Assembly (NCBI GenBank): GCA_900473185.1
Contig: UCKU01000017.1
Location: forward strand, 95,245-159,244
Direction of reading: 5' to 3'
Length of the DNA stretch: 64,000 nucleotides
Source: Hyphomicrobiales bacterium
Lineage (GTDB): Bacteria > Pseudomonadota > Alphaproteobacteria > Rhizobiales > Rhizobiaceae
The notes below the pieces were generated by a model. The model was not told the DNA's origin and did not search any database. It saw nothing but the letters and a program-made list of their open reading frames with translations. Position numbers and translations under genes: made by a program. Of the stretch, positions 1 through 64,000 are shown piece by piece. Each line of letters begins with the position of its first letter. The stretch's first letter is position 1.

Positions 1-20
1 CACTTTTGCGCGACATGCTT
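1..20. repeat. Partial RIME-like palindromic repeat at window edge
   Basis: The first 20 bases match positions 1901-1920 at 17 of 20 positions (shared core TTTTGCGCG-CATGCTT). They look like the terminal part of the same mosaic palindrome. The repeat ends 6 bases before the stop codon of the minus-strand gene at 27, so it lies just 3' of that gene. The rest is outside the window. Confidence 0.6.
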
Positions 21-26
21 CAGGCA

Positions 27-1673
27 TTACTTCTTGATCGAGAAGGCGCCCGGACGGAAATCCATGACGAACATGGCCGACGGCTTCCACTGGATGTCGG
101 CGCGCTTGCCGTAGAGGATGGCGTTCTGGTGCAGAACGATCAGAGCCGGATCTTCGACTTCGATGATCTCCAGCGCGCGAGCGAAGGCCTTCTTGACCTC
201 GGCCCTGTCTGTCGAGGTGTTCAGGACGTTGCAGAGCTTGTCGAACTCCTCGTTCCTCCACATGCCGGTCTTCGGGTTCGTACCGCTGTGGTAGGTGCCG
301 TTCGGGCAATTGTTGGCGAGCAGCGCGACCGGATAGGCGAAATATGCCGTGTTCGACAAATCCTGCATCATACGATCAGGAGCCGGATCGTTCGGGTTGT
401 CGACGACCGAGAAGTCGATGTTGAAGCCGATCTTGCGCAGGTTATCGAGATCGAACTGAGCAACCGTCAGCTCGTTCGGATAATAGTCGTTGTGGACGCG
501 GTAGGTGATCGGTTCGCCCTTGTAACCGGCCTCAGCCAGCAGCTTCTTGGCCAGTTCCGGATCATAGGCCGGCGACTTGAAATCTTCGACAAAGAGGTCG
601 CCGAACAGCTTGTGCTGGAAGCCCCGCGGAACCGCAGTGAGGCCGCCCCAGAGCGAGTCGACGATCGTCTGGCGGTCGATCGAATGCGAGAGAGCCTGGC
701 GGATCAGCTTGTTCTTCAGCGGGCCGTTGTTCGTGTCGAGCGCGATGAAGCGGATATTGGCAACCGGACCGCCGGCGACTTCGAAATCGGAATTGCCCTT
801 TATCATCGGTACCTGGTCCGGACCGACGTCGCTGACGATGTCGTATTCGCCTGATAGCAAGCCGTTGATGCGGCTTGCGGCTTCCGGAACGATGTTGAAG
901 TTCAGCTTGGCAATCGGCGGCTTGCCGCCCCAGTAATCGTCATGGGAGACGAGGTGGATGGCAGAACCCTGATCGACGCTTTCGACCTTGTAGGGGCCGG
1001 TTGCGACCGGTTTCAGGGAGAAATCTTTCCAGGATTTGGCGTTCTGAAAAGCGCGCTTGGAGATGATGGCGGCATAGTTGACGCGGGCGAGACGCGCTTC
1101 GGTATCGAGCGTCAACTTCTGCATGACGAAGCGGACGGTATAGTCGTCTACCTTCTCGACCGACTTCAGGAGCGGCCACTCGGATTTACGACCGGCGGCG
1201 GTGACGGCCGGAGGAACGATGCCAGTCGTGCCGTCGGCGCGCGTGAAGGTCGGCAGGTTGGCGTCGCGGGCCTTTGCCTGTTCCGGCAGCAGACCATAGC
1301 GCTCATCGGAGAAGGAGAAGACCACGTCATCGGCCTTCATCTCGTCACCATTGTGGAATTTGACGCCCTGGCGCAGCTTCACTTCGAGGATCTCGGGCGA
1401 AACCCACTTCCATTCCGTGGCGAGGCCCGGCTTGGCGCCGAGGTTCGGGTCGGACAGGTCGAGCGCGATCAGCTGCTCGTAGATATCGTTCTGATACTTA
1501 CGGGCCGCCGTGCCCGTATTATCGGTCGTATCGAGCGTACCGGCACTGCCCATGCTCTGCAGCGCGACGTTGATGGTCGGACGGTCTTCGGCACGCGCGA
1601 CCTGATTGAAGCCGAGGACGGTGGTGGCAAGAAGGGCTGATGTCAGTGACAATGTTCTGAAATTCATGTTCAT
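27..1673 (-). CDS. ABC transporter solute-binding protein, family 5 (peptide/opine/nickel type)
   Basis: The 548-residue product is a periplasmic receptor of the DppA/OppA/NikA type (SBP_bac_5), which delivers a peptide-like or other solute to an inner-membrane ABC importer. A Sec signal peptide is visible: a basic/polar start, a hydrophobic stretch at about residues 9-24, and an Ala-Arg-Ala-Glu cleavage region near 27-29. Family traits include the early 'LRQGVKFHNGDEM' segment and the 'ATGPYKV' segment. The length is normal for the family. Transcription order is regulator, phosphatase-like enzyme, then this gene, so the permease and ATPase genes may follow beyond the left edge. The substrate cannot be read from the sequence. 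Confidence 0.88.
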   Translation of the reverse strand: MNMNFRTLSLTSALLATTVLGFNQVARAEDRPTINVALQSMGSAGTLDTTDNTGTAARKYQNDIYEQLIALDLSDPNLGAKPGLATEWKWVSPEILEVKLRQGVKFHNGDEMKADDVVFSFSDERYGLLPEQAKARDANLPTFTRADGTTGIVPPAVTAAGRKSEWPLLKSVEKVDDYTVRFVMQKLTLDTEARLARVNYAAIISKRAFQNAKSWKDFSLKPVATGPYKVESVDQGSAIHLVSHDDYWGGKPPIAKLNFNIVPEAASRINGLLSGEYDIVSDVGPDQVPMIKGNSDFEVAGGPVANIRFIALDTNNGPLKNKLIRQALSHSIDRQTIVDSLWGGLTAVPRGFQHKLFGDLFVEDFKSPAYDPELAKKLLAEAGYKGEPITYRVHNDYYPNELTVAQFDLDNLRKIGFNIDFSVVDNPNDPAPDRMMQDLSNTAYFAYPVALLANNCPNGTYHSGTNPKTGMWRNEEFDKLCNVLNTSTDRAEVKKAFARALEIIEVEDPALIVLHQNAILYGKRADIQWKPSAMFVMDFRPGAFSIKK

Positions 1674-1777
1674 GGCTATGTCTCCGTTCGGAAAAATGGC
1701 GCCGGCTTTGAAAAGCTGGCATGGCTTCGCCGTTCGCCTGCCACTCCTCAGTCGGCCTGCGTCCGGGATCTGAATGA

Positions 1778-1801
1778 AGCGCCCCGGCTAATCGGGGCGC
1801 T
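1778..1801. other. Perfect 9-bp hairpin in the intergenic leader
   Basis: AGCGCCCCG and CGGGGCGCT pair over nine bases around a 6-base loop. There is no T-run on either side, so this is not a canonical intrinsic terminator. It lies between the phosphodiesterase-like gene and the solute-binding-protein gene on the minus strand. It could stabilise or attenuate the downstream mRNA, as hairpins often do upstream of highly expressed binding-protein genes. That role is inference. Confidence 0.45.
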
Positions 1802-1816
1802 GTCTGATGAAAATGC

Positions 1817-1920
1817 TTAAAGCGTGCAGCGATCTTTCAGATGCGTCTGCCACGCTTTAATTTTTTGTTTTGCGCATGCCGTTATCGCAAAACCACTGCG
1901 CGTTTTTGCGCGTCATGCTT
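1817..1920. repeat. RIME-like mosaic element (two consecutive palindromes)
   Basis: The first palindrome, 1817-1860, has 10-bp perfect ends (TTAAAGCGTG / CACGCTTTAA). The second, about 1871-1920, is an imperfect inverted repeat with a GCATG-CG...CGCAAAA motif on both arms. The length of about 104 bp and the double-palindrome architecture fit RIME (Rhizobium-specific intergenic mosaic element). Its last bases merge with the TAA stop codon (1919-1921) of the neighbouring minus-strand gene. Confidence 0.7.
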
Positions 1921-3466
1921 ATGCAGTCTGCAATTCAACCTTCAGTTCCTCGCGCCGCATGGGCTCGGCGGCCGGCCTGCCTTCGAGGACGAGATCGGCT
2001 TCGTCGATATAGTGATGGGTGCCGACGCGGGCGATCGCGATGCGGGAGACCTTGTCGCCGGCAGATGCGGTAAAGTGGGTGACGACAGGTGCCGAAACCG
2101 GTTGGCCGCCCTCTAGCAATTCGTGCATGACGCGGCCGGTCATCGTGGCGGCCGGCGCGACACCGAGAAGGTGCAGCACGGTCGGGGCAATGTCGTAGAT
2201 TCCGGTACGCGAGGCGATCACCTCGCCGCCGTGGCGGATGCCGGCGCCACCACCGACGAGCACGGCAGCAAGCTCGGTCGCATGAAGGCCGCCATGCGTG
2301 CCGCCCCCAACCGGAATGTTGTAATTTGCGGCATCGCAGTAGGAGGTGCCGGGAATGCCGTGGGCGTTGCTATCGTTATCGCCCTTCAGGTTGATGTAGA
2401 GATCAGGCGCGCGGTGATGTGCCGCGCCCGACAACCCGAGCGCCAGCGTGCCGGCGATGATGCCCTCGCTTGCGCCCGGTGCGATCGCCCGCGTGAAGGT
2501 CGCGCCGTACCATTCCTGTGCGGCCAGCACATCGAAGGCTGCCTGCAGCAGGCCGCGGTCGAATTTGCGCAGCCACAGGCCAGGGGCGCGGCCGCCGCGG
2601 TAAAGGATGTCGGCGTCATTATCGAAGTGGTGGTCCGCCGAGATGCCCGCGTCTCTCAACGCTTTGCCGACGGAAATGAATTTCGCCGAGGTAGAATGGC
2701 CGTGATCCGAGGTCAAGAAGATCGCGATGGCATCCCGCTCCGGCTGGCGTTCGCGCCACTCCATGAGGTCACCGATCGCCGCATCGCAATCGCGCATCGA
2801 GGCGAGCATGCCTTCGGCGCCGAGGCCATGAACATGCGAGGCGCTGTCAACCTCGGTCAGCCAGATGATCGCCGCCGACGGTTTCCTGGCAGGCCAGACG
2901 CTATCGGTGAAGACAGAGACCGCGCGCCGCTCGGCGCCGCGGTTGAAGCCGGTCGGCGGAACGGAATGCCGTTCGGCAATCTCGACGGCAAGCTCCGGCG
3001 GGAAGGCGATTGCCGGATGGCGAACATTAAAACCTGCCTGCCCCCAGTCGGTGCCCTTCCAGTTCAGCGCAGTGAAGGAGCCCTGCCCGCTCGATGTGAC
3101 GGTCGCGAAGGAAAGTCCGTGCTTGGCAAGCGTTTCCGACAGATTGGTCGCGGTCGCCATGCCGCCGACGAGGCGCCGGTCGCCGGCGCGCCAGTCGTGG
3201 ATCGTGTCGGTGCCGGTAAGCCGGCCGGAGCCATCGCGCGAATAGAACTCATTGCCGAGAACGCCCGTCGTTTCGGGTCGTGCGCCGCTTGCAAGCGCCG
3301 TCAGCGCGCCGCGCGTCTCGCTCGGGAAAACCGTGCGGTGATCGCGGCTCGTAACACCGGATGCCTTCAGGCTCGCGAGATTGGGCATGGTCGTCGCGTC
3401 GATCATATCCGGCCGCAGGCCGTCGACACCGAGCACGATGACATGGCGGACATCAGTCATCTTCAT
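1919..3466 (-). CDS. Alkaline phosphatase superfamily protein, nucleotide pyrophosphatase/phosphodiesterase type
   Basis: The 515-residue protein belongs to the NPP-like branch of the alkaline phosphatase superfamily. An early metal-binding Asp lies in 'VLGVDGLRPDMID'. The 'TVFPSETRG' segment corresponds to the nucleophile region. Further metal ligands are in 'EVDSASHVHG', 'TSDHGH' and 'GGTHGG'. No signal peptide is seen, so a cytoplasmic role is likely. The start codon overlaps the 3' end of the DeoR-type regulator gene by 14 bases, and the two are almost certainly co-transcribed. Hydrolysis of a phosphodiester or phosphomonoester brought in by the adjacent transporter is a reasonable inference, but the substrate is unknown. 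Starting at the second Met (MTDVRH) is equally possible. Confidence 0.82.
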   Translation of the reverse strand: MKMTDVRHVIVLGVDGLRPDMIDATTMPNLASLKASGVTSRDHRTVFPSETRGALTALASGARPETTGVLGNEFYSRDGSGRLTGTDTIHDWRAGDRRLVGGMATATNLSETLAKHGLSFATVTSSGQGSFTALNWKGTDWGQAGFNVRHPAIAFPPELAVEIAERHSVPPTGFNRGAERRAVSVFTDSVWPARKPSAAIIWLTEVDSASHVHGLGAEGMLASMRDCDAAIGDLMEWRERQPERDAIAIFLTSDHGHSTSAKFISVGKALRDAGISADHHFDNDADILYRGGRAPGLWLRKFDRGLLQAAFDVLAAQEWYGATFTRAIAPGASEGIIAGTLALGLSGAAHHRAPDLYINLKGDNDSNAHGIPGTSYCDAANYNIPVGGGTHGGLHATELAAVLVGGGAGIRHGGEVIASRTGIYDIAPTVLHLLGVAPAATMTGRVMHELLEGGQPVSAPVVTHFTASAGDKVSRIAIARVGTHHYIDEADLVLEGRPAAEPMRREELKVELQTA

Positions 3467-4280
3467 TCACCTTCTCTTCTATTGTCGTGCCGGCTGGACC
3501 GGCATTGTCATTGACGCTTTGGGGATAGAGAACGCTGGCGCCGGCCTCCGTCAGCAGGCGCACGAACGGCTCCTCCAGCGGCTGGTCGGTCACGAAGGTC
3601 TCGATTTCGGAAAATGGAATACTGCGGTAGCGGCCGACGGCGCCGATCTTGGTGTGGTCTGCCACGTAGACATTGGAACGGCTCTGTGCGGCAAGCCGTG
3701 TCTTGAGCTGCATGTAGTGCTTGGTGCGCTCGACCAGCCCGTATTCGGCATCGAGGCCGTAGACGCCGATGATCGACAGGTCGAAGCTGCAGTCGCGGAT
3801 CGCGTCAAATACTTCGTCGCCCAGCAGCGTCTTGCCGTTATAATCATATTCGCCACCGGTCAGGATGACCTTGTGGCGCAGGCCCGCCTGCAGCGCCTCG
3901 CCGATAGCCGGCATATTGGTCATAACCGTTACCGGCGGGCCGTTGCGCATCGCCTGGGCGACAGCAAGCACCGAGCTTCCGCCCGTCATGAATATCCATT
4001 GATCGGGCTGGATCATCGCAGCGACGAGATTGCCGATCGCCTGCTTTTCGGCACGTTCCATGTTGACGCGTTCGTCGAGCGCTGCCTCGCGGCCTGACGG
4101 GATCGCCCCGCCATAAACCCGCTGCAGCGAGCCACCCCGCTCCAGAGCCACAAGATCGCGCCGGATCGTTTCCGTGGAAACACCGAAGGTCTCGGCAATC
4201 GCGCTGATCGACATGCCGCTGCCGCCATTGATGAGGCGGATGATGGTCTGGTGACGGCTGGCTGCGGGAAGCTTGGACAT
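3453..4280 (-). CDS. DeoR-family transcriptional regulator
   Basis: The 275-residue product has an N-terminal winged helix-turn-helix (about residues 7-60, including 'FGVSTETIRRDL', the DeoR signature). It is followed by a DeoRC sugar-phosphate sensor domain with 'MTGGSSVLAVAQAM' and 'GGEYDYNGKTLLGD'. Such proteins usually repress a carbohydrate-phosphate catabolic operon and respond to a phosphorylated intermediate. It is first in a transcription unit with the phosphodiesterase-like gene (14-base overlap) and the solute-binding-protein gene, which it probably controls together with itself. I could not identify an operator. Confidence 0.9.
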   Translation of the reverse strand: MSKLPAASRHQTIIRLINGGSGMSISAIAETFGVSTETIRRDLVALERGGSLQRVYGGAIPSGREAALDERVNMERAEKQAIGNLVAAMIQPDQWIFMTGGSSVLAVAQAMRNGPPVTVMTNMPAIGEALQAGLRHKVILTGGEYDYNGKTLLGDEVFDAIRDCSFDLSIIGVYGLDAEYGLVERTKHYMQLKTRLAAQSRSNVYVADHTKIGAVGRYRSIPFSEIETFVTDQPLEEPFVRLLTEAGASVLYPQSVNDNAGPAGTTIEEKVNEDD

Positions 4281-4585
4281 GAAACAACTGCTCGCCTTGA
4301 TGATGTGGCATTTCTAGGCCGGTCATGTTTCAATGCCGTGACAGTTTTTTGATGTTTTTGTTTACATCCTCAAAGTCGCACAAAGTTCCACATTTTCGCG
4401 CTATGCGTCTTTGTCGCTCGCTGTGACGAGTCAAATGATCGATGCCCGGGCAGTTTCCAAAAAATGGCAAGTCCGCAAGAAATGCGCCGAACGCGTAAAT
4501 AGGAGGATTTTTTCAGTTGACCGCGATAGGTCGCCTGCATATGTTCCGCGCACTTCCGGCCGGGGTGCTTTGCACCGCGGAGAGT
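4281..4585. other. Intergenic region between DeoR-type gene and tRNA-Lys
   Basis: This 305-bp stretch must hold the promoter and operator of the minus-strand DeoR operon in its left part, though no clear inverted repeat was recognised. It also holds the tRNA promoter at 4517-4545 on the plus strand. Nothing else was recognised. Confidence 0.5.
4517..4545 (+). promoter_or_regulatory. Sigma-70 type promoter for tRNA-Lys
   Basis: TTGACC (4517-4522) and TATGTT (4540-4545) are separated by exactly 17 bases. The -10 lies about 40 bases before the mature tRNA 5' end, a normal distance for a tRNA leader. The -35 matches the alphaproteobacterial CTTGAC/TTGACC preference. There is no experimental support. 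Confidence 0.6.
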
Positions 4586-4661
4586 GAGAGCGTAGCTCAG
4601 CCGGTAGAGCAACTGACTTTTAATCAGTAGGTCTCGGGTTCGAACCCCGACGCTCTCACCA
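4586..4661 (+). tRNA. tRNA-Lys (anticodon TTT)
   Basis: This is a complete 76-nt cloverleaf. The acceptor stem GAGAGCG pairs with CGCTCTC, followed by discriminator A and an encoded CCA. The anticodon arm is ACTGA-CTTTTAA-TCAGT with anticodon TTT. The T arm is TCGGG-TTCGAAC-CCCGA. The downstream region is rich in small orphan genes, so the 3' end could have served as an integration site. No second copy of the tRNA 3' end was seen in the window. Confidence 0.98.
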
Positions 4662-4971
4662 TAATTTCTTAATGAAATCAAATTTATAGAGATAGCACCA
4701 GCACAGATTGTTGACGCCTATTGCCCAGCCTTTACGGCACGTGGCGAGCATGTGCGGCACACGATTGGCGTACGGCACATCGGGAATTTGCCGAGTTGGT
4801 AGAACGATGGGCCGGCCGCCTTCCAGTCGAATCGCGACGAATCCGCGACACGAACCTGAGAACGTCCAGCCATAGTGACAAATCAAGCGACAATCTCTGC
4901 GCTGGCAACGCTCCTGCGCCTGATGTGTGGCACGAGGGCGGCTAGTGGCCGCCCTATCTTTTCCAGCCAAC
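4662..4971. other. Gene-poor stretch after tRNA-Lys
   Basis: This stretch of about 310 bp has no reading frame with a convincing start and Shine-Dalgarno sequence. Together with the following 100 bp it separates the tRNA from the small minus-strand gene at 5074. It may be decayed coding DNA of a former insertion. I see no repeat or integrase remnant. Confidence 0.4.
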
Positions 4972-4998
4972 AAAAAAGCCCCGCCCTAAGGCGAGGCT
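4972..4998 (-). terminator. Intrinsic terminator (minus strand)
   Basis: Read on the minus strand, AGCCTCGCC and GGCGGGGCT form a 9-bp stem (one G-U pair) with a 4-base loop, running directly into six T residues. It lies about 75 bases past the stop of the 44-codon gene at 5074-5208. This suggests that gene, or a small RNA, is really transcribed. Confidence 0.75.
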
Positions 4999-5073
4999 GA
5001 CCGTGATCAAATCTTGGGAGGCAGTATGGTCGTGGTTTAACGTGCCTGGGTTGCGCAAGGCTTGCGGACGCAT

Positions 5074-5208
5074 TCAAGCGTTGAGGGTTGTCTCAACTCG
5101 GTGAAAACTTATGACGACCGCTTCTGAAATCGCTGCCGCCTTCTGCGTCATGCTCACGCCTAGTCCAGCAGCCACTAACTCCTGTGATTTCTCTGAAAGT
5201 TTAGTCAT
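5074..5208 (-). CDS. Hypothetical 44-residue protein
   Basis: I do not recognise this protein. The chosen ATG (MTKLSEKSQELVAAGLG...) is preceded on the minus strand by AGAAGGAC, a good Shine-Dalgarno sequence at normal spacing. A clear intrinsic terminator follows at 4972-4998. The frame extends upstream to an earlier ATG near 5367, but that part has no ribosome binding site and a shadow-like composition. The product is Ala/Ser/Glu-rich and probably helical, with no signal peptide. The call rests on translation and termination signals only. Confidence 0.42.
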   Translation of the reverse strand: MTKLSEKSQELVAAGLGVSMTQKAAAISEAVVISFHRVETTLNA

Positions 5209-5365
5209 GTCCTTCTCTTCTGGCAACTCGGTACAAGGCACGCGCAGTTGATGAACGGCTCGCTCTTCTCTGGGGTTGGGCGGGTCGCTCGGGTTTTCTT
5301 GACGTTCGCTTGCAATGGCAGGCATTCGCTGGCCAACCAAGCGGTGCCGGTGTAAAGCACATGCC

Positions 5366-5620
5366 ATGGCTCTAGATCCTCAGAAGGCATTTGCAGATTA
5401 CAGTGCGGCGGACTGCAGCGTGCAGTTCTGGACCGCCAACGCACCGGCCGTGCAATTCACCTCTTTGGAAGCCGCCGTCAGGTTTGCAAAAGACCATGGC
5501 GGCAGATGGGAAGAGATTGAGATAACGGTCCATCTGCCGCGCGAAGACATCGTCTTCGCCACCGGAAAAGTGCATCAGCTAATTGATGCTTTGCCAGGTG
5601 ACGCCCGGGAAAAGCGATAG
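5366..5620 (+). CDS. Hypothetical 84-residue protein
   Basis: This small protein is of unknown function (MALDPQKAFADYSAADC...). It is mixed alpha/beta in character, with 'FTSLEAAVRFAKDHGG' reading as an amphipathic helix and an acidic C-terminal half. The same frame has an earlier ATG at 5315. The start at 5366 is preferred because the preceding residues (RWPTKRCRCK) look non-native. No convincing Shine-Dalgarno was found, which lowers confidence. It lies in the orphan-gene patch downstream of tRNA-Lys, 181 bases before the XRE-type regulator on the same strand. Confidence 0.5.
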   Translation: MALDPQKAFADYSAADCSVQFWTANAPAVQFTSLEAAVRFAKDHGGRWEEIEITVHLPREDIVFATGKVHQLIDALPGDAREKR

Positions 5621-5801
5621 CCAGGTCGATCAGTGGCAAATCGGAACCGTACTGCGCATGTACCGGCCGTGTTGCAGGCAGCTGCCAGGGGCAGAAATCC
5701 ACTGATCCCATCTCCTTACTGCGAGTGCGTTTTCATTGATTAATTTCGCTCACAATGATAATAAATCCCATCGACAGAGCGTATCGGGCGATACTTTCAT
5801 A

Positions 5802-6149
5802 ATGAGCGATTTTGATCATTTAACCGGCCGACAGTTGGCGGCCGCCCGCGTTTTACTGGGGATTGGTCAGGTTGAGCTGGCCAGCAGGTCAAATGTATCA
5901 GCACCTACCCTGCGACGCATGGAAGCCAGCGAGGGCGCTGTCGAGGGCATGCGCAATAACGTCGCTTCAGTCATTGCGGTATTGCAAGCCGCCGGCGTCA
6001 CCTTTCTTAATGGGAACTATTCCGGTTCAGGCGGCCCAGGTGTACGCCTGACGCAGCCTGCCGGCGCGTCGATCGACGTCAAAGAACGCGAGACGATTCA
6101 CTATCGCGAGTTTTATGAGAATGATGCACCTCCTGGTGCTGGAGGTTAA
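5802..6149 (+). CDS. XRE-like helix-turn-helix protein (115 aa)
   Basis: The N-terminal half (about residues 9-65) fits a Cro/C1-type HTH: 'GRQLAAARVLLGIGQVELA' followed by 'SNVSAPTLRRMEASEG', which places the recognition helix at VSAPTLRRME. A Gly-rich linker and a short C-terminal tail with 'GPGVRLTQ' follow, a layout common in small alphaproteobacterial XRE proteins. The start MSDFDH was chosen over an upstream ATG at 5736 because the preceding residues are not HTH-like. The stop codon at 6147-6149 is one base from the next start codon, and the ribosome binding site of that gene lies inside this one, so translation is likely coupled. Confidence 0.75.
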   Translation: MSDFDHLTGRQLAAARVLLGIGQVELASRSNVSAPTLRRMEASEGAVEGMRNNVASVIAVLQAAGVTFLNGNYSGSGGPGVRLTQPAGASIDVKERETIHYREFYENDAPPGAGG

Positions 6150-6150
6150 A

Positions 6151-6420
6151 ATGGCGAAAACACCCAAAGAACCAAAGCTCGAGCATTCCGATTTCTCCGG
6201 CGAGTTCGAAGATGACGGCGTAACCGTGCTCGTCGATATACATCGGCCGGCGGGCACCAATGGCGATTGGACTCTCGAGGTCATTTCGCAAACCGAAGTC
6301 GTGACGACCTGGGAAGATGCATTCGCCACGGATCTGGAAGCTTGGGAAGAGTTTCTGGCCACCGCAGAACGAGATGGCGTGCGAAGCTTTCTCGATGAGG
6401 ATGAGCCGCTGGTGCATTGA
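6151..6420 (+). CDS. Hypothetical acidic 89-residue protein coupled to an XRE regulator
   Basis: The function is unknown. The start ATG at 6151 has a strong GGAGG (6141-6145) located within the end of the upstream regulator gene. The product is strongly acidic, with a beta-rich middle ('DDGVTVLVDIHRPAG', 'WTLEVISQTEVVTTWED') and a helical, Glu/Asp-rich C-terminus. There is no signal peptide or membrane segment. The tight coupling to a DNA-binding protein suggests a two-gene functional unit, such as a regulator with a partner or a toxin-antitoxin-like pair. No known toxin motif is visible. Confidence 0.7.
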   Translation: MAKTPKEPKLEHSDFSGEFEDDGVTVLVDIHRPAGTNGDWTLEVISQTEVVTTWEDAFATDLEAWEEFLATAERDGVRSFLDEDEPLVH

Positions 6421-6547
6421 TGGGATCGACCCGTTCCCTGGCCTCTCGTCGCGGCCTACCAATCCGCACTGCCACATTGCGAAGACCTTGATAAGCTTCC
6501 GGCACTGGCGCCGGAAGCTTATCAATATGAATTCGCAATACTCGTCG

Positions 6548-6727
6548 TCAGTAGCTGCAGGACCGACCATCCCTGGGCCTGAAGCCATCTGCACAGGCGC
6601 GATTCATCGAATCTCCCGGCACGTAGCCCGAAGCGGAGCCGTATGAATTCGGGGGAGTTGCGCACGCGGTGAGCAGCGAGATGCCGATCAGCGCTCCGGC
6701 TGCTACCAATGCCCGAAATCTGCTCAT
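6548..6727 (-). CDS. Small lipoprotein (59 aa)
   Basis: An N-terminal signal with basic start MSRFR, hydrophobic core ALVAAGALIGISL and lipobox LTAC gives a mature lipid-modified Cys at about residue 22. The remaining 38 residues (rich in Ser, Gly and Tyr, ending DGRSCSY) match no domain I know. A GAGGAG ribosome binding site precedes the ATG, and the codon just before it is TTG, an alternative start at 6730. It is likely anchored in the periplasm. Small lipoproteins of this kind are common in rhizobia and mostly uncharacterised. Confidence 0.75.
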   Translation of the reverse strand: MSRFRALVAAGALIGISLLTACATPPNSYGSASGYVPGDSMNRACADGFRPRDGRSCSY

Positions 6728-6771
6728 CAATGTTTCTCCTCGGTGGATGTTCCGGCGTCAATCTCTCACGC

Positions 6772-6862
6772 TAGAGCGCCCTGCGTCCATTCGGACGCAC
6801 AAAGGACGCTCTAACTCCTTGAATCTACGCATCAGGCTTTCCGAAAATCGATTCCGATTTTC
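6772..6862. repeat. Second mosaic palindromic element (RIME-like variant)
   Basis: There are two consecutive palindromes. The first, 6772-6813, has outer arms TAGAGCG / CGCTCTA and inner arms TGCGTCC / GGACGCA. The second, 6829-6862, has ends GCATC / GATGC enclosing CGAAAATCG-ATTC-CGATTTTCG. It has the same two-palindrome plan as the element at 1817-1920 but a different sequence. It lies upstream of the small lipoprotein gene. Confidence 0.65.
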
Positions 6863-7266
6863 GCGCCGATGCTGTAGCGCATACCAGCACCAAGCAGTCA
6901 TCGCAACTAAACGACATCACAAGCTTGCTCTCGTCCGCCGTGGCCAACAGGCCGGATAAAGTAGCGAGAGATCCGGCGTCGGCCTCGTATGTCCGCCGGC
7001 CGGACCTCCCGGCATTCGCAGTGGGGTGCCTGCAAATGCCGGGCAATACCACCGGTCATGCCCGAGTCGATCCATTCACAGAGCCAAAGATGGTTTGCGC
7101 GCCGTTAATATCCACATGCGCTGTCCCATGTTGGGATGGACGGAGCCACCTCAAGGCCTGCGGCAATTTGGAGATCCGACCGGCTACGCTTAGCGCAAAA
7201 AGGTGATTGGCAATCACCCCTTTGCGGCGCTAGGAACATCGCTCAGACTGCTGCCGGAGAGAATGC
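6863..7266. other. Intergenic region before ccdA
   Basis: About 400 bp have no reading frame I trust; short frames on both strands lack ribosome binding sites and recognisable protein composition. The ccdA promoter should be in the right part. No structured RNA was recognised. Confidence 0.4.
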
Positions 7267-8016
7267 GTGTCGATTGCCGATATTTCCCTTTGGAGCGCGC
7301 TGCTTGCCGGAGCGCTTTCCTTCCTGTCGCCTTGCGTGCTTCCACTCGTTCCGCCTTATCTCTGCTATATGGCGGGCATTTCGGTCGAGCAGTTCCGCGG
7401 CGGCGGCACGGTTGCCGCGGCACCGGATGTGCGGCGCGGCGTGCTCTTTTCGGCGCTTTTCTTCACGCTCGGCTTTGCGACCGTCTTCGTGGCGCTCGGC
7501 GCCGGCGCCTCGACCATCGGCATGGTGCTGCGCCAGCACCTCGATCTGCTTTCCAAGATCGGCGGCCTGATCATCATCGTCATGGGGCTGAATTTTCTCG
7601 GGCTTTTCCGAATCGGCCTCTTGGCGCGAGAAGCCCGTTTCCAAGGCAATGGCAAGCCGGCGACGCTGACGGGCGCCTATATCATGGGACTTGCCTTCGC
7701 GTTCGGCTGGACGCCCTGCATCGGGCCGGTGCTCGGGGCAATCCTCGGCGTTGCCGCATCGCGTGAAACGGTCGGCTCAGGTGCGGGTTTGCTTGCCGTC
7801 TATTCGCTCGGCCTTGCCGTGCCCTTCTGGATCGCTGCCGGTTTTTCGGGAGCCTTCATGCGCTTCCTGTCGCGCTTCCGCCGGCATCTCGGCACGGTGG
7901 AGAAGATCATGGGCGTCTTCCTTGTGCTGACGGGGCTTGCCTTCCTTCTTGGCTGGGTCAGCAATGTCGCGATCTGGTTCCAGCAGACCTTTCCGATCCT
8001 TATGCAAATCGGCTGA
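7267..8016 (+). CDS. ccdA: Cytochrome c biogenesis protein CcdA (thiol-disulfide transmembrane carrier)
   Basis: The 249-residue polytopic inner-membrane protein has about six membrane segments, of the CcdA/DsbD-gamma family. It passes electrons from cytoplasmic thioredoxin to periplasmic thiol proteins, for example for reducing apocytochrome c. The redox cysteines lie in 'LSPCVLPLVPPYL' (Cys23) and 'FGWTPCIGP' (Cys151), the two signature motifs. The start is GTG at 7267. It stands alone, without other cytochrome c maturation genes, and converges on the hydroxylase gene. Confidence 0.9.
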   Translation: MSIADISLWSALLAGALSFLSPCVLPLVPPYLCYMAGISVEQFRGGGTVAAAPDVRRGVLFSALFFTLGFATVFVALGAGASTIGMVLRQHLDLLSKIGGLIIIVMGLNFLGLFRIGLLAREARFQGNGKPATLTGAYIMGLAFAFGWTPCIGPVLGAILGVAASRETVGSGAGLLAVYSLGLAVPFWIAAGFSGAFMRFLSRFRRHLGTVEKIMGVFLVLTGLAFLLGWVSNVAIWFQQTFPILMQIG

Positions 8017-8034
8017 GCGCCAGGCCCAGCCGAT
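8008..8034. terminator. Terminator-like hairpin containing the ccdA stop codon
   Basis: ATCGGCTG (8008-8015) and CAGCCGAT (8027-8034) form a perfect 8-bp stem with an 11-base loop. It sits between convergent genes and includes the TGA of ccdA. No U-tract follows on either strand, so termination efficiency is uncertain. Confidence 0.4.
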
Positions 8035-8048
8035 ATATCGCGAGAAAA

Positions 8049-9260
8049 TCAGGCTTTCTTCCGCTTCAGCCGTTCCTTGATCGCTTCCGGAATATCGCGG
8101 AGGCCGCGCCCCGGTTCGATGCCTTCGCGCATGACGATATTGCGCAGCGGCGGAATGACTGAGAGGACATGCAGGCCTGCGGCGCGAAGCACCTGTACCG
8201 GCAGGAAATCGGAGAGCAGCGAACGATTCAGAAGATCGACGCTTGCGGTGCGCGTCATGATATCGGCGCGGCGCTTGCGGTCGAAGCTTGTGCCGGCATC
8301 GGCGGTGACAGGCAATTCCGCGCGCGCGCAGAGAAGATCGGTCAGCGCCATGATATCGCGAAGGCTGAGGTTGAGGCCCTGGGCGCCGATCGGCGGGAAG
8401 ACGTGGGCGGCCTCACCGATCAGTGCGATCCGGCCCTTGCCGAAACGATGCGCCATCATGCCCGACAGCGGCCAGATCTGCACGCCCTCCTCGACGGTGA
8501 CCTTGCCAAGCAGGGATTGCATGCGGTCTTCCACGACGTCGCCGAGTTCGGCGAGCGACAGCTCGACGCGGGCTGCGGCATCCGAGGGATTCTGCACCCA
8601 GACGAGGCTGGAGCAGTTGCCCGGCAGCGGTACCTGCGTGAAGGGGCCGTGCTCCGTGTGGAACTCTGTGGAGATATTCTGGTGCGGCAGCGTGTGCGCG
8701 AAATTCAGCACCATGGCCGATTGCGGATAGGACCAGGTGCGCACGTCGATGCCGGCCGTCTCGCGCAGCTTCGATTTGCGGCCATCAGCGCCAATGACGA
8801 AATCAGCGGTGATCTCTTCGCCGCCTGCGAGCGTGATCGTTACAGATTCCGGAGCGATCCCGATCGTTTCAGCCATGTCGGTGAAACGGGTGATATTGCC
8901 CTCAGCGGCCACGGCAGCTTCGAGCACATCCATCAATGCCTTGTTCGGGAAATTATAACCGAAGGCATCCAGCCCAACTTCGGCTGAACGGAAGGTCGTG
9001 GTCGGCGCACGCAGCAGACGGTTGGTGCCGTCGATGATGCGCATGCTGGTGAGCGGCGCGGCTGCCGAGCGGAGTTTTTCCCAGAGTGTCAGCCGATCCA
9101 GAAAGCGAATCGACTGGTCCATCAGGGCCGTGGTGCGGCGATCTTCCTTGGGGGATGGAGGGGCGACCAGCGCCACGTTGCGACCGCCGCGCGCCAGGGC
9201 GACTGCTGCGATCATGCCGGCGAGACCGCCGCCGATCACCGCCACTTCGAATTTGCTCAT
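8049..9260 (-). CDS. UbiH/UbiF/Coq6-family FAD-dependent hydroxylase
   Basis: The 403-residue flavoprotein monooxygenase probably hydroxylates the ubiquinone ring. The N-terminal dinucleotide fold is 'VIGGGLAGMIAAVALARGG'. The DG motif is in 'DFVIGADGRKSKLR'. The second FAD motif, 'ALIGEAAHVFPPIGAQGLN', is the UbiH-type form of the GD signature. The C-terminus is Lys/Arg-rich. It is peripheral to the membrane in known homologues. It is not with other ubi genes here, so which ring position it hydroxylates cannot be decided. Confidence 0.87.
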   Translation of the reverse strand: MSKFEVAVIGGGLAGMIAAVALARGGRNVALVAPPSPKEDRRTTALMDQSIRFLDRLTLWEKLRSAAAPLTSMRIIDGTNRLLRAPTTTFRSAEVGLDAFGYNFPNKALMDVLEAAVAAEGNITRFTDMAETIGIAPESVTITLAGGEEITADFVIGADGRKSKLRETAGIDVRTWSYPQSAMVLNFAHTLPHQNISTEFHTEHGPFTQVPLPGNCSSLVWVQNPSDAAARVELSLAELGDVVEDRMQSLLGKVTVEEGVQIWPLSGMMAHRFGKGRIALIGEAAHVFPPIGAQGLNLSLRDIMALTDLLCARAELPVTADAGTSFDRKRRADIMTRTASVDLLNRSLLSDFLPVQVLRAAGLHVLSVIPPLRNIVMREGIEPGRGLRDIPEAIKERLKRKKA

Positions 9261-9300
9261 GCTATCGTTCCGTCATCAAAAAGACGGCAGAACCGGCAGC

Positions 9301-9813
9301 TCAGGCGGCCGGCTTTGCCTGACGGCGCCAACTATAGCCCTTGCCGGCTTCGGCGTCACGCACCGCCGGCTGATAATGATGCGGAATGGACGGCAGGCGC
9401 CTTTCCGACAGCCGCCGGATCGCCGTCTCGTTGGTGACGGCGAAACTGTCGATGCCGACACGCAGCATCAGCGGCACCTGGTCGATCAGCACGTCGCCGA
9501 CGGCGCGCAGCTCGTTGGCGTAACCGAGGCGCTGGCGCAGCAGCGAAGCATGGCTGAAGGCACGGCCATCGTTGAAGGCCGGGAATGCGACAGCCACGAT
9601 CTCGAGGCGATAGAGATAGGGCTCGAGCTTCAGCACATCGTCCGCCGGCTTGATGACCACGCCGAAGCCGACATCATTGCTCTCGTCAGCCTTGGCAATC
9701 AACTCGTCCAGTGTCAGCAGCGGCTTCTGGTCGCCTGTCGCCTTCACTTCGTCAGTCTCGATCACCCAAGGATCGTTTTCGACAAAACCAGTTTCTCTCC
9801 AGATCTTCGTCAT
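9301..9813 (-). CDS. DUF934 protein linked to sulfite reduction
   Basis: The 170-residue cytosolic protein is of the DUF934 family, often annotated as a CysH-associated oxidoreductase of unknown activity. Recognisable parts are 'KPLLTLDELIAKAD', 'GVVIKPADDVLKLEPYL' and 'PAFNDGRAFSHASLLRQRLGY'; this F-DGR-S--LR-RLGY block is the family hallmark. The ATG at 9813 is preferred over the adjacent ATG at 9816 because AGGAGGGG is better spaced to it. It follows cysI by about 10 bases and is the last gene of the cysG-DUF2849-cysI-DUF934 operon. Confidence 0.88.
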   Translation of the reverse strand: MTKIWRETGFVENDPWVIETDEVKATGDQKPLLTLDELIAKADESNDVGFGVVIKPADDVLKLEPYLYRLEIVAVAFPAFNDGRAFSHASLLRQRLGYANELRAVGDVLIDQVPLMLRVGIDSFAVTNETAIRRLSERRLPSIPHHYQPAVRDAEAGKGYSWRRQAKPAA

Positions 9814-9823
9814 CATCCCCTCC

Positions 9824-11494
9824 TTATGCTGCTTCCGCTGCCGAGCCGTAGAGCGCTTCCTTGAAAGGCTGCGGGCCGACGCGGCGATAGGCGGCGAGGA
9901 AGATTTCCGAAGGATCGAGACGCAGGCGAAGATAGGTGTCGACGATCGTCTCGATCGCATCCGTCACCTTGTCCGGCTCGAAGCCGCGGCCGATGATTTC
10001 GCCGATCGAGGTGTGTTCGTCGCCCGAGCCGCCAAGCGTGATCTGGTAGAGTTCGGCACCCTTTTTTTCCACGCCCAGAAGGCCGATATGGCCGACATGG
10101 TGATGGCCGCAGGCATTGATGCAGCCGGAGATCTTGATCTTCAGCTCGCCGATCTCAGCCTGACGCGCCGCATCGCCGAAGCGGCGGGAGATTTCCTGCG
10201 CGAGCGGAATGGAGCGCGCATTGGCGAGCGCGCAATAGTCGAGCCCCGGACAGGCAATGATATCGGTGATCAGGCCGGCATTGGCTTCAGCGAGATTGAT
10301 CGCGACGAGGCCGCGATAGACGGCTTCGAGGTCGGCGAGAGCGACATGCGGCAGGATGAGGTTCTGCTCGTGGCTGACGCGGATCTCGTCGAAGGCATAT
10401 TCCTCGGCGATATCGGCGATCGCATCCATCTGCGAGTCCGACGCATCACCCGGAATGCCACCGATCGGCTTCAGCGAGATCGTCACCATGCCGTAATCGG
10501 GGTTTTTGTGCGGCTGGACATTCTGCTGGACCCAGCGGCCGAAAGCCGGATCGGCCTTCTTCCAGCGGGCAAGGTTTTCCCAGCCCTCGGCACGTTGCGG
10601 CAGGCTCGGCGGCGCGAAATAAGCGGTGATGGCCTGCACGTCCTGTTCCGGCAGCTTCAGTTCGCTGTCCTTCAGCTGCGCGAATTCGACCTCGACCTGG
10701 CGGGCGAGCTCTTCGGCGCCGGTCTCATGCACGAGGATCTTGATGCGGGCCTTGTACTTGTTGTCGCGGCGGCCATGCAGGTTATAAACGCGCATGACTG
10801 CGGTCGTGTAGGACAAGAGATCCTCTTCTGGCAGGAAGTCGCGGATCAGTTTGGCGACCATCGGCGTGCGGCCCTGACCGCCACCGACATAGACGGCAAA
10901 GCCGACCTCGCCCTTGTCGTTCTTCTTCAGATGCAGACCGATATCGTGGACCTGGATGGCAGCGCGGTCGCGCTCGGCACCGGTGACGGCGATCTTGAAC
11001 TTGCGCGGCAGGAAGGAGAATTCCGGATGGACGGAAGACCACTGGCGCAGGATCTCGGCATAGGGGCGCGGATCGGCGACTTCATCGGCAGCGGCACCCG
11101 CGAAGTGGTCGGCCGTCACGTTGCGAATGCAGTTCCCCGAGGTCTGCATGGCGTGCATTTCGACCGTCGCGAGCTCGGCCAGCACATCAGGCATGTCCGA
11201 CAGCTTCGGCCAGTTGAACTGCAGGTTCTGACGCGTGGTGAAATGGCCGTAACCGCGGTCGTAGGTGCGCGCGATATGGGCGAGCATGCGCAGCTGTCGC
11301 GAGCTCAGCGTGCCGTAGGGGATGGCGATGCGAAGCATGTAGGCATGAAGCTGGAGATAAACACCGTTCATCAGGCGCAGCGGCTTGAATGCGTCCTCAG
11401 CCAGTTCGCCGGAAAGGCGGCGCTGGACCTGATCGCGAAACTGCTCGACGCGCTCGGCGACAAAGGCGTGGTCAAATTCGTCGTAACGGTACAT
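9824..11494 (-). CDS. cysI: Sulfite reductase hemoprotein (nitrite/sulfite reductase family)
   Basis: The 556-residue enzyme reduces sulfite to sulfide with six electrons, using a siroheme coupled to a [4Fe-4S] cluster. The four cluster cysteines are in 'CPGLDYC' (C-x5-C, about residue 413) and 'GCINACG' (C-x3-C, about residue 455). Both ferredoxin-like half domains are present, with 'HFTTRQNLQFNW' in the N-terminal half. No flavoprotein (CysJ) gene is nearby, so a ferredoxin-type donor is likely; this is inference. It is cotranscribed with cysG, which makes its siroheme cofactor. Confidence 0.93.
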   Translation of the reverse strand: MYRYDEFDHAFVAERVEQFRDQVQRRLSGELAEDAFKPLRLMNGVYLQLHAYMLRIAIPYGTLSSRQLRMLAHIARTYDRGYGHFTTRQNLQFNWPKLSDMPDVLAELATVEMHAMQTSGNCIRNVTADHFAGAAADEVADPRPYAEILRQWSSVHPEFSFLPRKFKIAVTGAERDRAAIQVHDIGLHLKKNDKGEVGFAVYVGGGQGRTPMVAKLIRDFLPEEDLLSYTTAVMRVYNLHGRRDNKYKARIKILVHETGAEELARQVEVEFAQLKDSELKLPEQDVQAITAYFAPPSLPQRAEGWENLARWKKADPAFGRWVQQNVQPHKNPDYGMVTISLKPIGGIPGDASDSQMDAIADIAEEYAFDEIRVSHEQNLILPHVALADLEAVYRGLVAINLAEANAGLITDIIACPGLDYCALANARSIPLAQEISRRFGDAARQAEIGELKIKISGCINACGHHHVGHIGLLGVEKKGAELYQITLGGSGDEHTSIGEIIGRGFEPDKVTDAIETIVDTYLRLRLDPSEIFLAAYRRVGPQPFKEALYGSAAEAA

Positions 11495-11502
11495 CGTCTT
11501 CC

Positions 11503-11817
11503 TCAGACTGCAATGAATTCTGGATCGGCCGGCTTGTAGCCAGGCGCATATTCCATGGTCGGGCCCTGGGCGCGGATACGCTCGCGCAGGCGCAATGGCC
11601 AGAGTTGGCCGTTGGTTTCCTGAACTTCGACGACAGCAACGTCAACGACCTTGTTATCGGCATAGGATTTCTTGCCGATCTCCTCAAGGGCAGCGACGGC
11701 TTCGGCATGGCGGGCGACGAGCGCCTCCTGCAACGAGGTCACCCATTCGCCATTGGCGTTCAGCCAGACGGCAATGCCATCGCCCAAGCGGTTGGCGGTC
11801 AGAACCTTGTCTACCAT
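11503..11817 (-). CDS. DUF2849 protein in the sulfite reductase operon
   Basis: This 104-residue cytosolic protein of unknown function (MVDKVLTANRLGDGIAVWL...) sits in alphaproteobacteria between cysG and cysI. Its content is a beta-strand-like 'GIAVWLNANGEWVTSL' and a later 'PLRLRERIRAQGPTMEY'. The start at 11817 has AAGGAGCTGAC upstream and lies one base from the cysG stop. The position suggests an accessory role in sulfite reductase assembly or siroheme delivery, which is inference. Confidence 0.85.
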   Translation of the reverse strand: MVDKVLTANRLGDGIAVWLNANGEWVTSLQEALVARHAEAVAALEEIGKKSYADNKVVDVAVVEVQETNGQLWPLRLRERIRAQGPTMEYAPGYKPADPEFIAV

Positions 11818-11818
11818 G

Positions 11819-13255
11819 TCAGCTCCTTGCAAGTTCATCGAACCGGATGCGTTCACGCACCAGCGGTTCGGACAGTTCGAAATTGGCGCCTGCGACCGCA
11901 TCGCCGATAATGACCATTACCGGTCCAGTCAATTCGTCACGATGCTGCAGGTCGGGAAGATCGCGCAGGATTCCGTGCAACAGGCGGCGATCCGGACGGC
12001 TGGCATTTTCGATGACAGCGACTGTGGTTTCCGAGGGAATGCCAGCCTGCATCAGACGTTCGGCAACAGAGGCCGCGACGGTGCGGCCCATATAGACAGC
12101 GATCGTGGCGCCCGACACGGCAAGGCTCGCCCAATCCGGCAAAACGTCGCCGGTCAAATCATGTCCGGTCGTAAAGACCAGCGAAGAGGCAACACCGCGC
12201 AGCGTCAGCGGCAGTTCGAAATCGGCAGCGGCAGCGAAAGCGGAGGTGATGCCGGGGACGATCTCATAGGAGATGCCGGCGGCGCGTAGCGCTGCCATCT
12301 CTTCCCCTGCCCGGCCATAGACCAACGGATCGCCGCTCTTCAGGCGCACGACGCGTTTTCCCTGGCGACCGAGATCGACCAAGAGATCGTTGATCTCCTC
12401 CTGAGACTTCGAATGGCAGCCCTTGCGCTTGCCGACAGAAAGACGCTCGGCATCGCGGCGGCCCATATCAACGATTGCCTGCGGCACGAGCGCGTCATAG
12501 ACGATGACATCGGCTCCCATCATCACGCGCTGGGCGCGCAAGGTCAGGAGATCTTCGGCACCGGGACCGGCGCCGACCAGCCAGACGCGGCCTTCGACGC
12601 GATCCAGCGAGCGCAACAGGCCATCGGCGGCGCGGCGCGCCTGTGGCAGGTTACCGTTAGCGACAGCATCGGCAACCGGGCCGGAGAAGAAACGGCGCCA
12701 GAAGATGCGGCGGGAAACGCCACGCGGAACGACGTGTTCGACGGCCTTGCGATAGCTGGTCGCCAGCGCCGCCAGACGGCCAAGCGAGGGTGACAGGAGC
12801 TGATCGATCTGGGCGCGGATCATCTGCGCGAGCACCGGCCCTGCCCCTTCGGTGCCGATCGCGACGGCAACGGGCGCACGATTGACGAGAGCCGGCGTGT
12901 AGAAATCGCAATAATCGGGCTGGTCGACGGCATTGGCCGGGATCTTCGCGGCCCGGGCTGCGTCAACTATACGGCGATCCTGTTCGGCGTCACCGGTTGC
13001 CGCAAACACCAGTACGGCACCCTCGACCTGTTCGGGCGCAAAAGCTTCGCGAACAGTCTCGATGCGATTGGCAATCAGAAAAGCGTGGTAATCGGCTTCC
13101 GGGTGATCGGCATGCGCGATAATGCGCGCCTGCGTGTTCAAGAGCAGCCGGACCTTGGCGAACGCTTCATCGCCATTGCCGAAAACGGCCGCAGTCCGAC
13201 CTTCCACGCGAAAGAAGGCGGGAAATACCGAAAGCTGTTCAGTCCTGGGAGGCAT
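11819..13255 (-). CDS. cysG: Siroheme synthase (uroporphyrinogen methyltransferase/precorrin-2 dehydrogenase/ferrochelatase)
   Basis: This is a full-length (478 aa) trifunctional CysG. The N-terminal part (to about 210) is the NAD-dependent dehydrogenase/chelatase, with 'VFGNGDEAFAK' where Gly-Gly-Gly is usual and 'VDQPDYCDFYTPALV' around the catalytic Asp. The C-terminal part is the SAM-dependent methyltransferase, with 'VWLVGAGPGAEDLLTLRA', 'RLKSGDPLVYGRAGEE' and 'EIVPGITSAFAAA'. The start MPPRTEQ was chosen since the preceding in-frame residues look like untranslated leader. It supplies siroheme to the CysI encoded downstream. Confidence 0.93.
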   Translation of the reverse strand: MPPRTEQLSVFPAFFRVEGRTAAVFGNGDEAFAKVRLLLNTQARIIAHADHPEADYHAFLIANRIETVREAFAPEQVEGAVLVFAATGDAEQDRRIVDAARAAKIPANAVDQPDYCDFYTPALVNRAPVAVAIGTEGAGPVLAQMIRAQIDQLLSPSLGRLAALATSYRKAVEHVVPRGVSRRIFWRRFFSGPVADAVANGNLPQARRAADGLLRSLDRVEGRVWLVGAGPGAEDLLTLRAQRVMMGADVIVYDALVPQAIVDMGRRDAERLSVGKRKGCHSKSQEEINDLLVDLGRQGKRVVRLKSGDPLVYGRAGEEMAALRAAGISYEIVPGITSAFAAAADFELPLTLRGVASSLVFTTGHDLTGDVLPDWASLAVSGATIAVYMGRTVAASVAERLMQAGIPSETTVAVIENASRPDRRLLHGILRDLPDLQHRDELTGPVMVIIGDAVAGANFELSEPLVRERIRFDELARS

Positions 13256-13534
13256 TCTCAATCCACTTCGAAGTTCTCCGAATATGCATTCTCCGGACAG
13301 GCGAATGAAGAAACAGAATTCCAAAGGCCGGCCAGTCGCGTATTCTTTTACCCGCTTGATCAATGATTTGAGAAAACTGACCCGTGCGGCGCAAAAACCA
13401 CATATCTTGAGCCGCTAGCGCAGCTTTTTGCCCAAGGATGAAGCGATAAAGCCTGTGGCAAAGTCCCCGGCGCCGGACTTATGCATTCCGCTTCATTCCG
13501 CGGAGCGATAGGATGAGCCAAACAGGAGAGTTTC

Positions 13535-14122
13535 ATGCCGGAAAAGACAATCGCCTCTCGCCTTCTGCAGGTCATGGAGGATAACGTCCTGCCGATGACG
13601 GAACTTGGCGTCGCCTCCGGCAACAAGGTGTTCGGGGCAGCGATCCTGCGCAAATCCGATCTGTCGCTCATCGTCGCAGAAACCAATAACGAGCTTGAAA
13701 ACCCGCTCTGGCACGGCGAAGTGCATACGCTAAAGCGCTTTTACGAGCTCAACGACAAGTCGGCGACGAAGGACCTGATCTTTCTCTCCACGCATGAACC
13801 CTGCACCATGTGCATGTCGGCGATCACCTGGGCCGGCTTCGATAATTTCTATTATTTCTTCAGCCACGAAGATTCGCGCGACAGCTTTGCGATCCCGCAC
13901 GATCTGAAGATTCTGAAGGAAGTCTTCGGGCTCGAGCCCGGCGGCTACAGGCGGCAGAACGCCTTCTGGAAGAGCTTTGCGATCGCCGATCTCGTCGAGA
14001 CCGAGGATGCTGCGCTGAAGGCTGAACTCAAGGCGCAGACAGCGCGGATCAAATCGCGCTACGCCGCGCTCTCCGATACCTATCAGGCCACCAAGAGCGC
14101 CAATGACATTCCGCTGAGCTGA
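13535..14122 (+). CDS. Nucleoside/cytidine deaminase-like protein
   Basis: The 195-residue protein has the zinc-dependent deaminase fold. The proton-shuttle motif is 'WHGEVHTLK' (HxE) and the zinc-binding motif is 'EPCTMCMSAITWAG' (PCxxC). 'VFGAAILRKSD' is the substrate-side strand. It is longer than a classical tRNA adenosine deaminase because of a C-terminal helical extension of about 80 residues rich in Ala, Glu and Lys. The ribosome binding site is AGGAG. It lies 6 bases before mazG, so both may serve nucleotide-pool housekeeping. The exact base or nucleoside substrate is unknown. Confidence 0.82.
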   Translation: MPEKTIASRLLQVMEDNVLPMTELGVASGNKVFGAAILRKSDLSLIVAETNNELENPLWHGEVHTLKRFYELNDKSATKDLIFLSTHEPCTMCMSAITWAGFDNFYYFFSHEDSRDSFAIPHDLKILKEVFGLEPGGYRRQNAFWKSFAIADLVETEDAALKAELKAQTARIKSRYAALSDTYQATKSANDIPLS

Positions 14123-14128
14123 GAGACC

Positions 14129-14974
14129 ATGGAACCTTCGAAAGACATTTCGCGCCTGATCGAGATCATGGCCGCGCTTCGCGATCCAGAGACCGGCTGC
14201 CCGTGGGACATCGAGCAGAATTTCGAGACCATCAAGCCCTATACGGTCGAGGAAGCCTACGAGGTTGCCGACGCGATCGAGCGCAAGGATATGGACGATC
14301 TCTGCGACGAACTCGGCGACCTTCTGCTGCAGGTGGTCTTTCATGCACGCATGGCCGAAGAAGCCGGCGAGTTTTCCTTCGGCGATGTGGTGGAAGCCAT
14401 TACCCGCAAGATGATCCGTCGCCATCCGCATGTCTTTGCCCGTTCGGATGCGGATACGCCCGACGCCGTGAAGAAGCAGTGGGACGAGATCAAGCAGGCA
14501 GAGAAGCGCGAGCGCATGGAGCGCCGGGCGCGCCGCGGCATCACTGAAGATTTCAAGGCCGGCTTCCTTGGCTCTGTGCAACGCAGCTTTCCGGCGCTGA
14601 CGGAGGCGTTGAAGCTTCAGGAGCGTGCCGCCAAAGTCGGTTTCGACTGGTCGGCGCCCGAACCGATTCTCGACAAGATCGAGGAAGAGGTCGATGAGCT
14701 GCGTGTTGCACTGCGCGAGGGCGATAAATCAAAGGTCAGCGACGAACTCGGCGACCTGATCTTCGCCGTCGTCAATATCGGCAGGCATGTGAAGGCCGAT
14801 CCGGAACAGGCGCTGCGTGGAACGAATACGAAGTTCCGACGCCGATTCAATCACATCGAGACGGTTCTTGATGCAGAAGGTGAGAGCCTGGAGGCAGCTA
14901 GTCTGGAACGGATGGAAGAGATCTGGCAGGCGGCCAAGACGATCGAGCGGGCTGTCGTAGCCGGGGCGGAGTGA
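14129..14974 (+). CDS. mazG: Nucleoside triphosphate pyrophosphohydrolase MazG
   Basis: The 281-residue cytosolic enzyme converts NTPs or dNTPs to monophosphate plus pyrophosphate. Two MazG modules are visible. The first has 'GCPWDIEQNFETIKPYTVEE' and the metal-binding acidic helix 'LCDELGDLLLQVVFHA'. The second has 'KIEEEVDELRVAL' and 'VSDELGDLIFAVVNIGRH'. The length and layout match the E. coli-type tandem MazG. It follows the deaminase gene closely and converges on hflX. Confidence 0.95.
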   Translation: MEPSKDISRLIEIMAALRDPETGCPWDIEQNFETIKPYTVEEAYEVADAIERKDMDDLCDELGDLLLQVVFHARMAEEAGEFSFGDVVEAITRKMIRRHPHVFARSDADTPDAVKKQWDEIKQAEKRERMERRARRGITEDFKAGFLGSVQRSFPALTEALKLQERAAKVGFDWSAPEPILDKIEEEVDELRVALREGDKSKVSDELGDLIFAVVNIGRHVKADPEQALRGTNTKFRRRFNHIETVLDAEGESLEAASLERMEEIWQAAKTIERAVVAGAE

Positions 14975-14984
14975 AACTCCGCCC
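14964..14984. terminator. Terminator-like hairpin across the mazG stop codon
   Basis: GGGCGGAGT (14964-14972) and ACTCCGCCC (14976-14984) pair perfectly with a 3-base loop, and the TGA stop of mazG is in the turn. It serves the convergent mazG/hflX junction. There is no T-run, so it is a weak or protein-dependent terminator candidate. Confidence 0.45.
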
Positions 14985-14992
14985 GAACGGGA

Positions 14993-16318
14993 TTACCGCT
15001 CCCAGTCTTCCTTTGCAGGCTTCGGACCATTGCCGATCCGGCGCTCGAGCTCGGTAGCCTCCGTCTCAGATAGACGCAGGTCCAGTGTCACGGAGCCATC
15101 CTCATTATCATCGCGGCTGTCGACGACGGCATGGTCGTAGAGCCAGGGCAGCAGCGCCAGCTTGTCGACCGGCAGCGTGACAGTCGTTTCCGTCATGACG
15201 CCGGACAAACGGCGGCTGATTTCATCCATCAGCCTGTCCACGCCTTCGCCGCTGATAGCGGAAACGGCAATGACATTCTTCATGCCGGAGGACTTCTGCA
15301 CCATGGCGTTATGGGCTTCGGGTTCCAGCCGGTCGATCTTGTTCCAGACTTCGAGAATGCGGCGCTCGCCTTCGGCCTCATCGATGCCGAGGTCATTCAG
15401 GATGCGCAGCACGTCGGCGCTCTGGGCCTGATTGTCTACGTCAGACATGTCGCGGACATGCAGAACGAGATCGGCTTCCAGCACCTCTTCCAGCGTCGCA
15501 CGGAAGGCGGCCACCAGATGGGTCGGCAGATCGGAGATGAAACCGACGGTATCGGACAGGATGACGGTGCGGCCATGCGGCAGCTTCATGCGGCGCAGTG
15601 TCGGGTCGAGCGTCGCGAAGAGCATGTCTTCGGCGAGAACCCCTGCCCCGGTGATGCGGTTGAACAGCGTCGATTTGCCGGCGTTGGTATAGCCGACGAG
15701 CGCCACGATCGGATGCGGCACCTTCCTGCGCTTGGCGCGGTGCAGCTGGCGGGTGCGCACCACCTGCTCCAGTTCGCGCTCGAGCTTGATGATACGGTCC
15801 TGCAGCATGCGCCGGTCGGCTTCGATCTGGGTTTCACCCGGACCACCCATGAAACCGCCACCGCCGCGCTGGCGCTCAAGGTGGGTCCAGCTTCGGACCA
15901 GACGGCCCTTCTGGTAGTTCAGATGCGCAAGATCGACCTGCAGCGTGCCTTCCTTGGTGGAAGCGCGGCGGCCGAAGATTTCCAGGATCAGGCCCGTCCG
16001 GTCGATGACCTTGGCGTTCCATTCCTTTTCGAGATTGCGCTGCTGTACCGGCGTCAGCGGATGATCGACGATGACCAGGCCGGAATCGCTCTCATCGAGC
16101 TTGTTCTTGATTTCTTCAATCTTGCCCGTGCCGAGCAGCGTTGCCGGGCGCGGATCGTTGACCGAGACAATGGAGGCGTTCACGACATCAAGATCGATCG
16201 CCTGAGCGAGACCCGTCGCCTCATCAAGCCGGCTTTCGGGCGTGCGGGTCGAAGCCGATTCGGTCTGCCCACCGCGCAAACGCGACTTCAGGACCGGCAC
16301 GACGACAGTCGCGCGCAT
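14993..16318 (-). CDS. hflX: GTPase HflX, ribosome-associated
   Basis: This 441-residue GTPase belongs to the family that binds the 50S subunit and rescues stalled or heat-damaged ribosomes. It has the HflX-specific N-domain with 'PRPATLLGTGKIEEI', the Gly-rich 'GGGGFMGGPGETQIEADRR', G1 'GYTNAGKST', G3 'DTVGFISDLP' and G4 'NKID'. It is downstream of hfq on the same strand (78-base gap), the conserved hfq-hflX pair. Confidence 0.96.
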   Translation of the reverse strand: MRATVVVPVLKSRLRGGQTESASTRTPESRLDEATGLAQAIDLDVVNASIVSVNDPRPATLLGTGKIEEIKNKLDESDSGLVIVDHPLTPVQQRNLEKEWNAKVIDRTGLILEIFGRRASTKEGTLQVDLAHLNYQKGRLVRSWTHLERQRGGGGFMGGPGETQIEADRRMLQDRIIKLERELEQVVRTRQLHRAKRRKVPHPIVALVGYTNAGKSTLFNRITGAGVLAEDMLFATLDPTLRRMKLPHGRTVILSDTVGFISDLPTHLVAAFRATLEEVLEADLVLHVRDMSDVDNQAQSADVLRILNDLGIDEAEGERRILEVWNKIDRLEPEAHNAMVQKSSGMKNVIAVSAISGEGVDRLMDEISRRLSGVMTETTVTLPVDKLALLPWLYDHAVVDSRDDNEDGSVTLDLRLSETEATELERRIGNGPKPAKEDWER

Positions 16319-16396
16319 GTCATCCCTGTGCTTGGCTGCCTCAGGGATGATGGAATCGTTCTTTGTATCGCGTGTCGAAATGACGGCCGGCCTTGG

Positions 16397-16639
16397 TTAG
16401 GAAGCTGCTTCTTCGCTCTCGAACATCTGCATTGGCTGACCAGGCATGATAGTCGAGATCGCGTGTTTATACACGAGCTGCGAATGGCCGTCACGGCGAA
16501 GCAGAACACAGAAATTGTCAAAAGAAGTGACAACGCCCGTGAGTTTCACGCCGTTAATGAGAAAGATTGTCAGGGAAATCTTTTGCTTGCGTACAGTATT
16601 GAGAAATAAGTCCTGCAGATTCTGAGAACGTTCCGCCAT
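16397..16639 (-). CDS. hfq: RNA chaperone Hfq
   Basis: The 80-residue Sm-like protein forms a hexameric ring that pairs small RNAs with mRNAs. The Sm1 region contains '[20 protein letters not shown]' and the Sm2 motif is 'YKHAISTI'. The usual long disordered C-tail of enterobacteria is absent, as is normal for rhizobia. In rhizobia Hfq influences nitrogen-fixation and stress regulons, and here its gene is next to the ntr genes. Confidence 0.97.
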
Positions 16640-16749
16640 CGCGCCGCTTCTTTCTTTATTGCCGGCCTGATCAAGCCGGTTGAATATTAATCAACCTCAC
16701 CAGCAAGGCAGGTGGCACCCTCATTCCACCTGTCCAGCAAATCTTGGTA

Positions 16750-17613
16750 TCAAATCGTAATCTTTTCCGCAACGTCGAAAAAGGCTTCCCGAATATTCTG
16801 CGAGAGGCTTCCGGGATGACCATTCGCAATTGCCTGTCCATCAATGGAAACCACTGGAAAACAAATGCTTGTGGCTGCGGTAATGAAGACCTCGCGAGCG
16901 GCCATCATCTCCGAAACGGAGAACTTTCGCTCGACGATATCAACCCCCAATTTGGCCGCGACATCGATCAGAGTCGTGCGGGTGATGCCGCGCAGGATGC
17001 CGTGTTCGGCGGGCCGCGTTACCAGTGTACCGTCGGCATCGACGATCCAGACATTCGTCGCAGCCCCCTCCTTCACCATGCCATCGGCATCGATGTAGAT
17101 CGCTTCCTGGGCACCGGCTTCCTTCGCCTGCTGGCGCGCAAGCGCATTCGGCAGCAGCCCGACCGACTTGATGTCGACGCGATCCCAGCGATTGTCGGGA
17201 ACAGTGATCGCCTTGATGCCAGTGGCATTCTTCTTGGCGATGATTGACGGATCGGTGCTCTTGGCCGTCACGACGATCGATGGCGGCGTGCCTTCAGCGG
17301 GGAACACATGATCCCGGCGGGCAACGCCGCGCGTCACCTGCAGGTAGAAAAGGCCGTTGCGGACGTGGTTGCGGCGCAGCGTCTCGCGAATCACCTGCGT
17401 CAGCGCCGCGCGGCTCATCGGCCAGGCGATCCGTAGTTCACTGAGCGAACGGTCAAGACGGTTCAGATGCCGGGTCAGGTCAACGATCAGGCCGTGACGG
17501 ACCTCACAAACCTCATAGACGCCATCCGCGAACTGATAGCCACGATCCTCTATATGCACCATGGCGTTGGAATGCGGCACGTAGCGTCCATTCACATAGG
17601 CAATTCTTGGCAT
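16750..17613 (-). CDS. dat: D-amino-acid transaminase
   Basis: The 287-residue class IV PLP aminotransferase probably interconverts D-alanine and alpha-keto acids, for example making D-Glu or D-Ala for peptidoglycan. The PLP lysine is in 'VDIKSVGLLPNALA', preceded by the 'FLQVTRGVARRDH' strand. The segment 'MVKEGAATNVWIVDADG' holds the conserved Glu. It lies between ntrX and hfq, a conserved rhizobial position. A BCAT-like specificity cannot be fully excluded. Confidence 0.88.
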   Translation of the reverse strand: MPRIAYVNGRYVPHSNAMVHIEDRGYQFADGVYEVCEVRHGLIVDLTRHLNRLDRSLSELRIAWPMSRAALTQVIRETLRRNHVRNGLFYLQVTRGVARRDHVFPAEGTPPSIVVTAKSTDPSIIAKKNATGIKAITVPDNRWDRVDIKSVGLLPNALARQQAKEAGAQEAIYIDADGMVKEGAATNVWIVDADGTLVTRPAEHGILRGITRTTLIDVAAKLGVDIVERKFSVSEMMAAREVFITAATSICFPVVSIDGQAIANGHPGSLSQNIREAFFDVAEKITI

Positions 17614-17657
17614 CGAAAACCTGCTTGGGAAAACCTGCTTGGGGCAAAAGGAGGGAA

Positions 17658-17682
17658 CCGGCGCGACTTGAGCCCGCGCCGG
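17658..17682. other. Hairpin between ntrX and dat
   Basis: CCGGCGCG and CGCGCCGG form a perfect 8-bp stem with a 9-base loop in the 75-bp gap. It lacks a T-run. It may set relative expression of ntrX and dat by partial termination or mRNA processing, which is inference. Confidence 0.4.
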
Positions 17683-17688
17683 AGAAAA

Positions 17689-19053
17689 TCAGACCCCGAG
17701 CGACTTCAGCTTGCGGTGCAGCGCCGAGCGCTCCATGCCGACGAATTCGGCCGTGCGCGAGATGTTGCCGCCGAAGCGGTTGATCTGGGCGATCAGGTAA
17801 TCCTTCTCGAACATCTCGCGAGCTTCGCGCAGCGGCAGCGTCATGATGTGGTAGTCATTCTTGGCCGAGACCTTCGGCAGCATGTCGCCGAGATCGGTCG
17901 GCAGCATATCCGCTGTGATCGGCGCGTCCGGGCCGTCGGTGCGGGCAAGGATCATCAGCCGCTCGATATTGTTGCGCAGCTGGCGGATATTGCCCGGCCA
18001 GTCATGGGCCTGCAACACGGCCATGGCGTCGTCGCCGATGCGGCGCGGCCGGATACCGGCCTGTTCGGAAATCTGGCGCATGAGCTGGTCGACGAGGAAT
18101 GGAATGTCCTCGCGGCGCTCGGCAAGCTGAGGAACACGCACCGGCACCACGGCCAGGCGATGATAGAGATCCTCGCGGAACCAGCCCTCGGCAATGCGGC
18201 TTTCCAGATTGTAGGCGGTCGAGGAAATGATGCGCACATCCACCTTCACCCGCTTGGAGCCGCCGACACGCTCGAATTGCTGATCGACCAGCACGCGCAG
18301 GATCTTGTTCTGCGTCTCGCGCGGCATTTCGCCGACTTCGTCGAGATAGAGGATGCCGCGATGAGCCTCTTCCAGCGCGCCGATCTTGCGCGCCTGCCCC
18401 GGTGCGCCCTCGGTGCCGAACAGCGCCACTTCCATGCGGTCGGGCGTGATGTTGGCGGCGTTGAGCGCCACGAAGGGGCCGTTGGCGCGCGTCGACTTCT
18501 TGTGGATCATACGGGCCACCAGTTCCTTGCCGGAGCCGGATGCGCCGAAGATCATGATGCGGCTATTGGTGGGCGCGACCTTTTCGATCGTCTGGCGCAG
18601 TTGCGAAACGGCGACCGAGGTGCCGATCAGCTCCAGCGCATCGCCGGCGCGGCGCTTCAGCTCGACATTTTCGCGCTTCAGCTTGGAATTTTCCAATGCC
18701 CGCTCGGCGATCAGGATCAGGCGGTCGGCCTTGAACGGCTTTTCGATGAAGTCGAAGGCGCCGCGCTTGATGGCGGAAACAGCCGTCTCGATATTGCCGT
18801 GGCCTGATATCATCACCACGGGAAGTTCGGGATGGCGCGTCCTGATCTCGTCGAGAAGCGAAAGACCGTCGAGCTTGCTGCCCTGCATCCAGATATCGAG
18901 GAAGACAAGACGCGGCACGCGATCGGAAATTGCCGCCAGCGCGCTGTCGCTGTCATGCGCCATGCGGGTTTCGTGGCCTTCGTCCGACAGGATACCGGCA
19001 ACGATCTCGCGAATGTCATGCTCATCGTCAACGACGAGAATATCAGAGGCCAT
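17689..19053 (-). CDS. ntrX: Response regulator NtrX (AAA+ type, GAFTGA loop missing)
   Basis: The 454-residue partner of the NtrY kinase has a receiver domain at residues 4-120 with phospho-acceptor Asp53. The AAA+ domain has Walker A 'GASGSGKE' (170-177) and Walker B 'GILYLDEVGEM'. A Fis-type C-terminal HTH ends in 'MERSALHRKLKSLGV'. Where NtrC has GAFTGA, this protein reads 'FGTEGAPGQARKIG' (212-225), so the sigma-54-contacting loop is absent. The start MASDILVVDD was chosen; the preceding residues overlap ntrY. NtrYX systems act in nitrogen metabolism, redox sensing and the cell envelope. Confidence 0.95.
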   Translation of the reverse strand: MASDILVVDDEHDIREIVAGILSDEGHETRMAHDSDSALAAISDRVPRLVFLDIWMQGSKLDGLSLLDEIRTRHPELPVVMISGHGNIETAVSAIKRGAFDFIEKPFKADRLILIAERALENSKLKRENVELKRRAGDALELIGTSVAVSQLRQTIEKVAPTNSRIMIFGASGSGKELVARMIHKKSTRANGPFVALNAANITPDRMEVALFGTEGAPGQARKIGALEEAHRGILYLDEVGEMPRETQNKILRVLVDQQFERVGGSKRVKVDVRIISSTAYNLESRIAEGWFREDLYHRLAVVPVRVPQLAERREDIPFLVDQLMRQISEQAGIRPRRIGDDAMAVLQAHDWPGNIRQLRNNIERLMILARTDGPDAPITADMLPTDLGDMLPKVSAKNDYHIMTLPLREAREMFEKDYLIAQINRFGGNISRTAEFVGMERSALHRKLKSLGV

Positions 19054-21310
19054 AAACGCTTTCCTTGTCACTGGCTGACGGGGTAGCGGCCACATCCCGG
19101 CGTGGCAGATGCACGCGGATCATGGCCCCTCTTCCCTGGTCAAAATCTGCGGGTGCATCGTGCAGTTCGAGCTGCCCGCCATGTTCTTCGATAATCTTCT
19201 TGACGATGGCGAGACCGAGGCCGGTGCCCTTCTCGCGCATCGTCATATAGGGTTCCAGAATGCTGTGGCGGTTCTCGACAGGCAGGCCGCGGCCATTGTC
19301 GATGATATCGACGGTGAAGCGGTCGCGCGCTTCATCCAGAGAGGCGCGGACGAGGATCTTGCGCGCTTCGCGTTCCTCGCTCGGCACGGCCTCGATTGCT
19401 TCCACAGCGTTTTTGATGAGATTGCCGAAGGCCTGACCCAGCATGCGGCTGTCGAACATGCCTTCCAGCCGCTCCTCGCCGAGTTCCTGCTGGAAGGCGA
19501 TGTGGTTGTTGCCCATCTCGCGCAGGAAGATTGCGTCATGAAGGATGGCGCGCAGATCGCTTGGTTCCTTGGTCGGCTTCGGCATGCGGGCAAATGCGGA
19601 GAATTCATCGACCATGCGACCGATATCGCCGACCTGGCGGATGATCGTGTCCGTGCACTGGTCGAAAACGGCGCGATCGTTCTCGTCGATCTGCTTGCCG
19701 TAACGCCGTTGGATACGCTCGGCCGACAGCTGGATCGGCGTCAGCGGATTTTTGATTTCGTGAGCGATGCGGCGGGCGACATCGCCCCAGGCGGTGGAGC
19801 GTTGGGCAATGACGAGATCGGTGATGTCATCGAGCGTGATGACGTAGGATTCACTCAGATCGCGCACTTCCTCGCGCGTCACCTGGACGCTCAGCGTGCG
19901 CACCGTGCCACCGCGCACCAGCGCGATCTGCTTGCGGAAGTCGCCGCGGTAGCGAGAGGCGGCTTCCGTCAACACCTGATCCACTTCGGGTGCTACTTCC
20001 GACAGCCGCTTGCCAAGCAATTCATCGGCATGCAGCGCCATCAGCGCCTCGGCCGAACTGTTGACGATGGTGATGCGCCGATCCTGCTCAACGCCGATGA
20101 CGGCGGCGGTAACACCCGAGAGCACGGCCTCGATAAAGCGGCGGCGATCGTCCACCTCGTCCTTCGCTTCGAGGATCTCGTCGCGCTGCGTGCGGATTTC
20201 CGAGATCATCTTATTGAAGGTGCGCGACAGGCTGGCAACGTCGCCATCGACAGCGTGAACGGGCACGACGATATCCATGTTGCCGGACGCGACGCTGTCG
20301 GCAGCGGTGATCAGCAGGCGGATCGGCCGCACGATGCGGTCGGCCACCGCAATCGCGGTCCAGATCGCCGCGAGCAGCACGATCAGAGCAAAGCCGATGT
20401 AGAGCACTGCAAAGGCGATCTGCAGCGAGACGCGGCCGGCTTCCATCGAACGGTATTCGGTGGCGTTCTCCTCCATCATGCGCATGGCATTCATGACCTT
20501 GGGGTCGACTGCGCGCACCGTGTAGAGAAAGGTTCCTGATATCGACTCGAGCCGGATGATGGCGCCGACAAGGTTGGTGACACCGGGCGGGATCAGCGTC
20601 GGCTGGCCGGCGGCCGCCTTTTCCAGCGCATCCTGCGGGATGGCGGGCAGCGGTTTTTCCGTGGCGATGTCTGCCTGGACGATGACCGAGCCGTCGCGCT
20701 CGACAAGGAAGGCGCCAAGCAGGCCGCGGCCCCTTGCCTGACGGGTCATCAGTTCGCCGAAGCCGGTCTTGTCCAGGCTGTAGAGAGCGCGGTTACGCTC
20801 AAGATCGTTTGCCATCGAAACTGTCTGGCCCTGCAGATAGCTGGCGTTTTCCAGCATGTAGGCCTGGCCGATGTTGCGGGACGAACTGACGATCGCCTGG
20901 GTTCTGAGCGCAAACCAGCGGTCGAGGCCTGCGTTCAGCGTGATACTGGCAAAGATCGCAACAAGGATCGCCGGCGTGATCGCGACGATCGAGAAGAGCA
21001 CGACGATCCGGATGTGCAGGCGTGCAGCGGCTCTGCCGCGCGTGCGGGCCTTGAAAAGCCGCGCAACTTCGCGACCGATCAGCGCGATCAGGCCGAGGAC
21101 GAAAAAGGAATTGATGACGACGGAGCCGATGACGACGTGAGAGGTCGGGGCAATCGGCGTCACGCCGAGCAGCACGAAGAGCGTGACGGTTGCGCAGACC
21201 AATGCGCCGCCGGCAAGTACCAGACCGGGTACGGCAAACAGGGCACGACGATCGGTCACCGTTGTCACCGCCTCGTTCGCCGTTTCCGGCGATGCCCCTT
21301 CTTCGTCCAT
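19043..21310 (-). CDS. ntrY: Sensor histidine kinase NtrY
   Basis: The 755-residue membrane kinase starts with a hydrophobic N-terminus of three predicted segments (about 28-50, 62-80, 102-122). A periplasmic region follows, then a membrane segment near 296-324, a HAMP domain (about 325-378), a PAS domain (about 390-500), the H-box '[20 protein letters not shown]' with His517, and a C-terminal ATPase domain ('DNGRGLPVENRH', 'GTGLGLAIVKKIIEEHGG'). It overlaps the ntrX start by 11 bases, so the two are translationally coupled. It is preceded by a strong hairpin that separates it from ntrC. Confidence 0.96.
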   Translation of the reverse strand: MDEEGASPETANEAVTTVTDRRALFAVPGLVLAGGALVCATVTLFVLLGVTPIAPTSHVVIGSVVINSFFVLGLIALIGREVARLFKARTRGRAAARLHIRIVVLFSIVAITPAILVAIFASITLNAGLDRWFALRTQAIVSSSRNIGQAYMLENASYLQGQTVSMANDLERNRALYSLDKTGFGELMTRQARGRGLLGAFLVERDGSVIVQADIATEKPLPAIPQDALEKAAAGQPTLIPPGVTNLVGAIIRLESISGTFLYTVRAVDPKVMNAMRMMEENATEYRSMEAGRVSLQIAFAVLYIGFALIVLLAAIWTAIAVADRIVRPIRLLITAADSVASGNMDIVVPVHAVDGDVASLSRTFNKMISEIRTQRDEILEAKDEVDDRRRFIEAVLSGVTAAVIGVEQDRRITIVNSSAEALMALHADELLGKRLSEVAPEVDQVLTEAASRYRGDFRKQIALVRGGTVRTLSVQVTREEVRDLSESYVITLDDITDLVIAQRSTAWGDVARRIAHEIKNPLTPIQLSAERIQRRYGKQIDENDRAVFDQCTDTIIRQVGDIGRMVDEFSAFARMPKPTKEPSDLRAILHDAIFLREMGNNHIAFQQELGEERLEGMFDSRMLGQAFGNLIKNAVEAIEAVPSEEREARKILVRASLDEARDRFTVDIIDNGRGLPVENRHSILEPYMTMREKGTGLGLAIVKKIIEEHGGQLELHDAPADFDQGRGAMIRVHLPRRDVAATPSASDKESVYGL

Positions 21311-21361
21311 TCAGCCTCTCTTCGAACGGCAGTGCCGCCGCGCCCAACGAGAAGCCCAACC

Positions 21362-21388
21362 AACGCCGGTTTGCGAAAAACCGGCGTT
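21362..21388. terminator. Hairpin between ntrC and ntrY
   Basis: AACGCCGGTTT (21362-21372) and AAACCGGCGTT (21378-21388) pair perfectly over 11 bases around a 5-base loop. It lies in the 183-bp gap separating ntrC from ntrY on the minus strand. There is no long U-tract after the stem. It plausibly limits readthrough from the dusB-ntrBC operon into ntrYX. Confidence 0.5.
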
Positions 21389-21493
21389 CAAACGACTCGA
21401 TCGTGGGCGAATGTCCAAACCCTGTGCGTGACCTTTAAGCAACGCATTGTGGCGAAAATGCAACGCACTTTGCCACAATGTCAAGGTCGAAGG

Positions 21494-22941
<1,448 letters not shown>

Positions 22942-22945
<4 letters not shown>

Positions 22946-24096
22946 CGATTGGGTCCTGTCGAGCTTGCAATAGCGGCGTCATCAAGCGAGGCATCCTTGG
23001 AGGCCGGCATGAGGACGCGGAAAATCGTGCGGTTGTTCTGGCTGTCGCATTCGATGATGCCGCCATGATCGCCGATGATCTTGGCAACCAGGGCGAGGCC
23101 GAGACCGCTGCCATTCGGCTTGGTGGTGATGAAGGGATCGAAGAGATGCGGCAAGAGGTCCGTCGGCACGCCGGGACCATTATCGATGACGCAGAATTCC
23201 AGCGGCAGCGAGATTTTCTCGCGCGTGCCGGCGACCGAAAGACGGATGCCTGGGCGATAGGCCGTGGTCAGGATGATCTCCCCATCAGGACGGTCGCCGA
23301 CCGCTTCGGCAGCGTTCTTCACCAGATTGAGGAAAACCTGCACGAGCTGGTCGCGATTGGCGTAGACGGCCGGCAGCGACGGGTCGTAATTCTCGGTCAC
23401 GCGGATATTGCGGGCAAAGCCCGCCTTGGCAACGGCCTTCACATGATCGAGCACGGAATGGATATTGACGGGCACGCGGTCGACCGGGCGCTCGTCGGAA
23501 AAAACTTCCATGCGGTCGACCAGCGAGACGATGCGATCCGTCTCGTCGCAGATCAGCCGCGTCAGGGCGCGGTCGTCATCGATGACGGATTGTTCGAGAA
23601 GCTGGGCAGCGCCGCGGATACCGGAGAGCGGGTTCTTGATCTCATGTGCGAGCATGGAGGCGAGACCCGTGACCGAGCGGGCGGCCGCGCGATGCGTCAG
23701 CTGCCGGTCGATCTTGTCTGCCATCGACCGCTCCTGGAAGACGACGACGACCGAGCCCGGCTCCGCAATGACAGGCGCAACATAGAGATCGACGAGCTTG
23801 TCCTGGCCGAGGCGCGGCGAGCTCAAATCGACGCGGTATTCGTTGACCGGCGCCTTGCGTTCGCGCACCTGATCGATCAGCGCCAGAAGCGGGCTGCCGA
23901 AGGGAATAAAGGTCGAGATGCGGTAGCGGGAGAGATGCGCAGCGCTGGCGCCAAAGAAGGCCTCGGCTTCCCAGTTCGCAAAAACGATGAAACCGCCCTC
24001 ATCCACCATGACGACGGGGTTCTGGATGGCGTTCAGCACCGCCATTGCCATGGCGTTGACTGGATTCTCGGAAGAAGCTGTGCCGTCCGTGCTCAT
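22942..24096 (-). CDS. ntrB: Nitrogen sensor kinase NtrB
   Basis: This 384-residue soluble histidine kinase/phosphatase is controlled by PII proteins. It has an N-terminal PAS domain (about 14-120, '[20 protein letters not shown]'), the H-box '[18 protein letters not shown]' with His151, and an ATPase domain with '[18 protein letters not shown]' and '[18 protein letters not shown]'. No membrane segment is present. Four-base overlaps join it to dusB upstream and ntrC downstream, giving a dusB-ntrB-ntrC operon. Confidence 0.97.
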
Positions 24097-25112
24097 GCCG
24101 CCTCCCGCCGCTCTACCGCACCTGCCGCTATCGCATCACCGAAGCGGGCAATCACATCATCAGGATCGCGTGATGTCATGATCGCAGCCTTTTGCTCGCC
24201 CGGAAGATCCGGCGCGAAGCGCTCCAGATACCATCCGAGATGTTTGCGGGCGTGCCTGACGGCAACGGCCTCGCCATAAAATTCCAGCATCATGCGATAG
24301 TGCTCGACGGCAATGGCCGCGATCTCCTCGCGCGCGGGTTCACGGGCACCAGCCAGAACACCGGCAAGCCACGGTCTGCCCTGGCTGCCGCGGCCGATCA
24401 TGACAGCATCGGCGCCCGAGCGGCGCAGGATCTCCTGCGCATCCTCAGCCGTTTCAACATCGCCGTTGGCGATCAGCGGCACGGAAATGACATCGCGCAC
24501 GGGACGGATGGCATCCCAGTCCGCCCTGCCCTCATAAAACTGCATGCGGGTGCGGCCGTGGATGGTGATGAGCTGGACGCCAGTCTCTTCGGCTCGCTTG
24601 GCAATATGTGGTGCGTTGATGGAATTCTCATCCCAGCCGAGACGCATCTTCAGCGTCACGGGGATATCGACCGCCTTGACGGTCGCCTCGATGAGCTCAA
24701 GCGCATGATCCGGATCGCGCATCAGCGCCGAACCGGAATAACCGCCGATGACCTTCTTGGCCGGGCAGCCCATGTTGATGTCGATAATGTCGGCGCCATG
24801 ATCGGCCGCGATCTTGGCTGCTTCGGCCATCCAGTGCGCTTCACGGCCGGCTAGCTGCACCATATGCGGACGGAAACCGGCAGCCCGCAGGCGCGCCCAG
24901 GATTCGGCGGTATCATTCACCAGTTCCCGGCTTGCTACCATTTCGGTGACAACGAGGCCAGCGCCATGGCGCCAGGCAAGTTCGCGGAACGGCATGTCCG
25001 TGACACCAGACATCGGCGCAAGCACAACACGGTTCCGCACGGACACGGGTCCGATTCGGAAAGGCGCTGCGAGGTCCTTGGAAATCAAATGATTATCTTT
25101 CAGGCACACCAT
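24093..25112 (-). CDS. dusB: tRNA-dihydrouridine synthase (NifR3/DusB type)
   Basis: The 339-residue flavoenzyme reduces uridines in the tRNA D-loop with NADPH. The N-terminal TIM-barrel signature is '[16 protein letters not shown]'. The catalytic Cys lies in '[16 protein letters not shown]'. FMN-binding parts are '[19 protein letters not shown]' and '[13 protein letters not shown]'. No Shine-Dalgarno is obvious at the ATG; the true start could be a few codons downstream. It is the first gene of the dusB-ntrB-ntrC operon, long known as nifR3 in this position, and divergent from ispDF. Confidence 0.94.
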
Positions 25113-25253
25113 GTAACTGCATTATTTTTAGCCATAGTTCTACGACTTGCCAAGAGGGTCGAGACCGAATTGATATTTTTTGGGCAAATGCTGGAAAAGG
25201 TCCGAGCAAGACGATAGAGCAATTGACATCCATTCCGCACATTTCAGGGATTT

Positions 25254-26474
25254 ATGCTGCAAATGCATACTAAGCAACCGATATCGGCTGGAATTGTCGT
25301 CGTTGCGGCGGGCCGCGGTGAACGCGCCGGATCACACGAGGAAGGCCCCAAGCAGTACCGGATGGTCGGCGGCAAGCCGGTTATCGTTCATACGCTTGAA
25401 AACTTCATGACATGGGAAGCGGCAACGCACATCGTCGTCGTCATCCACCCCGATGACGAAGCGCTTTTTGCCAGAGCATCCCGGCACGTCATCTCCGCAA
25501 CGCCGATCGAGACGGTTCATGGCGGCGCGACCCGACAGCAGTCGGTGCTGGCGGGCCTGCGACACCTTAGGGATAAGGGCATCAGCCATGTGCTGATCCA
25601 CGACGCGGTGCGCCCCTTCGTCGATCACCAGCTTCTCGACCGGATCGCCGATACGCTTTCGGCCGGCGCGCCCGCGGTCCTTCCGGCAACGCCGGTCGCT
25701 GATACGCTGAAGCAGGCCGGCAGCGACGGGATCGTGGTCAAGACCATTCCGCGCGACCAGCTCTATGCGGCCCAGACGCCACAATCCTTCGATTTCGCCA
25801 CCATTCTCGAGGCGCATGAGAAGGCAGCCGCCAGCAGCAGGACGGATTTCACCGACGATGCATCAATCGCCGAGTGGCTCGATATTCCTGTAACCATCGT
25901 CGAGGGCGCACCGACCAACGTCAAGCTGACAGTCAGAAGCGATATAACCATGGCCGACGACAAGCTCTCAAACGCCCGTATCCCGGATGTGCGCACCGGC
26001 AACGGTTACGACGTGCATCAGCTTGAGCCCGGCGACGGTGTAACGCTCTGCGGCGTCTTCATTCCGCATGACCAGAAGCTCAAGGGCCATTCGGATGCCG
26101 ATGTGGCGCTGCATGCCTTGACGGATGCGCTGCTTGCCACCTGCGGCGCCGGCGATATCGGCGATCATTTCCCGCCATCCGATCCGCAATGGAAGGGTGC
26201 CCCTTCCCGCATCTTCATCGAACATGCGGCGAAGATCGTGCGCGATCATGGCGGCACCATCACCAATGCGGACGTCTCGCTGATTGCAGAGGCACCGAAG
26301 GTCGGACCGCATCGCGAAGCCATGCGCGCCAATCTTTCGGAATTCCTCGGCATCGAGATCGAACGCTGCTCGGTGAAAGCCACCACCAACGAGACGATCG
26401 GTTTCGTCGGCCGCCGCGAGGGGATCGCCGCGATCGCAACGGCAACCGTCGTCTATGGAGGCAAGAAGCGATGA
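25254..26474 (+). CDS. ispDF: Bifunctional isoprenoid enzyme IspDF
   Basis: This 406-residue fusion catalyses two MEP-pathway steps. The IspD domain (about 10-235) is the CTP:MEP cytidylyltransferase, with '[20 protein letters not shown]' and '[11 protein letters not shown]'. The IspF domain (about 248-405) makes the 2,4-cyclodiphosphate, with '[19 protein letters not shown]' and '[17 protein letters not shown]', holding the metal-binding Asp and His. Such fusions are typical of alphaproteobacteria and epsilonproteobacteria. The stop overlaps the next gene by 4 bases. Confidence 0.97.
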
Positions 26475-26965
26475 GCCTGTTTCCCGCAGATATCACTTCG
26501 ATGGCGGAAAACATCATCCACAATTTCACGGCTGCGGGTCTGATGGTATCGACGGCAGAGTCTTGCACCGGCGGACTGATTGCCGGCGCGCTCACAGAGA
26601 TTTCGGGATCGTCCGCTGTCGTCGACCGTGGCTTCGTGACCTATACGAACGTGGCCAAGATGCAGATGCTCGGCGTGCAGGAAGAGACGCTCATCCGTTT
26701 CGGCGCGGTTTCAGAGGAGACGGCCCGGCAGATGGTGCATGGCGCCCTCTTCCGCTCGCGCGCCGACCTTGCGGTCGCTGTGACAGGCATCGCCGGCCCT
26801 GGCGGCGGATCGCCGGAAAAGCCCGTCGGGCTGGTGCATCTTGCGGCGAAATCACGTTCGGGTAAGCTCGTCCATCGTAAGATGCTTTACGGCGACATTG
26901 GCCGCACGGAAATCCGCCTGGCAACAATCCGGACGGCACTTCAAATGGTTATTGAAATTGCGTGA
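26471..26965 (+). CDS. pncC: Nicotinamide-nucleotide amidohydrolase (CinA C-terminal domain)
   Basis: The 164-residue stand-alone CinA-C protein deamidates nicotinamide mononucleotide to nicotinate mononucleotide in NAD recycling. The motif '[18 protein letters not shown]' contains the catalytic Ser/Cys region, and '[20 protein letters not shown]' is the second signature. The ATG at 26471 overlaps the ispDF stop (ATGA), so the pair is coupled. The frame is open further upstream but lies inside ispDF. Confidence 0.92.
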
Positions 26966-27044
26966 TATTGAGTGAAGGAACAAAACGCAGGAATTTCAGT
27001 TTCTGCCGCGTGTAGGCAAGAGCCGGTTTTGAAGGAACGGTCAA

Positions 27045-27350
27045 ATGAGATACTTGGCATGCATCGGTGTCGTCTTGAGCCTCGCCTGCGTTTCGGCGGC
27101 TGAAGCACCATCCAACTATCAGGTTTATGGTGGCGTGCGGGTGGATTCAGATCCCGTTCTGCTGCGCAAATACGACCATGCGCTCCGCCGCTGCCAGCCG
27201 GAAGCGCTGGGCTATCGCGGATCGCCTGATACCACCACCCTGATCTACAACGCGGCGCTCAGAGGCTGCCTCTATCGCTACAGCTTCATCGACCGTGGCT
27301 CCTACGCCTATCCCGCGACGCAGATCTTCGACCATTTCTTCGATCGCTGA
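27045..27350 (+). CDS. Small exported protein of unknown function (101 aa)
   Basis: A Sec signal peptide (MRYLACIGVVLSLACVSAAEA) points to the periplasm. The mature 80 residues are Tyr/Arg-rich with two Cys (about residues 50 and 75) that could form a disulfide, and with repeated YR/Y-x-Y segments. I recognise no domain. The ribosome binding site GAAGGAAC precedes the ATG at good spacing. The stop is 3 bases from the stop of the convergent COQ10-like gene. Confidence 0.7.
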   Translation: MRYLACIGVVLSLACVSAAEAPSNYQVYGGVRVDSDPVLLRKYDHALRRCQPEALGYRGSPDTTTLIYNAALRGCLYRYSFIDRGSYAYPATQIFDHFFDR

Positions 27351-27353
27351 CTA

Positions 27354-27800
27354 TCAGCCGTAGATCGTTGCCGCCCGTTTTTCGAAGGCGTCCGTGAACA
27401 TGCGGAAGGCCCTGTCGAACATTGACCCCATGAGCGCGCCGAGAATGCGGCTCTTGAACTCATAGTCGATGAAGAAATCGACCGTGCAGCCCTGGCCTTC
27501 CGCCTCGACGAACCGCCAGCGGTTGTCGAGGTAGCGGAATGGGCCGTCGATATATTTGACGTCGATCACGCGCTCGGCCCTGTTGAGCAGGACCTGGGTC
27601 GTGAAGGTTTCGCGGATCGCCTTGTAGCCGACCGTCATGTCGGCGATCAGCAGTTCCTTGCCGTCGCGCTCCTTGCGGTTCTTCACCGACAGGGCTTCGC
27701 AGAGCGGCAGAAACTCCGGATAATGTTCGACATCTGACACCAGGTCGAACATCTGGTCGGGCGTGTGCGGGACAGGGCGATGCGTTTCGAATTGCGGCAT
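27354..27800 (-). CDS. COQ10/START-domain protein (RatA-like)
   Basis: The 148-residue START-fold protein binds ubiquinone or a similar lipid in characterised Coq10 relatives. It is annotated as a RatA-type toxin in E. coli. Typical parts are 'RPVPHTPDQMFDLVSDVEHY' near the start, 'ADMTVGYKAIRETFTTQVLL', and 'VDFFIDYEFKSRILGALMG'. No toxin-antitoxin partner is adjacent, so a role in quinone handling is more likely. It lies downstream of lipA and the two kinase genes on the same strand. Confidence 0.88.
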   Translation of the reverse strand: MPQFETHRPVPHTPDQMFDLVSDVEHYPEFLPLCEALSVKNRKERDGKELLIADMTVGYKAIRETFTTQVLLNRAERVIDVKYIDGPFRYLDNRWRFVEAEGQGCTVDFFIDYEFKSRILGALMGSMFDRAFRMFTDAFEKRAATIYG

Positions 27801-27809
27801 GAACCGCAG

Positions 27810-28397
27810 TTAAGCCGGGACACCGAGAAGATCAAGAAGCGCTCGCATCTGGCGGCGGGATTTCACCTGCAAAACGGGCACATGCGGTCCGTGCGTAGCA
27901 ATGGCTGATATCACGCGCGGCGAGAATTTCTTCTCGAAGGTCCAGATGAACTCCAGAAACTGCCGATCGACTTTCTCGATGCAGCCGGGTGCCATTTCCG
28001 GGCGTGTGCGGCCGATGTGCTTCAGCCAGCGGGTCACGACTCCCCAGACGCAGAGCAGGCGCGGCATCCGCACCCAGATGACGATATCGGTGCGCGGCAG
28101 GCGGATATCGAAAGTGGACGGATTGGTGCCGTCCATGATCCAGCGCTCGCCGGCAATCCTCTCGACGATCCGCTGGCGCTGCTCCTCCCTGCTGCGTTCC
28201 ACCCAGCCCGGCAGCCAGAGGATATCGCGATCGATCGAGAGATAGGTCAGGCCGAAATGGCTCGCCAGTTTCTGAGCAAGCGTCGACTTGCCGCCACCCG
28301 AGCAGCCGATGACCAAGATGCGTCTCGCGTCACGAATCTGCCCGGCGGCAAAGGCGTCATCGACATAGTTGATCGTTGCGTCGGTCTGCCGCTCCAT
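27810..28397 (-). CDS. P-loop kinase, adenylate-kinase-like (FlaR/DNA topology modulation type), copy 1
   Basis: This 195-residue cytosolic NTPase/kinase-like protein has Walker A 'GCSGGGKST' (31-39). It has a substrate/lid region with 'WLPGWVERSREEQRQ', 'WIMDGTNPSTFDIRLPRTD' and an Arg-rich helix. Its ribosome binding site is GGAGG. It is a clear paralogue of the upstream neighbour at 28410-29006, with the same order of motifs. The substrate is unknown. The family is sometimes called DNA topology modulation protein FlaR, a name with weak functional support. Confidence 0.82.
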   Translation of the reverse strand: MERQTDATINYVDDAFAAGQIRDARRILVIGCSGGGKSTLAQKLASHFGLTYLSIDRDILWLPGWVERSREEQRQRIVERIAGERWIMDGTNPSTFDIRLPRTDIVIWVRMPRLLCVWGVVTRWLKHIGRTRPEMAPGCIEKVDRQFLEFIWTFEKKFSPRVISAIATHGPHVPVLQVKSRRQMRALLDLLGVPA

Positions 28398-28409
28398 CCC
28401 TCCGCTCCT

Positions 28410-29006
28410 CTAGTCGTTTCCAGCCGGCAACAGGGAAAGCAGTTCATCGCTCTCCTGAAAAGACCTGAGTGTCAGCACCGGGATGCCGCTGCCGTGGCTT
28501 GCCAGTATCGCCTCGAATTGCGGAGCCTCCCGCTTTTCGAAGGTCCAGATATATTGCAGGAATTTAAGGTCGATCTTCTCAGGGCATCCCGGCGCCATTT
28601 CCGGCCGGGTCTGGCCGTAATATTTCCACCAGCGCCGGAGCACACTGCTGACGGCGACGCTGCGCGGCGGACGGCGCCAAAGCACGATATCGGTACGCGC
28701 CAAGCGAATAGGCAGGGTGCCGGGGCTGTTGCCGTCCATGATCCAGCGTTCGCCGGCAACGGCATCGTGGATGCGTTGGACAAATTCTTCGCGCGGACGC
28801 AGCTTCCAGCCGGGCAGCCAGAAGATATCACGGTCCATGGACACATAAGTGAGGTGGAAACGGCGCGCGAGCGCCTGGGCAAGTGTCGACTTGCCGGTAC
28901 CGGAGCAGCCGAAAATCAGAATGCGCTCGGCATTGGGAATTATATCGGCTGCCTCCGCAACAGAGACCGCGCGAATGGGTTCAGGCGACGTCGTCACTTG
29001 ATGCAT
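28410..29006 (-). CDS. P-loop kinase, adenylate-kinase-like, copy 2
   Basis: The 198-residue paralogue of the preceding kinase has Walker A 'GCSGTGKST' (33-41). It shares 'RDIFWLPGWKLRPREEFVQ', 'WIMDGNSPGTLPIRLARTD' and 'ARTRPEMAPG'-like motifs with copy 1 (here 'GQTRPEMAPGCPEKIDLKFL'). The chosen ATG (MHQVTT) lacks a strong Shine-Dalgarno; the same frame stays open to 29156 but that stretch overlaps the lipA terminator. The 12-base gap to copy 1 suggests a two-gene operon formed by tandem duplication. Confidence 0.78.
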   Translation of the reverse strand: MHQVTTSPEPIRAVSVAEAADIIPNAERILIFGCSGTGKSTLAQALARRFHLTYVSMDRDIFWLPGWKLRPREEFVQRIHDAVAGERWIMDGNSPGTLPIRLARTDIVLWRRPPRSVAVSSVLRRWWKYYGQTRPEMAPGCPEKIDLKFLQYIWTFEKREAPQFEAILASHGSGIPVLTLRSFQESDELLSLLPAGND

Positions 29007-29115
29007 GGCAGACTCGCTTTCGAAAGAACGCCTTCGCGGACAGGTGTACGTGCGAAGAGCGGCGTGCTGGCTAGCTGCTTCGTGTGACCTGATGATGACA
29101 GCGAACCGCACAAAG

Positions 29116-29141
29116 AAAAACCGCGGCGAAAATCGCCGCGG
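29116..29141 (-). terminator. Intrinsic terminator of lipA
   Basis: On the minus strand CCGCGGCGA and TCGCCGCGG form a perfect 9-bp stem with a 3-base loop, followed by TTTTT. It lies 27 bases past the lipA stop, so the kinase genes probably have their own promoter. Confidence 0.85.
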
Positions 29142-29167
29142 TCCCATCAAAAACAAGGGGTAAGCTC

Positions 29168-30139
29168 TTACTCCGCTGCCATCAGCAGCTTCTTCTCGCG
29201 GGCGGCCCTCAGGCGGGCGAAGTCATCGCCGGCATGGTGCGAGGAGCGGGTCAGCGGGCTCGAAGCCACCATCAGGAAGCCTTTGGTGTAGGCGACCGTC
29301 TCATAGGACTTGAATTCTTCCGGCGTGACGAAGCTCATGACCGCGTGATGCTTGCGGGTCGGCTGCAGATACTGGCCGATCGTCAGGAAGTCGACATCCG
29401 CGGTCCGCAGGTCGTCCATCAGCTGAAGCACTTCATTGCGCTCCTCGCCAAGCCCGACCATGATGCCCGACTTGGTGAACATCGTCGGGTCCAGCTCCTT
29501 CACCCGCTGCAGCAGGCGGATGGAGTGGAAGTACCGGGCGCCGGGGCGAACTGTTAGGTAGTTGCCGGGCACGGTTTCCATATTGTGGTTGAAGACGTCG
29601 GGCTTGGCAGCGACGACACGTTCCAGCGCACCGGGCTTCTTCAGGAAGTCGGGTGTCAGGATTTCGATCGTCGTCAGCGGCGAAGCGGCGCGGATCGCCC
29701 AGATGACCTTTTCGAAATGCTCGGCGCCGCCATCTTCCAGATCGTCACGGTCGACCGAGGTAATGACGACGTGGCTGAGGCCCATCTGCTTGACGGCCTT
29801 CGCGACGTTTTCCGGCTCGGCTATGTCGAGTGCGTTCGGCTTGCCGGTCGCGACGTTGCAGAAGGCGCAGGCGCGCGTACAGATCTCGCCCATGATCATG
29901 AAGGTGGCGTGCTTCTTGTCCCAGCACTCGCCGATATTCGGGCAGCCTGCCTCTTCGCAGACGGTGACGAGCTTGTGCTCCTTCACGATCGAGCGGGTTT
30001 CGGCGTAGCCTTTCGAGTTTGGCGCCTTCACACGGATCCATTCCGGCTTGCGCAGGACTTCCGTATCCGGGCGATGCGCCTTTTCCGGATGCCGCACGCG
30101 CTTTGCGTCTGGATTGATCGTGTCGAGAATGGTGACCAT
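29168..30139 (-). CDS. lipA: Lipoyl synthase
   Basis: The 323-residue radical SAM enzyme inserts two sulfurs into protein-bound octanoyl groups to make lipoate. The auxiliary cluster cysteines are in '[12 protein letters not shown]' (C-x4-C-x5-C) and the radical SAM cluster is in 'CTRACAFC' (C-x3-C-x2-C). The C-terminal '[15 protein letters not shown]' is conserved and supplies the serine ligand. Clients encoded nearby are the lipoyl domains of pdhB and pdhC. Confidence 0.97.
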
Positions 30140-30246
30140 GTCAGTTCAACTTTCCGCCGCCCCATGCGGCCCGGATTGTCATATTGCGCATCATTCCTTT
30201 GTTCAAATCTTTCGATCTCAACAGTGACGCGCTCTATCTTCGCGCT

Positions 30247-30495
30247 TTATCTTCGTACCAGGCGCGCGAGGAATATCAGCAGGCAGGCGCCGATAAAACC
30301 CGTCACGAAATAGCCGAGCCTGCCGCCGACTACCTCGATATGGAACTGCGCCAGTACGGCGGTCGCGACAACCGAGCCGACAATGCCGAGCACGATGTTC
30401 AGCAGGATGCCATAACGCGCCTCCATCAGCTTTCCCGCGAGCCAGCCCGCAAGTCCGCCGATGATGATTGCCGAAATCCAGCCGATGCTTTCCAT
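30247..30495 (-). CDS. GlsB/YeaQ/YmgE-type small membrane protein, copy 1
   Basis: The 82-residue inner-membrane protein has three hydrophobic segments and the family pattern 'IIIGGLAGWLAGKLMEARYG' then 'LLNIVLGIVGSVVATAVL'. Such proteins are transglycosylase-associated or general stress proteins of unclear activity. AAGGAC precedes the start. It follows the second copy by 12 bases. Confidence 0.85.
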   Translation of the reverse strand: MESIGWISAIIIGGLAGWLAGKLMEARYGILLNIVLGIVGSVVATAVLAQFHIEVVGGRLGYFVTGFIGACLLIFLARLVRR

Positions 30496-30507
30496 CCGTC
30501 CTTTACC

Positions 30508-30762
30508 CTACGCTATCGCCCTTGCGATCAGCACCACGACAATGGCGCCGACAGTGGCGTGGATGATTTGAACCACCAATGCATTTTCAATGCCCAGCGA
30601 AATCCCCAGCGCATTGAACAAAAACCCGCCCACGAACGCGCCGATGATGCCGCTGAGCAGGCACCGTATCAACCCACCACCGCCGACGACCAGGCTGGCG
30701 AGAAAGCCCGCGACCAAGCCTATCAGCAGAAAGATGAGAAGCGACTGCGTACCCATAGACAT
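30508..30762 (-). CDS. GlsB/YeaQ/YmgE-type small membrane protein, copy 2
   Basis: The 84-residue paralogue has three hydrophobic segments ('LLIFLLIGLVAGFLASLVVG', 'LLSGIIGAFVGGFLFNAL' and a C-terminal one). It shares the family's Gly-rich spacing but is clearly diverged from copy 1. AAAGGA precedes the ATG. It is probably cotranscribed with copy 1 as a stress-responsive pair. Confidence 0.85.
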   Translation of the reverse strand: MSMGTQSLLIFLLIGLVAGFLASLVVGGGGLIRCLLSGIIGAFVGGFLFNALGISLGIENALVVQIIHATVGAIVVVLIARAIA

Positions 30763-30786
30763 GATGATTTCCTTTCGTTCTTTCCA

Positions 30787-30818
30787 CCCCGGAGCAGGTT
30801 GGATTTTTCACTCCGGGG
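30787..30818. terminator. Terminator-like hairpin after lpdA
   Basis: CCCCGGAG and CTCCGGGG form a perfect 8-bp stem with a 16-base loop in the 79-bp gap between lpdA and the small membrane-protein gene. There is no T-run on the minus strand. It probably separates the two transcription units partially. Confidence 0.45.
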
Positions 30819-30841
30819 ATAGAGGGCGCACCAGGAAATTA

Positions 30842-32287
30842 TCAAGCGTTCAGAACGCGGCCGTAAGCATCGAGCACGCTTTCCTTCATCGTCTCCGAAA
30901 TGGTCGGATGCGGGAAGATCGTGTGCATCAGTTCTTCTTCCGTCGTCTCCAGGTTCATGGCGACGACGAAGCCCTGGATGAGTTCGGTGACTTCAGCGCC
31001 GACCATGTGGGCGCCGAGCAATTCACCGGTCTTCTTGTCGAAGATCGTCTTGACCAGCCCCTGGTCTTCGCCGAGCGCCACGGCTTTGCCGTTGGCACTG
31101 AAGGGGAAGCGACCGACGCGGATATCGCGGCCCTGCTCCTTGGCCTTTGCTTCGGTGAGACCAACAGAGGCGACCTGCGGGTTGCAATAGGTGCAGCCCG
31201 GGATCTTGAGCTTGTCCATCGGATGAACGTTCGGCAGGCCGGCAATCTTTTCGACACAGACGACGCCTTCATGCTCGGCCTTGTGGGCCAGCAGCGGCGG
31301 GCCGGCAACGTCGCCGATCGCGTAGATGCCGGGCACATTGGTCTTGCCGTAGCCATCGATGGCGATGAAGCCGCGATCGGTCTTCACGCCGACAGCCTCC
31401 AGGCCGATGCCTTCGACATTGGCCTGTACGCCGACGGCCGAGATCATGCGGTCTGCGGTGATCGTCTCGGTCGTGCCATCCTTCTTCTCGATGGTGGCTG
31501 TGATCGAGTTTGCACCCTTCTCCACCTTGGCGACCTTGGCCTCCAGATGGATCTTCATACCCTGACGCTCGAACTGCTTCTTGGCGAGAGCGGAGATTTC
31601 CGCATCCTCGACCGGCATGACCTGGCTCATAATTTCCACGACGGTGACGTCGACACCCATGGTGCGGTAGAAGCTTGCGAATTCAATGCCGATGGCGCCC
31701 GAGCCCATGACAAGCAGGGACTTCGGCAGTTCGTCAGCCTTCATTGCTTCGAAATAGGTCCAGATGAGCTTGCCATCCGGCTCGATGCCAGGAAGCGCAC
31801 GCGGACGAGCGCCAGTCGCAACGATGATGTGCTTTGCCGTATAGGTGCCTTCGCCGAGCGCGTTCTTCGGCACCGGGCCCATCGGCTCCATCGGCTTCTT
31901 CGTCGTCTTGGAAACCACGATTTCGCCGGGCTTGGTGATCTTTGCCTCACCCCAGATGACATCGACCTTGTTCTTCTTGAACAGGAAGCCGACGCCGTTG
32001 TTCATGCGATGCGCAATACCGCGCGAACGGGTGACGATCGCCTTGATATCGGGCTTGATCGTGCCTTCCAGCACCAGGCCGTAATCCTTGCCATGCTGGG
32101 CGGTATGCAGGACGTCAGCCGAGCGCAGCAGCGCCTTGGTCGGAATGCAGCCCCAGTTGGAGCAAATGCCGGCGAGATGTTCGCGCTCGACGCAGGCGAC
32201 CTTGAGGCCGAGCTGTGCGGCGCGGATGGCGGCGATATAACCGCCGGGACCGGAACCGATGACGATGACGTCGTAGGATTGAGCCAT
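30842..32287 (-). CDS. lpdA: Dihydrolipoamide dehydrogenase (E3)
   Basis: The 481-residue FAD disulfide oxidoreductase reoxidises lipoyl groups and reduces NAD+. The FAD motif is 'VIGSGPGGYIAAIRAAQLG', the redox disulfide is in 'GICSNWGCIPTKALL' (Cys-x4-Cys), the NAD motif is 'LLVMGSGAIGIEFASFYRTM', and the C-terminal catalytic His is in 'HPHPTISETMKES'. It follows pdhABC with an SGNH hydrolase and a GNAT gene in between, as the E3 of that complex. Confidence 0.97.
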   Translation of the reverse strand: MAQSYDVIVIGSGPGGYIAAIRAAQLGLKVACVEREHLAGICSNWGCIPTKALLRSADVLHTAQHGKDYGLVLEGTIKPDIKAIVTRSRGIAHRMNNGVGFLFKKNKVDVIWGEAKITKPGEIVVSKTTKKPMEPMGPVPKNALGEGTYTAKHIIVATGARPRALPGIEPDGKLIWTYFEAMKADELPKSLLVMGSGAIGIEFASFYRTMGVDVTVVEIMSQVMPVEDAEISALAKKQFERQGMKIHLEAKVAKVEKGANSITATIEKKDGTTETITADRMISAVGVQANVEGIGLEAVGVKTDRGFIAIDGYGKTNVPGIYAIGDVAGPPLLAHKAEHEGVVCVEKIAGLPNVHPMDKLKIPGCTYCNPQVASVGLTEAKAKEQGRDIRVGRFPFSANGKAVALGEDQGLVKTIFDKKTGELLGAHMVGAEVTELIQGFVVAMNLETTEEELMHTIFPHPTISETMKESVLDAYGRVLNA

Positions 32288-32303
32288 TGCTTTCCTGCCT
32301 TTG

Positions 32304-32882
32304 TTACGCTCCCGCGCGGGTCATGAGAACCCATGCGTGCTTTTTGCTGTTATCGAAGAGCGGCACGGCATTCATGCGCACCTCTTCCGAAAATCCGTTT
32401 CTTCCGTAAAGCGACAGAGCCGCTTCGTTACTATCCGACGTGATCAGGCTGACCGGCAGCCCGTCTGCCCTTGTGAGCTGATCCTCCAGCAGCCTCTTGC
32501 CGATGCCGATACCGCGCATATGGCGATAGACCGCGAGACTGCCAATGAACCAATGCCCGATCACCGATCTCTGCATCGCCAGCATCGGCTCTATGGCCGG
32601 ATGCCGCGCTTCGAGATCGCGTATGCCTTCATCCACTTCATAACCGATCGCCATTCCGGCGATCTCGTCATAGGCCTCGCCGATGACGGCGTTCTTCCAG
32701 CCGCCGAGCGCCTCGTCACTCATCTTCAACCGGCCCCGCTCCAGCGGCGTATCGCTCATGCCGCTTGCGACATCGGCAAACCAGAGCCAGGAGGCAAAGC
32801 CGTGTGAAGCGATATCCGCCAGGATCGCCAGTTCCGAAGCATCCCGGCGGGAGGCTTTTCGGAGAGCGAGAAAGGCAGTCAT
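32304..32882 (-). CDS. GNAT-family N-acetyltransferase
   Basis: The 192-residue cytosolic acetyltransferase has the acetyl-CoA motif A in 'GSLAVYRHMRGIGIGKRLLE' (R-x-x-G-x-G/A shape) and a C-terminal 'AALSLYGRNGFSEEVRM', a typical motif B. The acceptor is unknown. It starts 2 bases after the stop of the SGNH hydrolase and is followed by lpdA, so it rides in the PDH transcription unit. Confidence 0.85.
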   Translation of the reverse strand: MTAFLALRKASRRDASELAILADIASHGFASWLWFADVASGMSDTPLERGRLKMSDEALGGWKNAVIGEAYDEIAGMAIGYEVDEGIRDLEARHPAIEPMLAMQRSVIGHWFIGSLAVYRHMRGIGIGKRLLEDQLTRADGLPVSLITSDSNEAALSLYGRNGFSEEVRMNAVPLFDNSKKHAWVLMTRAGA

Positions 32883-32884
32883 CG

Positions 32885-33526
32885 TCAGAGCCCCAGCATC
32901 ACCCGCACGATGGGCTCGAGACCCCGACCGAGCGCACGCGTATTCTCCGCATCGAGGTGAATGCCGTCGATCGGCGTCGTCTTGGCGACAGAGTTGCCGT
33001 CGAAGAAGCCGCAGCCGAGTTCATCAGCAAGGTCGCGGTAAAGCGTGGGAAGCTTTGCCGATTCCTCGATACCACCGGGGAACGATGCCGCGAAGGGCAC
33101 ATTGCCCGTCGCGCAGATTGCCGGCGGCGCCACGATCAGGATCTCCGGCCCGTCGAATTCGAAGGGCCAGGCATGATTGCGGATCAGCCGCACCAGGCGA
33201 CCGATGCCCTGGCATGCCGCAAAAGCCGAGCCGGCAACAACCGGCTTCATGTCATTGGTGCCGAGCAGTAGGATAACGAGGTCGAGCGGCGCATGCGTCT
33301 GCAGAACAGTCGGCAGAATGCGTGCGCCGTTGCGATCGCAATCGGCAAGATGGTCGTCAAAGGCGGTGGTGCGGCCGTTCAGGCCTTCCGCGATGACGCG
33401 CGCGCCGCTTCCGAGCGTTGCCTGAAGCACGCTAGGCCAGCGGTTCTCATAGGCATGACGGCCGATCGTGTCGGCGTCATAGCCCCAGGTCAGCGAGTCA
33501 CCATAGCAAAGAACAGTCTTCGTCAT
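32885..33526 (-). CDS. SGNH/GDSL-family hydrolase (esterase type)
   Basis: The 213-residue hydrolase carries block I 'CYGDSLTWGYD' (nucleophile Ser), block III 'LLLGTNDMK' and block V 'DGIHLDAEN' (catalytic Asp/His). Homologues act as arylesterases, lipases or carbohydrate esterases. No signal peptide is visible. It lies 21 bases after pdhC and 2 bases before the GNAT gene. The substrate is unknown. Confidence 0.87.
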   Translation of the reverse strand: MTKTVLCYGDSLTWGYDADTIGRHAYENRWPSVLQATLGSGARVIAEGLNGRTTAFDDHLADCDRNGARILPTVLQTHAPLDLVILLLGTNDMKPVVAGSAFAACQGIGRLVRLIRNHAWPFEFDGPEILIVAPPAICATGNVPFAASFPGGIEESAKLPTLYRDLADELGCGFFDGNSVAKTTPIDGIHLDAENTRALGRGLEPIVRVMLGL

Positions 33527-33547
33527 GTTCGCCCTCCCGCGTCCTGC

Positions 33548-34897
33548 TTAGACCAGCATGCCCATCGGATTTTCGATGTAGCCCTTGAAGGCCTGCAGCA
33601 GTTCAGCACCGAGAGCACCGTCAACGCAGCGATGGTCAGTCGAGAGCGTCACGGTCATGACCGTCGCAATCGCCATTTCGCCCTTCTTGACGATGACGCG
33701 CTGTTCACCCGCGCCGACAGCGAGGATCGTCGCATGCGGCGGGTTGATTACGGCTGCGAAATTCTTCACGCCCATCATGCCCATGTTGGAGACCGATGTC
33801 GTACCGCCCTGATATTCTTCAGGCTTCAGCTTACGGTCCTTGGCACGCTTGCCGAGGTCGCGCATCTCGTTTGAGATCGTCGACAGCGTCTTCTCCTCGG
33901 CCTTGCGGACGATCGGGGTGATCAGGCCGCCAGGGATCGAGACAGCCACGCCGACATCGGCGTGCTTGTGCTTAACCATGGCATTTTCGGTCCAGGAGAC
34001 GTTGGCATCCGGAATGTCGCGCAGCGCCAAAGCCATAGCCTTGATGACCATGTCGTTGACCGAAAGCTTGTAGGCCGGAGCTCCGTCCTTGCGGGGGGCC
34101 GCGTCGTTCAGCTGGGCACGCAGCGCCATCAGCGCGTCGAGTTCGCAATCGACCGAGACGTAGAAGTGCGGAACGGTCTGCTTGGATTCGACGAGGCGAC
34201 GGGCAATCGTCTTGCGCATGCCATCATGCGGCACGAGCTCGTAGGAGCCCGGCTCAAAGAGCTTGAGCACGGCTTCATCCGAGGCGCCCTTCGGAGCGGC
34301 GGCGGCCGGAGCCGGTGCAGCGGCCTGCGGGGCAGCAATAGCAGCCGGAGCAGCCTTGGCGCCACCACCTGCAGCGGCCGCTTCGACATCACTCTTGATG
34401 ACACGGCCATGCGGGCCGGTGCCGGCAACGGCGGAAATATCGATTCCGGCTTCCTTGGCGAGACGGCGAGCAAGCGGCGAAGAGAAGGTGCGAACGCCAG
34501 CCGAGGAGGCGGCAGCCGGGGCAGCGGCCGGAGCGACCGGTGCCGGAGCGGGTGCTGTCTCAGCCTTCGGTGCTTCGGCTGGTGCCGGAGCAGCTGCAGC
34601 CTTCGGCGCCGGAGCGGCAGAGCCGGCGCCACTTGCAGCGGCGGCGACATCTTCACCATCGGCGGCGAGAACGGCGATCAGGGCATTGACCTTCACGCCT
34701 TCGGTACCGGCCGGAACGACGATCTTGGCGACCGTGCCCTCGTCGACGGCTTCGACTTCCATCGTCGCCTTGTCGGTTTCGATCTCGGCGATCACATCGC
34801 CGGACTTGACCTTATCGCCTTCCTTGACCAGCCACTTGGCCAGATTGCCTTCTTCCATGGTCGGAGAGAGGGCGGGCATCGTGATATTGATCGGCAT
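33548..34897 (-). CDS. pdhC: Pyruvate dehydrogenase E2 (dihydrolipoamide acetyltransferase)
   Basis: The 449-residue E2 core has a single lipoyl domain (1-80, lipoyl-Lys43 in '[13 protein letters not shown]'), a long Ala/Pro linker, a peripheral subunit-binding domain with '[18 protein letters not shown]', and a C-terminal acyltransferase domain with '[14 protein letters not shown]' (HRxxDG). It transfers acetyl groups to CoA. The lipoyl domain is nearly identical to that of pdhB upstream. It is cotranscribed with pdhAB. Confidence 0.97.
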
Positions 34898-34912
34898 CGA
34901 AAGGCCCTCCCC

Positions 34913-36301
<1,389 letters not shown>

Positions 36302-36316
36302 AGGTTCCCTCCCCGA

Positions 36317-37363
36317 TTAGAGCAGAATGTCGGTGTAGAGCTCGGATGCATCCGGCTCCGGATCGGCCTGGGCGAAATCGGCACTGTCGGCGACGATATC
36401 GCGGACTTCCTTGTCGATCGCCTTCAGATCGTCTTCGGTCGCCCAGCCCTTTTCCATCACGCGCAGGCGAACCTGCTCGATCGGGTCCTGCTCGGAGCGC
36501 ATCTTCTGCACTTCTTCCTTGGTGCGGTACTTCGCCGGGTCGGACATGGAGTGACCACGATAGCGATAGGTCAGCATTTCCAGGATCATCGGACCCTTGC
36601 CGGAGCGGCAATGCTCGAGCGCCTCATCGGCAGCAGCCTTGACGGCGCGAACATCCATGCCGTCAACCTGGATGCCCGGGATACCGAAGCCGGAACCGCG
36701 AAGCGAATAGTTCGACTGAGCCGTCGCGCGAGCCGTCGAGGTGCCCATGGCATAACGGTTGTTTTCGACGATATAGATGATCGGCAGCTTCCAGAGAGCA
36801 GCCATGTTGAAGCTCTCGTAGACTTGGCCCTGGTTGGCAGCACCGTCGCCGAAATAGGCAATCGAGACCGAGTTGTTGCCGCGGTACCGGTTGGCGAAGG
36901 CGAGACCGGTGCCGAGCGACACCTGCGCACCGACGATGCCATGACCGCCGTAGAAGTGCTTTTCCTTGGAGAACATGTGCATCGAACCGCCCTTCCCGTG
37001 GGAATAGCCGTTGCGACGCCCGGTCAGCTCGGCCATGACGCCACGAGCTTCCATGCCCGTAGCCAGCATATGACCGTGGTCGCGATAGGCGGTGATGACC
37101 TGATCGCCTTCCTTCTGCGCCATCTGCATGCCGACGACGACAGCTTCCTGGCCGATGTAAAGGTGACAGAAACCACCGATGAAGCCCATGCCGTAAAGCT
37201 GGCCCGCCTTTTCCTCGAAACGGCGGATGAGCAGCATCTCGCGATAGGCCTTCAGCTCCTCATCGCGATCGAAATCGGCGATGGGACCGCCATTCGATGC
37301 CTTGGCTGCGGATTTCGCACTATTTTTGCGGCTGGAAACGGTCGCGGTTTTGCGCAACGCCAT
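36317..37363 (-). CDS. pdhA: Pyruvate dehydrogenase E1-alpha
   Basis: The 348-residue ThDP-binding subunit has the cofactor motif 'FGDGAANQGQVYESFNMAAL' ending near 'IVENN'. The phosphorylation-loop region 'YRYRGHSMSDPAKYR' is present. A basic Ser/Lys-rich N-terminus of about 30 residues precedes the core. It is the first gene of pdhABC and is preceded by about 145 bp that should hold the operon promoter. It decarboxylates pyruvate to hydroxyethyl-ThDP. Confidence 0.97.
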   Translation of the reverse strand: MALRKTATVSSRKNSAKSAAKASNGGPIADFDRDEELKAYREMLLIRRFEEKAGQLYGMGFIGGFCHLYIGQEAVVVGMQMAQKEGDQVITAYRDHGHMLATGMEARGVMAELTGRRNGYSHGKGGSMHMFSKEKHFYGGHGIVGAQVSLGTGLAFANRYRGNNSVSIAYFGDGAANQGQVYESFNMAALWKLPIIYIVENNRYAMGTSTARATAQSNYSLRGSGFGIPGIQVDGMDVRAVKAAADEALEHCRSGKGPMILEMLTYRYRGHSMSDPAKYRTKEEVQKMRSEQDPIEQVRLRVMEKGWATEDDLKAIDKEVRDIVADSADFAQADPEPDASELYTDILL

Positions 37364-37509
37364 TCAACCCTCCCTATGGGTTTATCGGTTCTCAGGTGGC
37401 GCGTACCATAGGGAAGAAAAATGACCACAGCAATGCCATAATTGCATGGCTCATATTCGCAGGTAAATTATTGATAAATAACAGGAATTTTTGATTAACC
37501 TAAATTCGG

Positions 37510-37830
37510 TTAATTGCGATAGTGATTGTAAATGACAATCTCATCCGCGCGCGACATGTTAAGCTGATATCGCGCCTTTTCGTCGAGCATATCCTTGTCC
37601 AGCGAGCCATCGCTCAAGAGCGCTACCTGCGCCTCCAGATGCTCGCGCTTGACCTTCAGCACAGCCAATTCCTTCTCACGCGCGACACGCTGGCGCTCGA
37701 ACGCCTCCGTCGCACGCAGACCATAGTCACCATGGATGCAATGATAACCGAAATAGGAGAGGAAGGCGACCGTCATGGCCGGAATGACGAAGCGGCCGGT
37801 CTTTCTCTTCTTATGATGCTTTGTCCACAT
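37510..37830 (-). CDS. ftsB: Septum formation initiator, FtsB/DivIC type
   Basis: The 106-residue single-pass membrane protein has a basic start, a membrane segment ('FVIPAMTVAFLSYFGYHCI'), then a periplasmic coiled coil ('RQRVAREKELAVLKVKREHL') and a C-terminal 'LDEKARYQLNMSRADEIVIY'. This is the FtsB/DivIC layout; it bridges FtsL and FtsQ in the divisome. It lies between eno and pdhA, the common alphaproteobacterial position. Confidence 0.87.
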   Translation of the reverse strand: MWTKHHKKRKTGRFVIPAMTVAFLSYFGYHCIHGDYGLRATEAFERQRVAREKELAVLKVKREHLEAQVALLSDGSLDKDMLDEKARYQLNMSRADEIVIYNHYRN

Positions 37831-37923
37831 ACACGCATGCTCTAACGCATTACCAATCGTTTCAATTTAGCTCGCAGAGATTAACCGTTCGTTGACTCAA
37901 CCCAATTCCTGGGCAGACTCAAC

Positions 37924-37949
37924 AAAAAACCCGCGCCGGAGCGCGGGTT
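37924..37949 (-). terminator. Intrinsic terminator of eno
   Basis: On the minus strand AACCCGCGC and GCGCGGGTT form a 9-bp stem with a 4-base loop, running into a TTTTTTGTT tract. It is placed 27 bases after the eno stop codon, so ftsB must have its own start signals. Confidence 0.87.
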
Positions 37950-37975
37950 CCAAATGACTGATTTATAAGATCGTA

Positions 37976-39729
<1,754 letters not shown>

Positions 39730-41541
39730 ATGAAACTTAATATTGCACGCAGCCTTGCCATTTTCGGTGCCGTTGTCATCCTCGGACTGGTGACCTCCAT
39801 CGGCTTGCAGAATTACGCGTTCAACATGCTTCGCGTGAACGGACTGATGTATAAGCAGATTATCTATGGCAAGGATCTCGTCGCCGATATTCTCCCGCCG
39901 CCGCTCTATGTCATCGAACCCTACATGCTCGCGCTCGAAGCTGTCGAGCAACCGGCCTCGGCAACGACCAATATCGAACGCATCCGAACGGTTCTGAAGC
40001 CGGCTTATGAAGACCGCCGCAAATACTGGTCAGAAACGCCGCTCAGCGCCGATCTCAAGCGCAAGCTTCTCGATGACGTTCTCGTCAAGGGCGACGCCTT
40101 CTGGCAAGTCATGAATGAGGAGGCGGTGCCTGCAATCTTCAAGGGCGACAAGGCCGCCGTCGAACCGGCACTCCTCAAGCTTGCGACGAATTTTCATGTT
40201 CACGAAAAGGCCGTGAACGAACTCGTGGCGATGGCAAACGCCTTCCAGGCGGATGCCGAAAAGCAGGCTGCCGAACAGACGGAACTGCTCTCCGCCATTA
40301 CGCTATCCGCCGCCGCGCTTTCCTTCGTGCTCATCGTTGCCGGGCTCTACACGTTCCGCCGGCGCGCGATCGTGCCGCTATCGGCGATGCGCGACTACAT
40401 GGCGGTTCTCGCGGGCGGCGACTATTCCCGCGAAGTTCCCTATGTCAGACGATCCGACGAAATCGGAGAAATGGCGCGCGCCGTCACGGTCTTTCGCGAA
40501 TCGGCGGAAGAACGGAACGCCATCCGCGCGCACCAGGACGAGGAACGGCAGGCACAGATGCGCCGCGATGCCGAACTCGACGCATCGAAGAGTGTGGAGA
40601 ATGCCACGCGCCAGCGCGTCATCGAAAGCCTGAGCGCCGGCCTGGAGCGGCTTTCGCGCGGCGACCTGACCGTGCGTCTCGACGAGCAGTTCGCCAACAC
40701 TTATGAAAAGCTTCGCGAGACCTTCAATACCAGCATCATCATTCTTTCCGATGCCATGAAGGACATTTATGCCGCCACGAATACGGTCGGCGACAGCTCG
40801 CGCGAAATCGCACTCAGCACCAATGATCTGGCACAGCGCACCGAGAGTCAGGCTACCTCACTCGAACAGGCGGCTTCGGCTCTGGATCAGATCACGGTCA
40901 CGGTGAAAAACTCCTCGGAACGGGCCCAGGAAGCCAATGCGATGATGTCGGCCACGAAGGAGAGTGCGGCGCATTCCGCCGAGATCGTTCGCGAAGCGGT
41001 TACCGCCATGGAGAAAATCGAGGAATCAGCGGTCAGGATCGGCGATATTATCAACGCCATCGATGAGATCGCTTTTCAGACCAATCTTTTGGCGCTCAAC
41101 GCAGGCGTCGAGGCAGCACGCGCCGGAGACGCAGGGAAAGGCTTTGCCGTCGTCGCCCAGGAAGTCCGCGAGCTCGCCGGCCGCTCCGCCAATCTCGCCA
41201 AGGAGATCAAGCTTCTCGTCGAGACGTCATCGCGGCAGGTTTCCGCGGGCGTGGCACTTGTCAACCGCACCGGCGAGGCACTCGGCGATATCGACCGCCA
41301 GGTACTGCAGGTGACGGCGCTGATCGAAGCGATCGTGCGCTCGTCTTCGGAACAGTCGGTTGCGCTCGTCGAGGTCAACGCTGCCGTCAACCGTATGGAT
41401 CAGGTGACACAGCAGAATGCGGCGATGGCCGAGGAGACGAACGCCGCCTGCCAGGAGCTCGGCAACGAGGCGTCCCATCTCGGGCGCATGCTCTCCCGCT
41501 TCGCGCTGGAGGAAAGGCGCCCGTCCCGCGCGGCAGCCTGA
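39730..41541 (+). CDS. Methyl-accepting chemotaxis protein
   Basis: The 603-residue transmembrane receptor has a first membrane segment at about residues 8-26 and a periplasmic helical ligand domain of about 160 residues. The second membrane segment is at about 182-204, followed by two HAMP-like modules (about 205-260 and 300-350) and a signalling domain. The conserved hairpin tip reads 'FQTNLLALNAGVEAARAGD'. The start ATG at 39730 gives a proper membrane anchor. It has no C-terminal NWETF-like pentapeptide. The ligand is unknown. Confidence 0.92.
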   Translation: MKLNIARSLAIFGAVVILGLVTSIGLQNYAFNMLRVNGLMYKQIIYGKDLVADILPPPLYVIEPYMLALEAVEQPASATTNIERIRTVLKPAYEDRRKYWSETPLSADLKRKLLDDVLVKGDAFWQVMNEEAVPAIFKGDKAAVEPALLKLATNFHVHEKAVNELVAMANAFQADAEKQAAEQTELLSAITLSAAALSFVLIVAGLYTFRRRAIVPLSAMRDYMAVLAGGDYSREVPYVRRSDEIGEMARAVTVFRESAEERNAIRAHQDEERQAQMRRDAELDASKSVENATRQRVIESLSAGLERLSRGDLTVRLDEQFANTYEKLRETFNTSIIILSDAMKDIYAATNTVGDSSREIALSTNDLAQRTESQATSLEQAASALDQITVTVKNSSERAQEANAMMSATKESAAHSAEIVREAVTAMEKIEESAVRIGDIINAIDEIAFQTNLLALNAGVEAARAGDAGKGFAVVAQEVRELAGRSANLAKEIKLLVETSSRQVSAGVALVNRTGEALGDIDRQVLQVTALIEAIVRSSSEQSVALVEVNAAVNRMDQVTQQNAAMAEETNAACQELGNEASHLGRMLSRFALEERRPSRAAA

Positions 41542-41554
41542 TGCTGCCTGTCGT

Positions 41555-42403
41555 TCAGGCGGCTTTGGCGATCGCGTCGAAGGCGAGAAGCTTCTCAAGA
41601 AGCCGCGGCATGTCCTTGAGATAGACCATGTTCGGTCCGTCGCAGGGCGCGTTATCCGGGTCCTGATGGGTTTCGATAAAGACACCGGCGACGCCGACGG
41701 CCACGGCTGCACGGGCCAGCGTCTCCACGAACTGTCGCTCTCCGCCGGAGGTTTCCCCCTGCCCGCCAGGCTGCTGGACTGAATGCGTGGCATCGAAAAT
41801 GACGGGTGCACCCGTTGCTGCCATGATCGGCAGGGAACGCATGTCGGAAACCAGCGTATTGTAACCGAAGGAAGCGCCGCGCTCGCACAGCAAGATGTTC
41901 GGATTACCGCTCTGGTTCAGCTTGCCGAGCACGTTCTTCATATCCCAAGGCGCCAGGAACTGGCCCTTCTTGACGTTGATAACGCGACCGGTCTTTGCCG
42001 CAGCCACCAGGAGATCCGTCTGACGGGACAGAAAGGCCGGTATCTGCAGGATGTCGACAACCTTGCCCACTTCGGCGCATTGTTCTTCAGTGTGGATGTC
42101 GGTCAGAACCGGAATGCCGAGTTCCTTCTTGAGATCGGCAAAAACCTCCAGCCCCTTCTCAAGTCCGACACCGCGTTTGCTCGACAGGGAAGAGCGGTTC
42201 GCCTTGTCGAACGAGGTCTTATAGACGAGCCCGATGCCGAGCTTGGTGCACAATTCCTTCAACGTGCCGGCAACCATGAACGCATGGTCGCGGCTTTCCA
42301 TTTCGCAAGCGCCGGCAATCAGCGACAGGCGTGCGGCATTGGAGAAGGTGACCTTGCCGGCGCCCTCGCCGACCGTCACAACGGAATTGGTAGTGGAGCT
42401 CAT
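41555..42403 (-). CDS. kdsA: 3-deoxy-D-manno-octulosonate 8-phosphate synthase
   Basis: The 282-residue DAHP/KDO8P synthase family enzyme condenses phosphoenolpyruvate with arabinose 5-phosphate to give Kdo-8-phosphate for the lipopolysaccharide core. Markers are '[15 protein letters not shown]', '[12 protein letters not shown]', '[16 protein letters not shown]' and '[17 protein letters not shown]'. It overlaps the upstream VOC-protein gene by 4 bases and converges on the chemoreceptor gene. Confidence 0.96.
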
Positions 42404-43287
42404 GATGTTTCCTCGAAAGCGAAGAGCACGCCCTGACCGGGCGCGGGCTTCACCAGAATACGGTTGCCCTTGCGTGTATACGTCACCCCGTTAGCAGCCA
42501 AATGCGCTTCTGTCACGGCCAGATCGCCAACGGCAAAGAGGATTGCCCGGCCGCGCAGGCCGCGATCGATATCCGGCGTCGCCAGATCGAAATAGGCCTC
42601 CAGCCCCTGCGGGGTCATCAGGCTGATCTTTGCGCTTCCGGTAGGCACCTCTAGCCCGAAACTCGTATCACCGACAGAAGCGGCCTTTGCCGTCGAGCGA
42701 ACGAACTCGCCGAAGGCTGTCGGCTCGGGGGCTGCGAGCGCGATCTCGGCAATGCCTGTCACGCCGTTGGCGTGGGTCTCCAGCACGTTGCGGTCGGCAG
42801 GAAGCGGGTTGATACGCTCGACAGCGAAGAGAAAGAAATCCGGTGCCCGGAGGTCGCCAGCGAAGGCAAGCCGGAAGCCGGCAACGCTCTCCGCGCCATC
42901 CGGCATTTTCACAGGGCGTTCGAACTGCAGCACAGAACCGGCACTGATGCTGCCCTTCACGAATCGAGCATGTTCGTGCTTTGCATCCGCTGTGGCGAAG
43001 GCGATGGCGGACAGCCCCTCGCTGCCGCAGCGGAAGCGGAAAGCCTGGTCGCGGGCCGTGAAGACGTTGCCCTCACGCGCCGTCACCTCGCTCTCCTCGA
43101 CGCTCGCGACACCGAGCGGCTCGAGATAGGTTTTGTCGGCAAAGAAAACGCAGGCGTTCTCCGTGCCGAAGGGATGGCGGGCATCGGGCGCGACGGTAAA
43201 GCCCAGCTTGCCCAGCCTTTCGCGGGCTAGGTCGATATCGGTAACCGGCAAAACGAGATGATCGATCGAAAGCGTGTCTTGGCTCAT
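42400..43287 (-). CDS. VOC/glyoxalase-like domain protein
   Basis: The 295-residue cytosolic protein has the vicinal-oxygen-chelate fold: an N-terminal '[19 protein letters not shown]' (first beta-alpha-beta) and '[18 protein letters not shown]' further on, consistent with two modules. It resembles the glyoxalase_3 type, whose members are mostly uncharacterised. The start MSQDTL has GGGAGAAGAACC upstream; the frame is open 14 codons further. It is coupled to kdsA by a 4-base overlap (ATGA). Confidence 0.84.
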
Positions 43288-43423
43288 CGGTTCTTCTCCC
43301 AGCGGTGACAAGGAGATGTGCTTCAGCAAGTCTCCTGAAACAAGGCCAGACAGGCATATGGGCGATAAAAATCAAATTCTCGACAGATTGAACAGAAGTT
43401 TTACGAAAATTTAGCTACTTGCG

Positions 43424-43438
43424 GAACACATATGGAAC
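43424..43438. promoter_or_regulatory. LexA operator (alphaproteobacterial SOS box)
   Basis: GAAC-ACATATG-GAAC exactly matches the alphaproteobacterial GAAC-N7-GAAC (equivalently GTTC-N7-GTTC) consensus. It lies 45 bases upstream of the lexA start, in the divergent region with the VOC gene, which implies autoregulation of lexA. Confidence 0.85.
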
Positions 43439-43482
43439 ATATAGTGTCCGTTCTGGATTTGTTTCAAGACTGGGGAGACGCC

Positions 43483-44208
43483 ATGCTCACGCGCAAACAA
43501 CAGGAACTCCTTCTTTTCATTCATGAAAGGATGAAGGAGTCAGGCGTTCCACCGTCTTTCGACGAGATGAAGGACGCATTGGATCTGGCCTCGAAATCCG
43601 GTATTCACCGGCTGATCACCGCGCTCGAAGAACGCGGCTTCATTCGCCGGCTTCCGAACCGGGCGCGCGCGCTCGAAGTCATCAAATTGCCGGAAGCCTA
43701 CAGCCCGAGCCTGCAGCCCCGGCGCGGCTTTTCGCCGAGCGTCATCGAGGGCAGCCTCGGCAAGCCCCAGCCCGTGGCACCTCCCGCCTCCGCAAAGCCG
43801 GCACCTGCTGCCGATAACGGCAATGCGGTCTCCGTTCCCGTCATGGGCCGTATCGCTGCCGGTGTTCCGATCTCGGCAATCCAGAACAATACGCATGATA
43901 TCACCGTTCCCGCCGATATGCTCGGCTCGGGCGAACATTATGCGCTCGAAGTTCGCGGCGACTCGATGATCGAAGCCGGCATCTTCGATGGCGACACGGT
44001 CATCATCCGCAATGGCAGCACGGCCAATCCGGGCGATATCGTCGTCGCGCTCGTCGATGACGAGGAAGCAACGCTCAAGCGTTTCCGCCGCAAGGGCGCA
44101 TCGATTGCGCTGGAGGCTGCAAACCCTGCTTACGAGACCCGCATCTTCCCGCCGGATCGCGTCAAGGTCCAGGGCAAGCTCGTCGGCCTCATTCGCCGCT
44201 ATCACTGA
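43483..44208 (+). CDS. lexA: SOS repressor LexA
   Basis: The 241-residue repressor and self-cleaving protease has an N-terminal winged HTH ('[17 protein letters not shown]', '[20 protein letters not shown]'). An extended linker holds the Ala-Gly cleavage site in '[11 protein letters not shown]'. The C-terminal serine protease has '[18 protein letters not shown]' (Ser nucleophile) and the Lys in '[13 protein letters not shown]'. The start MLTRKQ was preferred over a leader running back into the SOS box. It overlaps comEC at the 3' end by 20 bases. Confidence 0.97.
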
Positions 44209-46615
44209 CCGGTGACGGGCTGGCGTCTGCGAATGTGTTGCTGCGCCAATCATAGGCGCGGTGGCGTATCCAGGGTCGCCCCAATGTGTCGAATGCGGTT
44301 GCGACCTCAACTCCCTTATCGGTGAATCGAAGTTCGACGGAACCTGTCTTGCGCAGCGTCTCGCCGGTAAAGAGCAGCGCGCCGGAACGACAGCGGTCGA
44401 AGCGCAATCGAACCGGGGTCACGACAATATCAGCCGTATCGCAGGCTGGTCCGAGATAGGCAGCATTGTCGATGACGGTCAGTTTCTTTCCATTGACGAG
44501 CAAGGTGGTGCACCAAGCGCCCTTCAGGCAGGAGAAGCGTGACGCCGGGTTGACAGCGACTGCCTGTCTCATCGCCTCTCTGGCTTCATTCTGTTGATCG
44601 GGTGACAGTTGCAGTCTTTTGCCGTCAGGCGCAGTGGGCGCCCTGGCAGCTTGGAGCATAACCGGCTTCTGATGCTCTTCGATGGCAAGTGCCCTCTGCC
44701 ATTGTTCGAAGATGAAGGCGGGCGGCTTTTCACGGTTCGAAGCCATCGCCTCTCCATCGATTATAGCGACCAGGCCGCCATCTTCGGAGATGGCGATGTC
44801 GGGCATCGCCTCTGACGGAAGCAGCACAACAGCGAGCGTCGAGACCACGACAATTGCCGTTCCCATGTGCCGCAGCCAGGTTCGGAGCAGGGTCAGCAGC
44901 AGAAATCCGAAGACGGCGGTCGGGAAATACCAGCCGGGCAAGCGGCCTACATCTATGTTGCCACCCCACCCCGCTACTGCCTTTGCGATTGTGATCACCA
45001 GATCGAGCCCGAAGCCTGCGACCTGCCACACCGGGCCATCGAGGCCAAAGGGCATCAGCAGCATTGCCAACATTCCGGCCGGCATGACGATGAAGGAAAT
45101 GACCGGCATGGCCGCGAGATTTGCCGGAAGGCCATAGGCAGTGAGCCGGTGGAAATGCTCGATCGAAAACAGTGCGGTGGAGAAACCACCGATGAGCGAC
45201 GTCAGGAAAACACCGCCGAAGAAGCCGCCGACCATAAAGAAGGGTTTCATGATCGGGAGCTTGGCAAAGGCATTCTCCCGCATCGGCCGCGCCTTCCAGA
45301 GGTCATAGCCCGCGACCAGCGCAAGCGTTGCGGCGAAAGACATCTGGAAACTCGGCCCCAGCACCTCCGATGGCGAGACCGCAAGGATCACGAGAGCGGA
45401 CAGCGCCACGTTTCTGAGACTGATCGACGGCCGGTCAAAGAAGACGGCAACCAGCATGATCGTCATCATGATGAAGGCACGTTCGGCGGAGACGGCAAAA
45501 CCCGAGATCAGATAGTAGGCCGTCACCGCAGCGAGCGCACCGGCCGCCGCGATCTTCTTGGTTGGCCATGCCTGGGCAATGCCGGGAAACAGGCTGAGGA
45601 CGACACGCAGGCCGACAAAGAAGATGCCGGCGGAGAGCGCCATATTTAGGCCGGAGATCGCAATGATATGCGCAAGGCCGGACTGCCGCAGCGCCTCCGT
45701 CGTTTCATCCGAGATCGCCCGTCTCTCGTCGGTAACAAGGGAGGCGGCAAAAGCCCCGGTGTCGCCGGGTAGTGTGGAGCGGATCCGATCGCCGATGCCG
45801 CTTCTCAAGCGGTAGAGCGACTCCAGGATGGTTTTAACCACCGAACTCGCTCGCTCCGGCTGTTCTGCAACCCTCTTCGGCGCTCCATAGAAGAAGCCGT
45901 TGGCACCAATGCCGTCAAAATAAGCACTAAAGGCAAAATCATTGAGGTGGGGGAGCGCCGGTCCTGCCGGAGGCGTGAGACGCGCCCTGCCCTCGATGAC
46001 GTCGCCGAGTTCGAACGGCCGGGTGGCCCCGCGGACCAGCACGGAAATACGTTCGGGCGGACGCTTGATCTCAGGAGCATCCGTGCCGGTGACGTCAAGA
46101 ATATAACGCCAGCGCCCTTGGCCATCGCCTTCTCGGCGCTCGATCCGGCCGGTCACCGTTGTCGTTACGGCTGAATCGAGGATCAGGGTCTTTGCCCGCC
46201 ATGTTTCGATCTGTGCAGAAAGCATTCCACCGGCAAAAAGAAGCAGAGCAAGCAGCGTCGCCCGCAGCTTCGTCCGGCCATAACCGCAGAGCGCAACGGC
46301 AATAAGGAGAACAGCCAAGCAGAGACCGAGCGACACGGCCGGAAAGTCCGAGGCAGCCAGAAACCAGGTCGCGGCACCCGCACCAAGGAAGACCGGCGAG
46401 AAGAGGATGAGGCGACCGTGGCCAGCCTCTTCGGCGGCCATCCGCATCGACGACCCGACGTATCGTTTCGCAACAGTCACCAATCGCCATCGAAATGGGA
46501 TCGCAACCTGGGTCCGAGCCGATTGCGTCACAATGGCGCGCGGGGCAACGCCAGCAAAATCCATCTTTTCATCAATGGATTGCTCTTGTCGTTCTCTTGT
46601 CTCCAACCCCGCCAT
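44189..46615 (-). CDS. comEC: ComEC/Rec2-family DNA-uptake channel-like protein
   Basis: This large polytopic inner-membrane protein (about 808 residues with this start) has an N-terminal DUF4131-like part with paired membrane segments and a beta-rich region ('[20 protein letters not shown]'). The competence domain follows, with many helices around '[20 protein letters not shown]', the ComEC hallmark. A C-terminal part after '[18 protein letters not shown]' lacks the HxHxDH zinc motif of complete ComEC lactamase domains. The start is uncertain: no Shine-Dalgarno was found and the frame opens 21 codons earlier at a TTG. It stands alone, converging on lexA. Confidence 0.86.
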
Positions 46616-46812
46616 AATCGCCTGGACCCGCCCCCGGATACCGGCAGAATGCAACCTGAAATCAAAACGAGCAAACAATAATCGATTGAAATAAGAGGAA
46701 AATTCGCGGGAGCAAAAAAACCAGTCAAATCATGGTGTTCTGATATGCATTTAGCTCATCGCTGCACTGCCTAAAAGATGATGCCGCGATGCACAAAATG
46801 GCATCACGGTAA

Positions 46813-46840
46813 CTTGGCATTAGCTTCGCGATCATATAGC
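46813..46840 (+). promoter_or_regulatory. Candidate sigma-70 promoter of gltA
   Basis: CTTGGC (46813-46818) and TATAGC (46835-46840) are spaced by 16 bases, about 65 bases before the gltA start. This is a fair match to the alphaproteobacterial consensus CTTGAC-N17-TATAAT. It is based on pattern only. Confidence 0.4.
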
Positions 46841-46905
46841 TATCGCTTAGGACGCTTAACCCTTATGGCGCTTTTGCGGCGCCACCGCCACCCCGGAGGA
46901 TCAGC

Positions 46906-48195
46906 ATGACGGATCAAAGCGCTACAATCAAAATCGGTGACAAATCAGTCGATCTCGCCGTGCGAAAAGGCACGGTTGGACCCGACGTCATCGACATCGG
47001 TGCCCTCTACAAGAACACGGCTTCCTTCACCTACGATCCCGGGTTTACGTCGACTGCATCCTGTGAATCGAAGATCACCTATATCGACGGCGACGAAGGC
47101 GTTCTGCTGCATCGCGGCTATCCGATCGAGCAGCTCGCCGAACACGGCGACTTCCTCGAAGCCTGCTACCTGCTGCTCTACGGCGAACTGCCGACCGCCG
47201 CCCAGAAGAAGGACTTCGACTATCGCGTCACGCATCACACCATGGTGCATGAACAGATGAGCCGCTTCTTCACCGGCTTCCGTCGCGACGCCCATCCGAT
47301 GGCCGTCATGTGCGGCTGCGTTGGCGCGCTTTCGGCCTTCTATCACGACTCCACCGATATCACCGATCCGCACCAGCGCATGGTCGCCAGCCTGCGCATG
47401 ATCGCCAAGATGCCGACGCTCGCCGCCATGGCCTATAAGTACCATATCGGCCAGCCCTTCGTTTACCCGAAGAACGATCTGGATTACGCGTCCAACTTCC
47501 TGCGCATGTGCTTTGCCGTTCCCTGCGAGGAATATGTCGTCAATCCGGTGCTCGCACGCGCCATGGACCGTATCTTCATCCTCCATGCCGACCACGAGCA
47601 GAATGCCTCGACCTCGACGGTCCGTCTCGCCGGCTCCTCGGGTGCGAACCCGTTCGCCTGCATCGCCGCCGGTATCGCCTGCCTCTGGGGCCCCGCTCAC
47701 GGCGGCGCCAACGAAGCAGCCCTCAACATGCTGACGGAAATCGGCACTGTCGACCGCATTCCGGAATATATCGCCCGCGCCAAAGACAAGAACGATCCGT
47801 TCCGCCTGATGGGCTTTGGTCACCGCGTCTACAAGAACTACGATCCGCGCGCCAAGATCATGCAAAAGACCACGCATGAAGTTCTCGGCGAACTCGGCAT
47901 TAAGGACGATCCGCTTCTCGAAGTCGCCATGGAGCTGGAGCGCATCGCTCTGACCGACTCCTACTTCATCGAGAAGAAGCTCTACCCGAACATCGACTTC
48001 TACTCGGGCATCACGCTGAAGGCGCTCGGCTTCCCCACGACCATGTTCACCGTGCTCTTCGCTCTGGCCCGCACCGTCGGCTGGATCGCCCAGTGGAACG
48101 AAATGATCGAGGATCCGGAACAGCGCATCGGCCGTCCGCGCCAGCTCTATATCGGCGAACCGAAGCGCGACTACGTGCCGGTTTCCAAGCGCTAA
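46906..48195 (+). CDS. gltA: Citrate synthase
   Basis: The 429-residue type II (hexameric class) citrate synthase condenses oxaloacetate and acetyl-CoA. The catalytic motifs are '[19 protein letters not shown]', '[16 protein letters not shown]' (His) and '[14 protein letters not shown]' (His/Arg). The C-terminal Asp is in '[14 protein letters not shown]'. A CCGGAGGATCAGC ribosome binding site precedes the ATG. A strong terminator follows. Confidence 0.98.
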
Positions 48196-48218
48196 GCGCT
48201 GACTTCGAAGCAAAAAGA

Positions 48219-48249
48219 AAACCCGGTCAGGAATGGCCGGGTTTTTTGT
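48219..48249 (+). terminator. Bidirectional intrinsic terminator (gltA/lpxB)
   Basis: AAACCCGG and CCGGGTTT form an 8-bp stem, extended by two further pairs, followed by TTGTT on the plus strand. The minus-strand reading is also T-rich (TTTTCTTTTTG). It lies between the convergent gltA and lpxB, and overlaps the lpxB stop codon (48227-48229). Confidence 0.85.
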
Positions 48250-49396
48250 TGGCGAGAACATCGAGCAATATCTGCGCTGCATGCTCTCCAGGCGGCCTCT
48301 CTGTCTGCATACGCTGCCAGATGAGCTCGTAGCCTTCCTTCATCGCCTTGAGCTGGTAGGTGTCGGCTGATAGCCTCTCCATCCAGCGCGCAAGGCTTGC
48401 GCCGCGAACGATATCGTTCAGATATTCCGGCACGACCGAGTAGTCGGCGATAAGATTGGGCAGTGCGCCGCTCCAAGTCTTGATGCCTGACGTCAGCATG
48501 CGCATGATCCAGTCGACCTTGTAAGCGGAAACGACGGGGACATCAGCAAGCGCCAGTTCCAGGATCACGGTGCCGGACGCCGCCATGGCCGCATCGGCCT
48601 CGGCGAAGGCCTTCCATTTCGCTTCGGCACCCACAACGATTTCCGGCTTCACCGTCCATCCCGCCGTCATTTCGCGCACAAACGCTTCCTTATGCGTCAC
48701 AGTCGGCAGGATGAAGCGTATCGGTCCATTGCGGGCGACGAGCTCATTGGCGGCGGCCTCGAAATAAGGCAGAAGCTTCTTGATCTCTGAGGAACGCGAG
48801 CCGGGAAGAAGTAGGATCGCACCGTTGCCCGGCTGCCGGCCAGCGCGCAGGCGCCGGGTCTCCAGAAGCGCTGGGTCGGCGATCAGGCGATGTCCGACAT
48901 AGGTGGTCTGCGGCCCGTTGAGGCGCTGCATCGCGGCCGGTTCGAACGGAAGCACAGCCAGCACATGATCGACATAGGCGAGCATGCGCTGCGCGCGATA
49001 TTCCTTCCAGGCCCAGACACTCGGACAAACATAATTGACGACCGGCAAGTCGGGCAGCGCCGTGCGCACCCGCTTGGCGACGCGATGGGTGAAATCCGGG
49101 CTGTCGATGATGAGAAGAATATCGGGCTTTGCCGCAACAATCGCCGCGGTGGTCTGCCGGATAAGGGACCAGAGCTTCGGCAGCTTGGCAAGCACCTGGG
49201 TGATGCCCATGATGGAAAGCTCGGAAAAATCGAAAAGTGATTTCAGCCCCTCGGCCTGCAATCCCTCGCCGCCGACGCCGACGAGTTCGATCGGCCCGGA
49301 ATGGATCTTCCTGAGCCCGGCAATGAGATCGGCACCTAAGAGATCGCCGGAGACTTCGCCGGCTATGACGGCAATCTTCAGCGGTCTATCGCTCAT
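48227..49396 (-). CDS. lpxB: Lipid-A-disaccharide synthase
   Basis: The 389-residue peripheral membrane GT-B glycosyltransferase joins UDP-2,3-diacylglucosamine and lipid X to make the lipid A disaccharide. Markers are 'AGEVSGDLLGADLIAGLR' at the start, 'DSPDFTHRVAKRVR', 'YVCPSVWAWKEYRAQRM', 'LLLPGSRSSEIKKLLPY' and 'AMAASGTVILELALADVPV'. The ATG at 49396 overlaps the lpxI stop (ATGA); an in-frame ATG four codons earlier is less likely. It is the last gene of the lpx operon. Confidence 0.96.
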   Translation of the reverse strand: MSDRPLKIAVIAGEVSGDLLGADLIAGLRKIHSGPIELVGVGGEGLQAEGLKSLFDFSELSIMGITQVLAKLPKLWSLIRQTTAAIVAAKPDILLIIDSPDFTHRVAKRVRTALPDLPVVNYVCPSVWAWKEYRAQRMLAYVDHVLAVLPFEPAAMQRLNGPQTTYVGHRLIADPALLETRRLRAGRQPGNGAILLLPGSRSSEIKKLLPYFEAAANELVARNGPIRFILPTVTHKEAFVREMTAGWTVKPEIVVGAEAKWKAFAEADAAMAASGTVILELALADVPVVSAYKVDWIMRMLTSGIKTWSGALPNLIADYSVVPEYLNDIVRGASLARWMERLSADTYQLKAMKEGYELIWQRMQTERPPGEHAAQILLDVLANKKPGHS

Positions 49397-50274
49397 TGAA
49401 GCCCCCATCCCGGTAAACCCTTGTCGATACCGCAGACAAAAAGACCGTTTTCGTCTGCCGCCTTGATGAGCGCGTCGCGATCAAGCACCAGCGCCCGGCC
49501 GGCTTCGACGGCCACCCCTGCAAGCCCGGCGGCTTTGGCGTTGAGCACGGTGGACACACCGATCGCCGGCAGGTCGGCGCGAATATCCTGCTGCGGCTTG
49601 CTGAGCTTGACCAGCACACCGCGCCGGCGCGGCGATATACGGCCTGCCGCTCTCAGGTTCGCCACACGGTCAAGCATGCCGTCCGTGCCCTCAACGCCCT
49701 CAACAGCGACGACGCGCCCGCCGATCGAGACGGCGCCCTGCCCGATATCCAGACTGCCAAGCACATCCGCGGCCTTGCCTGCGCGCTCTATGTCACGACG
49801 ATCCTCTTCATTGGGCGAAACAGCGCCCAGCGGACCTGCGGTTGCCAGCAGATCCGGTGCAATCTCATGGGCGCCGACGACGCGCAGACCTCGCCCTTCT
49901 ATCAGCTTGATGACCATCTTCAGAACGGTATCGTCGCCGCCCGAAAGCAGCGTACGGATGGCGGCGGGTACCTTGGTCAGAATACGCAGCGTCGGCCGCA
50001 CCTCGCGCCATTCCGGTCGCCGACGGACGCTGCCCGACATGACGACACGGCTCACTCCATACCGCTTGAAAAGCCGATCGAGCGAAGCGAAATCACCGAT
50101 ACCGATCGTGGCGTGGTCGAAACCGTCCCAACGACGGTCGCCCTCATCCTTCAGGATAACGATAACAGGATTTTCGCCAGCCGAACGTGCAGCTTCGGCA
50201 ACATAGGACGGCAGAAGCCCGCCACCGGCAATGATCGCCAGCCGGCCTTCAGCGGTATCGCCGTCGGAAGCCAC
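49393..50274 (-). CDS. lpxI: UDP-2,3-diacylglucosamine pyrophosphatase LpxI
   Basis: The 293-residue LpxI (DUF1009) hydrolyses UDP-2,3-diacylglucosamine to lipid X and UMP, replacing the non-homologous LpxH of enterics. Visible parts are 'RLAIIAGGGLLPSYVAEAAR', 'GEVRPTLRILTKVPAAIRTL'-like helices and the C-terminal domain with 'VVAVEGVEGTDGMLDRV' and 'GVAVEAGRALVLDRDALI'. It sits between lpxA and lpxB, which fixes its role. It starts 3 bases after the lpxA stop. Confidence 0.93.
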   Translation of the reverse strand: MASDGDTAEGRLAIIAGGGLLPSYVAEAARSAGENPVIVILKDEGDRRWDGFDHATIGIGDFASLDRLFKRYGVSRVVMSGSVRRRPEWREVRPTLRILTKVPAAIRTLLSGGDDTVLKMVIKLIEGRGLRVVGAHEIAPDLLATAGPLGAVSPNEEDRRDIERAGKAADVLGSLDIGQGAVSIGGRVVAVEGVEGTDGMLDRVANLRAAGRISPRRRGVLVKLSKPQQDIRADLPAIGVSTVLNAKAAGLAGVAVEAGRALVLDRDALIKAADENGLFVCGIDKGLPGWGLQ

Positions 50275-50277
50275 AGA

Positions 50278-51096
50278 TCAGCCCTTCTGTCCCCGGCTCG
50301 GCGAAGACAGCGCGCGATCGCTTTCGGCCGCGATGAAATCGAGGATCTCGACCACCTGCTCGCAATCGGCATATTCGTCGCGGATTTGGGCTGCATTCTC
50401 GCGGATCGAGCCGGCACCCTCGAAGATCGCCTTATAGGCACGGCGAACCGTGTGAATGACGGCGCGATCGACGCCGGCGCGTGTCATGCCGACGACGTTG
50501 AGGCCGCTCAGAATGCCGGGATTGCCGTTCAGCATGCCGTAGGGAATGACGTCGTAACTCACGGCCGAGAGACCGCCGACAAAGGCATATTTGCCGACTC
50601 GGGTGAACTGGTGCACTGCCGCGCCGCCGCTGATGATTGCGTGATCGCCAACCGAGACGTGGCCAGCCAGCATGACATTATTCGACATGATGACATGGTT
50701 GCCGACGCGGCAATCATGGGCGACATGCGAATAGGCGAGAAAAAGGCTGTTATCACCGATTACCGTCGAACCGCCATGTTCGACGGTGCCGGTGTTCATC
50801 GTAACACCCTCGCGGATCGTGCAGTTGCGGCCGATGATCAGCGACGTGTCGACGGCGCTGTGACGGGCACTTTGCGAGTCGCCACCGATGACGGCCGAAG
50901 GAAATATACGCGTACCGGCGCCGACGGTCGTCAGACCGAGAACCACGACATGGCTGATGAGTTCGACATTGTCGTGAAGCGTGACTTTGGAGCCAACATG
51001 GCAAAACGGTCCGACCACCACGCCTTCACCGACCGTGGCGCCGTCTTCGACCACGGCCATCGGATGGATTCTGGCGCTTTCGGCGATCATGCTCAT
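50278..51096 (-). CDS. lpxA: UDP-N-acetylglucosamine acyltransferase
   Basis: The 272-residue trimeric left-handed beta-helix enzyme adds the first 3-hydroxyacyl chain from ACP to UDP-GlcNAc. Hexapeptide-repeat turns run from '[20 protein letters not shown]' to about residue 190. The catalytic His lies in '[20 protein letters not shown]'. The C-terminal helices are around '[16 protein letters not shown]'. It overlaps fabZ by 4 bases. Confidence 0.97.
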
Positions 51097-51560
51097 GCGT
51101 TGTCCTTACGTACGATCATCGCGCCGATATCGGCCTCAGCGACGAGTGCACCGTCGACCTTTGCGTCGCAATGGAATTTCCAGATATTGCCGCGCTGCTT
51201 GATTTTCTGCACGTGATATTCAACGCGGTCGCCTGGCACGACCGGCTTGCGGAAGCGGGCATTGTCGATCGTCATGAAATAGACGAGGTTGCCGGTCTGG
51301 CCTTCCTTCTTGGCACAGATAGCGCCTGCCGTCTGCGCCATGCCTTCGACAAGCAATACGCCCGGCATGATAGGCGCGTCAGGGAAGTGGCCGGTAAAAT
51401 GCGGTTCGTTGACCGTTACGTTCTTGATGCCCACGGCAGCATTGTCGCCATCGATATTGACGATCTTGTCGACCATCAAAAACGGATAGCGATGCGGCAA
51501 CAGCTTCATAATTTCCATGATGTCTGCCGAAGAAAGCGTGGCGGCTGTTGCTTCAGTCAT
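51093..51560 (-). CDS. fabZ: 3-hydroxyacyl-ACP dehydratase
   Basis: The 155-residue hotdog-fold enzyme dehydrates 3-hydroxyacyl-ACP in fatty-acid elongation. Motifs are '[17 protein letters not shown]' and '[20 protein letters not shown]', with the catalytic His and Glu. GGGAGGCAAGA precedes the ATG at 51560. It overlaps lpxD by 8 bases and lpxA by 4, so lipid A and fatty-acid steps that share 3-hydroxyacyl-ACP are encoded in one operon. Confidence 0.97.
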
Positions 51561-52614
51561 TCTTGCCTCCCTTTTTTCCGCGCGCCCCTGATTTTGCCAT
51601 GAGCTGTGCAACATATTTCAGATAGTCATTTAGAGGACGTGCCGGTATTCCGCCATAGCGGCCGCCAGCAGCAAGATCGGTCATGACACCACTTTTTGCA
51701 GCGATCTGCGCGCCATCGCCAATGGTGATATGTCCCTTTAAACCAACCTGTCCACCGATCTGCACACCATCGCCGATGATAGTGCTGCCGGCCATGCCGA
51801 CCTGCGAAACGACGGCGCAATGGCGACCGATACGGACGTTGTGGCCGATTTGCACCTGATTGTCGATCTTGGTTCCCTCGCCGATGACGGTGTCGTCCAT
51901 GGCGCCGCGATCGATCGTTGTATTGGCGCCGATCTCCACGTTGTCCTGGATGATAACGCGACCGATCTGCACGATCTTGATCATGCCACGCGGACCTGGC
52001 GCATAGCCGAACCCATCCTGACCGATACGGACACCGTTATGAATGATGACGCCATTTCCGAGGAGTGCACACAGAATGCTCACACCAGTTGCGATGGAGC
52101 AATTGCGGCCAATCTTGACGTTGGGACCGATGATCGACTGAGCGCCGATGCGCGTTCCCTCACCGATCTCCGCACCGGGGCCGATGATCGCCATTGGCTC
52201 TACAATCACGCCCTTCTCAAGCCGCGCGGTCGGATCAATAATAGCGCTCGGCGCGATCTCCGTCTCGCCGGACGAAAACGTCACCGGCCTGAGAGCCGCA
52301 GGATAGAGATACCCGCCGGCCATCGCGAAGGCAGCATGCGGATTGGAGGAAATCACTACGGGGATATGCGGCGGCACCAGCTCAGCCAGTGCCTTGTCGC
52401 AAATCACGGCCGAAGCCTCGCAGGTCAGAAACTCGTCCCGGTTACGGCGAGAGAGGATATAACAAATATCCCCTACCTGCGCCCTAGCGATGGGAGAGAC
52501 CGAGCGGATGATGACATCGCCATGAGCGGAATTGCCAAGCTCTGCCCCAAGAAATTGCGCTAACTCAGCAAGTCTCACGCCTTCATGGGGCAGAAAAAAA
52601 GTATTTTGCTCCAT
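51553..52614 (-). CDS. lpxD: UDP-3-O-acylglucosamine N-acyltransferase
   Basis: The 353-residue left-handed beta-helix enzyme adds the second 3-hydroxyacyl chain in lipid A synthesis. It has an N-terminal uridine-binding domain (about 1-105), hexapeptide repeats from about 110, and the catalytic His in '[20 protein letters not shown]'. The C-terminal helix is '[14 protein letters not shown]'. ATG at 52614 was chosen (GGAG at good spacing); a TTG two codons earlier is also in frame. It follows bamA by 50 bases. Confidence 0.96.
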
Positions 52615-52664
52615 CGGCAAAACTCCAGAACGGAATTGAAATTTACAGTTCCGGACTGCCGATA

Positions 52665-55013
52665 TCAGAATTGGTTGTTAATGCCAAACTTGAAGCGCTG
52701 GGTCTTGTCGAAGTCTTCCTTCACGACCGGGATCGCGTAGTCGACACGCAGTGCACCGAAGGGTGACTGCCAGATAAGGCCGAGGCCAACAGAAGCACGC
52801 AGCTGCGCGTCCGTACCCTGCGCAGTATCCGAACCGAGAAGCTCGACATCGTTGCCAAACAGCGTGCCAGCATCTGCGAAGACTGCACCGCGCAGGTTGA
52901 AGTCACGCGGGAAGCCCGGCATCGGGAAAGTCGCTTCCGCAGAAGCAGTGAAGTAAGTCGTGCCACCAAGCGGGTCATCCGGGTTGGTGATACGCGGGCC
53001 GATACCCTTGTTTTCGAAGCCGCGGATATCGGAATTGGTCAGCGTGAACTGGTCGAAGACGTTCAGGTGATCACCGAAGCCGACAACGTAGCCTGCCGAT
53101 GCCGAAACCGAACCGATGATGTCGGCGTCGTCTGCGAGCAGATGATAGTAACGGGCCTTACCGTAAATCTTGTAGTATTGGGAGTCGCCGCCGAGGCCGG
53201 CAATTTCCTGCGTCGCAGTAGCGTAGATACCTTCACGCGGCAGGACGGTATCGTCAAGCGTATTGTAGGTCAGCGTCTGCGATATGGAAGACCGCGTCCA
53301 CGGGCTTTCGTTGACCAGGTTTTGATAGGTAGCGGACAAATCGGCCAGACTGCTTCCGCTAGAATCGTACTTCATCTGCTTGTAATTATAGCGGAACGTC
53401 GTCGCCAGATCTTCGGTGATCGGCGCCGTTACGCGCAGAACACCGCTGGTTTCCTGGTAATCGTAGTTGTCGTTGCTCGACGTCTCGCTGTGATTGACGT
53501 CGAAACCGGCGGCAAGGCGATAACCGAGGAAGTAGGGCTCGGTGAAGTTAATACCGTAAGCGCGCGAGCCTTCCTGACCGCCACCGGCCGAAATGCGGAT
53601 ATACTGGCCGCGGCCGAGGAAGTTCTTCTCTTCGATCGAAGCTTCGAGCAACAGACCGTCGCCGCCGGCCGCATAACCGGCACCGATACCAAACGAACCG
53701 GTTGACTGATCCTGCACGTCGACGACGATGACGACACGATCAGGCGAACTGCCAGGCTGGGTCGAAATGTTGACTGAGGAGAAGTAGCCGAGCGCTTCAA
53801 GACGGCGCTTCGCGCGGGTGATCATCTGCTGATTGAAAGCGTCGCCTTCGCTGAGATCGAACTCGCGGCGAATGACGTAATCGCGCGTGCGGCTGTTGCC
53901 GCGGATTTCGATACGCTCGACATAGGCGCGCTCGCCCTGGTCGACGAGGTATTCGACGCCGATCGTATTGTTGTTCAGGTCGCGGTTGCCGCGCGGCGTG
54001 ACGCGCGCGAAGGGATAACCGGCAGAAGCAACCTGATCCGAAATCGCCTCGATGGACTTCTGGACTTCCTTGGCGTTGTAGACCTGACCTTCGCGAGTTC
54101 TGACCAGCCCCTGTAGCTGCTGGGCATCGACACCTTCGACGGTCGACTGAACGCTGACCGCGCCGAAGTCATAACGCGGGCCTTCTTCGATATTGAAGGT
54201 CAGCGTGTACTTGTTCGTCGCTTCATCGAAAGCGGCATCGGAAGAAACGATGCGCATGTCGGCATAACCACGATTGTAATAGAACTGGCGCAGCGCATCT
54301 TCATCAGCATGCAGCTTATCTTCGTTGTAGACGTCCTTGCGGGTCAGGAACGAGAGGAAGTTCGAACGCTTGGTCTGAATAACAGCGGCGAGACGGCCGG
54401 CGCTATAGGCCTGGTTGCCAACGAAATTGATGGCGTCGATCTTGGTGCGGTCGCCTTCATTGATGACGAAAGCGAGGTTGACGCGACCCTCGCCAAGCGG
54501 AACGACCTGCGTCGTCACTTCGACTTCGCTGCGGCCGGTAGCGGCATAGGCTTCCTTGATCGCCGCGATATCGGACTGGATCTGCGCATCGTTATAAGGA
54601 CCAGCGGCATGCGTCTTGACGACGGCTGCCAGCTTATCGTCCTTGACCTTCCGGTTGCCGTTAAAGACGACCTGGTTGACGAGCTGCGCTTCCTGAACGT
54701 TGACGACGAGGGTGCTACCGGAAACCGAAATCTTGACATCGGAGAAGTAACCGGTGCCGTAAAGCTGCTTTACGGAGTCGTCGATATCGGTGTTGGAGAA
54801 GCTTTTGCCGGGAGTAATGGTGAGGTTCGACCGGACGGCCTCAGCACCGACGCGGCTTGCACCGCGCACGTCGATCCGCTGAATGACGGCAGCTTCCGCA
54901 GCCGTAGCCGAAACGAAAGTCAAAGCACCTGCGCCGGAAGCAACAACACTAGCAGACAGCGCAATCGCCGATACTGCGTTCAAAAACCTTGAACCAGCCT
55001 TCATTTCACCCAT
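52665..55013 (-). CDS. bamA: Outer membrane protein assembly factor BamA
   Basis: The 782-residue Omp85-family insertase of the outer membrane has a signal peptide (Ala/Ser/Val-rich, cleaved after about 'ATAAEA'). Five POTRA domains follow (about 45-430, the first with '[19 protein letters not shown]'), then a 16-strand barrel ending in '...[10 protein letters not shown]' with the typical aromatic last residue. The barrel has the conserved 'VRGF'-like element, here '[13 protein letters not shown]'. It is in the rseP-bamA-lpxD order common to proteobacteria. A start at the third downstream Met (MKAG) is also possible. Confidence 0.96.
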
Positions 55014-55206
55014 TACCTTTTTTTCCCTCGTCTCCGGCCCCAGGGGACCCCCCGATTCCGGCCACGTGTGTCGTTTTACCCGCTTTTGACATACAAGCAA
55101 GGGAGCTCGTTAATTTCTGTTTACTTCATTTCGAAGCGTGACCCATTCGCCACTACAGCTTTGAAACATCGTAAATAAACAGTAATTTTCCCTATCTTTT
55201 TACGCG

Positions 55207-56340
55207 CTAGCCGATGAGCGCGCTAATGTCATTCCAGGTGGCAAAAACCATTAATGTAAGCACCATGGCCAGGCCAATGCGAAACGCAATTTCCTGAGCC
55301 GAAGAACCCAGCGGTCTTCCCCTAACCGCTTCCACCGCATAGAACATCAGGTGGCCGCCATCAAGTACCGGAACCGGCATCAAATTCAGCAATCCAATCG
55401 AAACTGACAAAACCGCAGCAAGCTGCAGCAACGCGCCTATTCCAAGCGTAGCCATCTGGCCCGAAGCTTGCGCCACGCGGATCGGACCACCCAATTGGTC
55501 GGCTTTCATCGATCCATTGAGCAAATTGCCGATATATTTGAAGGTGCCCGTCACGATATGCCACGTCTGCGTCACGCCTTCGTTCAGTGCCTGAAGCGGC
55601 GTATAGGTCTGCAGACGGAAGTGGCCAACCTCTTCGTTCGTAACGATCCCGATCAGACCAACCTCGATCTTGTTGCCGAACTGGTCGGTGATATCGGTGC
55701 GCTGCGGCACCATCGGCAGGTCCATCTTCTCGCCGTTGCGCTCAATGGTCACGACGATGTTCTGGTTCGGACGGATGCTGACATAACGCCGCACGTCGTC
55801 GAAAGTCTGAACCTTGGTGCCATCGATTGAGACGAGCAGGTCGCCCGGCAGTACGCCGGCTGCCGCGGCAGCACTGTCCGGCTTCACTTCGGCGACAACG
55901 GGATCGGACACCGTGCGGCCATAGACCGCGAAAAGAACCGTGAAGATGGCAATGGCCAGGATGAAGTTGGCGATCGGGCCGGCTGCGACGGTTGCGGCGC
56001 GCTTCCAAAGCTTTGCGCCGGCGAAGGAACGCTCGCGCTCCTCATCCGTCATCGCGGCGAGCCTGTCCGTATCCGGCTTGCTGGACGCATCCTCATCGCC
56101 GAAAAAGCGAACATAGCCGCCGAGCGGGATCGCCGATATCTTCCACCGCGTTCCGTGGCGATCGGTGAAACCGACGATCTCCGGGCCAAAGCCTACGGAA
56201 AAGGCAAGGATACGGATACCGCTCCAGCGCCCGACGAGATAGTGGCCCATCTCATGCACGAAGACGAGCAGCGACAGCACGATAACGAAGGGGACGATGT
56301 AGCCCGTCAAAAAACCGAATATGCCGGTCACCGCTTCCAT
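55207..56340 (-). CDS. rseP: Site-2 protease RseP (M50 family)
   Basis: The 377-residue inner-membrane zinc protease cleaves anti-sigma factors and signal-peptide remnants within the membrane. The HExxH zinc site is in 'FVHEMGHYLVGRWSG', the PDZ domain is around 'KPDSAAAAAGVLPGDLLVSI', and the C-terminal metal ligand is in 'LNLMPVPVLDGGHLMFY'. It has four hydrophobic segments. It lies between bamA (193 bp away, where the bamA promoter probably lies) and cdsA. Confidence 0.95.
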   Translation of the reverse strand: MEAVTGIFGFLTGYIVPFVIVLSLLVFVHEMGHYLVGRWSGIRILAFSVGFGPEIVGFTDRHGTRWKISAIPLGGYVRFFGDEDASSKPDTDRLAAMTDEERERSFAGAKLWKRAATVAAGPIANFILAIAIFTVLFAVYGRTVSDPVVAEVKPDSAAAAAGVLPGDLLVSIDGTKVQTFDDVRRYVSIRPNQNIVVTIERNGEKMDLPMVPQRTDITDQFGNKIEVGLIGIVTNEEVGHFRLQTYTPLQALNEGVTQTWHIVTGTFKYIGNLLNGSMKADQLGGPIRVAQASGQMATLGIGALLQLAAVLSVSIGLLNLMPVPVLDGGHLMFYAVEAVRGRPLGSSAQEIAFRIGLAMVLTLMVFATWNDISALIG

Positions 56341-56369
56341 GACTTCCTTCTTCTATCTGGCCGTAATGA

Positions 56370-57200
56370 TCAAAGGCCGAACAATGCCGCACCGAGCGAC
56401 GTCGTTCCGCCGCCCTTTATCAGCGAAAAAAGGCCAGCAAGCAAGAACGCTGAAAAACAGGCAAAAATCAGTCCATCGACGCGATCCATGACGCCGCCAT
56501 GCCCCGGAATGAGACGGCTGGAGTCCTTCACGCCGAATTTTCGCTTGATGAAGCTTTCGAAAAGATCGCCTGACTGGCTGAAGACGGACAGGACGAGCGC
56601 GATCACCGCGGCGCGATCCAGGGCTTCCGGAATTAAAAAATGGATAATGACAGCTCCGGCGATGACGGCCGAAATGGCGCCACCGACTGCGCCCGACCAG
56701 GTCTTGCCGGGCGATATGCGCGGAGCAAGCTTTGGACCGCCAAGCGCACGCCCGACGAAATAGGCGAGAATATCGGTCGCCCAGACCACGGCGAAGATGA
56801 AGAGCATCGCGTAGAGGCCAAGGGCTTCATCGCCGCGGATCGCGGCAAGCGCCAATCCGGTGCCGCCAGCATATAGAAGCCCCGGCGCGAACCAGCGGCT
56901 GGCACGATGCAGGAAGATCATGGCAATGCCGACCGCGGTCAGTGCAATCAGCATTCCGAACGCATATTCGAACGCACCCGCCAGAACGAGCAGGGCGACC
57001 AGCACCTCACCCACCCAGCCGAGCACGTTGGTCACCGGATCGCGCACAATACCTGTGATCGTCGACCATTCGTAATAGATCAGAAGCGCAATCGCCGCCG
57101 CCACGATGCGGAAGATAAAGCCGCCATACCAGGTGGCGGCAAGAACGATGATCGCGAGAATCAGGCCTGAAACGATGCGGAGCTTCAGTTCCTGCTTCAT
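56370..57200 (-). CDS. cdsA: Phosphatidate cytidylyltransferase
   Basis: The 276-residue polytopic inner-membrane enzyme makes CDP-diacylglycerol, the precursor of all phospholipids. About eight hydrophobic segments are present. The CDS signature is 'SFIKRKFGVKDSSRLIPGHG'. It shares one base with uppS (the CDS stop/start overlap at 57200) and is followed by rseP after 29 bases. Confidence 0.96.
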   Translation of the reverse strand: MKQELKLRIVSGLILAIIVLAATWYGGFIFRIVAAAIALLIYYEWSTITGIVRDPVTNVLGWVGEVLVALLVLAGAFEYAFGMLIALTAVGIAMIFLHRASRWFAPGLLYAGGTGLALAAIRGDEALGLYAMLFIFAVVWATDILAYFVGRALGGPKLAPRISPGKTWSGAVGGAISAVIAGAVIIHFLIPEALDRAAVIALVLSVFSQSGDLFESFIKRKFGVKDSSRLIPGHGGVMDRVDGLIFACFSAFLLAGLFSLIKGGGTTSLGAALFGL

Positions 57201-57943
57201 CAGGTGTTCACTGCAGCGGCCTGCGCGGTAAGACCGCCGAAGCGGCGATCGCGCGAGGCAAATTTCTCAAGCGCCGACAGGAAGAGCTCGCGGCTGAAAT
57301 CCGGCCAGTATTCCGGCAGGAAAACGAACTCCGAATACGCGGCCTGCCACAAAAGGAAATTGGACAGCCGCTCTTCGCCGCTGGTGCGGATGATGAGGTC
57401 AGGATCGGGGATGCCGGCTGTATCGAGCCGGGCGTCGATTAGCGCTGGGGTGATATCCTGCGATCTGAGGCGCCCCTCCTCCACATCCTTGGCGAGGCTC
57501 ATCATGGCGCGGGCTATCTCATCGCGAGAACCGTAGTTGAAGGCGATGACGAGTGTCAGTGCCGTATTGGCCTTGGTCGTCTCCTCGGCTTCCAGCAGAA
57601 GCTTGAGGATATCGCTGCGCAGGTTGACGCGGTCACCGATCACCCTGATGCGCACATTCTGCCGATGAAGTTCGGCGAGGTCGCTACGGATGAAGGCCTT
57701 CAGCAGGCCAAGAAGGTCAGTGACCTCAGCCTCCGGGCGACGCCAGTTCTCCGAGGAGAAGGCAAAGAGCGTCAGGTATTTGATGCCAAGATCGCCGGCA
57801 GTGCGCACGGTCTGGCGAACGGTCTCGACCGCCCTGCGGTGTCCCATCGTTCGCGGCAGGCCGCGCTGCTTTGCCCAACGACCGTTGCCATCCATGATGA
57901 TCGCGACGTGTTCTGGCGCAGTCAAAAATGAGGTTTCCGACAT
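57200..57943 (-). CDS. uppS: Undecaprenyl diphosphate synthase
   Basis: The 247-residue cis-prenyltransferase makes the C55 carrier lipid for peptidoglycan and O-antigen. Motifs are '[20 protein letters not shown]' and '[18 protein letters not shown]' with '[13 protein letters not shown]'. The start MSETSF was chosen over an upstream ATG at 58015 because the extra 24 residues are basic and non-homologous. It lies between frr and cdsA in the usual order. Confidence 0.96.
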
Positions 57944-57980
57944 TTTCCGTTCGGTCTTTCTTGGCAAGGACGCAAGTATA

Positions 57981-58541
57981 CTAGACTTGCATGATTTCCT
58001 TTTCTTTCTCGCCAAGCAAGCGGTCGATTTCCAAAATCGTCTCGTCCGTCATTTTCTGAACGCGTTCCGACTGTGCCCGGCTTTCGTCCTGGCCGATTAC
58101 GCCATCCTTTTCGGCTTTCTTAAGGCCGTCCATGCCGTCGCGGCGAACATGGCGAATCGCAACCTTGCTCTTCTCCGAATATTCGTGCGCGACCTTGACG
58201 AGCGACTTGCGGCGCTCTTCGTTGAGTTCCGGCAGCGGGATGCGAAGGTTCTGGCCGTCGACGATCGGGTTCAGACCGAGATTCGATTCGCGAATCGAAC
58301 GATCCACGGCGCCGACCATGCTCTTGTCCCAGACGGATACCGTCAACATGCGCGGCTCCGGCACAGTGATGTTGGCGACCTGGTTCAGCGGCATGCGCGA
58401 ACCATAGGCTTCAACCGTCACCGGGTCGAGAATGTTGGCCGAAGCCCGGCCCGTACGCAGCGATGCAATGTCGCTCTTGAACGCGGAAATGGCACCATCC
58501 ATGCGGCGCTTCAGTTCCTTGATATCGATACCTTCACTCAT
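57981..58541 (-). CDS. frr: Ribosome recycling factor
   Basis: The 186-residue factor splits post-termination ribosomes with EF-G. It is a three-helix bundle plus core, with '[20 protein letters not shown]' early and '[20 protein letters not shown]' later. ATG at 58541 was chosen since GGGAG lies 7 bases before it, while the ATG at 58547 is too close. It follows pyrH, the conserved pair. Confidence 0.97.
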
Positions 58542-58592
58542 GTCCATGCTCCCGTATCAGAAGATTTGCGCCGGCAACCGCGCAGCTCCCTA

Positions 58593-59315
58593 TCAGTTGT
58601 CGGATACGATGGTCTTGAGACCACCACCCGTCAAGATTTCAGCGAAACGTCCCTTCTCGTGGATCGAGAAAACAACGATCGGAATGGAATTCTCGCGTGC
58701 GAGCGCAACAGCAGCGACGTCCATAACGGCGAGGCCCCGGTCGAGAACCTCCTTGTGGGTCAGATGGTCGAAACGCGTCGCCTCCGGATCCTTCTTCGGA
58801 TCGGCTGTATAGATCCCGTCCACCTGCGTGCCCTTGAAGATCGCCTGAGCGCCCATTTCGGCGGCGCGAAGGGCTGCAGCAGAATCGGTGGTGAAGAAAG
58901 GGTTGCCGGTACCGCCGGCAAAGATCACCACCCTGCCCAGCGACAGGTGATACAGCGTGGCGCGCTGAGAGAAGCTCTCGCAGATTTCCGGCATGGAAAT
59001 GGCCGACAGAACCACCGTGTCAATGTTGAGCTTGCGCAGCGAGGTCGCGAGCGCGAGCGCGTTGATGACGGTGCCGAGCATGCCCATGTGGTCGCCGGTG
59101 ACACGGTCGCCGCCCTTGGACGCAACCGCCACGCCGCGGAAAATGTTACCCCCGCCAATGACGACGCCGACCTCGACGCCCATCTGCCGTGCATCGGCGA
59201 TGTCTGACGCGATGCGGTCCGCTACCGCGACGTCGATCCCGAAGCCCTGGCTACCCATCATGGCTTCCCCGGAAGCCTTGAGTAGAACACGTTTATAGAT
59301 TGGTTCCGACGTCAT
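58593..59315 (-). CDS. pyrH: UMP kinase
   Basis: The 240-residue hexameric amino-acid-kinase-fold enzyme phosphorylates UMP to UDP. Motifs are 'VLLKASGEAMMG' at the N-terminus, 'GVVIGGGNIFRG', and 'FAGGTGNPFFTTDSAAALRA'. It is separated from tsf by a 95-bp gap with a striking 14-bp hairpin that may adjust the tsf:pyrH ratio. Confidence 0.97.
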   Translation of the reverse strand: MTSEPIYKRVLLKASGEAMMGSQGFGIDVAVADRIASDIADARQMGVEVGVVIGGGNIFRGVAVASKGGDRVTGDHMGMLGTVINALALATSLRKLNIDTVVLSAISMPEICESFSQRATLYHLSLGRVVIFAGGTGNPFFTTDSAAALRAAEMGAQAIFKGTQVDGIYTADPKKDPEATRFDHLTHKEVLDRGLAVMDVAAVALARENSIPIVVFSIHEKGRFAEILTGGGLKTIVSDN

Positions 59316-59352
59316 GTTGGCTCCTCGTATATTGCCGCAATTGCCCGATACA

Positions 59353-59386
59353 CGAAGGGCATCGCGTTGTCACGCGATGCCCTTCG
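59353..59386. terminator. Strong 14-bp hairpin between tsf and pyrH
   Basis: CGAAGGGCATCGCG (59353-59366) pairs perfectly with CGCGATGCCCTTCG (59373-59386), loop of 6 bases. On the minus strand the stem is followed by TGTATCG, not a T-run; on the plus strand GGTTTTCCC follows. It fits attenuation or RNA processing better than efficient termination. Confidence 0.55.
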
Positions 59387-59410
59387 GTTTTCCCAAATAT
59401 GGCAGCAAGA

Positions 59411-60337
59411 TCAGCCCTTGGCGACAGCAGCAACTTCAGCTGCGAAGTCGGTCGCTTCCTTCTCGACGCCTTCGCCGAGGAGCAGGCGAGCCATGCCCAC
59501 GACTTCGATCGCTGCGCCGGCTTCCTTTTCGGCTGCCTTGACCGCAGCGCCAACCGTCAGGTCAGGGTTGATAACGAAAGCCTGCGAGAGAAGAGCGACT
59601 TCCTCGAAGAACTTGCGCATGCGGCCTTCGACCATCTTTTCGATGATGGCTTCCGGCTTGCCGGATTCGCGGGACTGCTCGATGAAGACGTTGCGTTCGC
59701 GCTCGGCGACTGCGGCATCGACTTCTTCAGCACGGATCGCCAGCGGATTGGTGGCAGCAATGTGCATGGCGACCTGGCGGCCGAGCGACGTCAGGACGAC
59801 CTTGTCGCCGACCGACTTCAGCGCAACGAGAACGCCGAGCTTGCCGATGCCATCGCCGGCAGCGTTGTGTATGTAGGTCGCAACGACACCGTGCTCGACT
59901 TCGAGCTTGGCCGCACGACGCAGCGTCATGTTCTCGCCGATGGTTGCGATCGCTTCCTTGATGGTGTCGGCAACCGGCTTGCCGGATGCCGGGTAGGTCG
60001 CAGCCGAAATGGCTTCAACCGTGCCGTCGGTGGAAAGCGCAACTTCGGCGATGCCGCGAGCGAGATCCTGGAAGGCATCGTTACGGGCAACGAAGTCGGT
60101 TTCGGAGTTGAGCTCGATGACAACGGCCTTGTGACCGGCGCCAGCAATGGCGACCAGACCTTCGGCAGCGGCGCGGCCCGACTTCTTGTCGGCCTTGGAG
60201 ATGCCCTTGGCGCGCAGCCAGTCGATCGCGGCTTCGATATCGCCGTTGGTCTCGGTCAGCGCCTTCTTGCAGTCCATCATCCCTGCGCCAGACTTTTCGC
60301 GCAGTTCCTTCACCAGTGCAGCCGTAATCTCGGTCAT
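59411..60337 (-). CDS. tsf: Elongation factor Ts
   Basis: The 308-residue guanine-nucleotide exchange factor for EF-Tu has an N-terminal UBA-like domain with '[18 protein letters not shown]' (signature 1). A core follows with '[20 protein letters not shown]' (signature 2) and a C-terminal helix pair. Length and order are standard. It follows rpsB, with a predicted terminator and hairpin in between. Confidence 0.98.
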
Positions 60338-60487
60338 AAGCTTCCTCTTGTCGGTTTATACGGTGGCCCGCAGCGCGCGGCGCGGCACCGGATTGAGGCA
60401 CGAAATGTACCTGTATGTATGACAGCGTTATGAAGACGCGTCATAACAGAATTCATAGGGGCAAAAGCAGGTCACAGCTTCCGCCTG

Positions 60488-60536
60488 AAAAAGGGCAAGG
60501 CCGCCGAACTTCCAGGAGTCGCGAGCGGCCTTTCCC
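60488..60536 (-). terminator. Intrinsic terminator between rpsB and tsf
   Basis: On the minus strand GGGAAAGGCCGC and GCGGCCTTGCCC pair over 12 bases (one mismatch) around a 20-base loop, followed by TTTTT. It likely gives partial termination after rpsB so that S2 exceeds EF-Ts. Confidence 0.68.
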
Positions 60537-60552
60537 AATCTCTGCAAGCTTG

Positions 60553-60573
60553 GGCGGAGTTTTTTGCTCCGCC
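60553..60573. other. Hairpin just after the rpsB stop codon
   Basis: GGCGGAG and CTCCGCC form a perfect 7-bp stem with a 7-base T-rich loop, 9 bases past the rpsB stop. No T-run follows on the minus strand. It may protect the rpsB mRNA 3' end ahead of the terminator at 60488-60536. Confidence 0.45.
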
Positions 60574-60581
60574 TGCTTTTA

Positions 60582-61349
60582 TCAGGCTTCGGTCGCCTCA
60601 TCGAGCGCCGGCTCGAACGGAGCTTCCGCAGAAGCGCCGAGGTCGCGGCCCGATCCGCTCTGCTGACGGGCAATACCGTCAATGGCAGCGCGGGCGATCA
60701 GGTCGCAGTAGAGAGCGATGGCGCGCGAAGCGTCGTCGTTGCCCGGGATCGGATAGTCGATCAGGTCCGGATCGCAGTTCGAGTCGATGATGGCGACGAC
60801 CGGAATGCCGAGGCGCTTGGCTTCGTCGATCGCGATCTTTTCCTTGTTGGTGTCGATGATGAACATCAGGTCCGGCGTGCCGCCCATGTCCTTGATACCA
60901 CCGAGGGCCTTGTCGAGCTTTTCGCGCTCGCGCTCGAGGTTCAGGCGTTCCTTCTTGGAGTAGCCGGACTGCTCAGAAGACAGAATTTCGTCGAGCTTGC
61001 GCAGGCGCTGGATCGAGTTGGAGATCGTCTTCCAGTTCGTCATCATGCCGCCGAGCCAACGCGAGTTGACGTAGTACTGCGCAGAACGCTTGGCCGAGTC
61101 AGCGATCAGCTCGGAAGCCTGACGCTTGGTGCCAACGAAGAGAACGCGGCCGCCACGAGCAACGGTGTCGGACACGACCTGCAGGGCGCGCGACAGCATC
61201 GGAACGGTCTGAGCCAGGTCGATGATGTGGATGTTGTTACGATCGCCGAAAATGTACGGCTTCATCTTCGGGTTCCAGCGGTGAGTCTGGTGACCGAAGT
61301 GGACGCCGGCTTCCAGAAGCTGGCGCATAGAAAAATCAGGCAATGCCAT
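60582..61349 (-). CDS. rpsB: 30S ribosomal protein S2
   Basis: The 255-residue small-subunit protein carries '[20 protein letters not shown]' at the N-terminus and the central '[16 protein letters not shown]' and '[20 protein letters not shown]' motifs. A short acidic C-terminal tail (Ala/Glu-rich) follows, common in alphaproteobacteria. It heads the translation and lipid cluster running leftwards to lpxB. Confidence 0.98.
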
Positions 61350-61476
61350 GCCTTGTTACTCCTTTTCCGGTTGAACCTCCGCAAGGCGAACAGCATCCTC
61401 TTCGAAGATGCCACCGGGCGGAAAAGCCGGATTTCTCCCGGACGATCCCATGCCTTACGTGTGGAATGCGCGTGGC

Positions 61477-61504
61477 CTTACATTCGATTTGCCGCAAAAG
61501 CAAG
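61477..61504 (-). promoter_or_regulatory. Candidate promoter of rpsB
   Basis: On the minus strand CTTGCT and TGTAAG are spaced by 16 bases, about 130 bases before the rpsB start. This would leave a long 5' leader in which S2 autoregulation could act. The match is modest. Confidence 0.32.
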
Positions 61505-61572
61505 GCTTGCGCCAAAAAATCTGACGAGAACGGACGAATGAGCCGCGCCGTCAATATATAGGCGTCGCCGGC

Positions 61573-62676
61573 TCAGCTTGCCAGCATGTTCAGCAGCGAG
61601 AGCATGACGCCAGCATCCGGGATCGGCAACACGGCATCGATCTCGGCCGACAGCAGACCGGCGATGGGGCCTTTGGTATCGCCGGTCACGGTGCCGAGCG
61701 GCCCGCGAAAACCGTGTTTGGCCCAGGCAAGCTCCTGCAGCTTTGCGCTCGTCAGCGCTTCGATCAGACGTTCGACCGTTTCATCCACTACGATCAGCGG
61801 ATGGGCCGAATAGACGGTCGGGCGCGGGTAGAGGACAACGGGCTTGGCGCCCTGCCCCGACTGGATGCGGTTCCATCGGTTGGCATCGGCAAGCGCCCAT
61901 TCGACGAGTTGATTCTCGTAACCGACAATCATCGGTTCGCCGCCGAGGCCGCCTGCCAGATACTGGTCGAACAGCTTGCCTGACGATGGCGACTTGAAAC
62001 CCATATTACGGAAGATCGACTGCACCTTGCCGCCATATTGGGCGAGATCATCCGATGTCGCGACATTGCCGCTGAAGAGGCTGAGTGCCAGACCCGAGAA
62101 CATGAAGCCCGAATTCGACCGGTTCGGATCGGTGGAGACGATGCGCGCCCGGCCGTAGAGCGCATTGACGCCAAGTTTCGACCAATCCGTCCCGGCAAGG
62201 ATGGCATCAAGCAGCGCCTTCAGGTCGAGCTGGTGATGGCCGTTGATTACCGTCACGAGGCCCGATTTGATCAGCCCGTCCACGACCGGCTGCCACGTAT
62301 AGACAACGACAGGCGTGTTCAGCATGACCCTGTCATCGCGGATCTTCACACCGTTCTGACGGGCGATATCCACCATGATGGAGGAGGACGGCCAAAGAAA
62401 TTGCGGGTTCTGCGAAAGCAAGGCCTGCTCGCGAACCATTTCGACCGAGCCGGCGACGCGACTGTCGATCGAGAGGCCGTAGCCCTTGATAGCGTCGACG
62501 ACGTCGGGGTCGGCAAGGAAAGCCTCCTTCTCGCCGCCAATGAAGCCAAACAGCTTTGTGCGCGTACCCAGCAGACCCTGCAGTTCCGGCCTGTCGCGGA
62601 CGGCGAAATAGCCGCCCGTGCCGGCAATACCGGTGGCGAGCAGTCCAACTCCAAAGGCGCGGCGGGAAAGGGCCAT
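61573..62676 (-). CDS. Tat-signal solute-binding-like protein in a vWA/XpaC cluster
   Basis: The 367-residue protein begins with a twin-arginine-like signal or anchor (MALSRRAFGVGLLATGIAGT) and then a type II periplasmic-binding-like fold: 'RVAGSVEMVREQALLSQNP', 'VVYTWQPVVDGLIKSGLVTV', a region with 'NRSNSGFMFSGLALSLFSGN', and 'GEPMIVGYENQLVEWALAD'. It probably binds an oxyanion or other ligand outside the cytoplasmic membrane. It shares one base with the XpaC-like gene upstream (TGATG). I do not recognise a specific named family, and its role in the cluster is inference. Confidence 0.7.
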   Translation of the reverse strand: MALSRRAFGVGLLATGIAGTGGYFAVRDRPELQGLLGTRTKLFGFIGGEKEAFLADPDVVDAIKGYGLSIDSRVAGSVEMVREQALLSQNPQFLWPSSSIMVDIARQNGVKIRDDRVMLNTPVVVYTWQPVVDGLIKSGLVTVINGHHQLDLKALLDAILAGTDWSKLGVNALYGRARIVSTDPNRSNSGFMFSGLALSLFSGNVATSDDLAQYGGKVQSIFRNMGFKSPSSGKLFDQYLAGGLGGEPMIVGYENQLVEWALADANRWNRIQSGQGAKPVVLYPRPTVYSAHPLIVVDETVERLIEALTSAKLQELAWAKHGFRGPLGTVTGDTKGPIAGLLSAEIDAVLPIPDAGVMLSLLNMLAS

Positions 62677-63293
62677 CAGCGTCCGAGATCCTCTTTGAGC
62701 GATGCCTGGATGAGGCGCAGGTCGGTATCGAGCGTGCCGAGCTCAGCATCAACAAGGCTGTCGGCATAATGAACGAAGGCATCCTCGAGCTTCACCAGCA
62801 CGGCGCGTACGTCCTCCAACTGCTTGACGTCAGGCGCGCGTTTCGCCTCGATCACCGCAAATCCCTCGGCGACTTCGGCAGCACGCGGCAGATAGTAGCT
62901 GAGGAAGCGGCGTACGGAATTGGCACTTTCCGGCCTCGCCTCCACCTTGCGGAAGACATCGGCGGCGATTTCCGCCAGGTGGCGTACGCGCGCTGCCGTC
63001 TGCTTGTCGGCGATATCGTCCGCGGCCGTCCCCAGCCTTTGTGCGGCGGGCACAGCCCCTTCCAGCAACTCTCTCGCGAAGGCAACGCGACCGCGGCCGA
63101 TCACCTTGATATCGAGACCTTCGAAAAGCCTGCGCGGCGCCAGAAGGAAAACGAGGCCGGCAAAAACCAGAAGGCCGACGACGGCGGCAATCCAGAACGG
63201 CATGCCGGCGGCAAACGTCAGGACGGGGACGAGAATGGCCGTGACCACTCCCGCCACGATCCAGTTGCCGTCATTGCCGAGCCAGTTGCGCAT
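62676..63293 (-). CDS. XpaC-like membrane protein
   Basis: The 205-residue protein has two hydrophobic segments near the N-terminus (about 11-28 and 32-50). It continues with a cytoplasmic helical domain containing 'AVPAAQRLGTAADDIADKQT' and 'SVRRFLSYYLPRAAEVAEGF', the pattern of the XpaC (5-bromo-4-chloroindolyl phosphate hydrolysis) family. XpaC genes usually accompany telA-type toxic-anion-resistance genes. The start MRNWLG was chosen since upstream in-frame residues look like antisense of the vWA gene. It overlaps the solute-binding-like gene by one base. Confidence 0.8.
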   Translation of the reverse strand: MRNWLGNDGNWIVAGVVTAILVPVLTFAAGMPFWIAAVVGLLVFAGLVFLLAPRRLFEGLDIKVIGRGRVAFARELLEGAVPAAQRLGTAADDIADKQTAARVRHLAEIAADVFRKVEARPESANSVRRFLSYYLPRAAEVAEGFAVIEAKRAPDVKQLEDVRAVLVKLEDAFVHYADSLVDAELGTLDTDLRLIQASLKEDLGR

Positions 63294-63300
63294 GCCGGTC

Positions 63301-64000
63301 CTAGTTGTAGCCGCGGGCGGTACGGAATGCCGCCGCAAGGTCCGACCGGCCATCGAAGACACGTGCCGCGGTCGCTGCCGCCAGACTGTCGAGCTGGGTC
63401 TTGTCCGCATCACCGAAGGTAATGCCGAAGATCGGCACGCGTGGTTCCATCGCGTTCCAATCGCTCATGAAAGCCGCACTCTGGTCATCGGATCTGCCGT
63501 CGGTCATGATGATGATCGCCGGCAGATAATTGGACAGGTCTGCGGTTTTCGCCATCTGCTGGAGCGCACTTTCGGCGCAGGCATACATATTGGTGCCGCC
63601 GCCGGCATGCTGACCGGAAACTGCGTTGAGAAGCCCCTGCTGCTCCATCGTGTCACCCGAAGCCGAAAAGATATCGCGGACATTGGCATCGAAGGGAATG
63701 ACGAAGATGCGGTCGGCCGGCGACCACTGCACCAGCACCTTGCTGGCCTCCTCGGGCGTGAAGAGGAAGCGCATCGCCTGCTGCAGACTGTTCTCGCCGT
63801 CCCCCTGCATCGAGCCGGAGAAATCGAGGCAGAGCGCCGTCAGTGACGGTTTGCGCAGTGCAGCCTGATAGAGCGTGAGCGCCTGGCGGATCACTGTCGG
63901 TTCCGGCATACGGATCGCGGTCACCAGTTTGGCCGGATCGAAATTCCAGCTCGGCTCCGGCTCAGCGGTGACGCTGCCAAGCGGCAGGCGGCGACCGGTT
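63301..64000 (-). CDS. von Willebrand factor A domain protein (partial, runs off the window)
   Basis: The visible 3' part covers a vWA domain with a complete MIDAS: 'CLDFSGSMQG' (DxSxS), 'GGGTNMYA' (Thr) and 'IIMTDGRSDD' (Asp). The frame is still open at position 64000 with residues ending ...NFDPAKLVTAIRMPEPTV, so the gene starts beyond the right edge. Similar alphaproteobacterial proteins carry an N-terminal solute-binding-like or TM part. It is followed 7 bases later by the XpaC-like gene. It probably binds a metal and scaffolds a membrane complex. The exact partner is unknown. Confidence 0.82.
   Translation of the reverse strand, partial: TGRRLPLGSVTAEPEPSWNFDPAKLVTAIRMPEPTVIRQALTLYQAALRKPSLTALCLDFSGSMQGDGENSLQQAMRFLFTPEEASKVLVQWSPADRIFVIPFDANVRDIFSASGDTMEQQGLLNAVSGQHAGGGTNMYACAESALQQMAKTADLSNYLPAIIIMTDGRSDDQSAAFMSDWNAMEPRVPIFGITFGDADKTQLDSLAAATAARVFDGRSDLAAAFRTARGYN

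Follow-up and report, generated by a model that had tools for sequence, protein, structure and literature searches.

Organisation of the locus

The window, meaning the whole 64,000-nucleotide stretch of DNA that was analysed and that occupies positions 95245-159244 of contig C48, ends inside a run of tightly packed minus-strand genes that continues in the assembly beyond its right-hand edge. The genes, motifs and flanking markers of this locus are as follows.

60582..61349, minus strand: rpsB, flanking gene outside the unit (Ribosomal_S2, E 2.5e-99)
61573..62676, minus strand: ORF for an SBP-like, predicted exported protein of 367 aa
62676..63293, minus strand: xpaC, 205 aa (match to PF10112)
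63301..64000, minus strand: C-terminal part of the SBP-vWA gene, which is cut by the window edge
63499..63501, minus strand: MIDAS aspartate, residue 463 (TDG), invariant in 11/11
63592..63594, minus strand: MIDAS threonine, residue 432 (GGT), invariant in 11/11
63811..63825, minus strand: MIDAS motif 1, D-F-S-G-S (residues 355-359), with DxSxS in 17/17 loci checked
Up to window-equivalent position 64887 (L002:8545-10131), minus strand: the whole SBP-vWA gene, 528 residues
Directly upstream of SBP-vWA, beyond the window, minus strand: telA (PF05816, E 6.7e-91)
Upstream of telA, beyond the window, minus strand: eipB, flanking gene outside the unit (PF08904, E 6.4e-87)

The preliminary description of this DNA had reported three closely packed genes spanning 61573-64000; the ORFs, all on the minus strand, confirm the arrangement, and the spacings it gave, 7 and -1 bases, are exact. 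It had also pointed to the genes right of position 64000 as the place to look for telA, and telA was found there. Across the assembly, Pfam matches and ORFs give the minus-strand order eipB, telA, SBP-vWA, xpaC, SBP and rpsB, and since telA lies directly upstream, the unit is telA / SBP-vWA / xpaC / SBP. The interval between eipB and rpsB holds these four genes only, a layout shared by 10 other genomes. Named genomes related to this one belong to Rhizobium and Neorhizobium, which makes a Rhizobium the most likely host. According to a review, eipB belongs to a conserved cluster of envelope genes (PMC10787603).

Spacing within the unit is close throughout. The end of telA overlaps the GTG start of SBP-vWA by 4 bases, and telA itself may start at a TTG or at an ATG ten codons further on. 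The longest ORF of xpaC exceeds the 205-aa call; taking the ATG at 63293 as its start yields exactly 7 bases between SBP-vWA and xpaC, a gap that recurs in 34 of 48 related loci, and the gap of -1 between xpaC and SBP is found in all 48. Scans for promoters and terminators returned matches no commoner than in shuffled sequences.

The SBP-vWA lipoprotein and its SBP-like relative

SBP-vWA is a 528-residue predicted lipoprotein in which an SBP_bac_11 domain is fused to a VWA domain with a MIDAS, preceded by a lipobox. The SBP_bac_11 domain scores E 7.2e-10 in Pfam (39.5 bits vs a cut-off of 25) and is found at E<=0.001 in 9/11 homologues, while the VWA domain lies above its Pfam cut-off with E 1.7e-11 to 9.9e-11. 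The MIDAS residues D355-x-S-x-S, T432 and D463 are invariant in an alignment of 11 sequences, our own included (A3). A MIDAS-bearing vWA protein had been noted here before; the MIDAS holds, and the ORF seen in the window proves to be the C-terminal part of the longer SBP_bac_11 and VWA protein. The vWA fold is confidently predicted, and the VIA fold search, which covered the vWA domain, aligned it to 9c4f_I (Z 21.4, rmsd 2.3 over 172 residues). The predicted model of the full protein has a mean pLDDT of 57.7 and is good over the vWA only.

A simple pattern finds the lipobox in 15/17 SBP-vWA proteins. In E. coli, an aspartate after the lipobox cysteine favours retention in the inner membrane, and the residue at this position is D or N in the Rhizobium sequences that reach the lipobox. 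The vWA domain is accordingly predicted to face outward from the inner membrane. Across 17 SBP halves, from Rhizobium to Nonomuraea, the conserved positions are G39-S-E, D83, S156-N-x-G, G203-S-S-G, N227-Y-E, G255 and A259-D-x-P, so that diverse members retain the motifs GSE, SN(S/T)G, GSSG and NYE; at L134 neither the GSSG motif nor the lipobox was found. Searched against the sequences of solved structures, the SBP half gives partial-domain matches, mostly to iron- and molybdate-binding SBPs, the best at E 1.6e-4. The conserved motifs may well form the loops of a binding cleft, a reading argued from sequence because the SBP models are poor; for the same reason we offer no structure-based proposal for a ligand.

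The 367-aa SBP-like protein has no Pfam match of its own, and SBP_bac_11 is detected at E<=0.1 in 2/11 of its homologues (best 4e-5). BLASTP aligns it to SBP-vWA with 24% identity over 287 residues (E 0.002). Profile-profile comparison with the SBP half of SBP-vWA gives a probability of 96.7 and E 3.7e-10 with 11 + 11 sequences, and 99.5 and E 4.4e-22 with 17 + 17. These profiles mark the protein as distantly homologous to that SBP half, and the unit therefore encodes two related SBPs, one of which carries a vWA domain. Its predicted model is poor (mean pLDDT 42.9). The earlier label of a Tat-exported binding protein stands as regards the binding-protein kinship; the Tat assignment rests on a signal-like S-R-R start, and (S/T)RR occurs in 8/17 homologues. 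Most of the tested homologues lacking (S/T)RR have a hydrophobic N-terminal start, and the protein is predicted to be exported and anchored at its N-terminus.

XpaC and TelA

XpaC matches PF10112 at E 1.6e-26 to 2.9e-26, as do 9/10 of its homologues at E<=0.01, and in its own genome the xpaC of the unit is the only PF10112 match at E<=0.001. The match and a hydrophobic N-terminal region bear out its identification as an XpaC-like membrane protein; this region is probably a two-helix hairpin, followed by a soluble part. Of 12 XpaC or XpaC-like proteins tested, every one contains between one and three windows of strong hydrophobicity within its first 65 residues. In TelA no window exceeds a hydropathy of 0.91, and the protein is taken as cytosolic.

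The XpaC-like proteins of Nonomuraea, Variovorax, Deinococcus, Sphaerotilus, L132 and L133 give no PF10112 match and belong to a second family. Its link to the alphaproteobacterial profile is weak (hhalign probability 82, E 1e-5), with single sequences scoring E 0.018-1.1 against that profile, and only L134 and L111 bridge the two families by clearly matching both profiles. The second-family profile was built from L115-L118 and so necessarily matches there; its matches at L132 and L133 are independent. The first profile had contained L111 and L112, and the test was repeated without both. At L112 the candidate was picked by place and size; it gives no Pfam match and scores weakly against the profile (E 0.0037).

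The families PF05816 and PF10112 form a known pair in which the two genes lie close together, as in Cytobacillus; here they stand in one gene run with only SBP-vWA in between. Thirty highly ranked TelA loci were inspected, a choice that biases the sample; with the module locus L229 left out, an XpaC profile match lay within 1.5 kb of TelA in 25 of the remaining 29, all outside the unit. The known pair comes without the two SBP proteins and the vWA domain, whereas here these are added and the whole forms one inherited block.

Published work links the XpaC-TelA pair to the response to envelope-active peptides (PMC12791056, PMC3139573, PMC10269926, PMC7864038). In Listeria, the XpaC-TelA operon lmo1966-lmo1967 is induced by a bacteriocin and an lmo1967 mutant is cited as having a raised sensitivity to nisin and tellurite; the mechanism of TelA-XpaC tolerance is stated there as not known (PMC12791056). 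An XpaC-like gene and telA1 were raised in a Lactococcus CesSR envelope-stress experiment (PMC3139573), xpaC was raised in a liaR mutant (PMC10269926), TelA is among the named components of sub-membrane structures (PMC7824862), and the R. sphaeroides telA and the RK2 operon are listed as tellurite determinants (PMC6955997).

Presence, absence and loss within the genus

Among 25 same-genus genomes, the whole set is present in 11; the site is empty in 13 and cut by a contig end in 1. The same 11 genomes have SBP-vWA and TelA at the locus, each with all four genes flanked by eipB and rpsB. At the 13 empty sites, read directly, rpsB follows eipB at a distance of 204-1062 bases; in these genomes the genome-wide search covered SBP-vWA and TelA. 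Weak partial TelA matches in G003, G005, G016, G000, G007, G011 and G013 were not counted as the TelA of the unit. A second full TelA occurs in G007 and G012.

The empty site of G005 records a loss. Compared with its relative G007, the spacer is 91% identical over 231 bases up to the start of telA and 95% identical over 483 bases from inside the SBP gene onward, and a single deletion of ~4.2 kb therefore removed the unit. In G012 (L102), telA is split into two frames by a frameshift. For each of the four genes, three pairwise comparisons gave dN/dS of 0.046-0.115; these low values, together with joint presence or absence, argue that the unit is more than a chance association.

A genome scan returned 48 named loci, which are of the Rhizobium type apart from one MAG labelled Devosia and several of which overlap with the sampled genomes counted separately. 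All 48 hold the four genes in the same order, and co-occurrence of the three genes first described, which had been raised as a check, is thereby established and extends to distant groups as well. Both eipB and rpsB flank the set in 47/48; the other locus is that of the Devosia-labelled MAG (L094), where the four genes have flanks without eipB or rpsB. Two loci (L077, L091) have ~1.6-2.4 kb extra between SBP and rpsB, and L188 ends at a contig edge.

Wider distribution

SBP-vWA was detected in 9/385 genomes of a class sample and, at E<=1e-15, in 9/398 Pseudomonadota genomes of a phylum sample, our own genome included in both; the samples are phylogenetically uneven, the 9 genomes representing 6 genera. 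When SBP was searched separately at E<=1e-10, exactly the same 9/398 genomes were recovered, each match at its own neighbouring coordinates. TelA is commoner, occurring in 67/398 genomes including all 9 with SBP-vWA. It was present in 15/15 SBP-vWA genomes tested, unlinked in two of them (G306, G713). G713 also has a second, weaker pair of SBP-vWA-like matches (L135, L136).

Among the loci read outside the genus that have SBP-vWA in full length, SBP is present in 16/16 and telA in 13/16, telA not having been found in the stretches read at L108, L134 and L117. XpaC is clear at nine of these loci (L105-L111, L134, L137), belongs to the second family at six (L115-L118, L132, L133) and is a candidate at one (L112). 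Similar sets exist in Betaproteobacteria and Actinomycetota and, without telA, in Deinococcota. Most Alphaproteobacteria read have the order telA / SBP-vWA / xpaC / SBP; Variovorax, Sphaerotilus, Nonomuraea, L132 and L133 have SBP / telA / SBP-vWA / xpaC-like; L111 has SBP-vWA / xpaC / SBP / telA; and Deinococcus has SBP / SBP-vWA / xpaC-like only. Because the set is kept though its order changes, a joint function can be argued. The four genes are thus one evolutionary unit, jointly gained and lost in Rhizobium and recurring in distant groups.

Partial sets were met with as well. Two Streptomyces stretches hold single members, SBP without SBP-vWA at L139 and SBP-vWA without the rest at L138. 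Among remote relatives, Thiodictyon has SBP-vWA and SBP, with no TelA or XpaC found, and Miltoncostaea has SBP-vWA only, TelA and XpaC being absent.

Comparison with known systems

XpaC and TelA had been expected to belong to a Ter-type module. The pairing was borne out by the telA directly upstream; the Ter-type assignment was not, since the only TerD matches of the genome lie on another contig (C47, the unit being on C48) and none was found near the unit in the search of this genome. A Ter-type cluster was rejected on this ground, which concerns TerD only: the cluster contains no TerD gene. The Caballeronia TelA-VWA-DUF475-TerD arrangement, of Ter type, resembles the present one in having TelA beside a vWA gene and a predicted stress role. 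Ter-type systems include TerD, whereas here there is none nearby and the vWA sits on an SBP-bearing lipoprotein; the Caballeronia vWA protein does not match the SBP-vWA profile (E 0.27).

The plasmid kla operon, klaA-klaB(telA)-klaC, places TelA in a three-gene operon. An equivalence of KlaC/TelB with SBP and of KlaA with XpaC was rejected after profile, Pfam and hydropathy comparisons with three plasmid operons so arranged, RK2 not being among them. Their third proteins have no SBP or XpaC profile match (best E 0.47) and contain 3-4 hydrophobic stretches, while their first proteins are TelA relatives (E 4.9e-13 to 1.7e-9) that reach only 0.014-0.26 with the XpaC profile. The R751 stretch examined has no telA annotation. 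An SBP-dependent ABC transporter locus was rejected, there being no permease or ATPase gene between eipB and rpsB, and so was a known anti-phage defence system, as the four proteins gave 0 matches to PADLOC models at E<=0.01.

Proteins annotated as 'Substrate-binding and VWA domain-containing protein' have the same architecture as SBP-vWA. A Variovorax bearer of this name lies in a similar four-gene set, and the name is also given to proteins that lack the other set members, as at Streptomyces L138. No description of the four-gene set was found in the literature covered; the main Ter paper (Anantharaman 2012) lies outside that coverage and may already mention it. The exported binding protein had been singled out as a component not well described in such a group; within the unit it is a regular and conserved member.

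Proposed mechanism and alternative explanations

Our leading interpretation, held tentatively and just short of what we would call probable, is that the four genes encode an envelope-protection complex in which a predicted periplasmic SBP/vWA arm feeds the known TelA-XpaC pair. It starts from the gene content and order, the conservation, the homology of the two SBPs, the complete MIDAS, the lipobox and the joint inheritance, all read from sequence, and from these it predicts the topology, a physical complex, ligand binding, MIDAS recognition, the direction of signalling and a protective phenotype. TelA and XpaC would supply the known inner, membrane-facing pair, and the same membrane would carry, on its periplasmic side, an arm made of the SBP-vWA lipoprotein and of SBP, the latter anchored by its N-terminus. 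A ligand or a product of envelope damage might be held by one SBP domain or by both, within a putative conserved cleft, and the metal-dependent vWA of the lipoprotein, through its MIDAS, would recognise the closed SBP. This recognition could cause XpaC, and then TelA, to cluster under the membrane, where clustered TelA would stabilise it against toxic anions or membrane-active peptides.

A bolder version is possible and, in our estimate, on the unlikely side. It envisages a trans-envelope device that crosses phyla, in which two SBPs, one with a MIDAS vWA, would work like an integrin as a pair of receptors facing outward from the inner membrane, their ligand-driven, metal-dependent association being relayed through XpaC to a sub-membrane coat of TelA. 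If true, this pair would provide TelA-XpaC with the input that has so far been missing. Both TelA and XpaC are widespread and, in published work, tied to tolerance of tellurite and antimicrobial peptides; the co-inherited, predicted extracytoplasmic SBP pair is a testable input, and the ligand of the SBPs may reveal the stimulus of TelA and XpaC.

The SBP folds could instead be purely structural, giving a constitutive scaffold in which SBP and SBP-vWA bind to one another or to further envelope proteins, with neither a small ligand nor signalling. The four-gene unit contains no permease, ATPase, kinase or DNA-binding gene, and both SBPs occur in the same 9/398 genomes, which fits such a scaffold; the most conserved clusters, GSE, SNSG, GSSG and NYE, appear to resemble cleft loops rather than a surface patch, and we consider the scaffold unlikely. 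The unit might also handle an oxyanion or metal. The SBPs would then capture a periplasmic anion and sequester it or hand it to an unlinked transporter, TelA and XpaC being the resistance part. Pointing this way are the weak sequence similarity of the SBP half to SBPs for molybdate and iron, the position of the remote Thiodictyon relative ~5.5 kb from pst genes, and the listing of R. sphaeroides telA as a tellurite-resistance gene (PMC6955997). However, the unit lacks a transporter gene, and no common neighbour was noticed among the distant loci, few of whose neighbours were scanned for families, so that this explanation seems decidedly unlikely.

A role in defence or exclusion against phage, plasmids or bacteriocins, as proposed for Ter systems, would suit the patchy occurrence at one site (11/25 genomes), the plasmid set of Variovorax ~2.4 kb from Wadjet genes, and the match of TelA to phage family PHROG 5890, called tellurite resistance. 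Defence genes often change rapidly. The four genes are instead under purifying selection, the Rhizobium site is a core envelope locus, and the PADLOC search at E<=0.01 matched none of the four proteins to a model; we regard defence as very doubtful. That the genes are chance neighbours without joint function could be read into the absence of telA at 3/16 loci and the two Streptomyces stretches with single members, yet joint occurrence, loss as a unit and the presence of both SBPs in the same 9/398 genomes make mere coincidence extremely unlikely. In Rhizobium the unit is naturally present or absent at one fixed place in the chromosome, and the empty sites are clean, which opens the way to simple genetic tests.

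In relatives of the same genus that lack the four-gene unit (telA, SBP-vWA, xpaC and SBP) and carry eipB followed by rpsB, the spacer between these two genes can hold another small ORF, with types assigned by eye: a 185-aa pentapeptide-repeat-like ORF in two loci (L183 and L184), and an ORF of 224-236 aa with a signal-like start in three (L185-L187). The slot may be a site for alternative cargo.

The locus from a MAG labelled Devosia (L094) contains a Rhizobium-like copy of the unit with 74% identity, flanked by neither eipB nor rpsB, reflecting either transfer or a mislabelled bin. On the Variovorax plasmid, Wadjet (Jet) genes are located approximately 2.4 kb from the unit (L116:12502-17452). 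The telA gene of one R. phaseoli genome is split into two frames (L016 and L102), with the other three unit genes matching uninterrupted. Elsewhere in the genome that contains the window, a TerD gene separate from the unit adjoins a divergent TelA-related ORF (G000:C47:107344-109077).
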